In this document: positions 1 to 64,000 of the stretch, piece by piece
How the letters are laid out: the number at the start of each line of letters is the position of its first letter
How positions within the stretch are numbered: the stretch's first letter is position 1
NCBI GenBank assembly: GCA_944324395.1
Contig: CALUWC010000003.1
Location: 62,001 to 126,000, forward strand
Direction: 5' to 3'
Source of the DNA: Candidatus Gastranaerophilales bacterium
GTDB lineage: Bacteria; Cyanobacteriota; Vampirovibrionia; Gastranaerophilales; Gastranaerophilaceae
Length of the DNA: 64,000 nt
Notes under the pieces: model-generated
Database searches by the model: none
What the model saw: only the letters and a program-made list of their open reading frames with translations
What the model was told of the DNA's origin: nothing
Translations under genes and position numbers: made by a program

Positions 1-141
1 ATCAGCGTTACCGCGTTCAATTTCACTTATGGTACGTCTTGAAACTGTGGATTTTTCTTCAAGGGCTTCCTGGCTTAAACTTCTTTTTAGTCGTTCATAG
101 CGAATTTTTTGTCCTAGCTGTAAAAGTCTGTCATCTTTCAT
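1..141 (-). CDS. XRE-family helix-turn-helix regulator, N-terminus only
   Basis: The first 47 codons of a gene that runs off the left edge of the window. The peptide starts MKDDRLLQLGQKIRYERLKR and continues with SLSQEALEEKSTVSRRTISE, then IERG. This is the classic XRE/Cro HTH layout: an Arg/Lys-rich first helix, a 'sQeaLa' second helix, and a recognition helix ending in 'tiSeIErG'. XRE proteins bind short operator DNA as dimers, usually as repressors; the target is unknown because the C-terminal half is missing. The start is the ATG at 141. It has no Shine-Dalgarno sequence, but a TAGTAT -10 element lies exactly 6 bases upstream, so the message is probably leaderless. The gene is divergent from the prepilin at 246 and shares its upstream region. 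Confidence 0.8.
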   Translation of the reverse strand, partial: MKDDRLLQLGQKIRYERLKRSLSQEALEEKSTVSRRTISEIERGNAD

Positions 142-147
142 AAATAA

Positions 148-153
148 ATACTA
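148..153 (-). promoter_or_regulatory. -10 element of leaderless HTH regulator gene
   Basis: TAGTAT on the minus strand, followed by 6 bases and then the ATG at 141. The predicted +1 (7 bases past the hexamer end) coincides with the A of ATG. No Shine-Dalgarno sequence is possible. Inferred from spacing only. Confidence 0.45.
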
Positions 154-201
154 AATGATTGACAAATTTTATAAAATGATACATCATGTTTATATGAACA
201 T

Positions 202-207
202 TATAAT
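202..207 (+). promoter_or_regulatory. -10 element of prepilin gene
   Basis: TATAAT located about 38 bases before the prepilin ATG at 246. The leader carries a Shine-Dalgarno AGGAG about 10 bases before the start, so this is a conventional leadered promoter. No clear -35 is visible. Confidence 0.45.
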
Positions 208-245
208 GTTCAAAAATGCATCAAAATTATCAGGAGTTTATATTT

Positions 246-1328
246 ATGAAAAGAGCATTTACATTGACGGAAGTCTTAATTGCCGTTGCTATAGTCGGTA
301 TTATTGCCGCTCTTGTGTTACCAAAAGCTATAGAAAGTTACCAGATAAAAACTATGGAATATGGATTTAACAGAGAGGTTCAAACAATTGAAGATTCTCT
401 TAACAGTCTTGCTGTTTCTGAGAATAAAGCTGACTTCTTTTCAACAATGATGTATTTGGATTCAGAACCTGAAAATTACGATAGTAGTTCAGGAATGTAT
501 TTGAAAAAATATTTAAGAGCATCAAAAATGTGTAAAACTCCTGAGGATTGTTTTGCTGATAAATATTATGAATATGAAGCAGGGAAAAAAAGAACGGAAT
601 ATAAACCTGATTACAAAGGTGCCTGTGCGGTTCTTAAAAACGGAATGAGTATCTGTTTAACCCCGCAAATAGCTAATAACTATATAGCCGGAGTTCTTGA
701 TATGAACGGTAAAAAGGGACCTAATATTGCAGGCAGGGATTTAAGAGAGTTTGGAATAGAAGCAAAAACAAGATTAGGCCAAAATCAGGATACTGAAGGT
801 GTAATAAAACTCGATTGGGAAAATTTGGTGGGGGACGAGGTGATTGAAGAAGACCCTCCTGAAACTGATCCTTGTGATACATCTCCGAACAGTTTAGCTT
901 GTTGTAAAACTAAGTCCAGTCCTACACCAGTTTGCTGTACTTATAATGAATTCAAAAATCACCCGAATTGTAAAGAAGATGAATGTACAGTTACAGGTAA
1001 TGTCCGGGTAGTTCTTCGTGACCAAAATCACATTAGTTCAATAGCTTATCAGATGAATACATTAAAATATAACAATGGTAAGAGTGTGCCTACCAATCAA
1101 TTGAAACTCATTGTAAACGGTCAAACATATTCTTCTAATTATTGTCCGAGATTTACATGTAACGGGTCAATGCAGATGGGTAGGCTAATGCTAGGAAGTA
1201 CTACTCTTTCAAATTACACTGCTTTCTGTTTTAGAGGCGGATTCCCATATCTTGGTCCTTTTGGCGCGACGGAATCTCAGGCAAGTTGGACTTTCATTGT
1301 ATATAAAGTTAAAGTTCCTTGTAATTAA
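246..1328 (+). CDS. large type IV prepilin-like protein with Cys-rich C-terminal part
   Basis: A 360-residue secreted pilin-like protein. The start is the ATG at 246 (MKRAFTLTEVLIAVAIVG), preceded by AGGAG; an upstream in-frame ATG at 216 would spoil the short basic leader. The prepilin peptidase site is A-FTLTE with Ala rather than Gly at -1 and Glu at +5, followed by a ~20-residue hydrophobic helix. Around residue 150 is the motif D-M-N-G-x-x-G-P-N-x-x-G-x-D, found in all five prepilins of this window. Unlike the others, it has an extra ~150-residue C-terminal part. This begins with a Pro/Thr/Cys-rich linker containing two CC pairs and many further Cys, followed by a Ser/Asn-rich domain I do not recognise. 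Probably a minor pilin or adhesin-tipped pseudopilin, processed and assembled by the secretin/GspE/GspF system at 11-17 kb. Confidence 0.85.
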   Translation: MKRAFTLTEVLIAVAIVGIIAALVLPKAIESYQIKTMEYGFNREVQTIEDSLNSLAVSENKADFFSTMMYLDSEPENYDSSSGMYLKKYLRASKMCKTPEDCFADKYYEYEAGKKRTEYKPDYKGACAVLKNGMSICLTPQIANNYIAGVLDMNGKKGPNIAGRDLREFGIEAKTRLGQNQDTEGVIKLDWENLVGDEVIEEDPPETDPCDTSPNSLACCKTKSSPTPVCCTYNEFKNHPNCKEDECTVTGNVRVVLRDQNHISSIAYQMNTLKYNNGKSVPTNQLKLIVNGQTYSSNYCPRFTCNGSMQMGRLMLGSTTLSNYTAFCFRGGFPYLGPFGATESQASWTFIVYKVKVPCN

Positions 1329-1426
1329 GTTTTTGTTAAGTAGATTTATTTTTTTGAATAATACTACTAAAACTTACATTTGTTGAGCGGAAATGGCAAA
1401 TTAGCTTGGCAAAAAACGTATTATTA

Positions 1427-1505
1427 CTCGTAACAACATTTACCCTGCTTTATACGATTTTAGTAAAAAGCATTATTCTCGTAACAACATTTACCCCTGC
1501 TTTAT
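1427..1505 (+). repeat. two direct repeats of ~28 bases upstream of efp
   Basis: The block beginning CTCGTAACAACATTTACC and ending CTGCTTTATA occurs at 1427-1454 and again at 1478-1505 (second copy with one extra C), separated by 23 bases. A third partial ATTTACCCCC follows near 1543. They lie in the ~300-base gap between the prepilin and efp, which otherwise shows only the efp promoter. Confidence 0.7.
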
Positions 1506-1577
1506 ATTATCCAGACAAGAAGAGATGTTACTTGTGATTATAATTTACCCCCACCATTTGAAAAAATAAATTTTTAT

Positions 1578-1585
1578 GGTATTAT
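1578..1585 (+). promoter_or_regulatory. extended -10 promoter of efp
   Basis: TGGTATTAT-like element (hexamer 1580-1585) with TG one base upstream. Predicted +1 is near 1592, giving a ~35-base leader that carries AAGGGG at 1615-1620, a good Shine-Dalgarno sequence for efp at 1627. Confidence 0.5.
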
Positions 1586-1626
1586 TGAAGCACTAGAAGA
1601 AGATACTTTTTAATAAGGGGAAAAAT

Positions 1627-2184
1627 ATGATTTCAGTAAACGATTTTAAAACAGGCTTAACAGTTGAGTTAGATAATGGTTTATGGTCAGTTGTTGAGTT
1701 TTTACATGTTAAACCTGGTAAAGGTGCTGCATTCGTAAGATCAAAGTTAAAAAATGTTATTACTGGTCAGGTTGTTGAAAAAACATTCAGAGCCGGTGAA
1801 AAAGTTGCTAAGGCTACTTTGGACAGACGTGAAATGCAGTATTTATATAAAGAAGGTTCTGCATATGTTATGATGGATAACGAAACTTATGAACAATTGC
1901 ACGTTGAAGAAGCTCAAATCGGCAGCGGTGTAAAATATTTGAAAGAAAATATGAATGTTATGGTATTGCTTCACGAAGGCAGAATTATCGGTGTAGATAT
2001 TCCTGCTCACGTTGAACTTGCTGTTGTAGATACTCCGCCGGCAGAAAAAGGAAATACTGCTCAGGGCGGAACTAAGCCTGCTACATTAGAAACAGGTGCT
2101 GTTGTTAATGTTCCTTTCTTTGTATCTAACGGTGATGTTATTAGAGTTGATACCAGAACTAATGAATATTTAGACAGGTGCTAG
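1627..2184 (+). CDS. efp: translation elongation factor P
   Basis: EF-P binds between the P and E sites of the ribosome and rescues stalling at polyproline stretches. The 185-residue length is standard. The N-terminal KOW-like domain carries the loop KPGKGAAF with Lys32, the position modified in Bacillus EF-P (Lys34 in E. coli). The two OB domains follow, and the C-terminus ends in the typical '[13 protein letters not shown]' signature. The ATG at 1627 follows a strong AAGGGG Shine-Dalgarno sequence. No lysine-modifying gene (epmA/epmB, ymfI) is seen nearby, so the modification state is unknown. It lies just upstream of accB-accC, an arrangement common in bacteria. Very secure. Confidence 0.98.
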
Positions 2185-2241
2185 ATTTTAAATTCTGGAT
2201 ATTATTTTGATTTTTAATTCGGTAAAATAAAGGAAGTAAGT

Positions 2242-2697
2242 ATGAAATTTGAAACAGATTATATAGAAAAGTTAGCAAAGATAATTGCCGATACCGGCTT
2301 GACGGAGATTTCTCTTGAAGATGGCGAGCAGGCTATTACATTGAGAAAAGATGTTGTTGTTGCTCCGGTTTCTCCGGTTGTAAGTACACCATCAGCAGTT
2401 CCGGCCGCGGCTCCTGCCAGTGCTCCGGCACAAGTTCAAGAAGCTGCTCCGGCTAAGAAAGGTACTCCAATTACATCTCCTATGGTTGGAACTTTTTACA
2501 AATCACCTTCGCCTGATGCTGACCCGTTTGTTACTGTAGGACAGTCAATTTCTAAAGGTGATGTTGTTTGTATAGTTGAAGCTATGAAAATGATGAACGA
2601 GATTGAATCAGAAGTATCAGGTAAGGTTGTTGAAATTTGTGTTGAGGACGGACAGCCTGTTGAATTCGGTCAAGTTTTAATGTATATTGAAGAATAA
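2242..2697 (+). CDS. accB: biotin carboxyl carrier protein of acetyl-CoA carboxylase
   Basis: AccB carries biotin between the carboxylase (AccC) and the carboxyltransferase during malonyl-CoA formation, the committed step of fatty-acid synthesis. The protein is 151 residues. An N-terminal ~35-residue segment is followed by an Ala/Pro-rich flexible linker (about 40-72) and a C-terminal biotinyl-lipoyl domain. The biotinylation motif is E-A-M-K-M-M with Lys116, 35 residues from the C-terminus as usual. The ATG follows a GGAAG Shine-Dalgarno sequence. It is followed 70 bases later by accC, with a hairpin in between. The carboxyltransferase subunits accA/accD are not in the window. Confidence 0.98.
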
Positions 2698-2708
2698 TTG
2701 ATTATAAG

Positions 2709-2739
2709 GAAATGAACAGTTTTTGAAGCTGTTCATTTC
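2709..2739 (+). promoter_or_regulatory. hairpin between accB and accC
   Basis: GAAATGAACAG and its perfect reverse complement CTGTTCATTTC enclose a 9-base loop. No U-tract follows, so it is a poor intrinsic terminator. It may act as a processing or stability element that sets accB above accC output; that role is inference. Confidence 0.6.
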
Positions 2740-2767
2740 TTATATTAGTGATAAGGGATAATTGGAA

Positions 2768-4126
2768 ATGTTTAGAAAAGTATTAATTGCAAACAGGGGT
2801 GAAATAGCTGTAAGAATAATAAGAGCCTGCAGAGAATTAGGTATTCCTACTGTTGCTATATATTCTCAGGCTGATGCAAATTCATTGCATGTCAGATTGG
2901 CAACAGAGGCATATTGTATAGGACCGGCAAAAAGTTCTGAAAGTTATTTAAGTATTCCGGCTATTATGTCCGCAGCGATGGTTGCCGGGGCTGATGCCAT
3001 TCATCCCGGTTATGGTTTTATGTCAGAAAGAGCTGATTTTGCCGAGATTTGTGAAAAACAGGGAATAAAATTCATCGGACCTAGTGCTCAGGCTATGAGA
3101 AAAATGGGTGATAAAGCTACTGCACGTAAAACAATGATAGAAAATGATGTTCCTGTTACTCCGGGTACCGGTATTGTGAAAACAGTTGAAGAAGTTCAGG
3201 AATTTGCAAACAGAGTCGGTTATCCTATTATTTTAAAAGCTACAGCCGGAGGCGGCGGAAAAGGTATGAGAATCTGCCGAAGCGATGAGGATGTTAAGGT
3301 TAATATGGAGCTTTGTCAGACTGAAGCTAAGAATTTCTTCGGAAATCCTGATGTCTATGCTGAAAAGTATCTTGAAAATCCGAGACATATTGAGGTTCAA
3401 ATTCTGGGTGACAGTTTTGGCAATGTTGTACACTTAGGCGAAAGAGATTGTTCTATCCAAAGACGTCATCAAAAATTGCTAGAAGAAGCTCCGTCGCCTG
3501 CTATTGATGAAGCAACCCGTAAGGAAATGGGTGCGGCTGCAGTCAGGGCTGCTAAAGCTATAAATTATGAAGGTGCCGGCACTTGTGAATTTTTACTTGA
3601 TCATGACGGTAAATGGTATTTTATGGAGATGAATACCAGAATTCAGGTTGAACATTGTGTCACTGAAATGATTTCTCAGGTTGATTTGGTTAGAGAGCAA
3701 ATTCTTGTTGCTTCAGGTGAACCGTTGAGTTATACACAGGACGATATTCATCTTAAGGGTCATGCAATAGAATGCCGTATTAATGCTGAAAATCCGGCTA
3801 AGGGATTTATGCCTAATCCAGGTACAATTTCTGGATATTTGGCTCCTGGCGGTTATGGAGTGAGAGTTGATTCTCATGTTTATCAAGATTATGTAATTCC
3901 GCCGTATTATGATTCAATGATAGGTAAATTGATATGCTGGGGACGTAATAGAAATGAGGCTCGTAGAAGAATGTACAGAGCTTTGAAGGAATACGTTGTG
4001 ACAGGTGTTGAAACAACTATTCCATTCCATCAGGCTATTATTGAAGATGAAGTATTTATGAGCGGAAACTTTAATACCGGTTTTATAGAAGATTTTTATA
4101 AAAGAAAAGGTTTAAAAGATGAATAA
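2768..4126 (+). CDS. accC: biotin carboxylase subunit of acetyl-CoA carboxylase
   Basis: AccC carboxylates AccB-biotin using ATP and bicarbonate. The protein is ~452 residues, normal for the family. It opens M-F-R-K-V-L-I-A-N-R-G-E-I-A, the standard start, which favours the ATG at 2768 over the in-frame TTG at 2762; AAGGG lies upstream. An ATP-grasp glycine-rich loop (K-A-T-A-G-G-G-G-K-G-M) sits near residue 157. The metal/ATP segment F-M-E-M-N-T-R-I-Q-V-E-H and the C-terminal biotin carboxylase domain are intact. It forms an operon with accB and ends at a strong intrinsic terminator. Confidence 0.98.
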   Translation: MFRKVLIANRGEIAVRIIRACRELGIPTVAIYSQADANSLHVRLATEAYCIGPAKSSESYLSIPAIMSAAMVAGADAIHPGYGFMSERADFAEICEKQGIKFIGPSAQAMRKMGDKATARKTMIENDVPVTPGTGIVKTVEEVQEFANRVGYPIILKATAGGGGKGMRICRSDEDVKVNMELCQTEAKNFFGNPDVYAEKYLENPRHIEVQILGDSFGNVVHLGERDCSIQRRHQKLLEEAPSPAIDEATRKEMGAAAVRAAKAINYEGAGTCEFLLDHDGKWYFMEMNTRIQVEHCVTEMISQVDLVREQILVASGEPLSYTQDDIHLKGHAIECRINAENPAKGFMPNPGTISGYLAPGGYGVRVDSHVYQDYVIPPYYDSMIGKLICWGRNRNEARRRMYRALKEYVVTGVETTIPFHQAIIEDEVFMSGNFNTGFIEDFYKRKGLKDE

Positions 4127-4129
4127 TTG

Positions 4130-4156
4130 AAAGCTCTCTTTTGAGAGCTTTTTTTA
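4130..4156 (+). terminator. intrinsic terminator after accC
   Basis: AAAGCTCTC / GAGAGCTTT stem with a TTTT loop, running directly into a U-rich tail. It begins 3 bases after the accC stop codon. Confidence 0.9.
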
Positions 4157-4168
4157 TAAAGGGTAAAT

Positions 4169-5362
4169 ATGCTGGTAATAAATAAATCATATACAGAAGC
4201 TGTAAATTTATTGACATCGGTCGGGAAATTTCATATTTCTCTTGGGTTAGAACGAATTACTAAAATTCTTGAGCTGTTTGGGAACCCTCAAGATAAGTTG
4301 AATTGTATTCATGTTGCAGGAACCAACGGGAAGGGGTCTGTTTGTGCAATTATTTCTTCTGTATTGACGGTTGCAGGGAAGAAAACTGGTTTATACACAA
4401 GTCCGCATATCTTTAAATATACAGAAAGGATACAGATTGATGGCAGCCCAATTTCAGATGAAGATTTTGTAAAGTATGTATTTGAAATTTCAAAACTTGC
4501 AGATAGTTACAATATTGACTTAACGGAATTTGAAATTTTAACGGCTGTAATGTTTAAATATTTTGCGGATAATAGTGTCGATGTGGTGGTTTTGGAAACC
4601 GGCATGGGCGGGAGATTTGATGCTACAAATGTTATAAAAAGAAATTTGTGTTCTATAATAACTCATGTAGATTTAGACCATACTGAACGTTTAGGAAATA
4701 CAATAGAGAAAATTGCATTTGAAAAATCCGGAATTATTAAAAAGAATTGCCCTTGTATTGTTTGTGAAGATTTAGAAGTTTATAAAACAGCTGCCAAAGA
4801 GAAAAACGCCGGGCTGATTATAGCCGGAAAGAGTGCAGATGTTTCTCACTTATCTCTTAAGGGAATTTATCAAAAGGAAAATTTGTCACTTGCTTTAATC
4901 GCAATAAAAACGGTTTTCCCGCACATTACGGATAGTATCATTGAAAAGGGGCTTGAAAATGTAAAACATCCGTTTAGATTTCAGTATTTTAAAGATTATA
5001 ATTTAATTATAGATGGAGCACATAATCCAAATGGAGCCGTACTGTTAAGACAAAGTCTGGATAAATATTACCCGAACAGGCCACGCAGATTTATATTTGG
5101 CTGCTTGAAAAACAAAGATTATACGCAGATGTTAAATATTTTATTCAGAGCGGATGACAGTGTTTATTTTTATCATTTTAATAATAAAAATTCTTGTGAC
5201 GTTAAAACTTTACAGGCAGTTAGTCCGGTGAAGTCGGAAGAATTGACAGCTGATACAAAGATTAATTTTCATGACGGTCATTTGAATATAATCAGTGGTT
5301 CGTTTTATATGATAGCGGAATTGGTTAAAATGTTAAATCTTGATATTTTAAGAAATATTTAA
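4169..5362 (+). CDS. folC: folylpolyglutamate synthase / dihydrofolate synthase
   Basis: FolC adds glutamate to dihydropteroate and/or to folates, in the cytoplasm. It has 397 residues, slightly short of the usual 420-430. The Mur-ligase-like P-loop H-V-A-G-T-N-G-K-G-S-V is near residue 50. The S-P-H segment after it, the central 'L-E-T-G-M-G-G-R-x-D-A-T-N' block and the C-terminal D-G-A-H-N-P-N-G are all visible. The ATG at 4169 is preceded by AAAGGG. Whether it has both activities or only the polyglutamylation step cannot be told from sequence alone. It stands between the accBC terminator and the rpmI leader, so it is probably a single-gene unit. Confidence 0.95.
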   Translation: MLVINKSYTEAVNLLTSVGKFHISLGLERITKILELFGNPQDKLNCIHVAGTNGKGSVCAIISSVLTVAGKKTGLYTSPHIFKYTERIQIDGSPISDEDFVKYVFEISKLADSYNIDLTEFEILTAVMFKYFADNSVDVVVLETGMGGRFDATNVIKRNLCSIITHVDLDHTERLGNTIEKIAFEKSGIIKKNCPCIVCEDLEVYKTAAKEKNAGLIIAGKSADVSHLSLKGIYQKENLSLALIAIKTVFPHITDSIIEKGLENVKHPFRFQYFKDYNLIIDGAHNPNGAVLLRQSLDKYYPNRPRRFIFGCLKNKDYTQMLNILFRADDSVYFYHFNNKNSCDVKTLQAVSPVKSEELTADTKINFHDGHLNIISGSFYMIAELVKMLNLDILRNI

Positions 5363-5423
5363 AAATACGGGATTACGGCTTGCATTTTAAGATTTTTCAT
5401 ACTACTATGATATCAGCCGAAAG

Positions 5424-5453
5424 TTATAGGCTTTGGTATGCCTATAGTTTTTT
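5424..5453 (+). terminator. hairpin with U-tract in rpmI leader
   Basis: TATAGGC / GCCTATA stem, 8-base loop, then GTTTTTTT. It sits 60 bases after folC and about 30 bases before rpmI. It could be the folC terminator, or an attenuator of the rpmI-rplT operon of the L20-leader kind; the sequence does not decide. Confidence 0.65.
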
Positions 5454-5483
5454 AGTTACTACTTTAAACAAAAGGAGAAGAAA

Positions 5484-5693
5484 ATGCCAAAAATGAAAAC
5501 ACACAGATCAGCTGCAAAACGTTACAAAGTAACAGCAACTGGTAAAATTATGAAAAGACAAGCAGGTATAGGCCACTTGCTCCAACACAAGTCATCATCA
5601 AGAAAACGCAGAATTTTCAAGATGGTTGGCGTTTCTGAGTCACATGTAGCATTGGTATCTAAAGAGTTACCATACAAGAAGTATTCAAGATAG
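5484..5693 (+). CDS. rpmI: 50S ribosomal protein L35
   Basis: A 69-residue, very basic protein opening M-P-K-M-K-T-H-R-S-A-A-K-R, the L35 signature; it binds 23S rRNA in the large subunit. An AAGGAGAAG Shine-Dalgarno sequence precedes the ATG. Only 11 bases separate it from rplT. In most bacteria infC lies just upstream of rpmI; here folC takes that place, so infC must be elsewhere. Confidence 0.98.
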   Translation: MPKMKTHRSAAKRYKVTATGKIMKRQAGIGHLLQHKSSSRKRRIFKMVGVSESHVALVSKELPYKKYSR

Positions 5694-5704
5694 GAGCATA
5701 GAAA

Positions 5705-6049
5705 ATGAGAATAAAACGTGGTAATGTCGGTTGTAAAAGACATAAAAAAATATTAAAACTTGCTAAAGGCTTCATCGGTGCAAGAAGCAGAATTTTTAAA
5801 GTTGCTAATATTGCGGTAATGAAAGCTTTGAAATACGCTTACAGAGATAGACGTACTACAAAACGTAATATGAGAAGATTATGGATTGTAAGAATCAATG
5901 CTGCTGTAAGACAACGTGGTATGAGCTATTCAAGATTTGTTAATGCTTGCAAGAAAGCTAATATCGTTGTTAACAGAAAAATGCTTGCTGATTTAGCAGT
6001 AAAAGATCCTGAAGCGTTTGACGTAATTTTTGAAACAATTTCTAAATAG
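5705..6049 (+). CDS. rplT: 50S ribosomal protein L20
   Basis: A 114-residue basic protein with the L20 core: '[11 protein letters not shown]', then 'Y-R-D-R-R-T-T-K-R', then 'W-I-V-R-I-N-A-A'. L20 is needed for early assembly of the 50S subunit, and in several bacteria it represses its own operon by binding the leader. It has a GGAGC Shine-Dalgarno sequence and is co-transcribed with rpmI, ending at a strong bidirectional terminator. Confidence 0.98.
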
Positions 6050-6073
6050 TTTCATTAGTTATAATAAAGCATT

Positions 6074-6104
6074 AAAAAAGACCTCTTTTTAAGAGGTCTT
6101 TTTT
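6074..6104. terminator. bidirectional terminator between rplT and prepilin
   Basis: A perfect 14-base inverted repeat around AAGACCTCTT with a TTT loop, A-rich on one side and T-rich on the other. It therefore serves both rplT (+) and the convergent prepilin gene (-). Confidence 0.92.
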
Positions 6105-6129
6105 AATGACTTTAATAAGTAATTTGTTT

Positions 6130-6864
6130 TTAGTGTCCTTTATATAATTTTGTAAAGTAATCTTTATCTGTCACTGCATAATAAGCACAAGTTGCACCAT
6201 TTTTATTGCTGGAGCTTGTTTCACTGCAGTATGTTTCCGGATTCTTGCTGTATTCTGTTGCTGTTCCGTCGGCACCAAGCGGCAAAAGACCGGTTTTAGT
6301 AAGTTCAAAAGTGAATAGGTCCCAGCCGTATCGGTTTGGCAATTTATTTTTTCCGTTAATATCAACTGAAATAAACATTGGGTTTGGGTTTCCGTTTGTA
6401 ACTCCGCCGGGGTTTTCAAAAGCAATAAGCATACCGTTATTTATTACAAATGAACCATCATCAAATAAATTCATATAAGCTTTAGTTTGCGAATTTTTAT
6501 TATAAATATAATAATTATCAAATTTATCATTTGTGTTGCCGCCAGAATAGCCTATGCAAACGCTTGTATTCTTGTTTGCTGCACTATAATCGCCGCAATC
6601 AATTGTAACTCTGTGATAATTTTTTAAGGCTTTATAAAGAGATTGGCTTGTTGTGTAACTTGACGGAAGGACTGAAATATTATCAGCATCCATATCGGCA
6701 ATGGATTTTGCAATTAGAGAATATGCAGTATCAAATTGTGCTCTGCCTTGAGCGGCTTTTTGTCCGTTTACAAGCTGAGGCAGTGTTAAAGATGCAACAA
6801 TTGCGATAACTCCCATTGCAATAAGAATTTCACCTAAAGTAAAACCTTTGAACTTTTTTATCAT
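6130..6864 (-). CDS. type IV prepilin-like protein
   Basis: A 244-residue pilin-like protein. The leader MIKKFKG is followed by the cleavage site G-FTLGE (Gly -1, Glu +5) and a hydrophobic helix to about residue 29. The rest is a Ser/Thr/Asn-rich globular part with two apparent Cys pairs. The shared motif D-I-N-G-x-x-x-L-P-N-x-x-G-x-D lies in its second half. It would be processed by a prepilin peptidase and assembled into a pilus or pseudopilus by the GspD/E/F-like machinery at 12-17 kb. The promoter is TGTTATAAT at 6898-6906, with GAGGAT in the leader. It stands alone between two intergenic regions. Confidence 0.88.
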   Translation of the reverse strand: MIKKFKGFTLGEILIAMGVIAIVASLTLPQLVNGQKAAQGRAQFDTAYSLIAKSIADMDADNISVLPSSYTTSQSLYKALKNYHRVTIDCGDYSAANKNTSVCIGYSGGNTNDKFDNYYIYNKNSQTKAYMNLFDDGSFVINNGMLIAFENPGGVTNGNPNPMFISVDINGKNKLPNRYGWDLFTFELTKTGLLPLGADGTATEYSKNPETYCSETSSSNKNGATCAYYAVTDKDYFTKLYKGH

Positions 6865-6897
6865 ATAAACTTAATCCTATATTATCCTCTTTTCTAA

Positions 6898-6906
6898 ATT
6901 ATAACA
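6898..6906 (-). promoter_or_regulatory. extended -10 promoter of prepilin gene
   Basis: TGTTATAAT on the minus strand within ATATGTTATAAT. The same 12-mer stands in front of the prepilin at 22189 (-) and the TPR protein at 29478 (+). Confidence 0.6.
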
Positions 6907-6964
6907 TATTTTTTATAATCACTCAAGGTTGGAAATATAAAATATTTCAAATTTAAAAATTGGG

Positions 6965-7106
6965 ACTTATGTAGCAAATTCTACCGAAAATTTTCAAAAC
7001 AGTGTCATACTGAGCGTTAGCGAAGTATCCAAATAAAAAGATTCTTAGGACTATAGTCCGAAGAATGACGGGCTTTTCTAGTATCAGTTGAATTTGCTAC
7101 ATAAGT
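6965..7106. mobile_element. MITE-like element, copy 1
   Basis: A 142-base non-coding element bounded by 17-base terminal inverted repeats: ACTTATGTAGCAAATTC at 6965-6981 and its exact reverse complement at 7090-7106. Inside are a conserved block (GTCATACTGAGCGTTAGCGA) and a hairpin built on TTCTTAGGACTATAGTCC followed by GAAGAATGACG. A second copy lies at 39343-39485 in the same order. It carries no ORF, and I see no obvious target-site duplication. The rest of the 319-base gap between 6865 and 7183 holds only the divergent prepilin promoter and the start region of the next gene. Confidence 0.85.
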
Positions 7107-7183
7107 TACTAAAAATTACTAGCAAAAAATATTTTTTACATGTTTTATATATTAGCAATAGCAAATATAGGAGTTTTAAAAAG

Positions 7184-7705
7184 ATGTCTATAAGCACCCC
7201 TACAATAACACAGCGGGAACGGACCAAGGCAATAGGTGCCGGTGCAGTTTTAGGAATGGCCGGTATGACGGCTTATTATCTACCGATAACTAAAGACAGA
7301 TTTGTAAGAAATTCTTATGATATTGTTACAAGTAAGACAAAATCTGATATTGAGATGCTTGACGAAGCTGCTCTTGCTCTTTCAAACAAAAATTTAAAAA
7401 ATGAACATAAGTTATTTTTATCTCAATTAGGTGTCGATGAAACGATTGAAGCTATTAATACTAAGGTTGCTGAATTAAAAAAATCTTTAACTGATTCGGA
7501 TACTGTTAAGAATTTAAAAGAAGGTTTTTTGGAGAATTTCCAGAATTTTAAAAAATCAGAAGCTTTAGCAGACCCTATAACTACTAAAGCTCTGCAAAAA
7601 ATAAGATGGACAAATTTTGCCTGGGGAACAGTGATAGGTTTTATTTTAGGCAGTGTAATCAGTTTAAGAATGGAAGATTCTCAAATTTCAACGCATCAGC
7701 TTTAG
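7184..7705 (+). CDS. small membrane protein of unknown function
   Basis: A 173-residue protein I do not recognise. The start is the ATG at 7184 (M-S-I-S-T-P-T-I-T), with AGGAG 10 bases upstream; an open frame back to 7088 would read through the MITE end and has no Shine-Dalgarno sequence. A hydrophobic, Gly/Ala-rich segment at about 17-37 and another near the C-terminus (A-W-G-T-V-I-G-F-I-L-G-S-V-I-S) flank a charged, Lys/Glu-rich helical middle. This suggests two membrane-spanning helices joined by a coiled-coil-like loop. It is followed 30 bases later by the MATE exporter, which has its own promoter. No function can be assigned. Confidence 0.75.
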   Translation: MSISTPTITQRERTKAIGAGAVLGMAGMTAYYLPITKDRFVRNSYDIVTSKTKSDIEMLDEAALALSNKNLKNEHKLFLSQLGVDETIEAINTKVAELKKSLTDSDTVKNLKEGFLENFQNFKKSEALADPITTKALQKIRWTNFAWGTVIGFILGSVISLRMEDSQISTHQL

Positions 7706-7723
7706 TTTTCATTTTTCTTATGA

Positions 7724-7729
7724 TATCAT
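7724..7729 (+). promoter_or_regulatory. -10 element of leaderless MATE gene
   Basis: TATCAT ending 6 bases before the ATG at 7736, so the predicted +1 is the A of ATG. No Shine-Dalgarno sequence is present. Confidence 0.45.
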
Positions 7730-7735
7730 TGTTTT

Positions 7736-9064
7736 ATGTGTGATAAACATGACATTAAATATTATGTCCGAGAATTGTTAACAATAGCTGCCCCGATAAT
7801 CATGGGAAACCTCGGTTTTATTTTGATTGGGGTTGGTGATGTTGTCATAGCCGGCAGACATTCAACGGATACTTTTGCCGCAATTAGTATTGCTAATTCT
7901 ATAGTCAATTGTATTGTAACATTCGGCTTTGGCTTGGTTTCCGGAATTTCTCCGCTTCTGTCAAACTATAGAGGAGAGCGTAAATCTATAAAAAAATATT
8001 TTTATCCTTCTATCAGATTTGCAATGATTCTGGCATTTATTACTATGATTTTTACTATGGCATGTATTCCTGTTATTCCGCTGATAGGGTTTGAGGATAA
8101 GCTTGTTAAACCAATTCAGGAATATATGTTTGTTACTGCATTAAGTACTTTCGGGGCATTTTTGCATTCTTGTTTAAAAGAATTTTTGCAGGCTTTTGAA
8201 ATTGTTCTTTTTCCGAACATTGTCACAATAATTTGTGTATTCTTAAATGTTCTTTTAAATATTATATTAGTTTTCGGTTTTGGTCCGATTCCGTCGTTGG
8301 GAGTAATAGGGCTGGCTATAGCAAGTTTAATTGTAAGATATGTTATGGGCTTTGCATTATTAATATATTGTTATATGAACATGTCTTTCAGAAATTACCA
8401 TGAAAAAGGGTACTACAGTAGTTTGTTAAAAATAGGTGCTCCTATATCTTTGGCTGTACTGGTGGAATTTGTTGCCTTTAATAGTATCGCAATTATAATG
8501 GGCAGAGTTTCAGGAGTTTATGCTGCGGCTCAGAATTTGGTCTGTACATTGACTACCATATCTTTTATGGTGCCTTTTGCTATTTCAAATGCTATTGCTG
8601 TAAAGGTCGGGTTTGCAAACGGAGCGGAAAATATTCCGGATTTGAAAACATATTCGTTTGTAGGGGTTGTAATGTCTGTGTTGTTTATGATGTGCAGTGC
8701 ATTAGTTTTTTCAAGTTTTCCGAAACCTATTGTCGGAATATTTACGGTTGATGATAATTTGTTTAAAATTGCAGTACCGGTTATGTATATATTGTCTGTA
8801 TTTCAGGTGTTTGACGGCTTGCAAATTGCACTTGCCGGGATTTGTAAAGGTGTAAAGCAAACTAATATAGTATTGTTTGCTAATTTTGTTGCCTACTGGT
8901 GTGTATCTATTCCTTTGGGATATATTCTTGCATTTAAGTTTAATTTGCACTTGACCGGCTTTTGGATTGGATTGGTAGTATCAGCACTAATCCTTTGTTC
9001 CATTATGATGTACAAATTGAAAAAGTATTATGTTGTTCAATACCAAAAACAAGAACTTGAATAA
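7736..9064 (+). CDS. MATE-family multidrug/Na+ or H+ antiporter
   Basis: A 442-residue inner-membrane protein with about 12 hydrophobic helices in two similar six-helix halves, the MATE (NorM/DinF) layout. The first helix opens 'A-A-P-I-I-M-G-N-L-G', where MATE proteins carry a conserved Pro. These transporters expel cationic drugs, metabolites or lipid-linked intermediates in exchange for Na+ or H+; the substrate here cannot be predicted. There is no Shine-Dalgarno sequence; a -10 hexamer just upstream predicts a leaderless message. It ends in a weak hairpin. Its neighbours suggest no particular substrate. Confidence 0.93.
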   Translation: MCDKHDIKYYVRELLTIAAPIIMGNLGFILIGVGDVVIAGRHSTDTFAAISIANSIVNCIVTFGFGLVSGISPLLSNYRGERKSIKKYFYPSIRFAMILAFITMIFTMACIPVIPLIGFEDKLVKPIQEYMFVTALSTFGAFLHSCLKEFLQAFEIVLFPNIVTIICVFLNVLLNIILVFGFGPIPSLGVIGLAIASLIVRYVMGFALLIYCYMNMSFRNYHEKGYYSSLLKIGAPISLAVLVEFVAFNSIAIIMGRVSGVYAAAQNLVCTLTTISFMVPFAISNAIAVKVGFANGAENIPDLKTYSFVGVVMSVLFMMCSALVFSSFPKPIVGIFTVDDNLFKIAVPVMYILSVFQVFDGLQIALAGICKGVKQTNIVLFANFVAYWCVSIPLGYILAFKFNLHLTGFWIGLVVSALILCSIMMYKLKKYYVVQYQKQELE

Positions 9065-9076
9065 AGTTCTTGTTTA
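9050..9076 (+). terminator. weak hairpin at the end of the MATE gene
   Basis: CAAGAACTT (inside the last codons) pairs with AAGTTCTTG at 9064-9072 and is followed by TTTAAAA. The stem is short and the U-tract poor. Confidence 0.5.
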
Positions 9077-9117
9077 AAATTCGGGGGTATTTTGTATATA
9101 GCGTTGGAATTTATTAC

Positions 9118-9252
9118 TTAAAAAGCAAAAAATAATAAAGTAAACATGCAGCCTAAAGATGCAGCACTGAACAAGAACCAGGTGTGCATAACTGGATGTT
9201 GGTATGACCAAATTTCTTTGATTGTACTTGTTGCATTGTTTATAGCTCGCAT
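9118..9252 (-). CDS. 44-residue single-pass membrane protein
   Basis: A short gene on the minus strand. It starts M-R-A-I-N-N-A-T-S-T-I-K-E-I-W-S-Y, then H-P-V-M-H-T-W, then a continuous hydrophobic stretch of about 20 residues ending in F-F-A-F-stop. GTGGAG lies about 11 bases before the ATG. The charged/aromatic N-terminus and clean transmembrane tail look like a genuine small membrane protein. A competing 64-residue frame over the same bases is Cys/His/Asn-rich and less protein-like. I do not recognise the family; small hydrophobic proteins of this kind are often subunits or regulators of larger membrane complexes. Confidence 0.6.
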   Translation of the reverse strand: MRAINNATSTIKEIWSYQHPVMHTWFLFSAASLGCMFTLLFFAF

Positions 9253-9330
9253 GTAAAGTTTTCTCCACTAAACTCTTTTCTTATATATTCTATTTTCTAC
9301 ATTTACGAGAAAACAACATCACCTATTCGG

Positions 9331-9359
9331 TTGATTATTAATTTAGTTTAGCTTATTAT
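9331..9359 (+). promoter_or_regulatory. promoter of leaderless U32 gene
   Basis: TTGATT (9331-9336), 17-base spacer, TATTAT (9354-9359). The hexamer ends 6 bases before the ATG at 9366, so the predicted +1 is the A of the start codon. This is the only leaderless case here with both boxes well placed. Confidence 0.6.
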
Positions 9360-9365
9360 TGAATT

Positions 9366-10640
9366 ATGCGAAAAGTTGAATTACTGTTGCCTGCGGGCAA
9401 TTTAGAGAAGTTAAAATATGCTGTAAAATATGGAGCGGATGCTGTATATTTAGGTGTTGTTGATTTCAGTTTAAGAGCAATGCGAAAAGGTGAAATTATA
9501 ACACTTGAAAATTTGAGGCATGCAATTGATTTGGCTCATCAACTCGGGGCAAAGGCTTATATGACATTAAATATTTTTGCATTTAATTCTGATATAAAGC
9601 ATTTGGAAGAATGCATGGATATTATAAAAGATGCAAATCCTGATGCAATACTGGTTAGTGATTTCGGAATTGTACGTCTTTTAAAAAAATATATGCCTGA
9701 TACAGAGCTTCATATAAGCACTCAAACCAATATTTTAAACTATGAATGTGTAAAATTCTGGCAGGATATGGGGGCAAAAAGGGTTGTATTGGCAAGAGAG
9801 CTTTCCATTCCTGAAATAGCCGAAATAAAACGTAATGTTCCGGATATGGAAATAGAATGTTTTGTTCATGGTTCTCAATGTGTGTCCTTTTCCGGAAGAT
9901 GCTTATTGAGTGATTATTTTACCGACGGAGAAAGAAAAGCAAATCATGGAAATTGTTCTCAGCCGTGTAGATGGAGCTATAAGCTTGTTGAAAGCACAAG
10001 ACCTGGACAATATTATGAAATAAATCAGGATGATAGAGGTTCTCATATATTAAGTCCGAAAGATTTGTGTCTTGTAAAACATTTGAAAGAATTGATAGAT
10101 GCCGGAGTTGATTCATTTAAAGTTGAAGGCAGAACAAAAAGTCTATATTATGTTTCTGCAGTTGCTAAAACTTATCGCAATGCTATTGATGAGATTCTGG
10201 CAAATCCTGATGCCGATATGGAAAAATATTTTATAGAGTTAAAAAAAGTCGGCAACAGAGGATATACTACAGGCTTTGCTCTCGGTGAAAATCCTTCTGA
10301 CAGTTACAGTTATTATATTTCAAAAGGTTTAGCAGGGGCTGATTTTCTGTTTGAATTTAAAGGAAAAAAGAAATATTCAGATCTGGATTTTGAGTCATGT
10401 TCTTCTGATAATTTGTATTTTGTAAAAATTAAAAATAAAGTTTTATTGAATGATGAAGTTGAAATTATTACACCAAAAGAGCAATTTATTACGAAAGTCC
10501 TGGAAATACTTGATGAAAAAGGCGAGAGTATTGATGTTGCAAATACAAATGCAGATGTGTATTTAAAACTAAGCATAGAACCTGAGGATTATGAAGTTGC
10601 ACTGGCAAGAACAATAGGGGTAAAAGAGCATGTTTCTTAA
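9366..10640 (+). CDS. U32-family peptidase-like protein (tRNA/rRNA hydroxylation type)
   Basis: A 424-residue member of the 'U32 peptidase' family. It begins 'E-L-L-L-P-A-G-N-L-E-K-L-K-Y-A-V', the TIM-barrel start. It has the U32 signature around residues 160-185: C-F-V-H-G-S-Q-C-x5-G-R-C-L-L-S. Further Cys follow in N-C-S-Q-P-C-R-W. These Cys ligate an Fe-S cluster in characterised relatives. E. coli YegQ (TrhP) and RlhA use prephenate to hydroxylate tRNA uridine-34 and 23S C2501, so RNA hydroxylation is likelier than proteolysis. Which RNA is the target is not determinable. The gene overlaps the following yqeG by 11 bases, and its message appears leaderless. Confidence 0.9.
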   Translation: MRKVELLLPAGNLEKLKYAVKYGADAVYLGVVDFSLRAMRKGEIITLENLRHAIDLAHQLGAKAYMTLNIFAFNSDIKHLEECMDIIKDANPDAILVSDFGIVRLLKKYMPDTELHISTQTNILNYECVKFWQDMGAKRVVLARELSIPEIAEIKRNVPDMEIECFVHGSQCVSFSGRCLLSDYFTDGERKANHGNCSQPCRWSYKLVESTRPGQYYEINQDDRGSHILSPKDLCLVKHLKELIDAGVDSFKVEGRTKSLYYVSAVAKTYRNAIDEILANPDADMEKYFIELKKVGNRGYTTGFALGENPSDSYSYYISKGLAGADFLFEFKGKKKYSDLDFESCSSDNLYFVKIKNKVLLNDEVEIITPKEQFITKVLEILDEKGESIDVANTNADVYLKLSIEPEDYEVALARTIGVKEHVS

Positions 10641-11109
10641 ACCGGATTACAATTTAAAAAGAATATATGATATAAATTTAGAAGAATTAAGGAATAGTGG
10701 TATTAAGGCATTGCTATTTGATCTTGATAGTACTATTATGGCTTCTAAATCCGGAGTTTATTCTGAAGAAATGTTAAATTGGCTGAACAAAGTCAGAAAA
10801 GATTTTTTTATTGCCGTTGTATCAAATAACAAAAATGAAAAATATATAGAAAAAGTAAAAAAGATTTCTGATTTCCCGTTGTTATTTAAAGCTGCAAAAC
10901 CTGATACAAAACATGTTAAAGAATTTTTAAACACATACAATATCAACATTTCAGATTGTGTTTTGGTTGGAGACAGACCCTTAACCGATGTATTGTGCGG
11001 CAAGCGTCTCGGGTGTAAAACAATTCTTGTTGATTCAATAACGGCAGATACTGAAACGAAGTTGGTACGTTTTGTCCGGAAGCTTGAACGTTTGAGTATT
11101 CGTCATTAA
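10630..11109 (+). CDS. yqeG: YqeG-family HAD (subclass IIIA) phosphatase
   Basis: A 159-residue HAD phosphatase. Motif I is L-F-D-L-D-S-T-I (both catalytic Asp present), motif II V-V-S-N-N, motif III the Lys of A-A-K-P-D, and motif IV V-G-D-R-P-L-T-D. This spacing matches YqeG (TIGR01668). Bacterial YqeG is poorly characterised; the mitochondrial and chloroplast relatives (GEP4/PTPMT-like) dephosphorylate phosphatidylglycerophosphate, so a role in phosphatidylglycerol synthesis is plausible but inferred. It overlaps the end of the U32 gene and is probably translationally coupled to it. Confidence 0.9.
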   Translation: MFLKPDYNLKRIYDINLEELRNSGIKALLFDLDSTIMASKSGVYSEEMLNWLNKVRKDFFIAVVSNNKNEKYIEKVKKISDFPLLFKAAKPDTKHVKEFLNTYNINISDCVLVGDRPLTDVLCGKRLGCKTILVDSITADTETKLVRFVRKLERLSIRH

Positions 11110-11209
11110 TTTGATTTAAATCTAAAGATTGAACTTTTTATTATATACATAAACTGTTACAAAATATAAACAAGCGAAACCCTTTTAAAATCAGTATTTT
11201 CGGTTAATT

Positions 11210-11239
11210 TTGTATAAAACTTGCTATAAGATATATAAT
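11210..11239 (+). promoter_or_regulatory. promoter of the pilus/secretion operon
   Basis: TTGTAT (11210-11215), 18-base spacer, TATAAT (11234-11239). It lies in the ~275-base gap before the PilP-like gene and leaves a leader of about 130-140 bases. Confidence 0.5.
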
Positions 11240-11351
11240 TTTGCCTTAAATTAGAGATTATGATATCATTATGTAAGATAGACAGTTATTATTTTAAATT
11301 AAATACATTAAATAACTGATACACAAAAAGAAGAGCTTTAATATAATGTTG

Positions 11352-11365
11352 TTGTTATATAACAA
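11352..11365. promoter_or_regulatory. 14-base palindrome upstream of the pilus operon start
   Basis: TTGTTATATAACAA is a perfect palindrome ending 20 bases before the likely GTG start at 11386. It could be an operator or a short mRNA hairpin; there is no further evidence. Confidence 0.35.
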
Positions 11366-11385
11366 ACTAGATGGGTGGGAATAAC

Positions 11386-12186
11386 GTGAACACAAATTAT
11401 TATAGGAATGAGAATTGGGTAGATAATACATTCAGCAAACGGGGTAAGTGGGTGCTATCACTTCTTGCTGTGATATTTTCTGTAGGTATTATTGCCGGTG
11501 GTTGCGGTATGCTTCAAAATATTGGCGGTAATAATGCAAATCCTGTTCCGGAAACTCCGACAGCTCAGCCGGCTGCACAACCTGCTCCGGCGGCGAAAGA
11601 AGAAGTTAAGCTTCCGGAAGAAGGGACGGCAGATATTGAAGTAGACTCAGATCAGGCGACTTCGATGGTGTCATACGATGTTACTTCAATCGGGCGTGCT
11701 GATCCGTTTATGCCTTCAGATGAAATTGCAGCATTTGAACAAGCTCGTAGTTCTGCTATTGCAGAGGCTAATATGCACAATGCTAAAATTGCAGAGTTGG
11801 AAAAGCTGAAAAATGTTGTTATTCGTGAACCTGATGATATAAGCCCGTATAGTTTTAATTTGCCGGTTCCGCCTACAAGTATGGCTCCGGAATCAGCAGC
11901 GGCGGCAAAAATTACCCGCACAAAAGTTGTAGGTATTATGTATAACCAGGCTAATCCTTCTGCGATTATAAATGTTGATGACAAGGATTATTTGGTTCGT
12001 CAGGGTGATAAGATTATAGGTCAAGAATATAAAGTCGTTGAAATCAATCCGTCATGGATTACAGTTAGTCTTGGGTCAAACGTTTATTCAGCCAGTATTG
12101 GCGAGTTGTTCTCAAGAGATGAATTTGATAAGACTCAAAACGATTTATATGACTTGAAAAACAGATTTGGTGGTAGAAAAGGTTAA
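11386..12186 (+). CDS. PilP/GspC-like inner-membrane pilus assembly protein
   Basis: About 266 residues. I prefer the GTG at 11386, which has GGTGGG 5 bases upstream, over the in-frame ATG at 11371, which lacks a Shine-Dalgarno sequence. A cytoplasmic ~25-residue N-terminus precedes one transmembrane helix (L-S-L-L-A-V-I-F-S-V-G). An Ala/Pro linker follows, then the segment 'S-I-G-R-A-D-P-F' typical of PilP. A C-terminal ~80-residue beta domain comes last (K-V-V-G-I-M...I-V-R-Q-G-D...V-V-E-I) and resembles the HR/PilP domain that docks on the secretin N0 domain. It lies 24 bases before the secretin gene. In type IV pili PilP links the PilM-N-O platform to PilQ; no pilM, pilN or pilO is seen here. 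A GspC-like role is equally possible. Confidence 0.75.
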   Translation: MNTNYYRNENWVDNTFSKRGKWVLSLLAVIFSVGIIAGGCGMLQNIGGNNANPVPETPTAQPAAQPAPAAKEEVKLPEEGTADIEVDSDQATSMVSYDVTSIGRADPFMPSDEIAAFEQARSSAIAEANMHNAKIAELEKLKNVVIREPDDISPYSFNLPVPPTSMAPESAAAAKITRTKVVGIMYNQANPSAIINVDDKDYLVRQGDKIIGQEYKVVEINPSWITVSLGSNVYSASIGELFSRDEFDKTQNDLYDLKNRFGGRKG

Positions 12187-12210
12187 TAAAATATACAAGC
12201 AGGAGCAGAT

Positions 12211-14136
12211 ATGAAAAATAAGATTAGAGAAAAATTTGTTGCAAGTGTTATGTTATCAGCATTTATGATAACAAATTCAATGGCTGCATCGTTTGCGATG
12301 GAAGATTATACTGCATACGATGCGGGAAGACCTGCCTTAAGGTCCTCAGCTGAAGTTATGTCGTTAGATTTCAGACCAAAGCTTACAATTCCGAATGGAG
12401 ATTCAATTGTAAATTTGAGTTTAAGAGATGCTGATGTCAAGCAAGTATTAAGAATGTTTGCTGATCAAGCCGGCATGAATATCATATTCACTTCAGGTGT
12501 AGAAGGTACTGTTACCATGGACTTGGTTGATATTCCTTTGAATGAAGCTTTGAATCTTGTTATTACAACCAACAAATTATTCTATGATATTGATGCTAAT
12601 ACTCTGGTTATTTCTACCGACGAAGCAGCATTATCTCTGGCTGCTAATAAAAGCATGACTCTTGTTCCTGTAAAATATGTTAATGCCGGAGCTATGGCAT
12701 CATTTTTAAATGCTAATTTCTTTAAAAAGGATGGAGTTAATCCGGGTTATTCTATAAAACCTGTTGTTACTGTTAACCCTGCAACAAATGATTTAATCGT
12801 TATGGGAACTCAAAATGATGTGGCAATTGTTAGAAAAGTTGTTGCTCAGTTTGACAAAAAACCGACAATTACTACATTCAAAGTCAATCATACAACTCCT
12901 GCCGAAATGGCTAATTTGATTTGTTCTACTTTGATTCCGTCTACTATTTCGAATGGTGCAAATAGCGGCGGCAGAGCTGGCGGTGGAGGCGGGTCTTCTG
13001 CTGCAGGATTTGCTGCAGGCATACCTACAGGTTTTGCGTCTGATGAAGGCGGCGGCGAAGGCGGCGGCGAAGGCGGCGGATCTATTTCTGTCGGCGGCGG
13101 TCAGATGGTTTGTTCAACTTCCATTTCTACAAGTACTGGTGATTTAGAAAGTTTGCCGTTTATGAACTTATCTGTTTCTTATTTCCCTACTTTGGGTACT
13201 ATTCAGGTAATTGGCGGTTCTGATTCCCAAATTCAAATGATAAGAGATTATATCGCTACAAATGATAAGAAAACTCCTCAAGCATATTTGGAAGTTCAAA
13301 TAGTTACATTATCAGAAGAAGGTTCTAAAACTTTTGATAACACTTGGCAGTTCTTAAGTAAGAATTTCTCATTCAATGCCGGCGGCGGCTCTGGTTTCTC
13401 AACAAGCAGTTTGTATCCTGTATTCTTTGCAGGTCATGGTTTTGAAATTGCTGATGAAGAATCATGGACTTCAGGCGAAAACGGCAAGGGTGGATATTAT
13501 GATACTTCTGGCAGAATTGGTAAATGGAGCGGTTCTCCACAATTGATCTATTCTGTAAACTACTTGATTGAAAGTAATAAAGGCAGAGTGCTTGCTAACC
13601 CGAGAGTTTTGCTGACAAGCGGTCAAACTTCTGTTATTGACCTTTCTCAAGATTATGTCTCTAAAGTAACATCTCAATACTTAGATACCGGTTCAGCATC
13701 TGGTTCTGCTCAGGTTCAAAAAGACTATGAAATCAAAGATGATAATGGTATAAAAGTTAGTATAACTCCATTTATCAGTCCGGATGGCTATGTTACTCTG
13801 GATATCAAACCTGAGTATAAGACAATTGCATCTCAGATGTATGATACTTCTGATACAGGCAGACAAGAGCTGGTTGCAACATTATTGCAAAGACGTGACC
13901 TTGACTTAAAAGGTGTTCGTATTAAAGATGGTGAAACTCTTGTTATCGGTGGTATGATTCAGGAAACAGAAACAAAAGAAGTAACAAAGATTCCGTTTTT
14001 AGGTGATTTACCTGTTATCGGTATGTTCTTCAGAAGTACAAATACTGGTAAAGAGCGTCAGGAAATGGTTATTATGCTGACTCCTCAGATTGTTGTAGAT
14101 ACTGAAGATGCGGTTGCAAATGATAACATGCTTTAA
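12211..14136 (+). CDS. gspD: secretin (GspD/PilQ family)
   Basis: A 641-residue outer-membrane channel subunit. The signal peptide ends near residue 29 (M-A-A-S-F-A). An STN-like domain at about 55-130 ('L-R-D-A-D-V-K-Q-V-L-R-M-F-A') is followed by an N1-type domain to about 215. Next comes an insert of roughly 60 residues containing several GGG runs, where N-domain loops vary between secretins. The C-terminal secretin domain is complete: 'R-V-L-A-N-P-R-V-L', then 'L-V-I-G-G-M-I-Q', then 'I-P-F-L-G-D-L-P-V-I-G-M-F-F-R'. Secretins form 12-15-mers through which pili or proteins leave the periplasm. It is co-directional with the PilP-like, ATPase and platform genes. The sequence does not separate the type IV pilus role (pilQ) from type II secretion (gspD). 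Confidence 0.95.
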   Translation: MKNKIREKFVASVMLSAFMITNSMAASFAMEDYTAYDAGRPALRSSAEVMSLDFRPKLTIPNGDSIVNLSLRDADVKQVLRMFADQAGMNIIFTSGVEGTVTMDLVDIPLNEALNLVITTNKLFYDIDANTLVISTDEAALSLAANKSMTLVPVKYVNAGAMASFLNANFFKKDGVNPGYSIKPVVTVNPATNDLIVMGTQNDVAIVRKVVAQFDKKPTITTFKVNHTTPAEMANLICSTLIPSTISNGANSGGRAGGGGGSSAAGFAAGIPTGFASDEGGGEGGGEGGGSISVGGGQMVCSTSISTSTGDLESLPFMNLSVSYFPTLGTIQVIGGSDSQIQMIRDYIATNDKKTPQAYLEVQIVTLSEEGSKTFDNTWQFLSKNFSFNAGGGSGFSTSSLYPVFFAGHGFEIADEESWTSGENGKGGYYDTSGRIGKWSGSPQLIYSVNYLIESNKGRVLANPRVLLTSGQTSVIDLSQDYVSKVTSQYLDTGSASGSAQVQKDYEIKDDNGIKVSITPFISPDGYVTLDIKPEYKTIASQMYDTSDTGRQELVATLLQRRDLDLKGVRIKDGETLVIGGMIQETETKEVTKIPFLGDLPVIGMFFRSTNTGKERQEMVIMLTPQIVVDTEDAVANDNML

Positions 14137-14205
14137 TACAGAGCAGCTTGACTGATTTTTAAAATTGTTATACTCGTTAAGATAAGAAAAAGTACAAAGT
14201 AGTAA

Positions 14206-16287
14206 ATGAACGCATTAATATTAAGATTAAAAAACAGCATAGATCAAAATATACTTAATAGTGTTGATAAAAGTCTGATGGGACAATACCATTTTGTCCC
14301 AATCAGTATAAAGAACGATTTTCTCTTTGTAGCTGTTTCTAAAAATTCAAATAAAGACGAGATTAACGCTATTTTAAAGAAAACTTTCCAGCAGTCTATA
14401 AAGTTCATGCTGGTAGGCGAAGATGATTTAGCGGAGTTATTGGGAGTTTTTGTTCCGGCTGATTCTATTGCACCTCCGGTTCAGGAAAGTGTTTCCGCAT
14501 CTTCCGCTGCACCGGCATCTCAAAGCTCTGCATCAGCTTCTGCTCCGTCATCAGCTTCTGCACAGGCTCATGGCAAGTTGGGTGAAATGCTTGTTTCCCA
14601 GGGTATTATTTCAGAAGTTGATTTGATGAAAGCTCTTGCTGCATCAAAACGTAAAAATGTGCCGATTGGTTCAACTTTGTTTGAAATGGGGCTGGTTTCT
14701 TTAGATCAATTGAAATCTGTTCTGCATGATCAAACGGGGTACGATTTAGTTACGGCTGATCAGTTAGTTGATCAAAAGAAGTTTGTTAATATCTTACCTG
14801 AAGATTTTATCAGAGCAAATTCTGTTATCCCTATTTCATCTGATGGCAAAACCCTTATTATTGGTGTTGTCAAGCCTATTAAAACAGATGTAATGAAAGA
14901 GATCATCTATTTAACCGGACAAAATCCGAAACAGTTATTGATGACTCACTATGAGTTTCAAAACTCATTAAATACATTCTTCTCCCTGCAGAAAAAGCAG
15001 ACTGATGAAATTATTGAACAGATTAAAACAGAAACTCTTGATACTGAAGAAGAAGCAACTCTGTGGGAACAGGTCGATGCGGAACTTCAAGATTCAACAG
15101 GTTCTGTTGCTAAATTTGTTAACCAGATTATTACAAACGGTATTGATAATAAGGTTTCCGATATTCACATTGAACCGCGATTGAATGGATATATTGTTCG
15201 TTACAGAAAAGACGGTATGTTACAAAAAGTTTTAGATGTTCCGCAGAAGGTTGAATCTTCTGTCATTGCCCGTTTCAAGGTTATGGCAAGAATGAATATT
15301 GCAGAAAACAGACGCCCTCAAGACGGTACTTTCTCAATTTCTTACAAAGACTGTTCTTACGATTTCCGTATTAACACGCTTCCGGTATCAGGAAAGGAAA
15401 AGGTCTGTATTCGTATTTTGGCACCTGCTGTTTCTTTGGCATCTAATGACAAAGAAATTAAACTTGTCGGAGCAAACGAAAGAGATGTGCAAAAAGTTAA
15501 ACAAATGGTATCTTGTCCGAACGGTATTATTTTAACATCAGGTCCTACAGGTTCCGGTAAAACAACAACTTTGTACTCAGTCTTGAAAAGTTTGAACGAC
15601 GAATCTGTAAATATCACGACGATTGAGGACCCGATAGAAATTAAGTTGGAAGGTATCAACCAATCGCAAATTAATGCTAAGGCGGGTATTACATTTGCAT
15701 CTTGTATGCGTGCAATCTTACGTCAGGACCCTGATATTATTCTGGTCGGTGAAATTCGTGACTATGAAACTCTTGAAATTGCAATTTCAGCTGCGTTAAC
15801 AGGTCACCTTGTATTAAGTACCGTCCACACAAACTCTGCAGCAGCAACTGTTACTCGTTTGATTGAAATGGGTGCAAAAGATTATCTGGTTTCATCTACT
15901 TTATCAGGTGTTATTGCTCAGCGTCTTGTAAGAAAATTGTGTGAGGATTGTAAAGAAGAATATTATCCGACAAGAGAAGAAGCTGCAATGCTTACAACCG
16001 ATCCGGAAGAGATTGAAAAGTTAACCAAAACTCCTATATACAGGGCGAAAGGTTGTAACAAATGCGGATTCCAGGGCTATAAGGGTCGTCTTGGTGTATA
16101 TGAAATTATGCAGATTACAAAAGAAATTAAAAAACTTATTGCTCAAGGTGCTCACGATTTGGAAATCGAAGAGAGTGCAGTTAACAATGGTATGACTACA
16201 TTACAAAGATCTTGTTTAAATCATATCCTGAACGGAGAAACGACAGTTGAAGAATTTGTCAGAGTCTTAGGTATGGCAGGTGAATAG
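14206..16287 (+). CDS. gspE: GspE/PilB-type assembly ATPase
   Basis: A 693-residue cytoplasmic ATPase that powers pilus/pseudopilus polymerisation. A divergent N-terminal domain and an Ala/Ser/Pro-rich linker (about 87-122) precede an MshEN/T2SSE-N domain (123-270). The catalytic half has Walker A G-P-T-G-S-G-K-T (Lys452), an Asp box, Walker B 'D-I-I-L-V-G-E-I-R-D' with Glu516, and the His box 'T-G-H-L-V-L-S-T-V-H-T-N'. The zinc-binding pairs C579-x2-C582 and C617-x2-C620 are typical of PilB/GspE and absent from PilT, so this is the extension motor. No PilT is present in the window. No good Shine-Dalgarno sequence is visible before the ATG. The platform gene follows 7 bases after its stop. 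Confidence 0.95.
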   Translation: MNALILRLKNSIDQNILNSVDKSLMGQYHFVPISIKNDFLFVAVSKNSNKDEINAILKKTFQQSIKFMLVGEDDLAELLGVFVPADSIAPPVQESVSASSAAPASQSSASASAPSSASAQAHGKLGEMLVSQGIISEVDLMKALAASKRKNVPIGSTLFEMGLVSLDQLKSVLHDQTGYDLVTADQLVDQKKFVNILPEDFIRANSVIPISSDGKTLIIGVVKPIKTDVMKEIIYLTGQNPKQLLMTHYEFQNSLNTFFSLQKKQTDEIIEQIKTETLDTEEEATLWEQVDAELQDSTGSVAKFVNQIITNGIDNKVSDIHIEPRLNGYIVRYRKDGMLQKVLDVPQKVESSVIARFKVMARMNIAENRRPQDGTFSISYKDCSYDFRINTLPVSGKEKVCIRILAPAVSLASNDKEIKLVGANERDVQKVKQMVSCPNGIILTSGPTGSGKTTTLYSVLKSLNDESVNITTIEDPIEIKLEGINQSQINAKAGITFASCMRAILRQDPDIILVGEIRDYETLEIAISAALTGHLVLSTVHTNSAAATVTRLIEMGAKDYLVSSTLSGVIAQRLVRKLCEDCKEEYYPTREEAAMLTTDPEEIEKLTKTPIYRAKGCNKCGFQGYKGRLGVYEIMQITKEIKKLIAQGAHDLEIEESAVNNGMTTLQRSCLNHILNGETTVEEFVRVLGMAGE

Positions 16288-16294
16288 GTGAAGT

Positions 16295-17512
16295 ATGACA
16301 ATTTTTAATTATACAGCGTTAAAAGATGGTACAAGTGAAATCGTAAAAGGTAAAGTTGAAGCCGATGATATGCGTGAGGCAAGGGCTGCTGTTCGTGCTT
16401 TGGGGTTCACTCCTACCAATATTGTAGAAGAACAGGCTGTAAAAAAAGAAGAAAAGAAAAAGCCTACAGGTCGAATGCCAAAATTAGGGCTGCATGATCA
16501 GATTGATTTTACTTCAACTTTACAAATTTTGTCAGCTGCAGGTATTCCGATTATTGAATCATTGCTGTTTATTGAAAATGATGCTGCAAAATTAAAAATT
16601 CGTCAGGTTGCAACTGAATTAAGACGGCAGATTATGAACGGCGGTACTTTTTCCGGTACAGTTGCAAAATATCCGGAACAGTTCGGTCAGGTTTATATCG
16701 GTCTGGTTAGAGCCGGTGAAGATTCCGGTGAATTGGAAAAAACATTGGATCGTTTATTGGAATTGTTGAATAAACAGGCAGCAATCAGAAGTAAAGTTAT
16801 TGGTACTTTGATGTATCCGGTTTTCGTAATTTTATTGGCTGTATTTATTGTAATCGTCATGTTAGTATTTGTATTCCCGGTATTCAAAGAAATGTTTGAT
16901 TCTATGGGGATGCAATTACCTTGGATTACAAGAGTTTTGATGGAAATGGGTATATTCCTTAAGAAAAACTGGTACGGTATTCCGATTGGATTTTTTGCAA
17001 TATCAGCATTCATTAGTTTCTTATTCAGATGGAAACCAAGTAAATGGAAAATTGATGATATTGTATTAAAGATTCCTGTTTTAACTGATTTGATTCAATA
17101 CTCAAATTTTGCTAACTTTATTGCTGTTATGCAGGTTGCGTATGATGCTGGTGTTCCTATTTTGGAATGTTTATATTTGTCAAATATGACATTAACAAAT
17201 CATACTCTTGAAACAAGAGTTGAAGATGCCACTGTTAGAGTTCAGCAAGGTCAGCATTTGTCTGCAGCTTTGAGAGCAACAAGAACAATGCCTAAAATGA
17301 TTTTGTTTATGATTGCAACAGGTGAACAATCAGGTCGTTTGGGAGATATGTTAGGTCAGGCTACAAATTATATTGATAAACAGCTAGATACGATTATTGA
17401 TATTATGACAAAGATGATTGAGCCGATTATGTTAATTGTTATCGGTACAATCGTACTTATCTTGGCTGCAGCACTTTACTTACCTCTGTTTGCTTCTTAC
17501 ATGGGTATGTAG
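16295..17512 (+). CDS. gspF: GspF/PilC inner-membrane platform protein
   Basis: A 405-residue polytopic protein that couples the ATPase to the growing pilus. Two T2SSF domains of about 120 residues each ('L-H-D-Q-I-D-F-T-S-T-L-Q-I-L...' and 'L-I-Q-Y-S-N-F-A-N-F-I-A-V-M-Q') alternate with three hydrophobic segments near 175-200, 220-245 and 370-400. The N-terminal ~60 residues contain the usual 'A-R-A-A-V-R-A-L-G-F' motif and a Lys-rich linker. AGGTGA precedes the ATG. Tightly linked to the ATPase gene, and followed 11 bases later by a 34-codon ORF. Confidence 0.95.
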   Translation: MTIFNYTALKDGTSEIVKGKVEADDMREARAAVRALGFTPTNIVEEQAVKKEEKKKPTGRMPKLGLHDQIDFTSTLQILSAAGIPIIESLLFIENDAAKLKIRQVATELRRQIMNGGTFSGTVAKYPEQFGQVYIGLVRAGEDSGELEKTLDRLLELLNKQAAIRSKVIGTLMYPVFVILLAVFIVIVMLVFVFPVFKEMFDSMGMQLPWITRVLMEMGIFLKKNWYGIPIGFFAISAFISFLFRWKPSKWKIDDIVLKIPVLTDLIQYSNFANFIAVMQVAYDAGVPILECLYLSNMTLTNHTLETRVEDATVRVQQGQHLSAALRATRTMPKMILFMIATGEQSGRLGDMLGQATNYIDKQLDTIIDIMTKMIEPIMLIVIGTIVLILAAALYLPLFASYMGM

Positions 17513-17523
17513 AAAAGAGGTAA

Positions 17524-17628
17524 ATGCTTGTTATTAACGGTAGCGCTTATTACTCAGATTATATAGAATGGGTAGTTTCTAATTATGCCGGTTGTGTAAT
17601 TACTAGTATAGCAGGTTTGTATGAATAG
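17524..17628 (+). CDS. 34-residue ORF between the platform gene and the dehydrogenase
   Basis: Reads M-L-V-I-N-G-S-A-Y-Y-S-D-Y-I-E-W-V-V-S, ending A-G-L-Y-E. It has GAGGT just upstream of its ATG and fills the gap between the pilus platform gene and the dehydrogenase. Its stop (17626-17628) lies inside the dehydrogenase start region (ATG at 17621), an 8-base overlap. Since the dehydrogenase has only a weak Shine-Dalgarno sequence, this ORF may act as a coupling or leader peptide. No family is recognised. Confidence 0.45.
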   Translation: MLVINGSAYYSDYIEWVVSNYAGCVITSIAGLYE

Positions 17629-18442
17629 AAATATTGTTATTACAGGTTCAACATCAGGTATTGGCAAGGCATTAGTTGATTTGTTGTCTATTGATAATTA
17701 TATTTTTGCAGGGTATAGAAATTCTGCAAAAGTTAAAGATATAGTTAATGTTGATTATTTCTATATTGATATGACAGACAGAAAATCAATATCTGATGCT
17801 GCTGATTATATAAAATCAAAGACAGATAAAGTTGATATCTTGATAAATGTTGCAGGTTGTGTTGCTGCCGGTCCTGTTGAAAATTTAGATACAGACAGGT
17901 TGAGAGAGCAGTTTGAAGTTAATACTTTTTCTCATATTGAATTTACCCAGAAACTGGTTCCTGTTTTGGAAAACGGCAGGGTTATCAATATAAGTTCTAT
18001 GGCAAGTTTCGGCAATTTCCCTTTTATCAGCCCGTATTGTGCATCAAAAAGGGCTTTGGATATATTTTTTAATGCTTTTTCTATTGAAAATCATAAAAAT
18101 ATAAAAGTTATATCAATCAAACCCGGAGTTATTGCTACTCCAATCTGGGAAAAGTCTGTGGAAGCCAATTTGCGGGATTTGGAAAATTGTGTTGTGTATA
18201 AAAGAGAATTGGAATTTTTAAAGGCTAACGCACTTAAAAATACAAATAAAGGGCTTGATGTTTGTAAAACTGCTAAAATTATTAAAGATATTGCCTTTTC
18301 TAAAAATCCGAAAACTTCCTATACAATTGGCAGAGATGCAAGATTTGCACAAATTTTGTCCATGTTCCCTCAAGATGTGGTTAACAGACTTGTCAAATTT
18401 GCACTTGAGCATAGAATAAATAAGTATTGTAAAGAAATGTAA
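17621..18442 (+). CDS. short-chain dehydrogenase/reductase
   Basis: A 273-residue Rossmann-fold oxidoreductase. The N-terminal NAD(P)-binding motif is T-G-S-T-S-G-I-G-K, the N-x-A-G-like element is N-V-A-G, the catalytic Ser lies in N-I-S-S-M-A, and the active-site pair is Y-C-A-S-K. This is the 'classical' SDR pattern. The substrate is not predictable; the closest general resemblance is to retinol-dehydrogenase-like or 'SDR family oxidoreductase' proteins. The start at 17621 overlaps the small upstream ORF. It is the last gene in the direction of the pilus cluster but has no evident functional tie to it. Confidence 0.92.
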   Translation: MNRNIVITGSTSGIGKALVDLLSIDNYIFAGYRNSAKVKDIVNVDYFYIDMTDRKSISDAADYIKSKTDKVDILINVAGCVAAGPVENLDTDRLREQFEVNTFSHIEFTQKLVPVLENGRVINISSMASFGNFPFISPYCASKRALDIFFNAFSIENHKNIKVISIKPGVIATPIWEKSVEANLRDLENCVVYKRELEFLKANALKNTNKGLDVCKTAKIIKDIAFSKNPKTSYTIGRDARFAQILSMFPQDVVNRLVKFALEHRINKYCKEM

Positions 18443-18484
18443 ACCTAAATTTATAATGGCTGAAACCAAGTTATAATGCTGTTT

Positions 18485-18522
18485 ATGATATGATATGATA
18501 TGATATGATATGATATGATATA
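18485..18522. repeat. pentanucleotide tandem repeat (ATGAT)7
   Basis: Seven perfect ATGAT units (18485-18519) plus a partial unit, in the 207-base gap between the dehydrogenase and the TPR gene. Each unit junction also reads TATGAT, which resembles a -10 hexamer. It lies about 110 bases upstream of the TPR gene promoter. Confidence 0.95.
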
Positions 18523-18631
18523 GCAATTCCTTCAGTAGTATATATTTTATATATACATAAGCATAATAAACTGTTGAAAGCTCTTTTGCTGTGTTTTTAT
18601 TTTCTAAATACTTTACCCGCATTTACCCCTG

Positions 18632-18640
18632 TGGTATAAT
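18632..18640 (+). promoter_or_regulatory. extended -10 promoter of TPR gene
   Basis: TGGTATAAT within TGTGGTATAAT. The hexamer ends 9 bases before the ATG at 18650, giving a predicted leader of 0-3 bases and no Shine-Dalgarno sequence. CATTTACCCCTG stands directly upstream, as in the repeat near 1488. Confidence 0.6.
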
Positions 18641-18649
18641 TTTACTGCT

Positions 18650-20419
18650 ATGGAAGATAAAGATATTGATAAAATATATGAATTGATAGATTCATCAGAG
18701 TATGAAAAAGCAAAGATTCTGATTGCTGAAATTATAGAAAAAGATTCTAAAGATATAGATGCTCAAAGGTTAATGGCATTGTGCGAAGTTAATCTGGAAA
18801 ATTATCATAATGCCAGAAATATTTTAGAAGAAGTTATAAAATATCGTCAGGACGATGCATTATGCTGGTATTATCTTGGCTGCTGTTATGATAATTTAAA
18901 TGAATTAGCGGAAGCGAAGCATGCTTATTCTACTGTTTTGGAATTGAGACCGGAGTATATTGATGCGTACAAAAGTCTTGCAATTACTTATATAAAAACT
19001 GAAGAATATGATAAAGCTATAGATACGGCTAAAAAAGCTCTGGATTTTACAGGAGATGATTATGCCGTATATTATATTCTTGGAACTGCATGTATGGCCG
19101 GTAAAAATTTTGAAGAAAGTGTCAAGTATATAGAAAAGGCTATTGAATTAAATCCTGATAATCTTCAATTATATAACAATTTAGGTACATCTTATCTTAC
19201 TATCGGTAATCTGGATAAGGCTTATGAAACTTATAAAAAGGCTTTGGAGATTGATGATAAGGATTCTTTGACATATTTTAACATTGCCTCTATTTTGCAA
19301 TTGCAGAATAAGCATAGTGAAGCTTGCGAGTATTTTGCAAAAGCTCATGAATGTGAGCCAGAGGAAGACAGTTATATTGTAGCCTGGGCATTATCAGAAG
19401 TTAAGGCAGGAAAAATTCATGAAGCTATTGAACATTACAAATATTTAGCTTCAGTATATCCGCAGAAAACAAATTACAAATATAATCTGGCTTGCTGTTA
19501 TCAAGCTATCGGAGAATATGAGATTGCGATATCTTTATTAAAACAGTTAATGATACTTAATCCGAAGGCTTCTAATATTTTGAAAAAGCTTGCAGGAATT
19601 TATATTGCCACAAATCAACTTGCTAATGCAAGAGAAATTTATGAAAAGATTATAAAACAAGGTTCAACATCATATCAACTTTATTATGAACTTGCTATTT
19701 TGTGCGTCAAAACCGGAGATATAGACAGAGCTGAGCAGATTTTGAAAAAAGTCTGTCGTTTAAACCCCGAATTTGCTCCTGCACACAAAGATTTAGGTGT
19801 AATTTATTTAAATAAGCGTTTGTTTGATTATGCAAAAGATGAGTTCAGTCAGGCTTATAAATACGATCCGAATAATTATTCTATTGTTTTAGAGTATGCA
19901 AATTATTTCCATTCAATATCTGATTTTGAAAAAGCTGATGAACTTTATCGGAAGGCTCTTTCTATAGAGCCTGAAAATCCAAACGGACTTGCTTTTTCAG
20001 CTTTAAATAAAACTCATTTAAAACAAATAGATGAAGCTAAAGCACAGATAGAAAAAGTTTTGAAAAAATGTTCTGACTCTGCTTTTTTATTATTTATTGC
20101 CGGCAGAATTTTCCATCTTGCAGGTGATTATGAGACTGCCAAAATGTATCTTGTTAAAGCCTATGAACTTGAAAAAATGCCTGACGTTCAGAATTTGTTA
20201 GGATTATGTTATTTTGAACTCGGTAATTATGAACAGGCAAAAACTATATTTGAAAATATGTTGGAAAAAGTTCCGATGAATGTGAATGTTTTGCTGAATC
20301 TTGCAAAATGTCATGAAAAACTCGGAAATAATGATGAAGCTTTGAAGTATGCTGAAAAAATTACGGAGACATTTCCCGATTGCGAAGATGCTCAAGAAAT
20401 GATAAGAAAATTATCTTAA
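18650..20419 (+). CDS. long tetratricopeptide-repeat protein
   Basis: A 589-residue protein made almost entirely of about 14-16 TPR units of 34 residues. The typical W-L-G-Y-A-F-A-P pattern recurs, e.g. 'A-L-C-W-Y-Y-L-G-C-C-Y' and 'L-Y-N-N-L-G-T-S-Y-L'. TPR arrays form a superhelical scaffold for protein-protein binding. There is no signal peptide, membrane helix or enzymatic domain, so it is probably a cytoplasmic scaffold; relatives in pilus-bearing bacteria can act in pilus biogenesis, but nothing here proves that link. The message appears nearly leaderless. A terminator lies 78 bases past the stop. Confidence 0.92.
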   Translation: MEDKDIDKIYELIDSSEYEKAKILIAEIIEKDSKDIDAQRLMALCEVNLENYHNARNILEEVIKYRQDDALCWYYLGCCYDNLNELAEAKHAYSTVLELRPEYIDAYKSLAITYIKTEEYDKAIDTAKKALDFTGDDYAVYYILGTACMAGKNFEESVKYIEKAIELNPDNLQLYNNLGTSYLTIGNLDKAYETYKKALEIDDKDSLTYFNIASILQLQNKHSEACEYFAKAHECEPEEDSYIVAWALSEVKAGKIHEAIEHYKYLASVYPQKTNYKYNLACCYQAIGEYEIAISLLKQLMILNPKASNILKKLAGIYIATNQLANAREIYEKIIKQGSTSYQLYYELAILCVKTGDIDRAEQILKKVCRLNPEFAPAHKDLGVIYLNKRLFDYAKDEFSQAYKYDPNNYSIVLEYANYFHSISDFEKADELYRKALSIEPENPNGLAFSALNKTHLKQIDEAKAQIEKVLKKCSDSAFLLFIAGRIFHLAGDYETAKMYLVKAYELEKMPDVQNLLGLCYFELGNYEQAKTIFENMLEKVPMNVNVLLNLAKCHEKLGNNDEALKYAEKITETFPDCEDAQEMIRKLS

Positions 20420-20496
20420 TTTCTTATTGATTTTTATTTATCAGCGTGATGTTAATTTTCTTCACAAATATATGGGGTGTCTGAAATTGACTGTTT

Positions 20497-20528
20497 AAGA
20501 CTTGTTTGAGATTTTGCAAGTCTTTTTT
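20497..20528 (+). terminator. intrinsic terminator after TPR gene
   Basis: AAGACTTG / CAAGTCTT stem with a ~12-base loop, followed by a run of T. Confidence 0.8.
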
Positions 20529-20771
20529 AATTTTCATTAACAAAATAATTGTAAATTTTTCAGAAATATTAAATTGTGCTGAAATAGTTATAAAATGCCG
20601 GTTTTAAAATTAGATTAAAAATAATTGTAAAAACTTTGGCATGCAGAGCTTAAAATGTTAGTCAAAAGTAAAAATTTAGTCTATTATGAATATACAAACT
20701 GGGAACGAGATTTTGGAGATAGTAAAATTTCCCCCCTTATTATAATTTTCAATCTTTTGAACGATTAAGAT

Positions 20772-20799
20772 TTGTTCAAATATGATTTATCATTATAGT
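20772..20799 (+). promoter_or_regulatory. probable promoter of corrinoid adenosyltransferase gene
   Basis: TTGTTC (20772-20777), 16-base spacer, TATAGT (20794-20799), about 40 bases before the GTG start. Confidence 0.4.
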
Positions 20800-20835
20800 A
20801 GGCGGTAAAAGTGTATTTTTGGAGGTTAGTAAGCA

Positions 20836-21369
20836 GTGTTAGAGCATGGATATATACAAATCTATACAGGAGATGGCAAGGGTAAAACAACAGCTGCATT
20901 GGGTTTAGCAATGAGAGCTTTGGGTCATGATTGGAAAGTTTTGATTATACAATTTACCAAAGGCGATGGTGCTACAACTTACGGTGAAATTGCTTCTTCT
21001 TCAAAGTTTAAAGATAATTTAGAAGTTGTACAATTTGGTATGGATAGGGTATGCTATTCTCATAACGTTTGTTTGGAAGATTATAAAGAAGCTAAAAAAG
21101 GTTGGGAATTTGCAAAAGCAGCAATCAATTCAGGCAAATATCAATTGATTATCTTAGATGAGATAAATATTTGCACATCAATGAACATGATAAAAGTGAG
21201 TGATGTTAAAGATACATTACTGCACAAACCTGAGAATTTGGAGATAGTTTTGACCGGTCGTTATGCACACCCGGAATTGATTGCTCTGGCTCATCTTGTT
21301 ACCGAGATGAAGCCTGTTAAACACTACTTTGATATGGGTGTTATGGCACGACAAGGTATTGAATATTAA
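20836..21369 (+). CDS. btuR: cob(I)yrinic acid a,c-diamide adenosyltransferase
   Basis: A 177-residue CobA/CobO/BtuR-type enzyme. It transfers the 5'-deoxyadenosyl group of ATP to Co(I) of corrinoids, making adenosylcobalamin precursors in the cytoplasm. The P-loop Y-T-G-D-G-K-G-K-T-T-A is at residues ~10-20, followed by 'L-G-L-A-M-R-A-L-G' and the Asp of 'L-I-I-L-D-E-I-N'. The closing 'T-E-M-K-P-V-K-H-Y-F' block is typical. It starts with GTG, with TGGAGG upstream. No other cobalamin genes are nearby, which fits corrinoid salvage rather than de novo synthesis; that is inference. Confidence 0.95.
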   Translation: MLEHGYIQIYTGDGKGKTTAALGLAMRALGHDWKVLIIQFTKGDGATTYGEIASSSKFKDNLEVVQFGMDRVCYSHNVCLEDYKEAKKGWEFAKAAINSGKYQLIILDEINICTSMNMIKVSDVKDTLLHKPENLEIVLTGRYAHPELIALAHLVTEMKPVKHYFDMGVMARQGIEY

Positions 21370-21427
21370 TTTTGAAATGAAAAGTTTAGGTTAATGTGAA
21401 TCCTTTTTTGTTTCAGAAATGAAATAG

Positions 21428-21452
21428 CGGGCATTTATGTCCGTTTTTTTTT
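21428..21452 (+). terminator. intrinsic terminator after adenosyltransferase gene
   Basis: CGGGCA / TGTCCG stem (one G-U pair) with a four-base loop, followed by nine T. Confidence 0.85.
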
Positions 21453-21568
21453 ATTTCTGTTTTTCCTGTTGCAATTGATATTTACGGTAAATTTAATATA
21501 AGCATCAAAAATTTTCCGGAAATACAAATATTATCTCCGAAAAATTATACTCTTCACTGAGCGTATGT

Positions 21569-22189
21569 TTAGAATTTGAACGGATAATCTCCTTTAAACT
21601 CCCACTGGTCATTTTGCAGAAGTCTTGTACACCATGATCTGTCAGTTTGACATTTTGTAATCATTGTTTCTCTTGATACTCCGGCACCTGATAAACCTGA
21701 ACCGTAGGTTCCAAAGAAGATATCTTTGTTTCCAAACCATGATTGTCTGTTCGAATCATCAAAACAGAATAAGAATCGATATCTGTCATATCCTTCCTGA
21801 TTCGGGCTTTTATCTCCATTGACGTCATAAATTACGTCTAAACATCCGCCTGTATAGAATGTTGTTAATTTTGAGCCGTCTTTATAATATACTTCTTTTT
21901 TGTCATCATTAACATAAGCGTGTCCTAAATACGGGTCGATATTTTCTATATACCAATCGTACCCCTTCCCTTGAGTTGGAAGTTTCATATCTCTAAAAGA
22001 ACCTTTGTCCAGTTCCATATCAAGTATGGCATTATTGATTTTACTGTAGAAGTTTTTAAGCTTTGCAGTATATTCTTTTTTTATTCTTTGATAATGCAAA
22101 GTAGGAATAGTTAATGCTGCAACAGCACCTACAATGGTCATTGTTATCAAAACTTCTGATAAAGTAAAGGCTGCTTTTTTAAAAGTCAT
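21569..22189 (-). CDS. type IV prepilin-like protein
   Basis: A 206-residue pilin-like protein. The leader MTFKKA is cut before FTLSE (Ala at -1, Glu at +5), with a hydrophobic helix ending in A-L-T-I-P. The globular part is rich in Tyr/Asp/Lys and has five Cys near its C-terminal half. It carries the shared motif D-V-N-G-D-K-S-P-N-x-x-G-x-D. GAGGAT precedes the ATG. The promoter ATATGTTATAAT at 22220-22231 is the same 12-mer used by the 6864 (-) prepilin. A stand-alone gene, convergent with the adenosyltransferase gene. Confidence 0.88.
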   Translation of the reverse strand: MTFKKAAFTLSEVLITMTIVGAVAALTIPTLHYQRIKKEYTAKLKNFYSKINNAILDMELDKGSFRDMKLPTQGKGYDWYIENIDPYLGHAYVNDDKKEVYYKDGSKLTTFYTGGCLDVIYDVNGDKSPNQEGYDRYRFLFCFDDSNRQSWFGNKDIFFGTYGSGLSGAGVSRETMITKCQTDRSWCTRLLQNDQWEFKGDYPFKF

Positions 22190-22219
22190 AGAAAATTATC
22201 CTCGCTTATTCTTTTTCTT

Positions 22220-22228
22220 ATTATAACA
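22220..22228 (-). promoter_or_regulatory. extended -10 promoter of prepilin gene
   Basis: TGTTATAAT on the minus strand (hexamer 22220-22225). The leader of ~24 bases contains GAGGAT. Confidence 0.6.
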
Positions 22229-22304
22229 TATTTTTTATTTCACCTCAAGTTTAAATCTTGTATAAATTATGTGATAGCAGATTTTATATTGAATTTTGTG
22301 TTAA

Positions 22305-22310
22305 TATAAT
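22305..22310 (+). promoter_or_regulatory. -10 element of cysK
   Basis: TATAAT with predicted +1 near 22317. The short leader carries AGGAGGAG at 22322-22329, the strongest Shine-Dalgarno sequence in the window. No riboswitch or T-box is visible. Confidence 0.5.
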
Positions 22311-22334
22311 CAATGTATAGAAGGAGGAGTTTTT

Positions 22335-23252
22335 ATGAATATTGCAAAAGATTTGACCGAACTTGTCGGGAATACTCCAATGGTGAAATTGAATAAATTA
22401 AATACCGGAAAAGCAAATATTTATTTAAAGCTGGAATATTTCAATCCTGCAAATTCAATAAAAGACAGAGCTGCTTTACAGATGATAACAGATGCGGAAA
22501 ATGACGGCAGAATAAATAAAGATACAGTGATAATTGAACCTACGAGCGGGAATACAGGTATCGGGCTGGCTATGGTTTGTGCAATACGAGGTTATAAACT
22601 TATTTTAACAATGCCTGAAGCAATGAGTTTGGAACGAAGAATGCTGTTAAGAGCTTATGGGGCGGAACTTGTCTTAACTCCTGCAGCTTCCGGTATGCAA
22701 GGGGCTGTTGACAAGGCTTTAGAACTACATAATAAAGTTTATAAAAATTCTTTTATTCCTTCTCAATTTGATAATCCTTCTAATCCGAAAGCTCATATAT
22801 TAACAACTTCGGAAGAGATTTGGAAAGATACTGAAGGCAGAGTTGATATATTTATCTCCGGAGTAGGAACAGGCGGAACATTATCCGGAATTGCAAAAAA
22901 TTTAAAAAAGAAAAATCCGTCAATAAAAATTATAGCTGTTGAACCGTACAATTCTCAGGTTCTAGGAGGAAAAGAACCTGATTCTCATAAGCTTCAAGGT
23001 ATAGGAGCCAATTTTGTCCCCGGAAATTATGACGCTTCTTTAGTTGATGAAATAATTCCTGTGAAAGATGATGATGCCATATCTGTGACCAGATTATTAC
23101 CTGTAGAGGAGGGTATTTTATCAGGAATTTCCGGAGCTGCAAATGTTTGGGCGGCAGTTGAAATATCAAAGCGAGAAGAAAGTTCTGGTAAAAATATTGT
23201 TACTGTTATTCCTGACTGCGGGGATCATTATTTAAGCTGTGGAATATTTTAA
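22335..23252 (+). CDS. cysK: cysteine synthase (O-acetylserine sulfhydrylase)
   Basis: A 305-residue PLP-dependent enzyme that makes cysteine from O-acetylserine and sulfide. The PLP lysine is Lys43 in N-S-I-K-D-R-A. The substrate loop T-S-G-N-T-G-I-G and the phosphate-binding G-T-G-G-T-L-S-G are both intact, and the C-terminal segment 'G-I-S-G-A-A' is usual. The length is standard for CysK; the fold is shared with CysM and cystathionine beta-synthase, which would need extra domains or different motifs. It has its own promoter and a very strong ribosome-binding site. No cysE is nearby. Confidence 0.95.
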   Translation: MNIAKDLTELVGNTPMVKLNKLNTGKANIYLKLEYFNPANSIKDRAALQMITDAENDGRINKDTVIIEPTSGNTGIGLAMVCAIRGYKLILTMPEAMSLERRMLLRAYGAELVLTPAASGMQGAVDKALELHNKVYKNSFIPSQFDNPSNPKAHILTTSEEIWKDTEGRVDIFISGVGTGGTLSGIAKNLKKKNPSIKIIAVEPYNSQVLGGKEPDSHKLQGIGANFVPGNYDASLVDEIIPVKDDDAISVTRLLPVEEGILSGISGAANVWAAVEISKREESSGKNIVTVIPDCGDHYLSCGIF

Positions 23253-23278
23253 GTAATATTTACCGGTATCAATCGTTG

Positions 23279-23287
23279 TGGTAAAAT
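23279..23287 (+). promoter_or_regulatory. extended -10 promoter of leaderless nadD
   Basis: TGGTAAAAT within TGTGGTAAAAT. The hexamer ends 6 bases before the ATG at 23294, so +1 is predicted at the A of the start codon. Confidence 0.6.
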
Positions 23288-23293
23288 ACGGAT

Positions 23294-23884
23294 ATGAAAT
23301 TATGTGTTTTTCAAGGAACTTTTAATCCTATTCACAATGCACATTTGAGAGTTGCACAATATTTTTGTAGTCATTATTCTTTTGACAAAATTTTGTTCAT
23401 TCCTGCATATAATCCGCCTCACAAAGATTGTGATTTGAAATTTTCAAATGACAGGCTTGAAATGGTAAAGCTTGCAGTATCGGATTTTCCAAAATTCGAA
23501 GTTTCCGATATTGAATACAGGCGGGGTGGTAAATCTTATACTTATTTGACAATATTAGATTTATACAAATTGTATAAACCTGAAAATAAGATAAATTTTT
23601 TAATTGGTACAGACGCATTTAAACATATTGAATCTTGGTATGAATTTGATAAATTGAAAAATCTTGTTAAATATATCGTCTTTGTTAGGGAGGACAAATT
23701 TGATATTTCAAAGTATGATAATTTAAAGGCAAAAGGTGTTGATTTCGAATTTCAACCTCTGGCTTATGAGGATATCTCATCTACATTTTTGCGAGGGCAA
23801 ATCAGAAAAGGTGAAAATATCAGCAGATATGTACCTGAAAAAGTAGAGGATTATATAAAAGAACATGAATTATACAAAAATTAG
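23294..23884 (+). CDS. nadD: nicotinate-mononucleotide adenylyltransferase
   Basis: NadD converts nicotinate mononucleotide plus ATP to deamido-NAD in NAD synthesis. The protein has 196 residues. The nucleotidyltransferase signature G-T-F-N-P-I-H-N-A-H is at residues 9-18 and the C-terminal I-S-S-T-F-L-R motif binds the ATP phosphates. Both match the NadD family well. There is no Shine-Dalgarno sequence; the promoter places the transcript start at the ATG. It overlaps yqeK by 20 bases, so the two are co-translated, an order widely conserved in bacteria (nadD-yqeK-rsfS). rsfS, the usual third gene, is not downstream. Confidence 0.96.
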   Translation: MKLCVFQGTFNPIHNAHLRVAQYFCSHYSFDKILFIPAYNPPHKDCDLKFSNDRLEMVKLAVSDFPKFEVSDIEYRRGGKSYTYLTILDLYKLYKPENKINFLIGTDAFKHIESWYEFDKLKNLVKYIVFVREDKFDISKYDNLKAKGVDFEFQPLAYEDISSTFLRGQIRKGENISRYVPEKVEDYIKEHELYKN

Positions 23885-24461
23885 TATAGAAGAAATTTTA
23901 AAATGGTTGAAAAATAATTTAAATGAAGAACGTTATGAGCATTCAATAGGCACGGCCGAAATGGCTCGAGATTTAGCGGCTAAGTATTCTCAGAATGAGG
24001 ATAGGGCATATATTGCAGGTCTGCTTCATGATTGTGCAAAATGCTTGTCAACAGAAAAATTACTTGAAATTATTGATAATGAACATTTAGATGTAGATTC
24101 AATCGAGAAAATGAATTATAAAACTCTGCATGCTCCGGTTAGTGCATTTGTGGCTAAGACAGATTTTGGAGTTAGTGATGAGGAAATCTTATCTGCAATA
24201 AGATGGCATACTATCGGGAAATTAAATATGTCTGATTTTGAAAAAATAATTTATCTTGCAGATAAAATAGAAACAAGAACAAGAGAAGATGAATATGCAA
24301 ATCCTATAAGAGAATGTTTAAGCGGACCTAAAGGGTTGGATTGTGCAATGCTGCAATCTTATAAATTGACAATAAAAAGTCTTGTTGACAGAAATCTTAA
24401 AATATGCCCGATGACGATTGATATATATAATCATCTGGAGGATTTAATAAATGTTAACTAA
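23865..24461 (+). CDS. yqeK: YqeK-family HD-domain Ap4A hydrolase
   Basis: A 198-residue HD-superfamily phosphohydrolase. Metal-binding residues are visible as R-Y-E-H-S, H-D-C-A-K, then H-A-P-V-S and R-W-H-T-I-G. YqeK of Gram-positive bacteria symmetrically hydrolyses diadenosine tetraphosphate to two ADP, clearing a stress-associated dinucleotide. The start lies inside nadD (20-base overlap), which implies coupling. No terminator is obvious; the next gene has its own promoter. Confidence 0.93.
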   Translation: MNYTKISIEEILKWLKNNLNEERYEHSIGTAEMARDLAAKYSQNEDRAYIAGLLHDCAKCLSTEKLLEIIDNEHLDVDSIEKMNYKTLHAPVSAFVAKTDFGVSDEEILSAIRWHTIGKLNMSDFEKIIYLADKIETRTREDEYANPIRECLSGPKGLDCAMLQSYKLTIKSLVDRNLKICPMTIDIYNHLEDLINVN

Positions 24462-24493
24462 CTTAATAAACCTACATAATTTCGGGGTTTTCA

Positions 24494-24502
24494 TGGTACA
24501 AT
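24494..24502 (+). promoter_or_regulatory. extended -10 promoter of the 688-residue protein gene
   Basis: TGGTACAAT; predicted +1 near 24509, leader of ~18 bases with AGAGAGGG before the ATG at 24527. Confidence 0.5.
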
Positions 24503-24526
24503 TTTTCTAAAGTAGAGAGGGCAGAG

Positions 24527-26593
24527 ATGAAATTACTTGAGATTAAGAATAATTTGGTTAAGCTATCCTATACGGAATCTGAGAACCCTATTTTGGGCAG
24601 ATTTATTGTATTGGATTCCGGAGCAAAGTCTTATGTTGCACAATTTGTTAATCTGAAATCAGATACTGTTAATAATTTTGCTATAGCCAGATTGTTATTT
24701 ACTTTTACGCCCGACGGGGTTGTTGACAATTATGACGGCTCTATTCCGAGTGTTAACTCAGAACTTTCATTTTTGGCTGCAGATGAATTATTACATCTTT
24801 TACCTGTAGAAACAGCTATTAAAATAGGAAATTTGGCCCAGCAGGAAGATATGCTTAATCTTGATATTTCTGTTTTTGAAAGAAATTTGACTGTTTTTGC
24901 AGAGAAAGATTCTCACAAAACTTCTTTTATTTCAAATTGTATAAGACAGCTTTTCCAGATGAAAGAAAAGAGTGTAATTATTGATACCGATAATTTATTT
25001 GAGGATTATCCTAAGATTGAGTTTACAAAAGATTTTAAGCTTCCGCTTAATTCTAAAATGATTGATTATATTTTTGAATATGATTTGGCGGAAGTTGAAC
25101 CCTCTACAAAGGCTGTTATTCAAGATATATTTTATGCTGTTCAGCAGTATATCAAAACTCTGGATTTTGAGTTTTTGCCAATAGATAATTTTGTTGATGT
25201 TGTTGCAAACCAATATAAAGAAATGCAGATGCCTGAACTTGCACTTTTGAAAAATAAATTATTGAAATATCGTGATGCAAATGTTTTTGCAAATACAAAA
25301 GAAGAAGTTTTTGCATTAAAAGATAAATTGGAAGAAAAAAATTGTTCAATTATCAATTTGAAAAATATTCATGAATCTTTGCAAAAAGAAGTTTTATCTT
25401 TTATTCATTCTGCTCTGGAGTCTGTTGATAAATATATATATTTATTTGTTCCGTTGACAGACGGTAATTCTGATAAAAAACTGCTAAAACAAATTATAAA
25501 TCATAACCATGTATTTACAACCATATTGACAAGCAGTTCTTATAAATATGCATCAGAATTGAAAAAACATGCCCAAAATATAATTCTTTTTGCACCGTCG
25601 GCAGCAACTAATGATTTTGCGGCATACAATACTTTTCTTAATAAGTTAAATTATGATGAATGTGTTGTGTATGGTAAATTAACTCAAGGAATTCCGTTCA
25701 TTGTTGAAATGAATGACTTGGACTTAGATTTGACAAAAGACGATGTTCTTGGTGAAAAATATCAGTTTGTTCCTAAAACGGAAGATACTATTCTTGTAAG
25801 AATTGAAGAAAACGGTGATAGAGTCCTTATTGATGATTCGTTTGTTCCTGTTGAAGAAGATGCTTCTGTTACTGAGAATAACATGAATTTAACAGAACAA
25901 AATATTGAAGAGAAATCATCAGCAGACAATACGCAGTCAATTCCTGAAATTTCTCAGCCTCCTATAGAAGTAGTGGAAGCACCTGAAGAAAATGTTGAAG
26001 AAGTTTCTCCAACGGTTCAGCCTCCTGTTATGGAAGAGACTCCTGCTATGCCGGTTGAACCGGTTTCTGAAATTGTGGAACCTGTTGCAAATATAATGGA
26101 AGAAGAGTCTTTTGATAATTCTATATCAGAACCGGATTTACAATTGGATTATGAATCAGAAAATTTGTCACCAGTTCAGGATTTGCAGGAAAGTGATTTA
26201 ATAGGTGAAGATGATGATTTGGGTCAGCAGGCTTCTTTAACTGAAGATGATTTGAATTTTATTGAAGAGAACCAAGTTGTTCAACCTGATGATTTTTTTG
26301 ATGAAAATATCATTTCTGAACCTATAGAAGATAATGCTGCATATCAAGAATCTCCGTTTATTAACGACAAACCTCCTGTTGTTCCGGTTTATCCTGCCGG
26401 TTCAGAGGAGCTTGGTGATGATAACGGAACTGACTTTAAACAAGGCGATACTGTTTCTCACCCCAGATACGGCAGAGGGGTAATTGAAAAAATTATCAAG
26501 TATGGTAATAAAACTCTTTGCTCTATAGCTTTTGATAATGTTGGCAGACGTCTGCTGGATCCGTCAATTTCTGAATTGTCAAAAGAAGGGTAA
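24527..26593 (+). CDS. uncharacterised 688-residue protein with C-terminal tudor-like domain
   Basis: I do not recognise the main body. Residues 1-420 look globular, mixed alpha/beta, with no signal peptide or membrane helix. Residues ~430-625 are a low-complexity acidic linker rich in Glu, Pro, Val and Asp. The last ~50 residues read 'G-D-T-V-S-H-P-R-Y-G-R-G-V-I-E-K-I', then 'I-A-F-D-N-V-G-R-R-L-L-D-P'. This is the beta-barrel pattern found at the C-terminus of UvrD/PcrA helicases and in CarD/TudorN-like domains, which contact RNA polymerase or other proteins. A role around transcription or DNA repair is therefore possible but inferred. It follows nadD-yqeK but has its own promoter and a good Shine-Dalgarno sequence. 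Confidence 0.8.
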   Translation: MKLLEIKNNLVKLSYTESENPILGRFIVLDSGAKSYVAQFVNLKSDTVNNFAIARLLFTFTPDGVVDNYDGSIPSVNSELSFLAADELLHLLPVETAIKIGNLAQQEDMLNLDISVFERNLTVFAEKDSHKTSFISNCIRQLFQMKEKSVIIDTDNLFEDYPKIEFTKDFKLPLNSKMIDYIFEYDLAEVEPSTKAVIQDIFYAVQQYIKTLDFEFLPIDNFVDVVANQYKEMQMPELALLKNKLLKYRDANVFANTKEEVFALKDKLEEKNCSIINLKNIHESLQKEVLSFIHSALESVDKYIYLFVPLTDGNSDKKLLKQIINHNHVFTTILTSSSYKYASELKKHAQNIILFAPSAATNDFAAYNTFLNKLNYDECVVYGKLTQGIPFIVEMNDLDLDLTKDDVLGEKYQFVPKTEDTILVRIEENGDRVLIDDSFVPVEEDASVTENNMNLTEQNIEEKSSADNTQSIPEISQPPIEVVEAPEENVEEVSPTVQPPVMEETPAMPVEPVSEIVEPVANIMEEESFDNSISEPDLQLDYESENLSPVQDLQESDLIGEDDDLGQQASLTEDDLNFIEENQVVQPDDFFDENIISEPIEDNAAYQESPFINDKPPVVPVYPAGSEELGDDNGTDFKQGDTVSHPRYGRGVIEKIIKYGNKTLCSIAFDNVGRRLLDPSISELSKEG

Positions 26594-26652
26594 GTTTATT
26601 TACTAAAGAAAGATAGGTTCCCGTTCGGATTGATATTTTGCAGGTGAAGTTT

Positions 26653-27036
26653 TTATTTGCAGACATTATCATATAGAATTTTGGCAAAGTCAGTTTTATC
26701 ATTTATGTTAATTTTTATCCATGAGGTAAAAGCTTGAGGTAAATGATGTTTATCGACTATTTGATTATTTTCTCCATACAGTTCTGAGCCGTAGTATATA
26801 CTTTCTTTTGTATCGCATTTTATTCCCCAGAAAGTTAATTCATGCGAGATTTTTCTTTTATTGACTTCACTCATAATTCCGTTTGAATCAAGTATTTTAA
26901 TTGTAACTTTTTTTATATTTCCCGTATTTGAAACATTTGTTATGCTTACACTTTTATCCAGTTGAATATTCTGTTGAGCTTTCGCTGTCAATACTATTGT
27001 TGTAAGTAGTATTACTGCAATAAGAATCTTTTTCAT
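26653..27036 (-). CDS. secreted SAPE-like small protein, copy B
   Basis: A 127-residue protein with a signal peptide (M-K-K-I-L-I-A-V-I-L-L...A-K-A-Q). The mature ~105 residues carry two Cys, one in 'I-K-C-D-T-K-E-S' and one at the extreme C-terminus ('D-N-V-C-K'), probably forming a disulfide. The pattern (beta strands, 'C-D-T-K', 'E-L-Y-G-E-N-N', a W-I-K-I segment, C-terminal Cys) resembles the surface-adhesin protein E (SAPE/Adhesin_E) family; this is a pattern match by eye. It is a tandem paralog of the gene at 27075. The likely site is the periplasm or cell surface. AAGGGTAA precedes the ATG. Confidence 0.75.
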   Translation of the reverse strand: MKKILIAVILLTTIVLTAKAQQNIQLDKSVSITNVSNTGNIKKVTIKILDSNGIMSEVNKRKISHELTFWGIKCDTKESIYYGSELYGENNQIVDKHHLPQAFTSWIKININDKTDFAKILYDNVCK

Positions 27037-27074
27037 AAATTACCCTTTATAGTTTGATGTATTACAGATAAATT

Positions 27075-27455
27075 TTATTTGCAGACTTTGTTATATAATG
27101 TTTGTGCAAATTTTTTTCCTTCTTTACCGTCTATTTTTGCCCATTGGTTATGTTCTAATTCAAGGTTGTATAATAATTGATTGTTTTCTCCGTATATCTC
27201 AGAACTGATAAGCCGGCTTTCTTTTGTATCACATTTAATACCCCATGAATGTATTTCATGGTCTATCTTTTTCCCTTTAAAATCTCCTAAAAGACCGTCT
27301 GAATCAAGCATTTTAACTGTAACTTTTTTGTAGTTTTTAATGTTTGTTATATTTGTTATGCTTATTCCGTCTTCAATTTTTAATTCTTGCCATGCGGCGG
27401 CAGATAAACAAGTTGCTAACATCAATGCCAATATAATTAAAGTATTTTTTTTCAT
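27075..27455 (-). CDS. secreted SAPE-like small protein, copy A
   Basis: A 126-residue paralog of the downstream gene: same length, same signal-peptide architecture (cut near A-A-A-W), and matching blocks 'G-I-S-I-T-N', 'K-V-T-V-K-M-L-D-S-D-G' and 'W-G-I-K-C-D-T-K-E-S'. The two conserved Cys are again at the centre and at the very end ('N-K-V-C-K'). The two genes are 38 bases apart and probably co-transcribed. They arose by tandem duplication and have diverged considerably. The function is unknown beyond the SAPE-like resemblance. Confidence 0.75.
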   Translation of the reverse strand: MKKNTLIILALMLATCLSAAAWQELKIEDGISITNITNIKNYKKVTVKMLDSDGLLGDFKGKKIDHEIHSWGIKCDTKESRLISSEIYGENNQLLYNLELEHNQWAKIDGKEGKKFAQTLYNKVCK

Positions 27456-27503
27456 TTAGTAAACTCCTTATTAATAATTGTCCGACAGATATTATATTTA
27501 TTT

Positions 27504-27851
27504 TTATCTTAGGCCAGATGCACCTTTTAAATATACAAATTCAGGTTCAAAATTTACGTCACAGTTAACTACAATCATAATTCTTAAGCACATTTTTAAA
27601 GATTCAGGAACATCAAGTTCGTGGAAACACATCATTGCAACTTTATCCCAGCCTAAATCCAGTCTGGCAAATTTTGCAGGAAATGCCGCATTTAAATCGT
27701 CTGTTGTTGTAAAAATTACATGCGAAATCCTATCTTTATCAATATTATTTTTCTTAATCATTTCATTTAATAATTCCAAAGTCGCATTTTTTATATCTCC
27801 TTCAGAATTATAATCAACTGTAATAGCTCCTCTGATACCTTTTGTTGCCAT
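27504..27851 (-). CDS. aroH: chorismate mutase, AroH type
   Basis: A 115-residue monofunctional chorismate mutase, which converts chorismate to prephenate for Phe/Tyr synthesis. The start is the ATG at 27851 (M-A-T-K-G-I-R-G-A); nine extra in-frame codons upstream overlap fmt and are not needed. Active-site features of the Bacillus AroH trimer are visible: the N-terminal Arg of 'K-G-I-R-G-A', the 'D-L-N-A-A-F-P-A' loop, and 'C-L-R-I-M-I-V-V' with its Arg, then a Tyr near the C-terminus. It sits 2 bases after fmt in a def-fmt-aroH run. Prephenate is also the co-substrate of YegQ-type U32 proteins, one of which is encoded at 9.4 kb. Confidence 0.92.
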   Translation of the reverse strand: MATKGIRGAITVDYNSEGDIKNATLELLNEMIKKNNIDKDRISHVIFTTTDDLNAAFPAKFARLDLGWDKVAMMCFHELDVPESLKMCLRIMIVVNCDVNFEPEFVYLKGASGLR

Positions 27852-27853
27852 TG

Positions 27854-28762
27854 TTATTTTTTTACTCCGTTGTACCAATCTTTTGCAGACATTTCGCTTT
27901 TTCCTTCAGGTTTTACGGTAATGAGTCTTAACAACCCTTTCCCGCAGCCGATATCAATTCCTTCTTTAGAGGCTGTTATTTGTCCTATTGGTGTATTCCC
28001 TTCAACCGGCTTTGATTCTATTACTTTTATCATTTTGTCATTGTGATAAAAATAAGCACTCGGACATCTGCATATTCCTCTGACTAAGTTATGAATTTCC
28101 GTATTCGATTTGTTCCAATCTATTTGACATTCTTCTTTTGTCAATTTGTTTGCCATACAAACTCCGCTTTCACATTGTTTTTGCGGGATGAGAGTTCCTT
28201 TTTTTAATCCTATAAGAGTTTCTTCAAGCATTTGAGGCGATTTTTCTGAAATTTCATTCCATAACTGTTCACAATTCATTGTGTCTGAAATTGGAATAGT
28301 AAGTTTTTTACAAATATCTCCGCAATCAAGTCCCAGTTCTGTAATCATTGTGCAGATTCCTGTTTCTTTTTCTCCGTTAATAATTGCTCTTTGAATTGGG
28401 TTTGCTCCTCTGTATTTCGGTAATAATGATGCATGAAGATTTATTGTTTCATATTTTGGAATATCAAGAACTTCCTGAGATAAAATTTGTCCGAAGGCAA
28501 AAGTTACAAAAAAGTCAGGTTCAAGTTTTTTTAGTTCTTTTTGAATATCCGGTTCTTTACGAATTGATTTAGGTTGGAAAACAGGAATATTTTTTTCGAG
28601 GGCAAATTGTTTAATAGGTGATATATGAATTTTATGACCTCTGCCTGAAGGTTTGTCAGGCTGGGTTACAACTGCCAGAACTTCAATTTTGTCAGAATTA
28701 TATAAATATTCCAGTGATTTTAATCCAATATCAGGAGTTCCGAAAAACACGACTTTAATCAT
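27854..28762 (-). CDS. fmt: methionyl-tRNA formyltransferase
   Basis: Fmt formylates initiator Met-tRNA using 10-formyltetrahydrofolate. It has 302 residues, normal length. The N-terminal domain has 'V-V-F-F-G-T-P-D-I-G', the formyl-THF site 'N-L-H-A-S-L-L-P-K-Y-R-G-A-N-P-I' with catalytic Asn/His, and 'D-C-G-D-I'. The C-terminal OB-like domain follows. It overlaps def by 8 bases: formylation and deformylation genes are coupled, as in many bacteria. Confidence 0.97.
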   Translation of the reverse strand: MIKVVFFGTPDIGLKSLEYLYNSDKIEVLAVVTQPDKPSGRGHKIHISPIKQFALEKNIPVFQPKSIRKEPDIQKELKKLEPDFFVTFAFGQILSQEVLDIPKYETINLHASLLPKYRGANPIQRAIINGEKETGICTMITELGLDCGDICKKLTIPISDTMNCEQLWNEISEKSPQMLEETLIGLKKGTLIPQKQCESGVCMANKLTKEECQIDWNKSNTEIHNLVRGICRCPSAYFYHNDKMIKVIESKPVEGNTPIGQITASKEGIDIGCGKGLLRLITVKPEGKSEMSAKDWYNGVKK

Positions 28763-29321
28763 TATTTGATATTTCTTCCTCTAATTCTTTTTCATCAATC
28801 AATAAATCAGGATCAAGGTCAGGCAGGTTATGTTTTTTTAGAATTTCTTCCGTTTCAAACCTGTTGATACAATGGTCAATAAATAAAATTCCATCAAGAT
28901 GGTCATTTTCGTGCTGGATTGCTCTTGCAAGTAATGAGCCGTCTTTAGCTTCCATAACGAAAGGTTTTCCATGTTCATTCAACGCTTTAACCATAATATT
29001 TTTATAGCGTTTAACATCAGTATATGCTTCCGGAAAACTTAGACACCCTTCATTACTTTTTACGGCTCCGCTTTTTTTGATAATTTTCGGATTGATAAAA
29101 ACAATCGGATTTAAAGGTTCATTGTTTGTAGCAACATCAATAACAAAAACCCTTACATTCTCCCCGATTTGCGGAGCGGCCAGTCCTACACCGTTCTGGG
29201 CATACATTGTATCCAGCAAATCTCTTACTAAATCCGCAATTTTTTTAGAGACTTTATGCACTTCTTTTGAGGGTTCTCTTAATGATTTTTCTCCATATCT
29301 TAAAACTTTTCTTATTGACAT
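28755..29321 (-). CDS. def: peptide deformylase
   Basis: Removes the N-formyl group from nascent proteins. The protein has 188 residues. All three motifs are present: G-V-G-L-A-A-P-Q-I-G, E-G-C-L-S-F-P (metal Cys), and Q-H-E-N-D-H-L-D-G (two metal His and catalytic Glu). The C-terminal extension of ~35 acidic residues is somewhat long. The ATG is preceded by GGAAGG, and a promoter-like AT-rich region lies upstream. First gene of the def-fmt-aroH unit. Confidence 0.97.
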   Translation of the reverse strand: MSIRKVLRYGEKSLREPSKEVHKVSKKIADLVRDLLDTMYAQNGVGLAAPQIGENVRVFVIDVATNNEPLNPIVFINPKIIKKSGAVKSNEGCLSFPEAYTDVKRYKNIMVKALNEHGKPFVMEAKDGSLLARAIQHENDHLDGILFIDHCINRFETEEILKKHNLPDLDPDLLIDEKELEEEISNND

Positions 29322-29433
29322 AATTACCTTCCAATCCTATATTCTACTATAGTTTACTATAAATAACCTTCTTTGGCAATTAATAAATATATAAATAAAT
29401 ATTTATATAAGGATAGTTTTTATTGAAATAATA

Positions 29434-29442
29434 TGTTATAAT
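29434..29442 (+). promoter_or_regulatory. extended -10 promoter of small TPR gene
   Basis: TGTTATAAT inside ATATGTTATAAT, identical to the element before two prepilin genes. The predicted leader is ~30 bases and contains AGGAG. Confidence 0.55.
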
Positions 29443-29477
29443 CAAGGTTGTTTATTGATATTTTAGGAGCGGCAAAA

Positions 29478-30002
29478 GTGAAAAAATTTTTAATAATGGC
29501 AGGGTTGGTAATAGGATTGTGTTTGAGTTTTGGTAATGCTGCATACTGTCAGCAGGAAAATCCGATATCTAAATTACATTTGATTTCTGAAATCGGTACT
29601 CTGGCCAATGCTCAAAAATATGATGAGGCATTGGAGAAATGTAAATCTGCTATGCAGTCATATCCTGATGATTATGAATTGTATTATTGGAAAGGTGCAG
29701 TTGAGAGTAATTTAGGAGAGCATGAAGCTGCAATAGAGGATTTTAATAAAGCAATTGAGTTGAAGCCGGAGCTTTCGAGTCTTTATGTTATGCGTGGTAT
29801 TTCAAAGTCTTATTTAGATGATACAAAAGGGGCAATTGATGATTTTAACTATGCAATAAAATTGGATCCTAAGGATAGTTCGGCTTATTCAATGCGTGCC
29901 TGCGTAAAGATTGCTCTTGGAGATTTAAAAGGTGCAAATGAGGATTTGGAAACTGCAAATAAATTATTTGATGAGGAAACTAGTAAGCAGCAGTCAAAAT
30001 AA
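29478..30002 (+). CDS. secreted TPR protein
   Basis: A 174-residue protein. I place the start at the GTG at 29478, 8 bases after AGGAG, because it yields a clean signal peptide (M-K-K-F-L-I-M-A-G-L...G-N-A-A-Y-C); the open frame back to 29448 would bury it. About three to four TPR units follow ('Y-E-L-Y-Y-W-K-G-A-V-E', 'S-L-Y-V-M-R-G-I-S-K', 'S-A-Y-S-M-R-A-C-V-K'), of the Sel1/TPR type that packs in periplasmic scaffolds. The Cys at the end of the signal region could be a lipobox Cys, but the -3 to -1 residues (A-A-Y) fit poorly. The binding partner is unknown. Confidence 0.82.
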   Translation: MKKFLIMAGLVIGLCLSFGNAAYCQQENPISKLHLISEIGTLANAQKYDEALEKCKSAMQSYPDDYELYYWKGAVESNLGEHEAAIEDFNKAIELKPELSSLYVMRGISKSYLDDTKGAIDDFNYAIKLDPKDSSAYSMRACVKIALGDLKGANEDLETANKLFDEETSKQQSK

Positions 30003-30007
30003 AATGT

Positions 30008-30679
30008 CTACCTCACATCAATAAATTTATGAACTTGTGGAATTAACCGGGTGTTGGGATAAATTCCAGTAAATTTTTCAAGAACATCGCTGCAAAATTT
30101 GGAATTTATTCTCATCCGGTTTTCTTTTTCCATTTCCGGCTGCAAAACAAGTTCAATATTATATCTTTTACCTAACTCTGAACATATCATGATTTCTTCA
30201 TCTTCAATGTTTTCGTTAAAAACAATTTTTGCAAAAGTGTTTATTTCTTGGCATTTTTCAAAAAAACATGCATTTTGTTCAAAAGTATTTTTTCCGGATG
30301 ATGATTTGAGTTTTATATCTGCAGCAATAATGTCAATATAATTTTTTATGAGTTCGAATTTTTCAGGCATGGTGGCATTTGTTTCAAGATATATTTTAGT
30401 TTTTTCTTTTATAAGCGGGAGAAATTCTTTTAGGAACTCTGCTGATAGCAAAGGCTCCCCTCCTGTTAGCGAAATTGAATGAAACGTTTTAAGATTATAT
30501 TCTGAGGTTATTTTTTGTGCCAGTTCAGCGGGTGTATATTCAGTACCGGTTTGGAATTCGGTATCGCAGTAGTCACAGTTTAAGTTGCAGCCGCAAAATC
30601 GTATAAATAACTGTTTAAACCCGACAACAGGGCCTTCACCTTGGATTGATGCAAATATTTCATTGATTTTAGTTTTCAT
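30008..30679 (-). CDS. queE: 7-carboxy-7-deazaguanine synthase
   Basis: A radical SAM enzyme that makes 7-carboxy-7-deazaguanine in the queuosine/7-deazapurine pathway. It has 223 residues. The opening '[12 protein letters not shown]' is the QueE hallmark. The cluster motif [11 protein letters not shown] supplies the C-x3-C-x2-C ligands to the [4Fe-4S] cluster, and 'T-G-G-E-P-L' binds SAM. queC, queD and queF are not in the window. Its start overlaps the end of the DnaJ-like gene by 11 bases. Confidence 0.95.
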
Positions 30680-31742
30680 TTACCAGGTTCTTTCTCACAT
30701 CTTCTGTTGATAGATTTTTAAGCTTTTTATAAAGCTTAATTTCATCATCTGACAAATCATGAGAAAATTCAATACTAACGGTAATAATTAAATCTCCAAT
30801 TTTACCGTTTTTCTTTATCCCTTGTTTGGCAATTCTGAATTTTTGACCTGATGAAGTGTTTGGCGGAAGTTTTAATTTGATTGTTCCGTCAAAAGTCGGG
30901 ATTTTTATTTCTTCGCCCAGAGCGGCTTCAAACGGGGAAATTGGTACGTTGTAATATATATTTAGTTTGTCAAAATTTATTTTGGTTTTTGTTTCAATTT
31001 TTATTTTTATGTATAAATCTCCGCTTGAGCCTCCATTTTTACCTGCACCGCCTTCGCCTTTCAGTCTTAATTTTGCACCATCTTTGATACCTTTAGGGAT
31101 TGTTACGGTTATTTTTTTTCGGATTGAAGTTTCACCTGTTCCGTTGCATTTAGTACATTTACCTCCATTAATAAATTTGTGTCCTTTGCAATTCGGGCAG
31201 GTTTGAGTTGTAAGAATATGTATTATTCTTTTACTTCCTGTTATAACTTCTTCCGGGGTTATGGTTACATCTGTGTTTATTGTTTCACCTTTTTGCGGTT
31301 TTTTGTTTTCTTTTTCCCGTTTGTTTTTTTTGAATTTTGCACTCCAATATTTTAAAATTTTTATTATAGAGTTTTTATTTTTCTTTGTTTCTTGTTTTTT
31401 GTCGGCTGCGGTATTTTGATATTTTAAATTTTCACCGGAGTAGTGAGAACTTTTTGAAGTATTTGTTTTGTATTCCTCTTCAGCTTTTTTAGAAGAGGTG
31501 GTTGTTTTTTGCGTTTTAAAATATCCTTTTAGAATGTTGTATTGTTCCCGTTTTTGCGGATTGGATAAAGTTTCATACGCTTCTGTAATATCTTTAAATT
31601 TTTCTATTGCATCTTCATTTTTGTTGATATCCGGATGATATTTTCGGGCTAACTTTCTATATGCTGTTTTTATTTCAGCAGTTGTTGAATCTGTTGAAAC
31701 TCCTAAAATTTCATAATAATTTTTTTGATTATTAAACACCAT
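30669..31742 (-). CDS. DnaJ-like co-chaperone with half-size zinc domain
   Basis: A 357-residue J protein. The N-terminal J domain ('Y-Y-E-I-L-G-V', with the H-P-D tripeptide) stimulates Hsp70/DnaK. Residues ~70-140 are a Lys-rich, low-complexity linker instead of the usual Gly/Phe region. The zinc domain has only two C-x2-C-x-G-x-G-like motifs (C-P-N-C-K-G-H and C-T-K-C-N-G-T-G), where canonical DnaJ has four. The C-terminal substrate-binding domains (CTD I/II) are present ('[16 protein letters not shown]'). It is therefore intermediate between class A and class B J proteins, and probably a specialised paralog rather than the housekeeping DnaJ. It is coupled to queE for no obvious functional reason. 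Confidence 0.88.
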
Positions 31743-31881
31743 ACAATTTATCTAATGATAAATTTGCAAATTTCAACATCTCTTTGTTACTTAGCTAAAA
31801 TTCGGTAAATTTTAAATATTAATTGTTATTCTTGGAAATGACATGTACTCCTGATTGAAATGATTGGTGTGATATGTGCTG

Positions 31882-33138
31882 TTATTGGGAATAACATTTA
31901 CTTCCTCCGAGGTCTTTACGGTATTTTATTCCGTCAAAGTGAATTTGTTCAAGGTCTTCGTATAAATATTTTTTTGCTCTTGTTAAAGTTGATGCATTTC
32001 TTGTTAGTGTAAATACATTTCCCTTAATCGTGAGGTATTTATCGTCCGTTGTGTGTTTTAGATTTATAAAATCTATATTTTCAATGTCTTCTATATTATC
32101 AAATCCTTGAATAATTTTGTTATTATGTCTTGAATATACAACTGCGGAAATTGAATTAAGATTATTTTGTTGAATTTCTTCGTATTCATCGGCAAATAGT
32201 CCGTCAATACAAGCCATAAATATTTTTATTAAATTATCATCAATGGAATTTAAAACGACAGAAGCATCGTAATCCTGTAAGAAAGGTTTAAATTCGTTTA
32301 CGTAGAACTTATCTTCACCTGTTATGGTGCATTCAACTCCTATAATCCCAATATAGGGGGAACCTTTTTTATCAAGAGCTTTCAAGGTGTTTCTTACTAT
32401 ATTTTGAACTCTTGAGGAAATTATTTCCGAAACTTTGTAATCAGGTGCAAAGCAGCCCATTCCGTTTGTATAGATTCCTCCGTCACCGTCTTCCATAAAT
32501 TTATAATTTGCAATTGTAGAAATAGGGATTGCACTGTATCCGTCTGTTATATAGTAAATTGTAAAAGTATGTCCGCAGGTGTATTCTTCTATAAGAATTC
32601 CTGTTTCATTTTTAGAAAACAGGTTGTCTAAAAATTCTCTGGCTAAAGCTGTAGTAGGGCATACAAGCATATCTTCGGTATTGTTATGTTCACTGCTTTT
32701 TATTGTGACAGGGAAATTTGCAGTTCTTAAATATTCTTCTGCCTGTTGTAATTTATCAAAAATCCCGAATTTAGATGTTTGTGCATGTATTTTGTAAAGG
32801 AATTTTTTGCCAAAATTTTTATTAAGTGCTATTTGACAAGCATTGAGTGTCGGTCCGAAAATATTTTGTCCATTAGTTAAGAAAAAAGAAACGATATCAG
32901 ATTTCAGAGCTTTTGCTGATGTTGGAATTGTTAGGTCTATATTATTTTCTACCGTGAATTTCAACAATCCCGTTAAATCATCTTCTCTTATATCTGCAGG
33001 TATAACGTTGTCAGACGGGACGCAAAATCCCGGTGCTGTGTATAGTTTACCAATATTCGGACTATTGTATAATTTTTTGCAAAGAGCAGATGCGGCACCG
33101 CTATTTCCGACAATCAATATGTTTAATTTCTCTTTCAT
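31882..33138 (-). CDS. purD: divergent PurD-like phosphoribosylamine-glycine ligase (ATP-grasp)
   Basis: A 418-residue ATP-grasp protein with the PurD (GARS) layout. The N-terminal 'I-L-I-V-G-N-S-G-A-A-S-A-L' stands where PurD has V-G-x-G-G-R-E-H. It continues with 'F-G-P-T', the block 'E-D-G-D-G-G-I-Y-T-N-G-M-G', and a C-terminus ending 'F-D-G-I-K-Y-R-K-D-L-G'. PurD ligates glycine to phosphoribosylamine in purine synthesis. It is divergent: the usual R-F-G-D-P-E block reads 'E-F-K-P-F-L-Q-D-Y-D', and the N-terminal R-E-H is missing. It could be a slow-evolving lineage variant or have a different acceptor. No other pur genes adjoin. The start has no Shine-Dalgarno sequence and the promoter predicts a leaderless transcript. 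Confidence 0.75.
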   Translation of the reverse strand: MKEKLNILIVGNSGAASALCKKLYNSPNIGKLYTAPGFCVPSDNVIPADIREDDLTGLLKFTVENNIDLTIPTSAKALKSDIVSFFLTNGQNIFGPTLNACQIALNKNFGKKFLYKIHAQTSKFGIFDKLQQAEEYLRTANFPVTIKSSEHNNTEDMLVCPTTALAREFLDNLFSKNETGILIEEYTCGHTFTIYYITDGYSAIPISTIANYKFMEDGDGGIYTNGMGCFAPDYKVSEIISSRVQNIVRNTLKALDKKGSPYIGIIGVECTITGEDKFYVNEFKPFLQDYDASVVLNSIDDNLIKIFMACIDGLFADEYEEIQQNNLNSISAVVYSRHNNKIIQGFDNIEDIENIDFINLKHTTDDKYLTIKGNVFTLTRNASTLTRAKKYLYEDLEQIHFDGIKYRKDLGGSKCYSQ

Positions 33139-33144
33139 AAGATG

Positions 33145-33150
33145 ATTATA
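33145..33150 (-). promoter_or_regulatory. -10 element of leaderless purD-like gene
   Basis: TATAAT on the minus strand ending 6 bases before the ATG at 33138; predicted +1 is the A of ATG. Confidence 0.6.
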
Positions 33151-33204
33151 CTACACAAAATGTATGATTTTTGTTAATTTATTTTAAGATATTTCTTCAA
33201 ATTG

Positions 33205-33213
33205 TGTTATAAT
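33205..33213 (+). promoter_or_regulatory. extended -10 promoter of NPF/NPY-rich small protein gene
   Basis: TGTTATAAT, predicted +1 near 33220, leaving an 86-base leader before the ATG at 33306. Confidence 0.55.
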
Positions 33214-33305
33214 GATGACAAAATATAATTTCTAATTAAAAAGATTATAGCGTAGTTGTATAGTAGTTTATAATCTTAAAATTAAATAGAAAGGTTAGCG
33301 TTTAA

Positions 33306-33548
33306 ATGGCAAGTTTAGTTAATTTTTTATCTAATGTATTTCAATCCCCAAGTATAAATACAACATCTCCTGTTGTACGTCAAATTCAAAGCAATAACCC
33401 ATACAGTAATAATCCGTTTGTAAATTACAATGGGAACAGGTATAATCAGTATTACGCTCAAAATAAACCGGTTAAAGGCGGATATTTTGCTGGGTATTAT
33501 AATGGAAAACAAAATATTGTTGGAAGACGCTTATTTATAGAGGTTTAA
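33306..33548 (+). CDS. 80-residue Asn/Tyr-rich protein of unknown function
   Basis: Reads M-A-S-L-V-N-F-L-S-N-V-F, then a polar stretch rich in Asn, Tyr, Ser and Gln with N-N-P-Y-S-N-N-P-F and Y-Y-A-Q-N-K-P-V-K-G-G-Y. There is no signal peptide, membrane segment or Cys. It has a promoter, an 86-base leader and its own terminator, so it is a real single-gene unit. The NPY/NPF spacing echoes the C-terminal tails of the two glycine-zipper proteins at 49-51 kb. Composition suggests an unstructured protein; the function is unknown. Confidence 0.75.
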   Translation: MASLVNFLSNVFQSPSINTTSPVVRQIQSNNPYSNNPFVNYNGNRYNQYYAQNKPVKGGYFAGYYNGKQNIVGRRLFIEV

Positions 33549-33573
33549 ACTTAAAAGTAATCTAATTATAAAT

Positions 33574-33605
33574 AGAAAAGGCATCTTTATAAAGATGCCT
33601 TTTCT
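33574..33605. terminator. bidirectional terminator
   Basis: A perfect 32-base palindrome (arm AGAAAAGGCATCTTTA) with A/T-rich flanks, between the convergent small protein gene and the prepilin pair. Confidence 0.92.
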
Positions 33606-33626
33606 ATTTATTTAAAGTTTTAGAGT

Positions 33627-34313
33627 TTAGTAGTCCATTACCCAACCATTATTCATAACCAAACCGAAGCAATAGCTATAATTTCCTGCCGTACATTCAG
33701 CTTTGCTTGCATCATTGACTTCAAAAGTTTTGTTTTTAACATCGATAAATCCCGGCTCGGGTATGATGACCCCTCTTTTTGAAATGTAGAAGCTGAAGAA
33801 ATCTCTTCCATATATATTCGGAGCTTCATCTCCATTTAAATCTATCAAAAATTCTCCAATAGAATAATCTTCTTTAGGTGTTCCTGCGTTAATTTTTGTT
33901 CCCGATGCATAGTATCTATACATTACGACTGCTCCATTTTTAAGTTTTACAGAGTCATAAGTTACTCTATATTTATTAGCATTTGATGGGTCATCAATTG
34001 TTTTATAGGCTGTTGTTTTTAGGCAGTCTGTGCTTGCCGCAGCGGTGCAAGATTTGGCTACGTCAAATCCTCCTGCGGTTAGAATGCCTGTAGATTTAAA
34101 GTCTGTAAGTTCTAAATCTTTGGTTTTGTTTGTCAACATCTGATCTACTGCAAGCTGTTGTACTGACCCTACAAAGCTTTTTAATTGTGTTGCATATATT
34201 TTTTTGTTAATGGAATTCATAAGGCTAGGTATAGATAATGCTGCAATTGCACCAACAATGCCGAGTGCCACAAGTAATTCTGTTAACGTAAATGCTTTTT
34301 TATTATTTTTCAT
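33627..34313 (-). CDS. type IV prepilin-like protein, tandem copy 2
   Basis: A 228-residue pilin-like protein. The leader MKNNKKA precedes FTLTE (Ala at -1, Glu +5), followed by a helix ending in A-L-S-I-P. It has four Cys in the globular domain, two of them in 'K-S-C-T-A-A-A-S-T-D-C'. The shared motif D-L-N-G-D-E-A-P-N-x-x-G-x-D is present and the protein ends in 'W-V-M-D-Y'. AAAGGAG precedes the ATG. Only 14 bases separate it from the upstream prepilin gene, so the two form an operon; they are paralogs but far from identical. Confidence 0.88.
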   Translation of the reverse strand: MKNNKKAFTLTELLVALGIVGAIAALSIPSLMNSINKKIYATQLKSFVGSVQQLAVDQMLTNKTKDLELTDFKSTGILTAGGFDVAKSCTAAASTDCLKTTAYKTIDDPSNANKYRVTYDSVKLKNGAVVMYRYYASGTKINAGTPKEDYSIGEFLIDLNGDEAPNIYGRDFFSFYISKRGVIIPEPGFIDVKNKTFEVNDASKAECTAGNYSYCFGLVMNNGWVMDY

Positions 34314-34327
34314 TATTATAAACTCCT

Positions 34328-35029
34328 TTATTCTGCATTTTCTATGTAATTAGGGTCAAAACTTGTTCTTTCAACTAACAAGTAGCAAGCTGCAGGATTT
34401 CCTGCTTTGCAATTAGTTTTTACGGTTGCTATATTGGGTTCTGTTGTTGAATAGTTAATGATACCGTTTGGGAAAGCTCCAAGGTCGCCTGAATGCTGCG
34501 GCTGACTGTTAGCGTCTGCCGGAATACTAGTACCCCAGGATATTTTAAGAGCAAAAAGATCTACTCCGATAATATTTGGAGTGTTTGGACCGTTTGTATC
34601 AACATAAACTGTGGTATAAGCTTTTGCGGAATCATTGTTGGTTGTATTAGATAATCCTACGGCTATTCCGTTTTTTAATAAAGCTGCATACGAAACGTTT
34701 GGTTTTCCTCCGTTTCCTCCGTTAAGAGTTGTGTATTTATCCGCAAAAGTGTCTGTTTTAGATAATTTAGCAACATCAAGTGTTTGTAAAAATGCTTCCG
34801 GATCCGATTTTATATCGGTATTTTCAACAGACTGGGTTCCTTTTGAAATTAGTTCGTTTTGGACAGCATTATTAAGTGTTGATACAGCACTCTGCAGATT
34901 AGACATCATAGCTTTGTTATTCGTATCTTTAATTAAACCGGGTAGAACCAGTATTGCTAAAGTTCCGACAACTGCCAGCGTTACAAGGACTTCCGATAGA
35001 GTGAAACCGTCCTTTTTTATCTTAATCAT
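34328..35029 (-). CDS. type IV prepilin-like protein, tandem copy 1
   Basis: A 233-residue pilin-like protein. The leader MIKIKKDG precedes FTLSE (Gly -1, Glu +5); the hydrophobic helix ends in L-V-L-P. The globular part has a long helix and a Thr/Asn-rich region. The shared motif is D-T-N-G-P-N-T-P-N-x-x-G-x-D, with the first D-x-N-G-x-x-x-P-N spacing conserved. Two Cys lie near the C-terminus ('N-C-K-A-G-N-P-A-A-C'). GAGGAT lies about 8 bases before the ATG. First gene of the two-prepilin operon. Confidence 0.88.
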   Translation of the reverse strand: MIKIKKDGFTLSEVLVTLAVVGTLAILVLPGLIKDTNNKAMMSNLQSAVSTLNNAVQNELISKGTQSVENTDIKSDPEAFLQTLDVAKLSKTDTFADKYTTLNGGNGGKPNVSYAALLKNGIAVGLSNTTNNDSAKAYTTVYVDTNGPNTPNIIGVDLFALKISWGTSIPADANSQPQHSGDLGAFPNGIINYSTTEPNIATVKTNCKAGNPAACYLLVERTSFDPNYIENAE

Positions 35030-35059
35030 AAACCAATCCTCATTATAAGTTATATATCT

Positions 35060-35068
35060 ATTTTAACA
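35060..35068 (-). promoter_or_regulatory. extended -10 promoter of tandem prepilin operon
   Basis: TGTTAAAAT on the minus strand, a variant of the TGTTATAAT element of the other prepilin genes, ~30 bases before the ATG. Confidence 0.45.
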
Positions 35069-35153
35069 TTATTTTGTAAAAAGTTCAATCTTCTTGACGG
35101 AAGATTTTGAGCAGGTTAAAATTTAAGTGTATATAAGGTGAAGGGAGTAGAAA

Positions 35154-35855
35154 ATGACTAATATACAAGTTTCACAAGAAATTCAAGAAAAATGCTGCGT
35201 AAGACGCGGTGTAAAAGGAGTACCTGCTCCGATTCCTCAAGAAGGTGAATGGACAAAGTGTAAAGAAATAAAAGATATTTCTGGTCTTACACATGGCTGC
35301 GGATGCTGTGCACCTCAGCAAGGTACTTGTAAATTAACTTTAAACGTAAAAGATGGTGTAATTCAGGAAGCTCTGGTTGAAACTATCGGCTGTTCAGGAA
35401 TGACTCATTCAGCTGCTATGGCAGGTGAAATCCTTCCGGGAAAAACTATTTTGGAAGCATTAAATACAGACCTTGTTTGTGATGCTATCAACGTTGCAAT
35501 GAGAGAGTTGTTCTTGCAAATTGTGTACGGCAGAACTCAAACTGCATTCTCTGAAAACGGATTACCTGTTGGTGCAGGTCTTGAAGATTTGGGCAAGGGA
35601 CTTTGCTCTATGTGCGGTACAATTCATTCAACCAAGCAAAAAGGAGTAAGATATCTTTCTTTAACTGAAGGTTATATCCTTGAATTAGGTTTGGACAAGA
35701 ATGACGAAGTTATCGGTTATAAATTTGTAAATCTCGGTAAAGTTATGGACGCTATCAAATCAGGAGTTGATCCAAAAGAAGCTTACGAAAAGAATATCGG
35801 TACTTACGGCAGATTCTCCGAAGCTGTTAAAACTATCGACCCTCGTAAAGAATAG
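35154..35855 (+). CDS. IscU/NifU-like iron-sulfur cluster scaffold protein
   Basis: A 233-residue Cys-rich cytoplasmic protein. Notable Cys are C-C at residues 14-15, Cys36, the cluster G-C-G-C-C near 48-52, C58, 'I-G-C-S-G-M-T-H-S' (which resembles the G-C-A-I-S of IscU/NifU) and 'C-S-M-C-G' near 160. In Firmicutes and related gut bacteria such proteins are annotated as Fe-S cluster assembly scaffold and lie next to a 'GGGtGRT protein', as here. No cysteine desulfurase is adjacent, so the sulfur source and client are unknown. AGGGAG precedes the ATG. Confidence 0.75.
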   Translation: MTNIQVSQEIQEKCCVRRGVKGVPAPIPQEGEWTKCKEIKDISGLTHGCGCCAPQQGTCKLTLNVKDGVIQEALVETIGCSGMTHSAAMAGEILPGKTILEALNTDLVCDAINVAMRELFLQIVYGRTQTAFSENGLPVGAGLEDLGKGLCSMCGTIHSTKQKGVRYLSLTEGYILELGLDKNDEVIGYKFVNLGKVMDAIKSGVDPKEAYEKNIGTYGRFSEAVKTIDPRKE

Positions 35856-35975
35856 ACGGGGACTAAGGGGTAAATATTGAAAAATATTTCCTGATAATTG
35901 ATAAGTCAGGCTAAATTTCAGAGTTACTATCCCTATTATGTATTATTGTTAATAAAAATAGAAGGAAAATAAATT

Positions 35976-36977
35976 ATGGTGAATTTTGAAGGAAAAGATA
36001 GACGTGAAGCTACTTTGAAAAAAGTTTTACCCGAATACGGTTTTAAAAACTTGGAAGAAGCTCGTGATTTATGTTTATCAAAAGGAATTGATGTTGATGC
36101 AATTGTAAAAGGGATTCAGCCGATTGCATTTGACAATGCTTCTTGGGCTTACACTTTAGGTTGTGCCATTGCTATTAAAAAAGGCATTAAAAATGCAGCA
36201 GACGCAGCTGAAGCTATCGGACTCGGTTTACAAGCTTTTGCAGTGCCGGGTTCTGTAGGTGATACAAGAAAAGTGGGTATTGGTCATGGTAATTTAGGTG
36301 CTATGCTTTTAAGAGAAGAAACTAAATGTTTCTGTTTCTTAGCTGGTCATGAATCTTTTGCAGCTGCTGAAGGTGCTATCGGTATCGCAAGAAATGCTAA
36401 CAAAGTTAGAAAAGAACCTCTAAGAGTTATCTTGAACGGTTTAGGTAAAGATGCAGCTTATATTATTTCAAGAATCAATGGTTTTACATCTGTTGAAACT
36501 GAATACAATTATAAAACCGGCGAATTAAAAGTTGTAAAAGAACAGGCATTTTCAGACGGTGAAAGAGCTAAAGTTAAATGCTACGGTGCTGATGATGTAT
36601 CTGAAGGTGTTGCAATTATGATTAAAGAAGGTGTTGATGTTTCTATTACAGGTAACTCAACTAACCCGACACGTTTCCAACACCCTGTAGCAGGTACTTA
36701 TAAAAAATGGTGCTGGGAAAACGGAAGAAAATACTTCTCAGTAGCATCAGGCGGCGGTACAGGCAGAACTCTTCACCCTGATAACGTAGCTGCAGGTCCT
36801 GCTTCTTACGGCATGACTGATACTATGGGCAGAATGCATGGTGATGCTCAATTTGCAGGTTCTTCTTCTGTTCCTGCTCACGTTGAAATGATGGGTGTTA
36901 TCGGTATGGGTAATAACCCGATGGTTGGTGCTACTGTAGCATGTGCTGTTGCAGTTGCTGAAGCTATGAATAAATAA
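35976..36977 (+). CDS. GGGtGRT-family protein
   Basis: A 333-residue cytoplasmic protein named after its motif, here A-S-G-G-G-T-G-R-T-L-H-P-D-N near residue 265. It is followed by 'A-G-P-A-S-Y-G-M-T-D-T-M-G-R-M-H-G-D-A-Q'. The family is widespread in anaerobes but has no known biochemical function. Gly-rich loops ('G-I-G-H-G-N-L-G-A-M-L') and conserved His/Asp/Arg suggest a nucleotide or phosphate-binding enzyme; that is inference. It lies 120 bases downstream of the Fe-S scaffold-like gene, and this pairing recurs in other genomes as far as I recall. AAGGAAAAT precedes the ATG. It ends at a long hairpin terminator. Confidence 0.88.
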   Translation: MVNFEGKDRREATLKKVLPEYGFKNLEEARDLCLSKGIDVDAIVKGIQPIAFDNASWAYTLGCAIAIKKGIKNAADAAEAIGLGLQAFAVPGSVGDTRKVGIGHGNLGAMLLREETKCFCFLAGHESFAAAEGAIGIARNANKVRKEPLRVILNGLGKDAAYIISRINGFTSVETEYNYKTGELKVVKEQAFSDGERAKVKCYGADDVSEGVAIMIKEGVDVSITGNSTNPTRFQHPVAGTYKKWCWENGRKYFSVASGGGTGRTLHPDNVAAGPASYGMTDTMGRMHGDAQFAGSSSVPAHVEMMGVIGMGNNPMVGATVACAVAVAEAMNK

Positions 36978-36998
36978 TTATATCTTATATAGTTAGTT

Positions 36999-37053
36999 AA
37001 GAATCCGGTTTTTCAAATTCGGCATGTCCGAAAGTAAAAATCGGATTCTTTTG
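36999..37053 (+). terminator. two-stem terminator after GGGtGRT gene
   Basis: Outer stem AAGAATCCG / CGGATTCTT encloses an inner stem TTCGG / CCGAA; the tail is TTGTTAAG. The U-tract is poor but the stem is strong. Confidence 0.65.
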
Positions 37054-37274
37054 TTAAGAAAAAATTTAAATTTTGCATGCTTTTTATACAATAAGTATAT
37101 ATCTAAAATATACGCTATAGCTGTCTTTAAGAATTATTAACAATATTTAAATAAAAAAGGCAATTATTTAAGATAAAAAACGTTTATATATATGTAAGGG
37201 AAATAAATCATTAGAATGAAAGAATAAAGTCTGTCTAACGATTGTAAATATAATAAGGATATTTAAAAAGTTTT

Positions 37275-37478
37275 TTATACTCTCTCTCTCTTAATATCCT
37301 CGTGTTTATTTAATGTTGCCATAATCTGGCAACTTTTTTTTGCTGTGGGGGTAAATGATGCTTCCGGTTGTAACACTAATTGCTCCAGTATTTTAATATA
37401 AGGTAAATGATATTTCCTAATAAGTGATGCAACTGATAGTATAACAGCATTTGCATAATAAAAAGGCCGGGTGCACAC
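37275..37478 (-). CDS. weak 67-codon ORF in gene-poor stretch
   Basis: Starts at a GTG (M-C-T-R-P-F-Y-Y-A-N-A-V-I-L-S-V-A-S) with GGAG 4 bases upstream and ends at the GAGAGAGTATAA run. Composition is fairly protein-like (I-L-E-Q-L-V-L-Q-P-E-A) but there is no family, no promoter assignment, and part of it crosses a hairpin that could equally be a plus-strand terminator. Kept only as a candidate. Confidence 0.25.
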   Translation of the reverse strand: MCTRPFYYANAVILSVASLIRKYHLPYIKILEQLVLQPEASFTPTAKKSCQIMATLNKHEDIKRERV

Positions 37479-37528
37479 ATTGCTCCGGCATTTATTATAT
37501 ACTCTCTTTTCTTCTTATTATTGATAGG

Positions 37529-37684
37529 TTATTTAACTACGGCTATGTTAGCCTTGATACCTGCATCTGAATTTATCATTGCAGCATTTGAATATGCCAT
37601 CATGCGGCGTTTCTTTGCTCCTCTTAATATTAATTCAACACTTTCGCATCTGTTATTTGATGGTGTTGTTATTTTCTTTAGCAT
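37529..37684 (-). CDS. 51-codon candidate small basic protein
   Basis: Reads M-L-K-K-I-T-T-P-S-N-N-R-C-E-S-V-E-L-I, then R-G-A-K-K-R-R-M-M-A and a C-terminal N-I-A-V-V-K. GGAG lies about 12 bases before the ATG. Codon choice (TTA, AAA, AAT, GCA) matches real genes in the window. The central K-K-R-R-M-M patch would suit nucleic-acid binding, but that is speculation. The plus-strand frame over the same bases is an antisense shadow. Confidence 0.4.
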   Translation of the reverse strand: MLKKITTPSNNRCESVELILRGAKKRRMMAYSNAAMINSDAGIKANIAVVK

Positions 37685-37835
37685 AAATCTTTTACTCCAT
37701 AGATTACTGATTGATTACATATTAAATATCGACACACTATCTCCTAATCTTTAATTAAAAAGTTAAAATATTAACAAATATTAATAATAATTTTATTTCA
37801 TATCTGTATAGTATGACTTACTGCCAAAATAAATG

Positions 37836-37841
37836 TAAAAT
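37836..37841 (+). promoter_or_regulatory. -10 element of leaderless gene at 37848
   Basis: TAAAAT ending 6 bases before the ATG at 37848; predicted +1 is the A of ATG. No Shine-Dalgarno sequence. Confidence 0.5.
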
Positions 37842-37847
37842 TATAAA

Positions 37848-38657
37848 ATGGAACAAGTTTTTAGTTATACTACAACAGCACAGATTGATGCCAGATTATA
37901 CAGAGATATTCTTGAGCACGAAGATAAAATCGAAAAAATCTGCATAATAGTATTTTTGATACTAATATTTCTTTTTCGGGGGTGGATTGGATATTGGCTG
38001 AAATTTGGAATGGCAATTCCGAGCAAAGTTGATAATGCTCCGATAAATACTTCTATTGACCCTATTCAGATTGACTATACAATAGATGAACAGAAAAAGA
38101 AAACTTTTATATATACTTCGCTAATTAACGGACATAAGATTAAAGTAATTCCGCAGGCACATTACAACTTAGCCGGATTAACGGTTGCATATAATTATAC
38201 ATTTATTTTTATAAGCGGATTTTTTGACAGTGCAGCCCTTTATGATTTGGGTTCTGCCTGGGGAAAGCTCGGAGAAAAAGAGTTTTATGATAAATACTTT
38301 AAAAGTTACAGTGCCAAAACCGAAGCAACTGGCTCAAGAATTTTATGGACAGAATTCAAAGTTAGAAATGCTCCGGTGACAAAGGATTATGCCACATCTC
38401 ACTGGGCTCATTCTCATCTTGTTCCTGCAAACAGAAATATTATGGCAGCTCTTTTAAAAATCAGAAAATGGGATAAAGTCCAGTTAGAAGGCGAACTTAT
38501 TGATATGGAATACAAAACACCAAAAGGCAGGCTTCTGGAATATAAAACAAGTTTGTCAAGGACTGATTCAGGCGGAGCGTACGCAGGCAGGGGATATGGT
38601 TCATGCGAGACTATTTATGTTACAAGAGTTAAAATTGGAAATTTAATATATGAATAA
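37848..38657 (+). CDS. membrane-anchored protein of unknown function
   Basis: A 269-residue protein. One hydrophobic helix at about 31-48 (I-C-I-I-V-F-L-I-L-I-F-L-F) follows a charged N-terminus. The soluble C-terminal half has 'S-H-W-A-H-S-H-L-V-P-A-N-R-N-I', then 'K-V-Q-L-E-G-E-L-I-D', then 'T-S-L-S-R-T-D-S-G-G-A' and 'C-E-T-I-Y-V-T'. This order (N-x-H-L-I-P-A, L-x-G-x-L, S-S-L-x-R-x-D-x-G-x-G-A-C-E) recurs in uncharacterised proteins of many Proteobacteria; I recall the pattern but know no function. It probably sits in the inner membrane with the conserved domain in the periplasm. It is back-to-back with rnhB: the two stop codons abut. Confidence 0.8.
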   Translation: MEQVFSYTTTAQIDARLYRDILEHEDKIEKICIIVFLILIFLFRGWIGYWLKFGMAIPSKVDNAPINTSIDPIQIDYTIDEQKKKTFIYTSLINGHKIKVIPQAHYNLAGLTVAYNYTFIFISGFFDSAALYDLGSAWGKLGEKEFYDKYFKSYSAKTEATGSRILWTEFKVRNAPVTKDYATSHWAHSHLVPANRNIMAALLKIRKWDKVQLEGELIDMEYKTPKGRLLEYKTSLSRTDSGGAYAGRGYGSCETIYVTRVKIGNLIYE

Positions 38658-39290
38658 TTAAAAAAGGCTTAATTGTTTTTCAAAATGTTTTCTTAGAAAA
38701 GATGGTCTGTGATATTTAGATAATCCGTATTCATCAATAGCTTTCAAATGCTCGGGAGTCAGATAGCCGGCATTTCTGTTCCAGCCATACTGCGGATATT
38801 TTGAAGCTAATTTATCCATATACCAATCTCTTTCGACTTTTGCCAAAACGCTTGCAGCAGCAATTGATGCGGATTTCCCATCCCCTTTAATTACAAATTT
38901 TTGAGGATAACTGTAATTTTTTATCAATTTATTACCATCAACCAGAGTTATAAAATTTTTCAAACCGGCATGATTAATAACCTCTTCGCAAGCTAATTTC
39001 ATTGCTTTTAAAGATGCATTTAAGATATTAATTTTTTCTATTTCTTCAACTTCAATACATACAACTGAATTTACTGAATTGTTTTTTATAATGTTGTAGA
39101 GTTTTTCTCTTGCAGAACGGGAAAGTTTTTTTGAATCATTCAATTTTGATAAATCTTCTTTTAATCCGGCAGAAACTTCCGGAAAATGCACAGATGCCGC
39201 AAAAACACCGCCTGCGGCCGGGCCTCTCCCTGCTTCATCTGTTCCTGCGACACACCCGAAATTTCTATCAAATTCAAATAAACAATCCAT
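38658..39290 (-). CDS. rnhB: ribonuclease HII
   Basis: RNase HII removes single ribonucleotides and RNA-DNA hybrids from DNA. About 210 residues from the ATG at 39290 (M-D-C-L-F-E-F-D); the frame stays open to 39332 but that part overlaps the promoter. The active-site start 'G-T-D-E-A-G-R-G' supplies Asp and Glu. A second Asp ('L-V-D-G-N') and a third near 'A-K-V-E-R-D' complete the D-E-D-D set, and 'G-W-x-x-N-A-G-Y' is the family hallmark. The -10 box puts the transcript start one base before the ATG, so it is essentially leaderless. Confidence 0.95.
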   Translation of the reverse strand: MDCLFEFDRNFGCVAGTDEAGRGPAAGGVFAASVHFPEVSAGLKEDLSKLNDSKKLSRSAREKLYNIIKNNSVNSVVCIEVEEIEKINILNASLKAMKLACEEVINHAGLKNFITLVDGNKLIKNYSYPQKFVIKGDGKSASIAAASVLAKVERDWYMDKLASKYPQYGWNRNAGYLTPEHLKAIDEYGLSKYHRPSFLRKHFEKQLSLF

Positions 39291-39297
39291 AGATGAT

Positions 39298-39306
39298 ATT
39301 ATAGCA
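39298..39306 (-). promoter_or_regulatory. extended -10 promoter of leaderless rnhB
   Basis: TGCTATAAT on the minus strand; the hexamer ends 7 bases before the ATG at 39290, so the predicted leader is 0-1 base. Confidence 0.6.
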
Positions 39307-39342
39307 TATATATAGCAAAAAGTATTATTCAAGATTTCCGGG

Positions 39343-39485
39343 ACTTATGTGGCACATTCCTCCAAAATTTTTCGAAACAGCGTCATACTGAGCGTTAGCG
39401 AAGTATCTAAGTAAAATAATTCTTCGGACTTTAGTCCTCAGAATGACGGGATTTTATAGTATCAGCGGAATTTGCTGCATAAGTC
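39343..39485. mobile_element. MITE-like element, copy 2
   Basis: A 143-base element matching the copy at 6965-7106 along its whole length. Ends are ACTTATGTGGCACATTCC and, inverted, GGAATTTGCTGCATAAGT (16 of 18 pair). The internal GTCATACTGAGCGTTAGCGA block is identical, and the TCTTCGGACTTTAGTCC hairpin region is similar but diverged. It lies between the divergent rnhB and mlaE-like genes. Non-coding; any transposase would have to act in trans. Confidence 0.85.
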
Positions 39486-39575
39486 CAAAAATTCTTGACA
39501 ACAATTTGAATAATGGAACAGGCAGCTTTGTTCAAAGAATGACTATTTAAACTTTGTGCCAATATTTGCTCGTTG

Positions 39576-39584
39576 TGGTATAAT
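39576..39584 (+). promoter_or_regulatory. extended -10 promoter of leaderless mlaE-like gene
   Basis: TGGTATAAT within TGTGGTATAAT; the hexamer ends 6 bases before the ATG at 39591, so +1 is predicted at the A of ATG. Confidence 0.65.
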
Positions 39585-39590
39585 CTTCTT

Positions 39591-40400
39591 ATGATAACTT
39601 TGCAAAAATATTTAAGACAATCTGCTACATATAAAGTATTTTCGCAATTCTTTATTACTTTTGCTGATTTTTTAGATACTTTAGGGCATATTGCACAGTT
39701 AGGTTTTCATGTTTTAAAATGCATATTGAGAGGTGAAATTGAAATAAAAGAACTGATAGCTCAGTGTGACAGGTTTGGTGTCAGTTCTTTACCTATAACG
39801 TTATCAATTGTGGGAATGACTTCTATAATTGTTGCTTCTCAAGTTGCTCATGAAATGGTTAAGCAGGGCGGAGGTAATTTTGTAGGGTTATTGATGACAA
39901 TATTGATAGTTCGTGAAGTCGGAGCTATCATGTCTGGGTTTGCAATAACATCAATGATAGGTTCATCTTTAGCTTCTGAACTAGCAACAATGAGAGTCAC
40001 CGAACAGGTTGATGCAATAGATGTATTAGGGGTTGATTCTGTCAGATATTTATTTGTACCAAGAGTATTGTCAGGTGCGATAATGATGCCGTTCGTTGTT
40101 ATACTTGCATCTGTAGTCGGGGTATTATTAGGTGCTGTTACATCTGATATGTTTGCAGGTTTAACATATAGAGCGTATTTTGATTCTGCCTGGCTTGGTT
40201 TGTATATGAAAGATTTGGGTGTTTGTATTTTAAAGGCTGTTGTTTTTGGAGCTACAATATCTTTGATTAGTTGTACCTGCGGGTATTATGCATCAGGTGG
40301 AGCAAAAGGTGTTGGTATTGCGACAACGAAGGCTGTTGTCTGGTCATTTATTGCAATAGTTGTCTGGGACATGATTTTTGCAATTTTATTTTTCTTTTAA
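39591..40400 (+). CDS. MlaE-family ABC transporter permease
   Basis: About 269 residues. I place the start at the ATG at 39591 (M-I-T-L-Q-K-Y-L); the frame extends to a TTG at 39573 but that would overlap the promoter hexamer. It is a polytopic permease with the conserved MlaE core: 'F-G-V-S-S-L-P-I-T-L', 'I-V-R-E-V-G-A-I-M', 'M-I-G-S-S-L-A-S-E-L-A-T-M-R-V-T-E-Q-V-D-A', and the C-terminal helices. Relatives (MlaE, chloroplast TGD1) move phospholipids between membranes. It is followed by its ATPase. The MCE-domain substrate-binding subunit (MlaD) is missing from this locus. Confidence 0.93.
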   Translation: MITLQKYLRQSATYKVFSQFFITFADFLDTLGHIAQLGFHVLKCILRGEIEIKELIAQCDRFGVSSLPITLSIVGMTSIIVASQVAHEMVKQGGGNFVGLLMTILIVREVGAIMSGFAITSMIGSSLASELATMRVTEQVDAIDVLGVDSVRYLFVPRVLSGAIMMPFVVILASVVGVLLGAVTSDMFAGLTYRAYFDSAWLGLYMKDLGVCILKAVVFGATISLISCTCGYYASGGAKGVGIATTKAVVWSFIAIVVWDMIFAILFFF

Positions 40401-40419
40401 TTTGTGTAAGGGTATAGTT

Positions 40420-41139
40420 ATGAGTATAGAAGTCAGAAATTTAATAAAAACATTTGATGACAAGAAAGTTATTAACGATATATCATTTAAAGTTGATAAT
40501 GGAGAAATTCTTGCGATAATCGGGTTTTCAGGCTCAGGAAAGAGTACTGTTTTAAAGCTTATTTGCGGATTAATTCCTCATGACAGCGGGGAAATTATAA
40601 CTTCAGAAGGAGATATAGCAATGGTTTTCCAGTATTCCGCATTATTCGATTCTCTGACAGTTGCTGATAATATCTCGTTTGCACTCAGAGAACGAAAAGA
40701 TTTGTGCAAAAAATATACTGATTCTGAAATAAAGAAAATAGTTTCGCAAAAATTGGAACTTGTAGGGTTAAAGGGTATAGAAAATAAATTTCCTTCAGAA
40801 TTGTCGGGCGGTATGCAAAAGCGGGTAAGTTTTGCAAGAGCTATTGTTACAAAACCCAATACAATTCTGTATGATGAGCCGACGGCAGGTTTGGATCCTA
40901 TGTCATCGACTTTAATTGAGGATTATATCGTGAGTTTAAAACGAGAAATAAATGCAGCATCTATTGTTGTAACTCATCAGATGTCAACGATTACAAGAAC
41001 TGCTGACAGAGTGATAATGCTGTATGACGGTAAAATTGTTTTTGAAGGTACCCCTTCAGAGTTGTTAAAGCAGGATACTCCGTATACAAAGCAGTTTGTT
41101 ACGGCATCTCTGGAAGGCCCGATGAAAATGAAAGCTTAA
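40420..41139 (+). CDS. MlaF-family ABC transporter ATPase
   Basis: A 239-residue ABC ATPase that energises the MlaE-type permease upstream. The start is the ATG at 40420 (M-S-I-E-V-R-N-L), with AAGGG 8 bases upstream; the open frame to 40378 only overlaps the permease end. Walker A is G-F-S-G-S-G-K-S-T, the signature L-S-G-G-M-Q-K-R, and Walker B 'I-L-Y-D-E-P-T-A-G-L-D', followed by the switch His in 'V-V-T-H-Q-M'. The L-S-G-G-M form of the signature is typical of MlaF and distinct from most importers. Confidence 0.94.
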   Translation: MSIEVRNLIKTFDDKKVINDISFKVDNGEILAIIGFSGSGKSTVLKLICGLIPHDSGEIITSEGDIAMVFQYSALFDSLTVADNISFALRERKDLCKKYTDSEIKKIVSQKLELVGLKGIENKFPSELSGGMQKRVSFARAIVTKPNTILYDEPTAGLDPMSSTLIEDYIVSLKREINAASIVVTHQMSTITRTADRVIMLYDGKIVFEGTPSELLKQDTPYTKQFVTASLEGPMKMKA

Positions 41140-41165
41140 TATTGGTAACTTGAGGAATTTAGAGT

Positions 41166-42407
41166 ATGAAAAATCTATTTAATGAAGATGTAATGGCAAT
41201 TGATACTTATATAATGGTTAAATTGAAAGAAAAAACAGCACAATTAGCAGATGCATTGGAAAAGAAAAACAGAAGACCTATTTCTTTATCCATGGGAGCT
41301 CCAACTTCCAATCCTCCTGCGGTATTGATAGATAAGTTGAAAGAGTTTTTAACAGAAGATAATATTCATACTTATTCAGTTACAAGAGGCGAGCCGTATT
41401 TCCGTCAGGCTGTTGCTCAGAGAATGAAAAATCATTTCGGTGTTGAGCTTGATGTTAATAGTGAGATTTGTTCATTGCTTGGTTCAAAGGATGGGCTTGC
41501 AAATTTAATCAGGTTTATTATTACTCCGCATCATGAAGATAAACAAAAAGATATAATTTTGATTCCTGATCCCGGGTATGCTTCTTACGGGCAAATGATT
41601 CAGTGTTCAGGCGGTAAGGCTTATCCTGTTCCTTTGACAAAAGAAAATAATTATCAACCGGATATGGAAAGTGTTCTGGCAAAACTACTTGAAGATGGCT
41701 ATGACAGAAGTAAAATCAAAGCTTTGATAATCAATTATCCCAATAACCCTTTGGGTGTATCTGCTTCAAGAGAATATGTTAAAAGTATAATTGATTTTTG
41801 TAAGAAATATGATATTTTGCTGATTTCAGATGCTGCATATTGCGACATTTATTTTGATGAAAAAGAAAAGCCGTTCAGTGTGTTAGAGTTTGCCGGTGCA
41901 AAGGATATTGCAGTTGAATTTTTCAGCTTGTCCAAACCTTATGCGATTACAGGCTGGCGTTTAGGCTGGTTGTGCGGAAACAGCGAAGTTGTAGGAAGAT
42001 TTGCAAAAGGTAAGTCTACTATTGATAACGGTATTTTTAAAGCTTTACAAAAAGCGTGTGCGTATATTTTAAATTCTCCGGAAGGTGAAGATTATATCTA
42101 TCAGGGTAATCTGGATTATAAACGCAAACAGGCAATTATGGTAAAAGGTTTTAAAGAATTGGGCTGGCCGATAGATGAAAATTCACTGCCTCATACAACT
42201 TTTTATTTATGGCTGCCGGTGCCAAGAAAATATAATTCTTCATTTAAATTCTGTGAAGATTTGCTGGAAAAATCCGGTATTGTCATTGTTCCCGGAGATG
42301 CTTTCGGGGAATACGGGCAGGGATATTTCAGAGTATCTATTGTGTGCAGTGATGAACAGCTTCAGGAAGTTATAGACAGAATGAAAGCTGACGGTTTTAA
42401 GTATTAA
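41166..42407 (+). CDS. PLP-dependent aminotransferase, class I/II
   Basis: A 413-residue fold-type I aminotransferase. Landmarks are 'S-M-G-A-P-T-S-N-P-P', 'N-Y-P-N-N-P-L-G' (Asn for the PLP ring), 'I-S-D-A-A-Y' (Asp), 'F-S-L-S-K-P-Y-A-I-T-G-W-R-L-G-W' (Schiff-base Lys), and a C-terminal Arg in 'F-R-V-S-I'. This is the aspartate/alanine aminotransferase group; LL-diaminopimelate aminotransferase is a close alternative, as it is in cyanobacteria, but I cannot separate these by eye. It lies 26 bases after the MlaF-like gene, with GAGGA upstream, and probably belongs to the same transcript. Confidence 0.9.
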   Translation: MKNLFNEDVMAIDTYIMVKLKEKTAQLADALEKKNRRPISLSMGAPTSNPPAVLIDKLKEFLTEDNIHTYSVTRGEPYFRQAVAQRMKNHFGVELDVNSEICSLLGSKDGLANLIRFIITPHHEDKQKDIILIPDPGYASYGQMIQCSGGKAYPVPLTKENNYQPDMESVLAKLLEDGYDRSKIKALIINYPNNPLGVSASREYVKSIIDFCKKYDILLISDAAYCDIYFDEKEKPFSVLEFAGAKDIAVEFFSLSKPYAITGWRLGWLCGNSEVVGRFAKGKSTIDNGIFKALQKACAYILNSPEGEDYIYQGNLDYKRKQAIMVKGFKELGWPIDENSLPHTTFYLWLPVPRKYNSSFKFCEDLLEKSGIVIVPGDAFGEYGQGYFRVSIVCSDEQLQEVIDRMKADGFKY

Positions 42408-42408
42408 T

Positions 42409-43263
42409 TTATTCAAGTTTATCAAGGATAAATTTGCCGATTTTACCTTCCCTGAAATCCCGCAAAATATAAACGGAAGTCCGTTCTCTGTCAGTTGAGC
42501 CGCCTGTTAAAAGCCAGTTTCGCTCAATCGAAATATTATCAATATCTAGTTTTTTATCATCAGGCAGTTTGTAATATTGGCGGAAACTTTTTTTCTGTTT
42601 TTCATCTAGCATATCAAGTAATTCCTGTGCAACAATTTCGTTTGAATATGCATTTTCGGAAATTGAATTTACGAAAGCTAATTTTTTTGCACGTTCTTGA
42701 TCTTCTTGTTTCATTGGAATGATACCGGGAGTATCAAGAAGTTCTAATTTCGGATTTATTCTAACCCACTGCTGCTGGCGGGTTACACCTGCTTTAGCTC
42801 CTATTTTTGTTTTGGAAGATTTTGTCAATTTGTTTATTATACTTGACTTTCCGACGTTAGGCATTCCTACAACCATTACTCTTGCCGGTCGTCTAAGCAG
42901 ACCTTTCGCCATTATTGCCTGGATTTTCGGCTCTGAAAGTTCAACTGATTTATTTATAATGAATTTTAAGTCTTTAGAGTTTTTAGCATCTGTTGGGATT
43001 ACAGGGCAGCCTGTTTTTTCTTCCAGATATTTTATAAACGGGGTCAGTTCGGATTTATTAGTCAGATCAGATTTATTTAGCAAAATTAAACGAGGCTTTT
43101 GACCTAAAAGCCTCGTAATATCTTCATAACAACTTGAAAGCGGTAATCTCGCATCAAGAACTTCTATTACGGCATCCACTAAAGAAAGCTGTTCTTTCAG
43201 CTTTTTTTCAGCTTTGGCAATATGCCCCGGATACCAGTGAATATGAGTCTTATCTTTTTTCAA
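42409..43263 (-). CDS. rbgA: ribosome biogenesis GTPase RbgA (YlqF)
   Basis: A circularly permuted GTPase needed for late 50S assembly. It has 284 residues. The motif order is permuted: G4 'L-N-K-S-D-L' comes first (~residue 62), then G1 'G-M-P-N-V-G-K-S-S', G2 'G-V-T-R', and G3 'D-T-P-G'. The N-terminal '[10 protein letters not shown]' is the RbgA signature. It starts with TTG at 43263, 6 bases after AAGGA, inside the end of rplS (14-base overlap). Coupling of a large-subunit protein with a large-subunit assembly factor makes functional sense. No terminator separates it from the convergent aminotransferase: the genes meet at their stops. Confidence 0.95.
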
Positions 43264-43606
43264 TTTTTTCCTTAATACGAGTTGCTTTACCTGAACGTTC
43301 TCTCAAGTAGTATAATTTTGCACGTTTAACATCACCGCGTCTGATAACATTGATTTTGTCAATTCTAGGTGAGTTAATCAAGAATACACGCTCAACACCT
43401 ACACCTTGGAACACTTTTCTTACAGTGATAGTTTTATTCAATCCTGAACCATGCATTTTAATAATTGTACCTTCAAATGCCTGAATTCTTTCTTTGTTTC
43501 CTTCAACGATTTTTACAAAAACTTTTACTGTATCTCCGGCATTTAATTCCGGTAAATCTTTACCAAGATATTCTTTTTCTAATTCGTCAATAATCGGATT
43601 ATTCAT
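43250..43606 (-). CDS. rplS: 50S ribosomal protein L19
   Basis: A 118-residue protein of the large subunit, at the interface with the 30S subunit. It shows the L19 pattern 'F-x-x-G-D-T-V-K-V', '[12 protein letters not shown]', '[11 protein letters not shown]' and '[14 protein letters not shown]'. The ATG follows AAAGGAAAG. A structured ~110-base leader precedes it. rimM and trmD, which usually lie upstream, are absent. Confidence 0.98.
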
Positions 43607-43664
43607 TTTTGCTTTCCTTTATATTTCTAATCTGTTACTAATATGATAAAGTGTAATTCCTTAA

Positions 43665-43702
43665 TCGGTGTTTGAATAACTTTTCCACACAAAGTTCACC
43701 GA
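43665..43702 (-). promoter_or_regulatory. structured leader upstream of rplS
   Basis: In the rplS 5' leader (minus strand), TCGGTG pairs with CACCGA, and inside it AACTT pairs with AAGTT around a 9-base loop, leaving a one-sided bulge of 7 bases. It sits about 60-100 bases before the rplS start. This may be an L19-type autoregulatory leader; the pairing is seen, the function is inferred. Confidence 0.4.
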
Positions 43703-43852
43703 CGCACGTTCGTATCATAAATACTATAATAAAGAATGTCATTTTGCAAGCAGTGAAATTTTTAAACTGTTCATGTGTAAATATTTTTTAACATTCTATC
43801 AAAATTCATTTTTATGTTTTTTATAAAAATACAATTGAAGGAAAGGTGTGAT

Positions 43853-44344
43853 ATGAATAATATAACTAATTCTCAAAGTAATCTTAATTTTACTGCCCGT
43901 ATGGATATACGTTTAACTGGCGAAAATGCTAATCGCTTAAAAAATATTGCTCAAATGTTTGAAGCTCAAACAAAAAAATTCCCGAAAGATACAGTTGAAC
44001 TGGACGGTTCAAAGCATAACGGATACCAAATATATCACTATGATAAGGGGATAGAACATGAAAATTGTTGTGATATAACAACAGAGCAATGGAATAAACT
44101 TTTTGAAAAGCCGGATGATTTTATTGCTAAAAAACTGGTGAAATTGTTTAATATTTTTAAGAAAAAAGATAAAGAACTTGACAGAGGCGGGAAATATATT
44201 GTTTCTGTTATAAATAGAGATAAAAATAATGATCCTACAGATTTTGAACAAAAATTTTGGGATATCCTTACGGATAAAGTAAATAAAGATAGGGATATTG
44301 CAGCCGGAAAAGATTCTGTACTTAGAAATTTTAAACTTTATTAA
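43853..44344 (+). CDS. 163-residue protein of unknown function
   Basis: The start is the ATG at 43853 (M-N-N-I-T-N-S-Q-S-N-L-N-F-T-A-R), with GAAAGG upstream; 13 in-frame codons before it lack a Shine-Dalgarno sequence. It is a soluble, Lys/Asp/Asn-rich protein with no signal peptide or membrane helix. It has one C-C pair ('E-N-C-C-D-I-T'), a Trp/Phe-rich 'E-Q-W-N-K-L-F' and a Lys-rich C-terminal half. The opening N-L-N-F-T-A-R resembles the short 'x-x-F-x-A/G' starts of several lineage-specific proteins, but I recognise no family. It is followed by a 49-codon leaderless gene and a shared terminator. Confidence 0.7.
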   Translation: MNNITNSQSNLNFTARMDIRLTGENANRLKNIAQMFEAQTKKFPKDTVELDGSKHNGYQIYHYDKGIEHENCCDITTEQWNKLFEKPDDFIAKKLVKLFNIFKKKDKELDRGGKYIVSVINRDKNNDPTDFEQKFWDILTDKVNKDRDIAAGKDSVLRNFKLY

Positions 44345-44356
44345 TTTCAATCTTTG

Positions 44357-44365
44357 TGGTATTTT
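44357..44365 (+). promoter_or_regulatory. extended -10 promoter of 49-codon leaderless gene
   Basis: TGGTATTTT within TGTGGTATTTT; the hexamer ends 6 bases before the ATG at 44372. Confidence 0.55.
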
Positions 44366-44371
44366 AGCCCT

Positions 44372-44521
44372 ATGGGTCAGGATTATAAAAAACTTTTAAA
44401 TAAAAAAAAGAAAAAGTACTGCGATGTTAAAACAATGGGTGTTAACATTGACAAAAATGAATATTATGAAATAATTTTGTCAAATTCTGCTCATCCTGAA
44501 AATATTTCAAATAAAAAATAA
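44372..44521 (+). CDS. 49-residue Lys-rich small protein
   Basis: Reads M-G-Q-D-Y-K-K-L-L-N-K-K-K-K-K-Y-C, then D-V-K-T-M-G-V-N-I-D and E-Y-Y-E-I-I-L-S-N, ending I-S-N-K-K. It has no Shine-Dalgarno sequence, but the TGTGGTATTTT promoter ends exactly 6 bases before its ATG, matching the leaderless pattern of nadD and the mlaE-like gene. A perfect terminator begins at its stop codon. This arrangement supports a real gene. It is basic, with one Cys; the function is unknown. Confidence 0.6.
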   Translation: MGQDYKKLLNKKKKKYCDVKTMGVNIDKNEYYEIILSNSAHPENISNKK

Positions 44522-44549
44522 AACCTCTGTTTAATTAAACAGAGGTTTT
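44520..44549. terminator. bidirectional terminator
   Basis: A perfect 30-base palindrome (arm AAAACCTCTGTTTAA) between the small leaderless gene (+) and pyk (-). Confidence 0.92.
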
Positions 44550-44565
44550 ATAATATTTATAATTT

Positions 44566-46014
44566 CTAGTTATCAGAAACGGTATGAATTTTTAGGAAGT
44601 TTGTTGATTCTCCTGACATCAGGTGAGGAATTGAACCAGTAACAATAACGATGTCTCCGGGCTGCATATTCAAACCCTTTTTCAAAAATTCATCCAGCAT
44701 AACCAGAGAATTATCATCAATATTCATATCCTGTCCTATTCCTTTATCAACAATCACAGAACATACGTTGCTGTATAATTGCATAGCTCTGCAAATTTTA
44801 AAATCAGAACATAGAGAATATACCGGTACTGTTGGTCTGCACTCTGACATCAGGGCTGAAGTGTAGCCAGTTGCGGTTAAAGTTACAACCCCTTTAATTC
44901 CTGGAACGTTTTTTAATGTGTCTGCAACAGACAGAGCAATTGCTTTTGGTATTGCATTTGTACAGGTTGAAAGGTTTTGGATATATTCATTTTTTCTGAT
45001 AAATTGGCTTGAGTTAATTTCTTCTGCAATTTTTTCCATAACGGAAACAGCTTCAACTGGATATTTACCCATTGCGGTTTCCCCTGATAGCATTACAGCA
45101 TCTGCACCGTCAACAATTGCATTTGCAACGTCAGAGGTTTCTGCTCTTGTTGGTATAGGATTTTCAGTCATACTTTCAAGCATCTGGGTAGCAACAATTA
45201 CAGGCTTTCTTGCTATGTTTGCTTTTTTGATAATTGTTTTTTGAGCAATCGGAAGCAATTCAGTAGGTATTTCAATACCTAAATCTCCTCTTGCCACCAT
45301 TATACCGTCAGAATTTGCAATAATCTCATCAATGTTTTCAATTGCCTGAGGTTTTTCGATTTTAGAAATAATTCTCAGATGAGAACCGTTCTTACAAAGA
45401 ATTTCGCGAAGTTTTAAAAGGTCTTCTTTATTTCTTACAAAAGATAATCCCAGATAATCAATATCATTTGCCATAGCAAAATCAACATATTTGCGGTCTG
45501 TTTCGGTTAAAATCTCGATACTTCCGGTTCCGCCGGGAATGTTTAAACCTTTTCTTGGTTTTATTTCTCCTGAGGTTAAAACTTTGGCAAAAACAATATC
45601 TCCTTCTACTTTTTCTACAACCAGCTGAATTTTTCCATCGTCAATTAAAATCTTTTCGCCTGGAGTTACATCTTTTGCGATACCTTTGTAGTCAACCGGA
45701 ATAATTCCGTCAACATAATCCTGTTGATGTCTGAATTTCAAAACTTCGCCTGATGTAATTTTGATAGGGTCTTTGAGCTGCCCTACTCTGATTTTTGGTC
45801 CCTGCAAGTCTAATAATACAGGAATAATTGTTTTCTCTTCCTTTTCTACTTTACGAATGATATCCAAAGTTCTTTTATGGGTTTCCATATCTCCATGTGA
45901 AGAATTTATTCTGAACATGGTTACACCTGCTCGATATAATTTGCGAATCATATCCTCGTTATTTGAAGCAGGTCCCAGCGTTGATACGATCTTCGTAGCT
46001 GATAATTTTCGCAT
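44566..46014 (-). CDS. pyk: pyruvate kinase
   Basis: Converts phosphoenolpyruvate and ADP to pyruvate and ATP. About 482 residues from the ATG at 46014 (M-R-K-L-S-A-T-K-I-V-S-T-L-G-P-A-S), with AGGAG 7 bases upstream; an in-frame ATG at 46056 (also with a GAGG) would add 14 residues. Active-site landmarks are 'R-I-N-S-S-H-G', 'D-L-Q-G-P-K-I-R', 'I-S-K-I-E-K-P-Q', 'V-A-R-G-D-L-G-I-E', 'T-Q-M-L-E-S-M' and 'A-V-M-L-S-G-E-T-A-M-G-K-Y-P'. The C-terminal domain ends without the PEP-utiliser extension found in some cyanobacteria and bacilli. Single gene, divergent from the SLH protein gene. Confidence 0.97.
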   Translation of the reverse strand: MRKLSATKIVSTLGPASNNEDMIRKLYRAGVTMFRINSSHGDMETHKRTLDIIRKVEKEEKTIIPVLLDLQGPKIRVGQLKDPIKITSGEVLKFRHQQDYVDGIIPVDYKGIAKDVTPGEKILIDDGKIQLVVEKVEGDIVFAKVLTSGEIKPRKGLNIPGGTGSIEILTETDRKYVDFAMANDIDYLGLSFVRNKEDLLKLREILCKNGSHLRIISKIEKPQAIENIDEIIANSDGIMVARGDLGIEIPTELLPIAQKTIIKKANIARKPVIVATQMLESMTENPIPTRAETSDVANAIVDGADAVMLSGETAMGKYPVEAVSVMEKIAEEINSSQFIRKNEYIQNLSTCTNAIPKAIALSVADTLKNVPGIKGVVTLTATGYTSALMSECRPTVPVYSLCSDFKICRAMQLYSNVCSVIVDKGIGQDMNIDDNSLVMLDEFLKKGLNMQPGDIVIVTGSIPHLMSGESTNFLKIHTVSDN

Positions 46015-46147
46015 TTTGATTCTCCTTATCTGTTGGGGTAAAGTCATGTTTTCCATGCTTCCTCTATTGACATTATACCTAATATTATAATATAATCATA
46101 AAATAAAATAGTAATCAATTTACTAAAATGAAAAGCGAGGAAGTTAG

Positions 46148-47419
46148 ATGAAAAAATTATTAGCAAGTTTATTGGTTTGCGGTATGTTATCAGTTAATGT
46201 TGTTCCTGCTTTTGCTTACGCCGGTATTGATGATGTGAGTAAAGATTATTGGGCTCAAACTGAAATTGCAAGTGTTGTAGGTGACTCTGTAATGTCTTTG
46301 ACTAACGGAAACTTTAATCCTGAAGGCAGAATTACAAGAGCAGATTTTGTTAGTGCATTATTAAAGGTTTTAGGTAATGATGATTTAGAAATTAAAACAA
46401 AATTAAATTATTCTGATGTTTCAAAATCTTATTATGCTTATGATGCAATCGCAAGATCAGAACAATTAGGTTTGGTTTACGGTTATCCGGATGGAACTTT
46501 CCAACCAAATCATGCTATGTTGAGAGATGAAGCTCAATCAGTTATAAGCCACATTACTATTGAAGGTAACGTTGATGATAATAATGTTTTAGCAAATTAT
46601 TCTGATGCTTCAAAAGTTCCGGCCTGGGCTAAGCATGTTTATGCAAAAACATTATCATACGGTATTTATGTAAATCATCCGAATGAAAATGAATTAAGAC
46701 CGGAAGATTGTTTAACAAGAGCTGAAGCTGCTGTTTTATTACACAGATTAAGCCAGAGATTAAATCTTGTTAAATCTCAATATAAAAAAGAAACAGTATT
46801 GGGTACTCAACATTTAACTATGGTTAAAAAGGCTCCTAACCATGATGTTACTATTACAAATCTAAGAAATATCATCTTAGAAGGTAATGTATTAGAAGTA
46901 GCATTCAATGAACAATTCAAATCTAAATTACACGCAGCAGGTGATGCTGTTACATTTACAAATCCTGAAGATATCTGCACTGATGAAGGAACTTTATTAA
47001 TTCCTGCAAATTCTATCTTCAGCGGTAAAGTACTGGATATTAAAGATCCGCAATGGTTTAATAAAAACGCAAGAGTATACGTTCAAATAGATAAAGTAAC
47101 AACTCCAAGCGGTCAAACTGTTGCTTTGAATGCAAAACCGTTCTCTAAAGATTATTCATTAAAAGAAGGTCCTTGGATGACTGCTGGTAAAGTTGCATTA
47201 TATACAGTAGGCGGTACAGCAATTGGTACAGGTGCAGGTGTTGGTTTCTCATTCATTCCTTCTCCTGACAAAGTAGGTACCGGTATTGCAATTGGTACTC
47301 CTGTTGGTGCTGCTGTTGGTTTGATTACTGGTTTGGTTACTCCTGGTTTGAACTACAGTGCTAAACAAGGTGAAGAAGTTAGAGTAATCTTGTTGGAAGA
47401 TGCAAGCATTCATAAATAG
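46148..47419 (+). CDS. SLH-domain envelope protein with glycine-zipper C-terminus
   Basis: A 423-residue secreted protein. The signal peptide ends near residue 24 (V-P-A-F-A-Y-A). Three S-layer-homology repeats follow at about 27-75 ('D-Y-W-A...I-T-R-A-D-F'), 85-135 ('Y-G-Y-P-D-G-T-F-Q-P-N') and 140-200 ('L-T-R-A-E-A-A-V-L-L'). SLH domains bind pyruvylated secondary wall polymers, anchoring the outer layer to peptidoglycan. A ~100-residue beta-rich part and a C-terminal Gly-zipper hydrophobic segment (V-G-G-T-A-I-G-T-G-A-G-V-G-F, then A-I-G-T-P-V-G-A-A-V-G) come last. There is no beta-barrel porin domain, unlike the SLH porins of cyanobacteria. GAGGAAG precedes the ATG, and a strong terminator follows. 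Confidence 0.9.
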   Translation: MKKLLASLLVCGMLSVNVVPAFAYAGIDDVSKDYWAQTEIASVVGDSVMSLTNGNFNPEGRITRADFVSALLKVLGNDDLEIKTKLNYSDVSKSYYAYDAIARSEQLGLVYGYPDGTFQPNHAMLRDEAQSVISHITIEGNVDDNNVLANYSDASKVPAWAKHVYAKTLSYGIYVNHPNENELRPEDCLTRAEAAVLLHRLSQRLNLVKSQYKKETVLGTQHLTMVKKAPNHDVTITNLRNIILEGNVLEVAFNEQFKSKLHAAGDAVTFTNPEDICTDEGTLLIPANSIFSGKVLDIKDPQWFNKNARVYVQIDKVTTPSGQTVALNAKPFSKDYSLKEGPWMTAGKVALYTVGGTAIGTGAGVGFSFIPSPDKVGTGIAIGTPVGAAVGLITGLVTPGLNYSAKQGEEVRVILLEDASIHK

Positions 47420-47437
47420 AAATTGATATTTATGTTC

Positions 47438-47475
47438 AAAAAAGAGGTTTGAAATTATTTTCAAACCTCTTTTTT
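47438..47475 (+). terminator. intrinsic terminator after SLH gene
   Basis: A 17-base perfect stem (AAAAAAGAGGTTTGAAA and its complement) with loop TTAT, ending in a T-run. Confidence 0.93.
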
Positions 47476-47591
47476 AATTTTAGGCTTTTGGACTAGTTTT
47501 TGCAGACAATAATTCTTAGCTGTTCGGGTATGTGATTTTTATTTAAAACTTTTAAACTAATAATGTACCCAATTTATTAATAGGAGACAGT

Positions 47592-47888
47592 ATGAAAAAT
47601 TTATTTACAACATTAACTTTATTGGCATTTTTAACTATTCCTGCTCAAGGTGCTTTTGCATGGACGTATGAAGGTTTGAACAGTTTAAATCCTTTTACTG
47701 GGTTCAGACAGTGCAACAAGTGTGAAAAAGTGAAAAAAGAAAGATGCAAAAAGCCAAAACTAACGAAGTGTGAAAAACTTAACGGAGTAAAAATAAAAGG
47801 CGTTTCATGCGGTTGTGCTGCACCGATAGAATATATTAAGGTTTATCCTTCAAATAGAACTCGTCAGGATTGCCATAGAGCATTTTAA
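47592..47888 (+). CDS. small secreted Cys/Lys-rich protein
   Basis: A 98-residue protein. The signal peptide (M-K-N-L-F-T-T-L-T-L-L-A-F...A-Q-G-A-F-A) is followed by about 75 mature residues with seven Cys: C-N-K-C, then single Cys spaced 7-8 apart in a Lys-rich stretch (E-R-C-K-K-P-K-L-T-K-C), then S-C-G-C-A-A and a last C near the end. It is likely periplasmic or surface-exposed with disulfides or bound metal; the odd Cys count leaves one free or intermolecular. I recognise no family. TAGGAG precedes the ATG, and a GC-rich terminator follows. Confidence 0.75.
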   Translation: MKNLFTTLTLLAFLTIPAQGAFAWTYEGLNSLNPFTGFRQCNKCEKVKKERCKKPKLTKCEKLNGVKIKGVSCGCAAPIEYIKVYPSNRTRQDCHRAF

Positions 47889-47898
47889 TCATGAAGGA

Positions 47899-47931
47899 GT
47901 GGCGGGTCATTTATGACCCGCCACCTTAATC
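47899..47931 (+). terminator. terminator after Cys-rich protein gene
   Basis: GTGGCGGGTCA / TGACCCGCCAC, an unusually GC-rich 11-base stem for this AT-rich region, with tail CTTAATC. Confidence 0.8.
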
Positions 47932-47935
47932 TTTT

Positions 47936-48772
47936 CTAGTATTCAATATTTTTAAGTGTTTGGAAAATTTTGTCTGTTATTTGTTGAATATATTCCTGAC
48001 TTACCATTCCGTTTATAACGGCATCGGAAATCTGATAGGTTGGACGGATATATTCCTGAGCTGTTTTGTTAACGTCAGCGAACTGCATATCTGCAGCTTT
48101 GCCTGCTTTTCCTCTCTGGGCTGCACGTTTGTACCATCTGTCTTTTATGACTTCAAGCGGAGTAAACACATAAACTTTTACGTCCATAATATCTCGTACA
48201 TTTTCGTTTAGAACATATAAACCTTCAGTTAAAATAACTTTTGCAGGCTTTTTTTCATCTCCGTTAGGATCTGATTCACAGGTTACAAAATTATATTTAG
48301 GGGATTTTATTGTCATACCCTCTTTTAGGGCCACAAGGTGAGATTTCATAAGGTCTAAGTCTATGGCTGCCGGAGTATCAAAACTAAAGCCCGTTTTGAA
48401 AAGCTCTTCGTAACTTCCGGCTTCTTTAAGCTCTTTAGAAGTATCTTTGTAATAATCATCACATCTTATTACTGTATAAATCCCTTGAGTTTTATCTTTT
48501 ATGCAGGCTTTTATTGTATTATCAACAAATACTGTTTTTCCTGAGGCACTTTCTCCGGTTATACCAATAAGGAATGTTTGTTTTTTTTCTTGTACAACTT
48601 TACGTGCAATATTAAGAATAAGATTATCGGAAATTTTTAAGAACAAAGGTTGTTCTTGTTTTTTATCTTCCTCTAATATTTTCTTTAAACTATCAACAAT
48701 TGTAGAGATTATTTCCATATCTCTGCGGTTTGAATAGTAGTTATAGCTTGTTAAATCCAGATCTTTCAACAT
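47936..48772 (-). CDS. uridine kinase-like P-loop NTPase
   Basis: A 278-residue member of the uridine kinase/phosphoribulokinase family. After a ~70-residue N-terminal helical extension, the P-loop reads I-G-I-T-G-E-S-A-S-G-K-T. It is followed by 'R-C-D-D-Y-Y-K-D' (substrate Asp/Tyr) and 'P-A-A-I-D-L-D-L', 'K-S-P-K-Y-N-F', 'I-L-T-E-G-L-Y-V-L' and the lid 'D-R-W-Y-K-R-A-A-Q-R-G-K'. Uridine kinases phosphorylate uridine/cytidine to their monophosphates; the extra N-terminus and 'Y-K-R' lid mean the acceptor could differ (for example pantothenate or phosphoribulose). AAAGGA precedes the ATG. It stands alone. Confidence 0.85.
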   Translation of the reverse strand: MLKDLDLTSYNYYSNRRDMEIISTIVDSLKKILEEDKKQEQPLFLKISDNLILNIARKVVQEKKQTFLIGITGESASGKTVFVDNTIKACIKDKTQGIYTVIRCDDYYKDTSKELKEAGSYEELFKTGFSFDTPAAIDLDLMKSHLVALKEGMTIKSPKYNFVTCESDPNGDEKKPAKVILTEGLYVLNENVRDIMDVKVYVFTPLEVIKDRWYKRAAQRGKAGKAADMQFADVNKTAQEYIRPTYQISDAVINGMVSQEYIQQITDKIFQTLKNIEY

Positions 48773-48930
48773 TCATAAATCCTTTTCAAAAACATAGTAA
48801 TATTGTACTTTAAAATATTTTAATCCACCACAAATAATGAAATTTTGTAACAAAATTTTCACTAATTATTAAAGTTTTTGGAATACATTGCCGAATATAA
48901 TATTGTTAAGATTAAATAGGAGTATAGTTT

Positions 48931-49104
48931 ATGTATGAAGACGAAATATTTGAAGGTGCTTTAAAAGAAACCAGGGAAGAAAGTTTCAAGGCATTGAAAG
49001 GTGAAGTCAGTACAATGGAAGCTGTTATAGAAAGATTATTAACCCAGCTTTTGGAGTGTACTTCATCAATTTCAGAACGTGACTTCCACGTTACAAGCGT
49101 CTAG
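48931..49104 (+). CDS. 57-residue acidic helical small protein
   Basis: Begins at the ATG at 48931, 8 bases after AGGAG: M-Y-E-D-E-I-F-E-G-A-L-K-E-T, continuing as a charged amphipathic helix with M-E-A-V-I-E-R-L-L-T-Q-L-L and ending F-H-V-T-S-V. It is likely a short coiled-coil/helical protein. It has one Cys and no signal peptide or membrane segment. A good Shine-Dalgarno sequence, an AT-rich promoter-like region upstream and a hairpin just after the stop support it. The function is unknown. Confidence 0.7.
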   Translation: MYEDEIFEGALKETREESFKALKGEVSTMEAVIERLLTQLLECTSSISERDFHVTSV

Positions 49105-49115
49105 TACAAATGATT

Positions 49116-49144
49116 GGAGCCGTATTTGTTACAAATACGGCTCC
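49116..49144. terminator. hairpin between convergent small gene and glycine-zipper gene
   Basis: GGAGCCGTATTTGT and its perfect complement with a 1-base centre (effective loop ~5). It lacks a clear U-tract on either strand. It probably ends both convergent transcripts. Confidence 0.65.
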
Positions 49145-49178
49145 TGGAGATATTTTGGGAGATTTATTATATTTTTGC

Positions 49179-50300
49179 TTATCCTGTATATCTAAAGTAC
49201 TGGTTTTGTGAATTGTACATGAACGGATTGGTCATTTGGAATAGTGAACCTGTAAAAGGATTAGAATATCCGCCCATTCCGTACATAAACGGATTTGTCA
49301 TTGCCATTCCGCCGAACATAAATGGATTCATCATTCCGTAATTCATATATGGCATTGATGGAAGCATTGGATTGTATGATTGTGCCGGAGTTTGGATATT
49401 AAGTTCTTTTTGCAATCTTTCCAATTCTTTCTGGTACATTTTTTGTTCATCTTCAATTTGTTTCTGTGAAGGCAGAGCAGCTTCTCTGGTGTGAGGGTTG
49501 TCTACTCTTGTGTTATCTTCAGGTTGTACAATAGGTTCTTCAAGAGGGTTTTTGTCAAGTTCTTCTTCAATTGCTTTATTGATATCTTCCATTGTATAAC
49601 CGTTTTGTCGCAGTTGTTCTATTTCTTCATCAGTGAATCCATAGCTGTATAATTTTTCAATATCTTCTTTTTTATATTGTGGTAATTGTGCAATAGCTTC
49701 TTGTTCCGCTTTTTTCTCAGAATAAGTTTTTCCTCTTAATAATGCACCGCCGATTGCACCGACGATACCGCCTATAATGGTTCCGACACCAGGGCAGATT
49801 GCTGAACCTATTGCGGCACCGGCTGCCATAGCTCCAAGTTCTACAGCTGCTCCGCCAACTTCTTTCATTCCGGCACCAAAGCCGCCTTCTTTAAATGCTG
49901 TATATATATTAGGTGCTTCAAATGCAATTGTTAATGCAGCACCTATAAATGGCATTTTCTTGGCAATACCTTTGCCTAAACCCTTTAGGCCGCCCAAAAA
50001 TTTGCTTTTACCTGCTAGTTTTGCCGCATTTGCTCCTTTTTTCATTTGATCAAGATAAAATTTTGGTCTAAGATTGTTAAGGACTCTTTTGGCAAAACCT
50101 CCCTGTGTAGCTTTTTTAGCTATTACATCAGCTTCTAAAGCTTTAGCACCAGCTTTAACCTTTTTAAAAATTGAGCCTTTCTGGCTTCGCATAGCTTTAC
50201 CGATAATTTCTGAACTGTCACCTAACAAAAATTCAGGTGTAACATTCAAGGCTCTGCGTCCGAATGAGATTGCTTTACGTGCAATTGATAATATTCCCAT
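49179..50300 (-). CDS. glycine-zipper protein with NPF-rich tail, paralog A
   Basis: A 373-residue protein of unknown family. Residues ~1-110 are basic and helical ('K-A-G-A-K-A-L-E-A-D-V-I-A-K-K-A-T-Q-G-G'). A hydrophobic Gly-zipper follows at about 130-185 ('A-A-G-A-A-I-G-S-A-I-C-P-G-V-G', then 'I-G-G-I-V-G-A-I-G-G'). An acidic helical part (about 190-295) follows, and the last ~65 residues are a low-complexity Met/Asn/Pro/Phe/Tyr tail with repeated N-P-F ('T-N-P-F-M-Y-G', 'S-N-P-F-T-G'). There is no signal peptide. The zipper could insert in membranes, as in pore-forming or translocator proteins. It is a paralog of the next gene. AGGGGA precedes the ATG. Confidence 0.75.
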   Translation of the reverse strand: MGILSIARKAISFGRRALNVTPEFLLGDSSEIIGKAMRSQKGSIFKKVKAGAKALEADVIAKKATQGGFAKRVLNNLRPKFYLDQMKKGANAAKLAGKSKFLGGLKGLGKGIAKKMPFIGAALTIAFEAPNIYTAFKEGGFGAGMKEVGGAAVELGAMAAGAAIGSAICPGVGTIIGGIVGAIGGALLRGKTYSEKKAEQEAIAQLPQYKKEDIEKLYSYGFTDEEIEQLRQNGYTMEDINKAIEEELDKNPLEEPIVQPEDNTRVDNPHTREAALPSQKQIEDEQKMYQKELERLQKELNIQTPAQSYNPMLPSMPYMNYGMMNPFMFGGMAMTNPFMYGMGGYSNPFTGSLFQMTNPFMYNSQNQYFRYTG

Positions 50301-50386
50301 TTTTTTCCCCTGTGTTTTATATTTTCCCCTATATTTAATTTAAGTTTTTTTGTTTTGTAAAATTGCTTAATTGTAAACAAATATTA

Positions 50387-50421
50387 AAACGAGTCTTTAA
50401 ATAAAATTTAAAGACTCGTTT
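50387..50421 (-). terminator. terminator after glycine-zipper paralog B
   Basis: AAACGAGTCTTTAAAT and its perfect complement with a 3-base loop; a T-rich tail follows on the minus strand. Confidence 0.88.
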
Positions 50422-50442
50422 GGTTCGGGGTTTGTATATTTA

Positions 50443-51225
50443 TTAAGCTAATGTATTAAAGTTCATACCTTGCATCATTATGTCATCAGCAAACGGGTTG
50501 GAAAATGCTCCGTAGTCATACATCGGGTTTGTCATTCCGTACGGGTTATATCCATAAGGGTTGCTGTAAGGATCTGTTCCTGTAAACGGAGGTTGATATT
50601 GCTGTTGCTGAGCTTCTTGCATTGCAGCTAATTCTTCCTGCGCTTTCATTTCTGCTTCAGCTTTTTGCTCGGTATAAGTTTTACCTACGACTTTGCTTGT
50701 TAACCATTCACCAGCCATCCACCCTACGATAGTTCCGATACCAGGACAAATTGCTGAACCTATAGCTGCACCTGCTGCACCGCCTGCTAATCTTGTACCT
50801 GCTTTGGCGATTTCTTTAACACCTTGTCCAATACCCTGTTCTTTTGTTGCTGTCCATATATTTGGAAGTTCAAACAAAATTGTTGATGCGGCTGCAATGA
50901 ATGGCATATTTTTGCCAAGTCCTTTGAATAACCCTTTTAACCCGCCTAGGAATTGATTTTTACCTGCGATTTTTGCAGCTCTTGCACCAGCTTTTGTTAA
51001 TGATGGAATTCGTCCTAAATTTGCTGTTACTCTTTTGAAAAATCCGCCTTGTGATAATTTTTTTGCGGCAATATCTGCTTCTAATGCTTTAAAACCGGCT
51101 TTTCCTCTTGTTAAAGCTGATCCTTTAGTTGCACGCATTGCTTTACCTGCAACTTCTGCTCCGTTTCCTAAAATAGCTTCTGGCAAAATGTTGATAATTC
51201 GTCTGCCAATTGATCCAATACTCAT
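50443..51225 (-). CDS. glycine-zipper protein with NPF/NPY-rich tail, paralog B
   Basis: A 260-residue paralog of the gene at 49179. It shares the basic N-terminal module ('G-N-G-A-E-V-A-G-K-A-M-R', 'F-K-A-L-E-A-D-I-A-A-K-K-L-S-Q-G-G-F', 'K-N-Q-F-L-G-G-L-K-G-L'), the 'N-M-P-F-I' segment and the zipper 'G-A-A-G-A-A-I-G-S-A-I-C-P-G-I-G-T-I-V-G'. It lacks most of the acidic middle part and ends in a Tyr/Asn/Pro tail (D-P-Y-S-N-P-Y-G-Y-N-P-Y-G). GGTGG precedes the ATG. It has its own terminator. Function unknown; as with paralog A, a membrane-inserting or secreted effector-like role is only a hypothesis. Confidence 0.75.
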   Translation of the reverse strand: MSIGSIGRRIINILPEAILGNGAEVAGKAMRATKGSALTRGKAGFKALEADIAAKKLSQGGFFKRVTANLGRIPSLTKAGARAAKIAGKNQFLGGLKGLFKGLGKNMPFIAAASTILFELPNIWTATKEQGIGQGVKEIAKAGTRLAGGAAGAAIGSAICPGIGTIVGWMAGEWLTSKVVGKTYTEQKAEAEMKAQEELAAMQEAQQQQYQPPFTGTDPYSNPYGYNPYGMTNPMYDYGAFSNPFADDIMMQGMNFNTLA

Positions 51226-51312
51226 AACTTTACCACCTTTTACACATTAAAAATAACCTACACTTTTATAAAAAAAATTTCCGATACGTAATTGCCTAAA
51301 ATGGAAATAATG

Positions 51313-51326
51313 TTAACAATTGTTAA
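51313..51326. promoter_or_regulatory. 14-base palindrome upstream of glycine-zipper paralog B
   Basis: TTAACAATTGTTAA, perfect, about 90 bases before the start at 51225. Could be an operator for the paralog B gene; unproven. Confidence 0.3.
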
Positions 51327-51340
51327 TGTTATTTTTCATA

Positions 51341-51365
51341 AAAAAATACCACTTTTATCAAGTGG
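51341..51365 (-). terminator. terminator after coiled-coil protein gene
   Basis: On the minus strand, CCACTT / AAGTGG with a 5-base loop followed by TATTTTTT. Confidence 0.8.
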
Positions 51366-51415
51366 CAGGGAAAAGTTACGAAAATTAAGTGTAGGGGAAT
51401 TATAAAATATATTTT

Positions 51416-52879
51416 TTATGCATTAAATATGTTAAATGACTTTTCAACGTTTTTACTGATTACACTCTTAACTGAATCGTATTCTGTTTGAAGAGCATTA
51501 TGTTCTGATTCAAGTTTGTTTAACTGCAGGTCAAATTGTTTATCCTGACTTTCCAGATTATCCATTTGAGTCTGATAAACCTGTTCTGCAATTGCCATTG
51601 CTGCTGAGTCTTCTTTTTCTGTTATAGATTCATCACTGTTGAGTGTTGTATTTACAAATGCTTTGTCTGTTGTTGAATAGTAAGACAGTGTCAGAGCTCC
51701 GGCTTTCAATTGTTTTACAAACCAGTCTGTATCTTTTAGGTTTGTTTCATTATCGGTTGTAGTGTAGCCGCTTTTGCTTATTGCATTAAATATGTTTTTG
51801 TAATAGTTTACAGCTTCCGCATCATAAGTAAGAGTGCCTGTGCTGTTTGAAACAGAATTGTTATAATAAGCTTCTGTCAATGCAACAGCATAGTCATATA
51901 GTTCTCTTTGTGCTGTTGTAGCACCTTCATAGTTTAACGCTTTAGATTCTTTTGTTACATCATAGCTTACCCCGCCTTCATCAACATAGGTATTGTTGTT
52001 CTGCCAGGTCAGGTAATTTTTTTGTTCTTCACTGACTAATGCATCACCATTAGCATCTGTATCTGCATATAATACATTTGTTTCAACTTCTTCGCCGTCC
52101 ATATTTGTATATGTATATGTTCCGGCTTCAGTATTATATGTTACATTATCTACAACATGATAAAGATCGGTTCCTTCCTGATCTTCTGTCTGGTATCCTA
52201 CTTGAATTACCAGTTCGCCTGTTGTACGATCTTCAACCTGAAAAGCTTGCAAAAGATATCTTTCTTTATAGTATCCGTTGCTGTCTTTGTATAAATTTAA
52301 TATATCTCCGTTTACATCTGTTGTGTAAGCCGTGTTGTATGTTACATAACCGTCAAATGAATCCTGGCTGAATGATGTGTAATCAAATCCTAATACGTGC
52401 TGGCTGTCCATATCATCAATACTTTTACCTACTGATGCCAGATATTGGTCCCACGCATCATGAACGGCTTCTTCTGATGCTGAATGTTTTGTTACATCAA
52501 TATTTGCCTGTGTATAACCTAAAGATTTTAAGAAAATGTTAAAATCTCCATTTCCGGCTTCATAGGCTTTTGCAATTGCAGATGTGACCAGGATCTGTCC
52601 TTTGTTATCTTTTACAAGATATTGTTTTCCGTTTGCAACGGAATTTAGTCCTGTCAATTGATTGTATGTTAAATCTGCATAATTTGCTTCTGCACCGTTG
52701 TAACCTGTCAGAACCTGATATTTTGTAGCACTTAATGCTTCAAGGTATGCATCATTTATCTGTTCTGAATTGTCAGACAGACGCTGTTTTGAATAAGCAA
52801 GTGACTGCTGTTCCATTTCATTATTAGATAAACGAGCAGTTATACTTAACAATCTGGCTTGTGATGCTGCCATTCCCAT
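51416..52879 (-). CDS. lineage-specific protein with conserved N-terminal helix and coiled-coil C-terminus
   Basis: A 487-residue protein I cannot assign. It opens M-G-M-A-A-S-Q-A-R-L-L-S-I-T-A-R-L-S, followed by a Gln/Ser-rich helix; this opening recurs, to my recollection, in many Melainabacteria proteins. The middle (about 70-330) is Tyr/Thr/Asp/Asn-rich and beta-like ('Y-V-T-Y-N-T-A-Y-T-T-D-V-N-G-D'), resembling extracellular filament or adhesin domains. The last ~60 residues form a coiled coil ('D-N-L-E-S-Q-D-K-Q-F-D-L-Q-L-N-K-L-E'). A helix-variable-helix layout of this kind is also seen in flagellin/hook-filament proteins, but there is no signal peptide and no sequence proof. AAGGAA precedes the ATG. 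It lies beside the two glycine-zipper genes. Confidence 0.75.
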   Translation of the reverse strand: MGMAASQARLLSITARLSNNEMEQQSLAYSKQRLSDNSEQINDAYLEALSATKYQVLTGYNGAEANYADLTYNQLTGLNSVANGKQYLVKDNKGQILVTSAIAKAYEAGNGDFNIFLKSLGYTQANIDVTKHSASEEAVHDAWDQYLASVGKSIDDMDSQHVLGFDYTSFSQDSFDGYVTYNTAYTTDVNGDILNLYKDSNGYYKERYLLQAFQVEDRTTGELVIQVGYQTEDQEGTDLYHVVDNVTYNTEAGTYTYTNMDGEEVETNVLYADTDANGDALVSEEQKNYLTWQNNNTYVDEGGVSYDVTKESKALNYEGATTAQRELYDYAVALTEAYYNNSVSNSTGTLTYDAEAVNYYKNIFNAISKSGYTTTDNETNLKDTDWFVKQLKAGALTLSYYSTTDKAFVNTTLNSDESITEKEDSAAMAIAEQVYQTQMDNLESQDKQFDLQLNKLESEHNALQTEYDSVKSVISKNVEKSFNIFNA

Positions 52880-52994
52880 AGTTTCTAACAGTTCCTTTCA
52901 ATAATTTTCGTATCTGTTATTCTTAATTACGGCTTATTTGTAAGAAACTTTAGTATTTTTTATGGGTTTGTTAAAATTTCGTAACATTTTAATG

Positions 52995-54866
52995 CTAGGA
53001 AACTTCAATTCCTTTTTCTGCAAAATAAAGTCTGAAATAAAAACATGCAACATGCTGGATTGAATCGACTCTTATCCATTGACGGGTTGCTTTAAATCGA
53101 ATTGCTCCTTTAGACTTTTCAGGATTTTTATGTGCATAGTTATTTTTATCTGAATTGTATAAAATCATCTGGGATTTAGCTGTTTTTCTGCAGGCTTCCA
53201 AAATATGTTCTGCAAGATTTTCTTCTCCGAGATTTTTTGCAAGGTAATAAGCACTGATAAGACCTTCCGAGCGTGAACCGTCAGGGTAAAAATGATCCCC
53301 GTAATTGTAATAATACGCTCCTTCATAATCAATAAACGGTGAATCATTTTCATTGTACATTTTGCTTATCATCGTTTTTGCATCATTAAATACAAAATTT
53401 ATATAATTATCTTTTCTAAATTCAGGATTTTTACACCATTCTTCGATTGCCTGCATAAGCCATGCATCAGATGGCAGTGATGTAAATAAATCTTTATAAA
53501 CTTTAGGTCTTTCATCTACAATCCAGTCAAGAGCAAGTGTGCATTTATCCTTAATTTTCGAAACAAGTTCTATATCATCTTCAAAATTATTTGCAACTAA
53601 TCCAAGACCCAGCAAGGCTTCTCCCGGATAATAAAAAGAAAAGGTATTGCGGCGTTCTTCATCTGTCATCTCAATAAGCGGATTTCCGTCTTGAAATTTC
53701 GGATTTATATAATAACCGAGCATTTCTCCTGTTTTATAGATTCTTGATAAAAGGTGTCTGCTGTATTTCTTTATATATTCATCATAAGTTTTATCATTTG
53801 TTTCGTTTCTGTATTTCATCATTGCAATAAGAATCATTCCGGTTCCGCCGAGTTTTGCTTTTTTGTTATAAAAAGCATAGGCTGCTGTTTCTCCGTCAAC
53901 TATATGTTCTTTTGTAATGGTAGTTATAAAATCAATACCTTTCCTTGCCGCTTCCAGATATTTTTTATTCTTTGTTAATTGATAAGCTCTGATAAGTGTT
54001 ACAATTCCTCCGCAATGTCTTAAGTCATTGTAATACAGATTATCTTCAGGTGCATTCGGGTGTTCATGGTCTTTGTAATTGTCTTCTTTTGCATCGTAAT
54101 AATACAAATATCTTCCATCATCTTTTTGATTTTTTATTATCCAATCAGTACCGGCTAATGCAATCTCTTTAATTTCTTCCGGTGAATATTCATATAATAC
54201 GTTCCCTCTGTACAGGGGTAATATATCATCTTTGTAGGTTATGAATGCATGACTTTTTATAATATAGCATTCATAATCAGCCATTTTTAATATATTTATT
54301 CTTTCCGAAATTTTATTTGTAATATTTTTTATATGAGTTTTCCTTAAAATAGTATTTAATGCGGATTTTAAATCCATCTGGCTCAGAACCCAGGCATCTG
54401 CCGGCATGTAAATATATGGTGTTTTATTAAGTATCAGTTTAATTCCGGTTACTCCTGGTTCAAATCTATTTGGGGTGAATGCGGCAAGATTAATTTCTTC
54501 AATTTTTACAGGGATTTGCTCTGTTACAAATTCAAATAAAATTCTGCAATTATCTTCATCTGCAATGTTGAAATTTTTAAAAGCAGGATTTGTTTTTATT
54601 TTTTCAATATCTCTGTTTATAGATTCATCAAGAGTGTTTCTGCAAGAACCCCAGCGGATTTGTTTTTCGCCTGCCTGAAACAGAGTTATATATGTGTATG
54701 TTAAGTCTTTATTATAATTTATAATTCCGTCTAAATTCAATTCTGTTGAACTAACTGTATCTCCTGTAATAAAAGATTTTCTAATTCTTTTTAATAATTC
54801 CTTTATTGCAGAAAAATCCTGTTTAAAATATTCTCTTTCTTTTTCATTTTCAATTGAAAAATTCAT
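52995..54866 (-). CDS. AMMECR1-like plus six-hairpin (alpha/alpha) domain protein
   Basis: A 623-residue soluble protein with two parts. Residues ~1-200 resemble AMMECR1 proteins: 'G-S-C-R-N-T-L-D-E-S-I' where AMMECR1 has its G-C-I-G-T, and 'F-E-P-G-V-T-G-I-K-L' followed by 'M-P-A-D-A-W-V' and 'A-L-N-T-I-L-R-K-T-H-I'. Residues ~235-620 contain repeated helix pairs with aromatic/acidic loops ('W-I-I-K-N-Q-K-D-D-G-R-Y', 'L-R-H-C-G-G-I-V-T-L-I-R-A', 'Y-Y-P-G-E-A-L-L-G-L'), the pattern of six-hairpin glycosidases, lyases and epimerases. The substrate is unknown; no signal peptide is present, so it probably acts in the cytoplasm. GGGTGAG precedes the ATG. Confidence 0.72.
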   Translation of the reverse strand: MNFSIENEKEREYFKQDFSAIKELLKRIRKSFITGDTVSSTELNLDGIINYNKDLTYTYITLFQAGEKQIRWGSCRNTLDESINRDIEKIKTNPAFKNFNIADEDNCRILFEFVTEQIPVKIEEINLAAFTPNRFEPGVTGIKLILNKTPYIYMPADAWVLSQMDLKSALNTILRKTHIKNITNKISERINILKMADYECYIIKSHAFITYKDDILPLYRGNVLYEYSPEEIKEIALAGTDWIIKNQKDDGRYLYYYDAKEDNYKDHEHPNAPEDNLYYNDLRHCGGIVTLIRAYQLTKNKKYLEAARKGIDFITTITKEHIVDGETAAYAFYNKKAKLGGTGMILIAMMKYRNETNDKTYDEYIKKYSRHLLSRIYKTGEMLGYYINPKFQDGNPLIEMTDEERRNTFSFYYPGEALLGLGLVANNFEDDIELVSKIKDKCTLALDWIVDERPKVYKDLFTSLPSDAWLMQAIEEWCKNPEFRKDNYINFVFNDAKTMISKMYNENDSPFIDYEGAYYYNYGDHFYPDGSRSEGLISAYYLAKNLGEENLAEHILEACRKTAKSQMILYNSDKNNYAHKNPEKSKGAIRFKATRQWIRVDSIQHVACFYFRLYFAEKGIEVS

Positions 54867-55012
54867 TTGCTCACCCTGTTTAAATCTTTTATTATTTTAG
54901 CATTTTGCAGAGATTTTACATCCATCTTTTTGATGGATTAATATTAACATTCGTAACATTTTTGCTTGTAAGTAAACAATATGATAATTTGTTAATGAGA
55001 AGAGGATAGTTT

Positions 55013-55885
55013 ATGAAAAATATTGTTATATATACCGACAAAAATTCTTCATCAATTGCAGATATTGTTTCTTCTATTGAGGATTCAAATGTAAGACTTG
55101 AAAATGCTGCAAATTTAAAGGATTATGAAACTCTGAATCCGGGTGTAATTATTATTGAAAATGTTCCGGATATTAAAGATGTTTTAATGGTTACAAAGTT
55201 TAAGTTTCCTATTTTGTTTATTGGTGAAACTTTTAAAGGTTGTACAGTACGAGCAGTAGCTTTTGATTATATAAAAACTCCGGTTGACAATCAGGAATTG
55301 GTAGTTAGAGTCAGAAATATGCTGAAAATTAAAGAGCTTAGAGATAAATTAAAAACTCTTTCTACAACTGATGAATTGACAGGTTTGCATAACAGAAGAT
55401 ATTTGCTTGAACGTATGGAGCAGGAAATTTCCAGAGCCAAACGTTATACTACTCCATTATCTTTACTGTTATTTGATTTAGACTTTTTCAAAGTTGTAAA
55501 TGATATTTACGGCTATGAATGGGGCGATGTGTTATTGCGTTCAATTGCGGATAAGTTAAAACAGCTTATCAGAAAAGAAGATATTTTAACCCGTTACGGT
55601 GATGAGGAATTTATTGTTGTTCTTCCGAATACTTCTGAAGATAATGCATTTTTATTTGCAGAAAGATTCAGAAAAGATATTGAAAAAATGGAATTTATTC
55701 CGGCCGGAGAAGAAGAAAGACATCCGATTACAATTTCGGGCGGTATTGCAACCTTCCCTTGTCTTCCTGATACTGAAGAAGATGCAAATACTATTATAAG
55801 ATATGCCGAACACGCATTATATAATGCTAAAAAACGCGGCAAAAATAAAATTGTACAATTTTCACATTTGAATTTAGGTGAATAA
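55013..55885 (+). CDS. GGDEF-domain protein with degenerate receiver, variant G-D-E-E-F signature
   Basis: A 290-residue protein. Residues 1-110 look like a receiver fold ('I-V-I-Y-T-D-K-N' to 'Y-I-K-T-P-V') but lack the acidic pair and clear phospho-Asp, so phosphorylation is unlikely. A short helix leads to a GGDEF domain ('T-D-E-L-T-G-L-H-N-R-R-Y-L', 'D-L-D-F-F-K-V-V-N-D', 'L-T-R-Y-G-D-E-E-F-I-V-V-L'). The domain would make cyclic di-GMP, but the signature is G-D-E-E-F in place of G-G-D-E-F, and the usual G-H after the N-D loop is G-Y-E. Activity is therefore uncertain; it could be a c-di-GMP or GTP-binding effector. No I-site R-x-x-D is obvious. GAGAGGAT precedes the ATG. Confidence 0.88.
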   Translation: MKNIVIYTDKNSSSIADIVSSIEDSNVRLENAANLKDYETLNPGVIIIENVPDIKDVLMVTKFKFPILFIGETFKGCTVRAVAFDYIKTPVDNQELVVRVRNMLKIKELRDKLKTLSTTDELTGLHNRRYLLERMEQEISRAKRYTTPLSLLLFDLDFFKVVNDIYGYEWGDVLLRSIADKLKQLIRKEDILTRYGDEEFIVVLPNTSEDNAFLFAERFRKDIEKMEFIPAGEEERHPITISGGIATFPCLPDTEEDANTIIRYAEHALYNAKKRGKNKIVQFSHLNLGE

Positions 55886-56174
55886 TTCTGAAATTTTCAG
55901 GATTAAAAAAAGATCCTTTCTGAACACTTACATAGTGTAAATCTGGTTAATAGGCGGTATATTGATATCGCCTTTTATTTTTGCATAAGATTTATTATCA
56001 GAAAATAATAATTAAATTAAAATAAAAGCGAGTAATCAATGTAAGCGAAACAACAACAAAAGCGGGTATTGTTTGAACGTCAAAAAATAGATGCTAAAAT
56101 AAATTTAGAATAAGTAATTAAGTGAGTTTACCCGCTTCTATAATTGGGTGCTATGCGTACCTAAACCCGCACCT

Positions 56175-56212
56175 AATTTCTTTCTTTTTGGATAAGCAAA
56201 AAGAAAGAAATT
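56175..56212. repeat. 16-base purine/pyrimidine inverted repeat
   Basis: AATTTCTTTCTTTTTG and its perfect reverse complement around the 6-base loop GATAAG. A further AAGCAAAGAAAGAAA follows. No typical U-tail beyond the stem itself. Confidence 0.75.
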
Positions 56213-56241
56213 AAGCAAAGAAAGAAAAACTATCGACCAAA

Positions 56242-56329
56242 TAGCGTCAGTAAAATTCAACCTGAGCCGGGTTAACTCGCCAAGGCTCAAACAAAACCCG
56301 GCTTGATACTGTTTCGTTAACTGACGCTA
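56242..56329. other. 88-base multi-stem intergenic element
   Basis: The outer stem TAGCGTCAGT (56242-56251) pairs with ACTGACGCTA (56320-56329). The inner stem GCCGGGTT (56266-56273) pairs with AACCCGGC (56295-56302), with an alternative GAGCC/GGCTC pairing (56264-56268 with 56284-56288). The internal stems are much more GC-rich than the surroundings. It could be a non-coding RNA, an REP-like repeat or the end of a decayed mobile element. Confidence 0.55.
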
Positions 56330-56400
56330 ATTATATTTTCTGATAATAAATATTATGTATATGCTTGTGTTTTAACTTTTTTTACATCAGAGAGCATTTT

Positions 56401-57085
56401 TTATTGAGGTGTCTTTTTGTTAAATTTATATGCAGTTTGTTTATCCCAGCTGATATTATGTTTTATAACCTTTGCAGGGTTTCCGGCTATGATGGTATTT
56501 CGTTCGTTAAATTGTTTGGTTACAACTGAAGATATTCCAACAATACTGTTATCTGGTATGACTACACCTTTTAATATTTTTGTATTTTGTCCAAGCCATA
56601 CGTGGTTTTTTATTATAATCGGTTTTGACAAATTGAATGCTCTTGTGGGGTTATTTATTTCAATCAGAGCGTGTCCGTCTGTTGGCCAAATATCTATACC
56701 GTAGGAAAACATACAATTATCCCCAATTGTTATTGAGGAATTTTCTTCTTTTAAATGAAATTCTACACCATGGCAGCTGAAATTATTTCCTATTTTTAAA
56801 TGTTGATTATCGCCTGAATAACAGGTAATTTTGCAATTTTTGTATTTTCCACTTCCAAGATTTATACTATTATTTTTCCCTGTAATATTAATTGTTGAAT
56901 TTTTAAATTTTGCATTTTTGTGTATTTTTATTGTTGTGTTTTGGGCTTTGTTCCATTTAATTTTCAAACCGTATGTATGTATGTATGTATGTATGTATGC
57001 CGCTTCCGGAGTCATCAACTATTTCGATTTTGTTATTGTTTATTTCAGGAAATATTTGTCCAAAAAATTTTTTTAGAAAATTCAT
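56401..57085 (-). pseudogene. left-handed beta-helix acyltransferase, split out of frame by a tetranucleotide tract (phase-OFF)
   Basis: The natural start is the ATG at 57085, overlapping the upstream gene's TGA as ATGA. It reads M-N-F-L-K-K-F-F-G-Q-I-F, then 'N-N-K-I-E-I-V-D-D-S-G-S-G', and enters seven copies of ATAC (56971-56998), after which it ends at a stop after R-F-E-N (42 codons). The rest continues in another frame ('Y-G-L-K-I-K-W', then hexapeptide-repeat turns, 'H-V-W-L-G-Q-N-T-K-I-L-K-G-V', 'G-I-S-S-V-V', 'G-N-P-A-K-V'), the LbH pattern of sugar O-acetyltransferases. The N-I-E-I-V...L-K-I segment is normally continuous in this family. Six or nine tract copies would join the two frames. 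An in-frame TTG/ATG near 57018 exists but has no Shine-Dalgarno sequence. Expected role: acetylation of a surface glycan. Confidence 0.88.
56971..56998 (-). repeat. tetranucleotide tract, seven copies of ATAC
   Basis: GTAT x7 on the plus strand (ATAC on the coding strand), inside the N-terminal coding part of the acyltransferase. Three units encode the 4-residue period I-H-T-Y. A unit gain or loss shifts the reading frame by one. Confidence 0.95.
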
Positions 57086-57828
57086 TTTAAATTTACTCCG
57101 TAGCCGAACATTGCAAAATCATATTTAACAGGGTCTTGCGGGTCAAATTTTTTCAAGTTATTTGTCAGTTCAATTACTGCTTTAAAATCATTTGCATTTC
57201 TTGTCAAAAGCCCCATTTTTCTGGAAATTCTTGCTACATGTACATCTAATGGTATCAAAAGATCTGAAGTCGGCATAAAGTTCCATATACCAAAATCGAC
57301 CGGACCTTTTCTTACCATCCAGCGTAAATACATGCACATTCTTTTCATAGCTCCGCCTTTTTGCGGATTTGGAATCATAAAGTAAAAACCTTGTCCCGTA
57401 TTTCCTTTTGTCCTTGCATAAAAATAATCAGTTACGGGAACAAACATATTATTTTTTACCGGATTTTGGTATCCGTATTTGAATAATTCTTCAAGTCCGC
57501 CGTCTTTTGTATATAATTCTTTCAATATTAAAAAAATCTGTGTAAAATCCTCGCTTTTCCCAAATCTATAGTTAAAATCTCCTATCATCCCCGATTCGAA
57601 ATTTTGGATAAAGTTCAGCGGTTCATTTTGTGCAAGGTTAAATAATTCATCAAGCTTTTTGGTGAATACATCTCGCCTGCCGTATGCCACAAGCGATGCA
57701 ATAAATCCTGCAAGTTCAATATCTTTTTTGTTTGTAAACCTGTTTGGAAATCTTACCGGATCATCTTTTATAAAGTCTTTTGTTTCGTAAGCTTTAACAA
57801 GCTTATCTAATTCTGATTTTGTTATCAT
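57082..57828 (-). CDS. TIGR02757 (DUF2400) family protein
   Basis: A 248-residue soluble protein. The landmarks 'D-P-V-R-F-P-x-R', 'E-L-A-G-F-I-A-S-L-V-A-Y-G-R-R' near the N-terminus, 'M-C-M-Y-L-R-W-M-V-R' and the closing 'V-K-Y-D-F-A-M-F-G-Y-G-V' match the family. It is widespread in Bacteroidetes and other gut bacteria and has no established function; its helical, DNA-glycosylase-like fold prediction is from memory and uncertain. The stop overlaps the acyltransferase start by ATGA, tying that gene's expression to this one. The start lacks a Shine-Dalgarno sequence and a TAAAAT box lies 6 bases upstream. Confidence 0.88.
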   Translation of the reverse strand: MITKSELDKLVKAYETKDFIKDDPVRFPNRFTNKKDIELAGFIASLVAYGRRDVFTKKLDELFNLAQNEPLNFIQNFESGMIGDFNYRFGKSEDFTQIFLILKELYTKDGGLEELFKYGYQNPVKNNMFVPVTDYFYARTKGNTGQGFYFMIPNPQKGGAMKRMCMYLRWMVRKGPVDFGIWNFMPTSDLLIPLDVHVARISRKMGLLTRNANDFKAVIELTNNLKKFDPQDPVKYDFAMFGYGVNLK

Positions 57829-57834
57829 ATTTAT

Positions 57835-57840
57835 ATTTTA
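57835..57840 (-). promoter_or_regulatory. -10 element of leaderless TIGR02757 gene
   Basis: TAAAAT on the minus strand ending 6 bases before the ATG at 57828. The region is very AT-rich, so this is weaker evidence than the TGG-type elements. Confidence 0.35.
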
Positions 57841-57851
57841 TATCAAAATTA

Positions 57852-58328
57852 TTAACCGAGAACAAAAGAATGGAACAAATATGCATAACAAATTCCAAAA
57901 ATAGCACCGACAAATACTTCAAGCGGAGTATGTCCCAACAATTCTTTTAATTTGCCTCCTGCAGCCTGCATATCATGGTGGTAAAAATCGTCCATCATTC
58001 TGTTTAAACATGCCGCGGTTTTTCCGGCAGCACGTCTTAAGCCTGCAGCATCATACATTATAATCAAAGAAAAACCCAGAGCAGTTGCAAAAAGACAAGA
58101 GTCATAACCTTTCAATATCCCGATAATAGTAGATAATGCCATTACTCCTGCAGAATGAGAACTCGGCATTCCGCCTGTTGTTGAAAATATTTTAAAATTA
58201 ACTTTTTTATTTTTTATTGTAAATAAGATAAATTTAATAACCTGGGCAAAAAATGCTGATGTAACTGCACAAATGATAACTTCGTATCCGTTATTCAAAA
58301 TAGCCTGTCTGGCTGTTTCTAAGTCCAT
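57852..58328 (-). CDS. divergent PAP2-family (DUF212) membrane protein
   Basis: A 158-residue membrane protein with about four hydrophobic helices. Conserved features are 'Q-V-I-K-F', 'G-G-M-P-S-S-H-S-A-G' (the PAP2-like active-site motif), 'D-A-A-G-L-R-R-A-A-G' and the closing 'E-L-L-G-H-T-P-L-E-V-F-V-G-A'. This is the 'divergent PAP2' (YuiD) group; related PAP2 enzymes dephosphorylate lipid phosphates such as undecaprenyl pyrophosphate. Its ATG overlaps the prenyl synthase stop by one base (TAATG). Coupling to a prenyl diphosphate synthase makes a role on prenyl phosphates plausible, though unproven. Confidence 0.9.
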   Translation of the reverse strand: MDLETARQAILNNGYEVIICAVTSAFFAQVIKFILFTIKNKKVNFKIFSTTGGMPSSHSAGVMALSTIIGILKGYDSCLFATALGFSLIIMYDAAGLRRAAGKTAACLNRMMDDFYHHDMQAAGGKLKELLGHTPLEVFVGAIFGICYAYLFHSFVLG

Positions 58329-59212
58329 TAAATACCTACTCTCTTTTTAATACTCTTAATCATATCATTAAATATTTCTGATTGGAGATTTTGCTTAATC
58401 ATTATATCACAGCATTTTTCAAATAAGCAAGATAATTTACATTTAGCTTCATCAATTCCATATAATGATACATAAGTTAATTTACCTTCTTCTTTGTCTT
58501 TGCCTAAAGTTTTTCCCATTTCTTCAAATGTTGAAATTTCATCTAAAATATCATCTGCTATCTGGAATGCAAGTCCGAAGTTATGAGCAAATTCTGTAAC
58601 CGCTTTTAATTTTTCATCATCAGCATTTGCAATGATTGCACCCGTTCTCATTGCAAGTTTAAACAAATCGGAGGTTTTATGTATATGCAAATATTCAAGA
58701 GTTTTTTCTTTGTCTTTAATAACGGTATTGTTTTCAGATTCGATATCCACAACTTGTCCAGCTATTACACCTCTTGCTCCTGCAAATTGAAAATATTCGT
58801 TTAATACTCTTATTAAAACAGAAGGGGAAAGATTTTCGGAATATTTTGTAATAATTTGCGGAGCATAGGTTAGTAGAGCATCTCCTGCCAAAACAGCAAT
58901 TGCTTCCCCGAAAACTTTATGGTTTGTTGGTTTTCCTCTCCGGTAATCATCGTTGTCCATACATGGTAAATCATCATGTATCAGAGTTTGAGCATGCAGC
59001 ATCTCAATAGCACAGGAAGTGGGGATTGCATCTTCTATTTCACCTCCCAAAAGTCTGCAGGTTTCAAGACATAATATTGGACGAAGTCTTTTCCCCGGCA
59101 AGGTTACGGTATATTTCATTGATTTAAATATACTTTGCGGGTATTCAACCTGTATATATTCATTTAATTTATCGTTAATTATTTCAATGTAATCATTCAT
59201 CTGCATGGTCAT
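58328..59212 (-). CDS. ispA: short-chain polyprenyl diphosphate synthase
   Basis: A 294-residue trans-prenyltransferase, which condenses isopentenyl diphosphate onto allylic diphosphates to give farnesyl or geranylgeranyl diphosphate. The first Asp-rich motif is H-D-D-L-P-C-M-D-N-D-D with two residues between the Asp pairs, as in bacterial FPP synthases. The second is 'I-A-D-D-I-L-D'. 'G-K-R-L-R-P' and 'G-Q-V-V-D' are also present. Chain length is not certain. The start may be the ATG at 59212, 59206 or 59200; the first has AAGGAA 4 bases upstream. It overlaps rsgA and ends in TAATG with the PAP2-like gene. Confidence 0.94.
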   Translation of the reverse strand: MTMQMNDYIEIINDKLNEYIQVEYPQSIFKSMKYTVTLPGKRLRPILCLETCRLLGGEIEDAIPTSCAIEMLHAQTLIHDDLPCMDNDDYRRGKPTNHKVFGEAIAVLAGDALLTYAPQIITKYSENLSPSVLIRVLNEYFQFAGARGVIAGQVVDIESENNTVIKDKEKTLEYLHIHKTSDLFKLAMRTGAIIANADDEKLKAVTEFAHNFGLAFQIADDILDEISTFEEMGKTLGKDKEEGKLTYVSLYGIDEAKCKLSCLFEKCCDIMIKQNLQSEIFNDMIKSIKKRVGI

Positions 59213-60194
59213 CTATTTCCTTATAAATCATTTGTTTTTGCGTATTTCTTGAAGCTTGTCTTTTTTTGCCGCTGATTTTAGCCTGAATTTTATTATCTTT
59301 AATTTTGTGTGAAGTTTCTTTTTTTGTTCCGTTATATTTAATTCTTTCTTTGTATTCTATAGCTTCATTTACAAATTCAATATAACTTTCATATCTGGTA
59401 GAATCTATTTTTTCAATATTTTGCAAAACAGCACAGCCGTCTTCATTTTTGTGCAGACAGTCAGAATATTTGCAATTTTTGCTATACTGTGAGATTTCGT
59501 TAAAAAGCAAATCAACATCTTTTGGAAGTAAAAAATCAAATTTAACATTGCTGAACCCCGGGGTATCAACGATTGCTGTATTTTTATCTATGCTTATAAT
59601 TTCACAGTGTCTTGTTGTATGTGTACCTCGGTTTAATTTTTCGCTGACTTCTTTTGTTCTTAGGTGAATATTTGGGTTCAGAGCATTTATCAGGCTGGAT
59701 TTTCCGACTCCTGAATTTCCGCACAGAGCAGAAATTTTTCCTTTTAGAAGTTTTTTAAATTCACCTAATCCTTTTTTTTCGGTTGCAGATGTAAATACTG
59801 TTTTGTAGCCCAGTTTTCCGTATATGTAATTGATTTTTTCTTGTGCAGTTTGCTCAAGTCCTAAATCTTCTTTGTTAAAACATAGAATTGCGGGAATTTT
59901 ATAATATTTTGCAAGTGAAACATATCGGTTAAGCTGGTGAAAATCAAGATCGGGGTGTTTCAATGCACTCACTATAACAATTTGATCTATATTAGCAACA
60001 GACGGCCTCGGAATAAAATTCTTTTTGGGCAGGATTTTTGAAATGGCTCCATTATCAAATTCTGCAAAATCACCTACTACAATTTTTATTTTTTGTTTTT
60101 TTAAGACTTCACGAATTTTACATTCAAAAGTTTGACCGTCTTTTTGTATGTAGTAAAAATCAGAATGAATTTTATAAATTTGCCCTTGTGCCAT
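59193..60194 (-). CDS. rsgA: ribosome small subunit-dependent GTPase A
   Basis: RsgA is a circularly permuted GTPase that checks late 30S assembly. It has 333 residues. It opens with an OB domain, followed by G4 'C-F-N-K-E-D-L', G1 'G-N-S-G-V-G-K-S-S', G2-like 'T-H-T-T-R', G3 'D-T-P-G-F', and a C-terminal zinc site C-K-Y-S-D-C-L-H-x5-C. The last ~60 residues form a Lys-rich tail ('K-I-S-G-K-K-R-Q-A-S-R') that is longer than usual. No Shine-Dalgarno sequence is apparent; TACACT lies 9 bases before the ATG, so a near-leaderless start is possible. First gene of the rsgA-ispA-PAP2 operon. Confidence 0.95.
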   Translation of the reverse strand: MAQGQIYKIHSDFYYIQKDGQTFECKIREVLKKQKIKIVVGDFAEFDNGAISKILPKKNFIPRPSVANIDQIVIVSALKHPDLDFHQLNRYVSLAKYYKIPAILCFNKEDLGLEQTAQEKINYIYGKLGYKTVFTSATEKKGLGEFKKLLKGKISALCGNSGVGKSSLINALNPNIHLRTKEVSEKLNRGTHTTRHCEIISIDKNTAIVDTPGFSNVKFDFLLPKDVDLLFNEISQYSKNCKYSDCLHKNEDGCAVLQNIEKIDSTRYESYIEFVNEAIEYKERIKYNGTKKETSHKIKDNKIQAKISGKKRQASRNTQKQMIYKEIDDHADE

Positions 60195-60321
60195 AACAAA
60201 ATAAGTGTACTAAAAAGAATTGCGGTTTGCAAATTTTGAACTGTTTTTAAAAATCTTTATATTTGATTGAAAAAAGTATAACTGTTTAGTACAATGTGTT
60301 TGTAAATTATAGGGAGTTTTT

Positions 60322-61041
60322 ATGCCGGAAGTACAGAAACGAATTTTAATTGTAGATGATGACGATGAAATCAGAGAATTATTAGAGTTTGATATTGCAA
60401 GCAGCGGATATTTTGTTGATACCGCAAAAGACGGTTTGGAAGGTTTAAATAAAGCTTTAAACAATACGTATGATTTGATATTGCTTGATGTTATGATGCC
60501 TAAGATGAACGGGTTTGATGTTTGTAAAAATATAAGACAGGCTAAACTTGCAATTCCAATACTAATGCTTACCGCAAAGGGTACAATTGATGATAAAACC
60601 AGCGGGTTTGATTGCGGAGCCGATGATTATCTTGTCAAACCATTTGATATTCAGGAGGTTTTATTAAGGATTAGAGTTCTTCTAAGGCGTAATGCAGTAA
60701 ATGTAGAAGATGAATCTGCATTATCTAATGAGGTTTTAAAGTGCGGTGATATAGAGATATTTCCGGAATCTTTGGAATGTGTAATTGTAAATAGAAGGGT
60801 TAAATTAACTCCTACTGAATTTGAAATTTTGTATTGTTTGATGCAGCATTTTAATAATCCGGTTACTCTGGCTACTTTGCTTGATGAAGTTTGGGGATAT
60901 GACAGTAATGAAGATGTAAGGATGCTCAGGGTTCATGTGGGCGGGTTGCGTAATAAAATTGAATCTAATGTAAAAATTCCGAAATATCTTCACACTGTTA
61001 CAAATGTAGGTTATAAATTGACTCCGTTTGCACAAGAATAA
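60322..61041 (+). CDS. OmpR/PhoB-family response regulator
   Basis: A 239-residue regulator. The receiver domain (1-120) has the acidic pocket V-D-D-D-D, phospho-acceptor Asp56 in 'L-L-D-V-M-M-P', Thr84, and Lys106 in 'V-K-P-F'. The C-terminal winged helix (about 135-235) is intact: 'L-T-P-T-E-F-E-I-L', then 'R-M-L-R-V-H-V-G-G-L-R-N-K-I-E', then the wing 'T-V-T-N-V-G-Y-K-L'. It is phosphorylated by the sensor kinase encoded 2 bases downstream. The targets are unknown. AGGGAG precedes the ATG. Confidence 0.95.
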   Translation: MPEVQKRILIVDDDDEIRELLEFDIASSGYFVDTAKDGLEGLNKALNNTYDLILLDVMMPKMNGFDVCKNIRQAKLAIPILMLTAKGTIDDKTSGFDCGADDYLVKPFDIQEVLLRIRVLLRRNAVNVEDESALSNEVLKCGDIEIFPESLECVIVNRRVKLTPTEFEILYCLMQHFNNPVTLATLLDEVWGYDSNEDVRMLRVHVGGLRNKIESNVKIPKYLHTVTNVGYKLTPFAQE

Positions 61042-61043
61042 AT

Positions 61044-62726
61044 ATGAAAAAATACAGCTACGAATTAAAAAAATTAAAAATAATTGAGCAGATTGCAATA
61101 GTATTTTTTATTGCTGTAGTAATTCCGATGTCTATAAGCGGATTTATCATAAATAATATTAATCAGCAGTCAGTCAGGCATCAATTGAGAGAATCTGCAA
61201 TTCTTGTCGCCAGTATGGTATCAGATGAGATGGATTTTTATATAAAAAATAATGAAACTACACTATCGCAAATTGCTGATGCTCTGGAATATCTGCCTGC
61301 AAAAAGCCAGAAAAATAAATTTATAAAAGAAGTTGCTAAAAAATATCCTAACTGTAAAGATATTGTAATTGTAAAAAGTCAAAATGAACTTGAACAAATT
61401 ACTGATAGTGCAAGATTAAATGAACAGCCAATACTTTCAACACAGATGAATGACGGTTCATTTCTTGTTGTAACTTATGATGCCAGTAATCTTGACAACC
61501 AGTTGTTTAAATCTTTGGAAAATGATAACAGACAAATTTATATAATGGATGAAAACAACCATTTGATTGCTTCTCATAATTTTACCCCTGATATGTTTAA
61601 AGAAACAATTGATCTTTTGCCGGAAGATATGATTCCTGAAGTTCCGGTAATTTTCGGGGATGAAAAAAACAGGCCGATTGTATATATAAGACGTACAAAT
61701 CCTGACTTTACCATTGTTGTAAATACTACCGAGAATATTACAAAACATGCGATTATTGATAACAGAGTAAAAATAATAATTTCGGTTTTAGCTGCAATCT
61801 TATCAATGATGGTCTTAGTAGGTTTTTATATTTATTATCTATATATTAATATAAGACAATTATTTAAAGCTGTAATTGCACTTTCAAAAGGTAACTACCA
61901 GCGTCAAATAAGACTGTTGAGTACATCTTTTACTCCTTATGAAATGGTTTTTCTTGCAAATGAATTTAATAATATGGCTTCAGAAATTCATAAATCATAT
62001 ATTGAACTAAAACGAAAAAATAAAGAACTGAAAGAGTTAAACGAATTCAGGTCAAACTTGCTTGATACGGTAAGCCACGAGTTAAGAACACCTTTAACAA
62101 GTATTCAGGGCTATACTTCCCGTCTTATGAGGCAGGATATTGTTATTGATGAAGAAACCAAACAAAAGTCTTTAAGAATTATAAAAGAACAATCCGAAAA
62201 ATTGAAGCGATTGATTGATGATTTACTTACTATTCCTGATATTGAAGGTATGCGTTTGCGTACTGTGAGCGAAAATATCTGGCTGAATAAAGTTCTTGAA
62301 GAAGCTGAACTCCTGTTGAGAAAAAGGGACGGGCATGAAATTATTGTAAATATCAGTGATGATTTCCCGAAAGTTACAGCCGACAAGGGCCGTCTTGAAC
62401 AGGTATTTGTTAATCTGTACGAAAATGCGATAAAGTATTCTTATCCTGACACTCCTATTCTTGTTGATGTTGAGCAAAAAGAAGATAAAGCTGTGATTAA
62501 AGTAAAAAACAGTTGCGATAAAATCCCGAAAAAGAAACTTGATACATTGTTTGAAAAGTTTGTAAGACTTGATGATGAAATGACACGAACAACAAGAGGT
62601 ACGGGGCTGGGATTGTTTATTGTAAAGGGTTTAATTGAAGCGATGGAAGGGTCTATAACATTATCTTCAGATGATAATTTCGGTTTTTGTGCAACTATTA
62701 CATTGAATATAGCGGACGAAGATTAG
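61044..62726 (+). CDS. sensor histidine kinase
   Basis: A 560-residue membrane kinase, partner of the upstream regulator. TM1 is at about 18-38; a periplasmic sensor of ~210 residues, likely a double-PAS (dCache-type) fold, follows; TM2 is at about 248-270; then a HAMP-like region. The DHp domain has His345 in 'V-S-H-E-L-R-T-P-L'. The ATPase domain contains the N box 'N-L-Y-E-N-A-I-K-Y-S' and 'G-T-G-L-G-L-F-I-V'. The ligand is not predictable from sequence. Only 2 bases separate it from the regulator gene, and tadA follows 2 bases after its stop. Confidence 0.95.
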   Translation: MKKYSYELKKLKIIEQIAIVFFIAVVIPMSISGFIINNINQQSVRHQLRESAILVASMVSDEMDFYIKNNETTLSQIADALEYLPAKSQKNKFIKEVAKKYPNCKDIVIVKSQNELEQITDSARLNEQPILSTQMNDGSFLVVTYDASNLDNQLFKSLENDNRQIYIMDENNHLIASHNFTPDMFKETIDLLPEDMIPEVPVIFGDEKNRPIVYIRRTNPDFTIVVNTTENITKHAIIDNRVKIIISVLAAILSMMVLVGFYIYYLYINIRQLFKAVIALSKGNYQRQIRLLSTSFTPYEMVFLANEFNNMASEIHKSYIELKRKNKELKELNEFRSNLLDTVSHELRTPLTSIQGYTSRLMRQDIVIDEETKQKSLRIIKEQSEKLKRLIDDLLTIPDIEGMRLRTVSENIWLNKVLEEAELLLRKRDGHEIIVNISDDFPKVTADKGRLEQVFVNLYENAIKYSYPDTPILVDVEQKEDKAVIKVKNSCDKIPKKKLDTLFEKFVRLDDEMTRTTRGTGLGLFIVKGLIEAMEGSITLSSDDNFGFCATITLNIADED

Positions 62727-62728
62727 TT

Positions 62729-63160
62729 ATGATTGATTTTATGCAGCTGGCAATTGAAGAAGCGTTAAATTCTGACGGAGATATTCCTGTCGGAGCTGTT
62801 ATTGTTCATAATAATGAGGTTTTAGCATCTGCTTGTAATCGAAAAGAAAAAGATAATGATATAACCTCTCATGCAGAAATTCTTGCAATCAGGCGGGCAG
62901 AAAAGGTTTTAAATAACTGGCGTTTGGATAACTGCGATATGTATGTAACTCTTGAACCCTGTCCTATGTGCGGCTGGGCAATTATACAATCAAGAATAAA
63001 AAATTTATATTTTGGAAGTTATGATGCAAATTACGGAGCATTCAGTTCTAAAATAGATTTACGCTCACTTGCACAGGGTGCAAAATTAAACGTTTATGGC
63101 GGTATAAAAGAGCAGGAATGCGATAAATTTTTAAAAGATTTTTTTATTAAAATACGTTAA
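62729..63160 (+). CDS. tadA: tRNA adenosine deaminase
   Basis: TadA deaminates A34 of tRNA-Arg(ACG) to inosine. 143 residues from the ATG at 62729 (M-I-D-F-M-Q-L-A-I-E-E-A); 14 open codons before it overlap the kinase gene. Zinc motif H-A-E (~residue 50) and P-C-P-M-C-G (~residue 80), with 'D-I-P-V-G-A-V-I' and 'N-N-W-R-L' nearby, are diagnostic. A guanine deaminase would lack the N-W-R-L segment. It directly follows the kinase gene in the same transcript, perhaps by coupling. Confidence 0.95.
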   Translation: MIDFMQLAIEEALNSDGDIPVGAVIVHNNEVLASACNRKEKDNDITSHAEILAIRRAEKVLNNWRLDNCDMYVTLEPCPMCGWAIIQSRIKNLYFGSYDANYGAFSSKIDLRSLAQGAKLNVYGGIKEQECDKFLKDFFIKIR

Positions 63161-63227
63161 TAGTTTGGTAAAATGCATTTATAGAATTTATAATAATTTC
63201 AAATTTATTAATTTAAAGGAGTGTTAT

Positions 63228-63977
63228 ATGGATAATAATTCTAATACTGAAAATAATCTTCAATATCAGATTGAAGAAGAGCTGCATAAGTTTAACTGGG
63301 GTGCTTTTTTTCTTAATTTTGTGTGGGCATCATTTAACGGTGCCTGGAAAGAATTTTGGCCGTCATTTGTCGTAATGTGTATTCTCTTTCTTCTTTCAGA
63401 TATCCCGTTGATAGGTTTATTATTTGGACTTTTGAATATTTTAATGGCTGTATATGTCGGCAGGCATGGTAATGAATGGGCCTGGTATGGTAAAAAATGG
63501 GAAAGTCTGGATAAATTTACATCTGTACAAAAAGTTTGGGCTGTAGCTTCTCCTTTTGGATTTATTATTTTATGGAGTGTTATTCGTATATTTATTTTAG
63601 TGATTTCTACATATATGTTTCTTCCTCAAGTTAAAGCTATAACAGCAGAAGCAGAAAATATAAGTAAAACGGCTGTTTCAAAAATTGTTGCAGCTCCTAA
63701 TTACCAAAATTTTGCCTCAGGTGAAGATATCGTAGACTTTTTGAGTAATCTGGATCCGTATATAAAATATATGCCGGATAACAAAAGTGTTATTGCAGCT
63801 GAAAAAGGTCCTTATCAGGCTGTTCTTACATTTGAAAAGAACGGGGATTGTTCATTGGAGCAAAAAAACTGTTATATATTATACAGTATTAAGGTTAATA
63901 ATAAATTGAAACCTCCTATAAATAAGATATATTTTGATGATAAAGGAGGAGTTCAGATAGAAGATCTTCCGGGTTAA
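63228..63977 (+). CDS. membrane protein with DUF2628-like N-terminus
   Basis: About 249 residues from the ATG at 63228 (M-D-N-N-S-N-T-E-N-N), 7 bases after AAGGAG; the frame is open back to 63165 but without a Shine-Dalgarno sequence. A membrane region at about 22-135 has several helices with aromatic-rich loops ('N-W-G-A-F-F-L-N-F-V-W-A-S-F-N-G-A-W-K', 'W-A-W-Y-G-K-K-W-E'), which resemble DUF2628/DUF805-type proteins. The soluble C-terminal ~100 residues have two Cys ('G-D-C-S-L-E-Q-K-N-C') and a beta-rich pattern, resembling pilin-like or surface domains. Function unknown. It is probably near the end of the tadA transcript. Confidence 0.75.
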   Translation: MDNNSNTENNLQYQIEEELHKFNWGAFFLNFVWASFNGAWKEFWPSFVVMCILFLLSDIPLIGLLFGLLNILMAVYVGRHGNEWAWYGKKWESLDKFTSVQKVWAVASPFGFIILWSVIRIFILVISTYMFLPQVKAITAEAENISKTAVSKIVAAPNYQNFASGEDIVDFLSNLDPYIKYMPDNKSVIAAEKGPYQAVLTFEKNGDCSLEQKNCYILYSIKVNNKLKPPINKIYFDDKGGVQIEDLPG

Positions 63978-64000
63978 TAAAAACTTTTAATTTTGCTTAT

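Follow-up and report, generated by a model that had tools for sequence, protein, structure and literature searches.

NeuO of Escherichia coli K1 is a left-handed beta-helix (LbH) O-acetyltransferase, encoded on the prophage CUS-3, that is phase-variable through translated repeats in the 5' coding part of its gene, with repeat numbers in multiples of three giving the full-length enzyme and other numbers truncating it (PMC3046976, PMC13001214). His147 and Trp171 of NeuO have been reported to be catalytically important, and neuO is OFF in 65.6% of 64 complete K1 genomes that carry the gene. OatWY of Neisseria meningitidis serogroups W-135 and Y has the same LbH fold, and oatWY is also phase-variable. 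In Haemophilus influenzae, the lic genes and oafA contain four-base repeats within the 5' coding part of surface-glycan genes, and CAAT is among the Haemophilus repeat units. The gene oafA is a phase-variable acetyltransferase gene (PMC9558356). Campylobacter and Helicobacter have poly-G loci. Work on surface glycans that vary in phase through repeats has dealt almost wholly with pathogens. A 2025 review points out that the restriction to pathogens may partly reflect database bias (PMC11868660). The locus described here would be a switch of an established type, and for its lineage searches of the open-access literature found no described phase variation, in line with an earlier note on this DNA that knew of no such locus there.

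An acetyltransferase gene on the minus strand of the window (the whole 64,000-nucleotide stretch of DNA analysed) carries an ATAC tract in its coding region (Table 1), and we consider it very probable that this is a phase-variable (contingency) locus with the tract as its switch and surface-glycan O-acetylation as its candidate function. Like NeuO, the product is a predicted LbH O-acetyltransferase that conserves the counterparts of His147 and Trp171, and the translated repeats in the 5' coding part would likewise give full-length protein at multiples of three and truncated protein at other numbers. The two enzymes are distant relatives. The NeuO unit is AAGACTC, encoding RLKTQDS at the very N-terminus, whereas the ATAC unit encodes IHTY after about 29 residues of the ATG frame, and NeuO is prophage-borne, whereas the gene described here appears to be a chromosomal gain of about 0.7 kb with no phage gene seen beside it. 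OatWY shares the fold and is the best solved match, but comes from another organism and acceptor context. H. influenzae is similar in its four-base units within the 5' coding part of surface-glycan genes, and its CAAT unit recurs in relatives of the present genome; however, the lineage is unrelated, and an ATAC unit and an LbH enzyme contrast with oafA, whose product is an acyltransferase-3 protein. The Campylobacter and Helicobacter loci have a parallel in poly-G runs 9-13 long, which occur in surface and glycan genes of the present genome, in its genus and in homologues of the enzyme, whereas the gene itself uses ATAC and the poly-G tracts of the genus lie in a conserved TAACC context.

Table 1. 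Features of the acetyltransferase locus, in window coordinates.
Feature	Position	Strand	Basis
Putative phase-variable LbH O-acetyltransferase gene, ATG57085 to TAA56401, OFF as assembled	56401..57085	-	Frames, copy-number series, PDB and family matches
LbH acetyltransferase domain	56401..56970	-	Pfam Hexapep and NCBIfam sugar O-acetyltransferases (both sub-threshold), PDB 2wlc, 3jqy
His codon, aligned with NeuO His147	56671..56673	-	Alignment
Trp codon, aligned with NeuO Trp171	56596..56598	-	Alignment
(ATAC)7 simple sequence repeat, putative switch	56971..56998	-	Repeat count, TRF, genome-wide tract count
Premature stop TAA of ATG frame at n=7	56957..56959	-	Sequence and translation
5' coding part, ATG frame: family N-terminus with NKIxIVD motif	56999..57085	-	Homologue alignment, HMM gain of ~10 bits
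Start ATG, overlapping upstream stop as ATGA	57083..57085	-	Sequence; GGAG 10 nt upstream
Alternative TTG start	57016..57018	-	In frame with domain only at n=7 (or n=4, 10)
Upstream gene DUF2400/TIGR02757	57082..57828	-	Stop-start overlap with switch gene; family matches
Segment present here; close relatives lack it between the DUF2400 and GGDEF genes	~56359..57085	-	Comparison with G041, G030, partly G042

On the minus strand, ATG57085 begins MNFLKKFFGQIFPEINNNKIEIVDDSGSG, which is followed by the seven ATAC units (56998-56971). TRF reports a tract of 29 bp and 7.25 copies, and the coordinates given in the earlier note for seven units inside the coding region are exact by both sequence and TRF. 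Translation from ATG57085 stops after 42 codons at TAA 56959-56957, which reproduces the length stated previously, while the hexapeptide domain occupies a different open frame that reaches TAA 56403-56401. When the copy number was varied in silico (n=3-11), 3, 6 and 9 copies gave one joined frame of 222, 226 and 230 aa, and 4, 5, 7, 8, 10 and 11 copies gave truncated products of 37-46 aa. A change of one unit thus converts between full-length and truncated product, and the series agrees with the claim that six or nine copies join the frames and eight does not, adding three to the joining numbers. With n=7, the assembled genome represents an OFF cell, as had been proposed; because TTG57018 is in frame with the domain at this copy number, OFF strictly means OFF for the ATG57085 product.

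As judged from its relatives, the gene encodes an LbH O-acetyltransferase. Pfam Hexapep matches the enzyme under its cut-off, as do the NCBIfam models for WbbJ and for maltose and galactoside O-acetyltransferases. In a comparison with the PDB, the top solved relatives are two polysialic acid O-acetyltransferases, with 2wlc (OatWY of Neisseria) matching at 2.5e-28 and 3jqy (NeuO of E. coli K1) at 1.2e-21. These matches and the aligned His and Trp put the product, by sequence, with the LbH O-acetyltransferases of the OatWY/NeuO type, and kinship with polysaccharide O-acetyltransferases places the gene, by homology, in the surface-structure or glycan-modifying class. It lies outside any recognisable polysaccharide cluster within the window. 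As to polysialic acid or a sialic-acid capsule as possible acceptors, the genome has one weak partial match to NeuB, which covers 94 of 241 positions and scores 26.8 bits where the cut-off is 22.1.

The favoured start is ATG57085, whose overlap with the upstream stop had been noted correctly, the upstream gene being a DUF2400/TIGR02757 gene. When scored with an HMM of homologues taken exclusively from other genomes, the bare domain reaches 241.9 bits and the six-copy protein 251.8, with 248.4 for three copies and 247.2 for nine. The real N-terminus outscores 1000 of 1000 shuffled N-termini (maximum 249.5) and, narrowly, 1000 of 1000 peptides from random genomic ATGs (maximum 251.5), and the linker of the six-copy form aligns without a gap to the top homologue, L182 (43% identical). 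The view that the protein parts on both sides of the tract fit one continuous family N-terminus is therefore borne out by the gain on joining, by both sets of controls and by the gap-free junction. It could instead be that the functional start is TTG57018 and that seven copies are the ON state, the ATG57085 frame being unused; in that case the tract might still act as a switch, but with different copy numbers for ON. From this TTG at n=7 the frame is open through the tract for 205 aa and contains the whole domain. However, nothing resembling a Shine-Dalgarno sequence precedes TTG57018, in contrast to the GGAG ahead of the ATG, and a protein begun at the TTG is without the N-terminal motif of the family and scores 245.0 bits, below the six-copy protein. 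We regard this alternative as improbable. With ATG57085 as the start, the 205-aa product that TTG57018 could yield at n=7 means that the OFF state may be leaky.

The length of the tract was compared with the other tandem tracts of the genome, counted in a sample of 1.84 of 1.89 Mb taken as stretches. Among tetranucleotides there are 5502 two-copy tracts, 32 three-copy tracts, none of four to six copies and one of seven, so that (ATAC)7 is the sole tetranucleotide tract of at least four copies. The maximum in three order-5 Markov genomes was four copies. The length of (ATAC)7 is far outside the genome's own distribution and beyond chance. The sole pentanucleotide tract of at least four copies in the same sample is also in the window: a perfect (TATGA)7.6 at 18484-18521, intergenic between SDR-like and TPR-like genes (named by eye) and upstream of a TATAAT-like sequence that precedes the TPR-like gene. 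Imperfect hexanucleotide repeats (ACAGAT/ACTGAT/GATACT) run near a contig end of this genome (C17:151-284).

The strongest support for reading the tract as a switch is the recurrence of repeats in homologues of the gene. Repeats within the gene that would shift the frame on gain or loss of one unit were found in 5 of the 48 homologue loci scanned, all in the same bacterial family. L182 has G13 and is ON (263 aa), L187 has 17 AGAC units immediately 3' of the ATG and is ON (262 aa), L013 has G12 and is ON (209 aa), L195 has G11 and is OFF, where 10 or 13 would be ON, and in L197 the run is G10 and lies close to the 3' end. No repeats were present in 105 kb of control loci around the DUF2400 gene. 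By the rate in the present genome 0.27 repeats would be expected in the homologue loci, with a Poisson p of about 9e-6 that is approximate because tract content varies between genomes. Decay of the gene, with the frameshift merely happening to fall in the repeat, would account for the broken frame of the assembly and for the absence of the gene from the three closest species checked. On the other hand, the tract is the only lesion, the 190 codons downstream of it are open and the catalytic residues are kept, and repeats in the ON state among homologues are not predicted by decay. The differing units, the similar N-terminal places and the occurrence of both states fit selected switching better than decay, which we consider very unlikely. 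Scarcely credible is an error of assembly that conceals an in-frame tract, since, although repeat lengths can be misassembled, 28 bp is well within the length of a single short read, and the tract is anomalous at any exact length, so that such an error would affect whether the locus is called ON or OFF but not what kind of locus it is.

We propose that, in the phase-variable locus, slipped-strand mispairing in the ATAC tract alters the copy number. At multiples of three, ATG57085, the family N-terminus and the LbH domain would be in one frame and the full enzyme would be made, and at other numbers translation from the ATG would end some 40 codons in. The most likely role of the enzyme is to transfer acetyl from acetyl-CoA to a sugar of a capsular polysaccharide or lipopolysaccharide by O-acetylation, both the activity and the acceptor sugar being deduced from the relatives, and cells of one population would then display acetylated or unacetylated surface glycan. 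If this is true, NeuO-like switchable acetyltransferases recur in several genera of a lineage of probably harmless gut bacteria, where one could ask whether phage pressure and host immunity suffice to select for switches of this sort in the absence of virulence.

The switching predicted in the earlier note draws support not only from the independent repeats of the homologues but also from similar tracts in other glycan and surface genes. Three other genomes, of 383 in the order, have long ATAC tracts. One of these tracts, of 18 copies, lies right after the GTG start of an Acyl_transf_3 gene, which is OFF and would be ON with 17 or 20 copies. The two species with the other tracts have them towards the 3' end of a methyltransferase gene, in 13 and 20 copies, and their methyltransferases are 98% identical; a DegT-type aminotransferase gene follows the methyltransferase gene in one genome (G185), and no above-threshold orthologue of the methyltransferase was found in 11 further genomes. 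CAAT tracts occur in four genomes. In one genus they follow the ATG of a small gene family; the other two settings, both identified by eye, are a surface-like protein and the region near the 3' end of a putative glycosyltransferase gene. CAAT was considered as a composition-matched control unit and was rejected because long CAAT tracts themselves occur in surface-type genes, and ATAC reversed is a rotation of ATAC, so the reversed unit is uninformative as a control. In the small gene family (MKLQSINQSINQ...; L210, L211 and L215, genus g34), CAAT stands right after the ATG in 12, 5 and 10 copies, and these numbers apparently put the genes in different frames.

The present genome itself has five poly-G tracts of 9-11, with runs of seven or eight almost absent, all five being outside the window (C1:7306, C1:198920, C5:22280, C6:12321 and C12:39195). 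Three are 30 nt past the ATG of pilin-like genes, with an N_methyl match in the two tested. A fourth is 28 nt past the ATG of a gene of about 4000 aa that by eye resembles an autotransporter gene, and the fifth is at the 3' end of an Acyl_transf_3 gene. All four of the 5' tracts are assembled OFF. It is conceivable, and in our estimation somewhat short of probable, that pilins, autotransporters and glycan modification are under the control of repeat switches throughout this bacterial family, that one family of acetyltransferases has captured repeats repeatedly and independently, and that a conserved poly-G/TAACC DNA element, about 45 bp long, introduces switches into genes that are otherwise unrelated.

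The poly-G tracts in this genome and at loci L230-L259 share the context C-G(9-12)-TAACC, after which conservation is weak over about 30 bases. This context occurs in pilin-like, giant autotransporter-like and LbH acetyltransferase genes and at the 3' ends of Acyl_transf_3 and cytidylyltransferase genes. G9TAACC is present in 12 of 46 genomes of the genus and in 14 of 288 of the family, and the reversed sequence occurs in none of the genus and a few times in two genomes of the family. One genome of the same genus (G014) has 32 occurrences of G9TAACC, many of them near contig ends. This context may be a DNA-level element.

The host genome is 1.9 Mb and AT-rich, and its rpoC is split into an rpoC1 of 573 aa followed by a 1290-aa ORF read as rpoC2. 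This split is a cyanobacterial hallmark, and together with the size and AT-richness of the genome it suggests gut Vampirovibrionia, probably Gastranaerophilales. In two close relatives (G041 and G030, with DUF2400 proteins 83% and 79% identical), the interval from the DUF2400 gene to the GGDEF gene that follows it contains no acetyltransferase gene. In a third (G042, 88%), the 117 bases from the end of the DUF2400 gene to the end of the contig match the arrangement of G041 and not the acetyltransferase gene. The simplest reading of this comparison is a recent gain of about 0.7 kb. The neighbours are DUF2400, DUF212 and GGDEF genes, and no phage gene was seen adjoining the acetyltransferase gene. 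The flank of the tract has no exact match among viral contigs, Rfam gave no RNA family in 50000-64000 of the window, and a scan of genome contigs returned one distant relative only. Between the acetyltransferase and GGDEF genes, a stretch of about 210 bp (56139-56349) holds smaller internal repeats and matches the G041 intergenic region at 89% identity.
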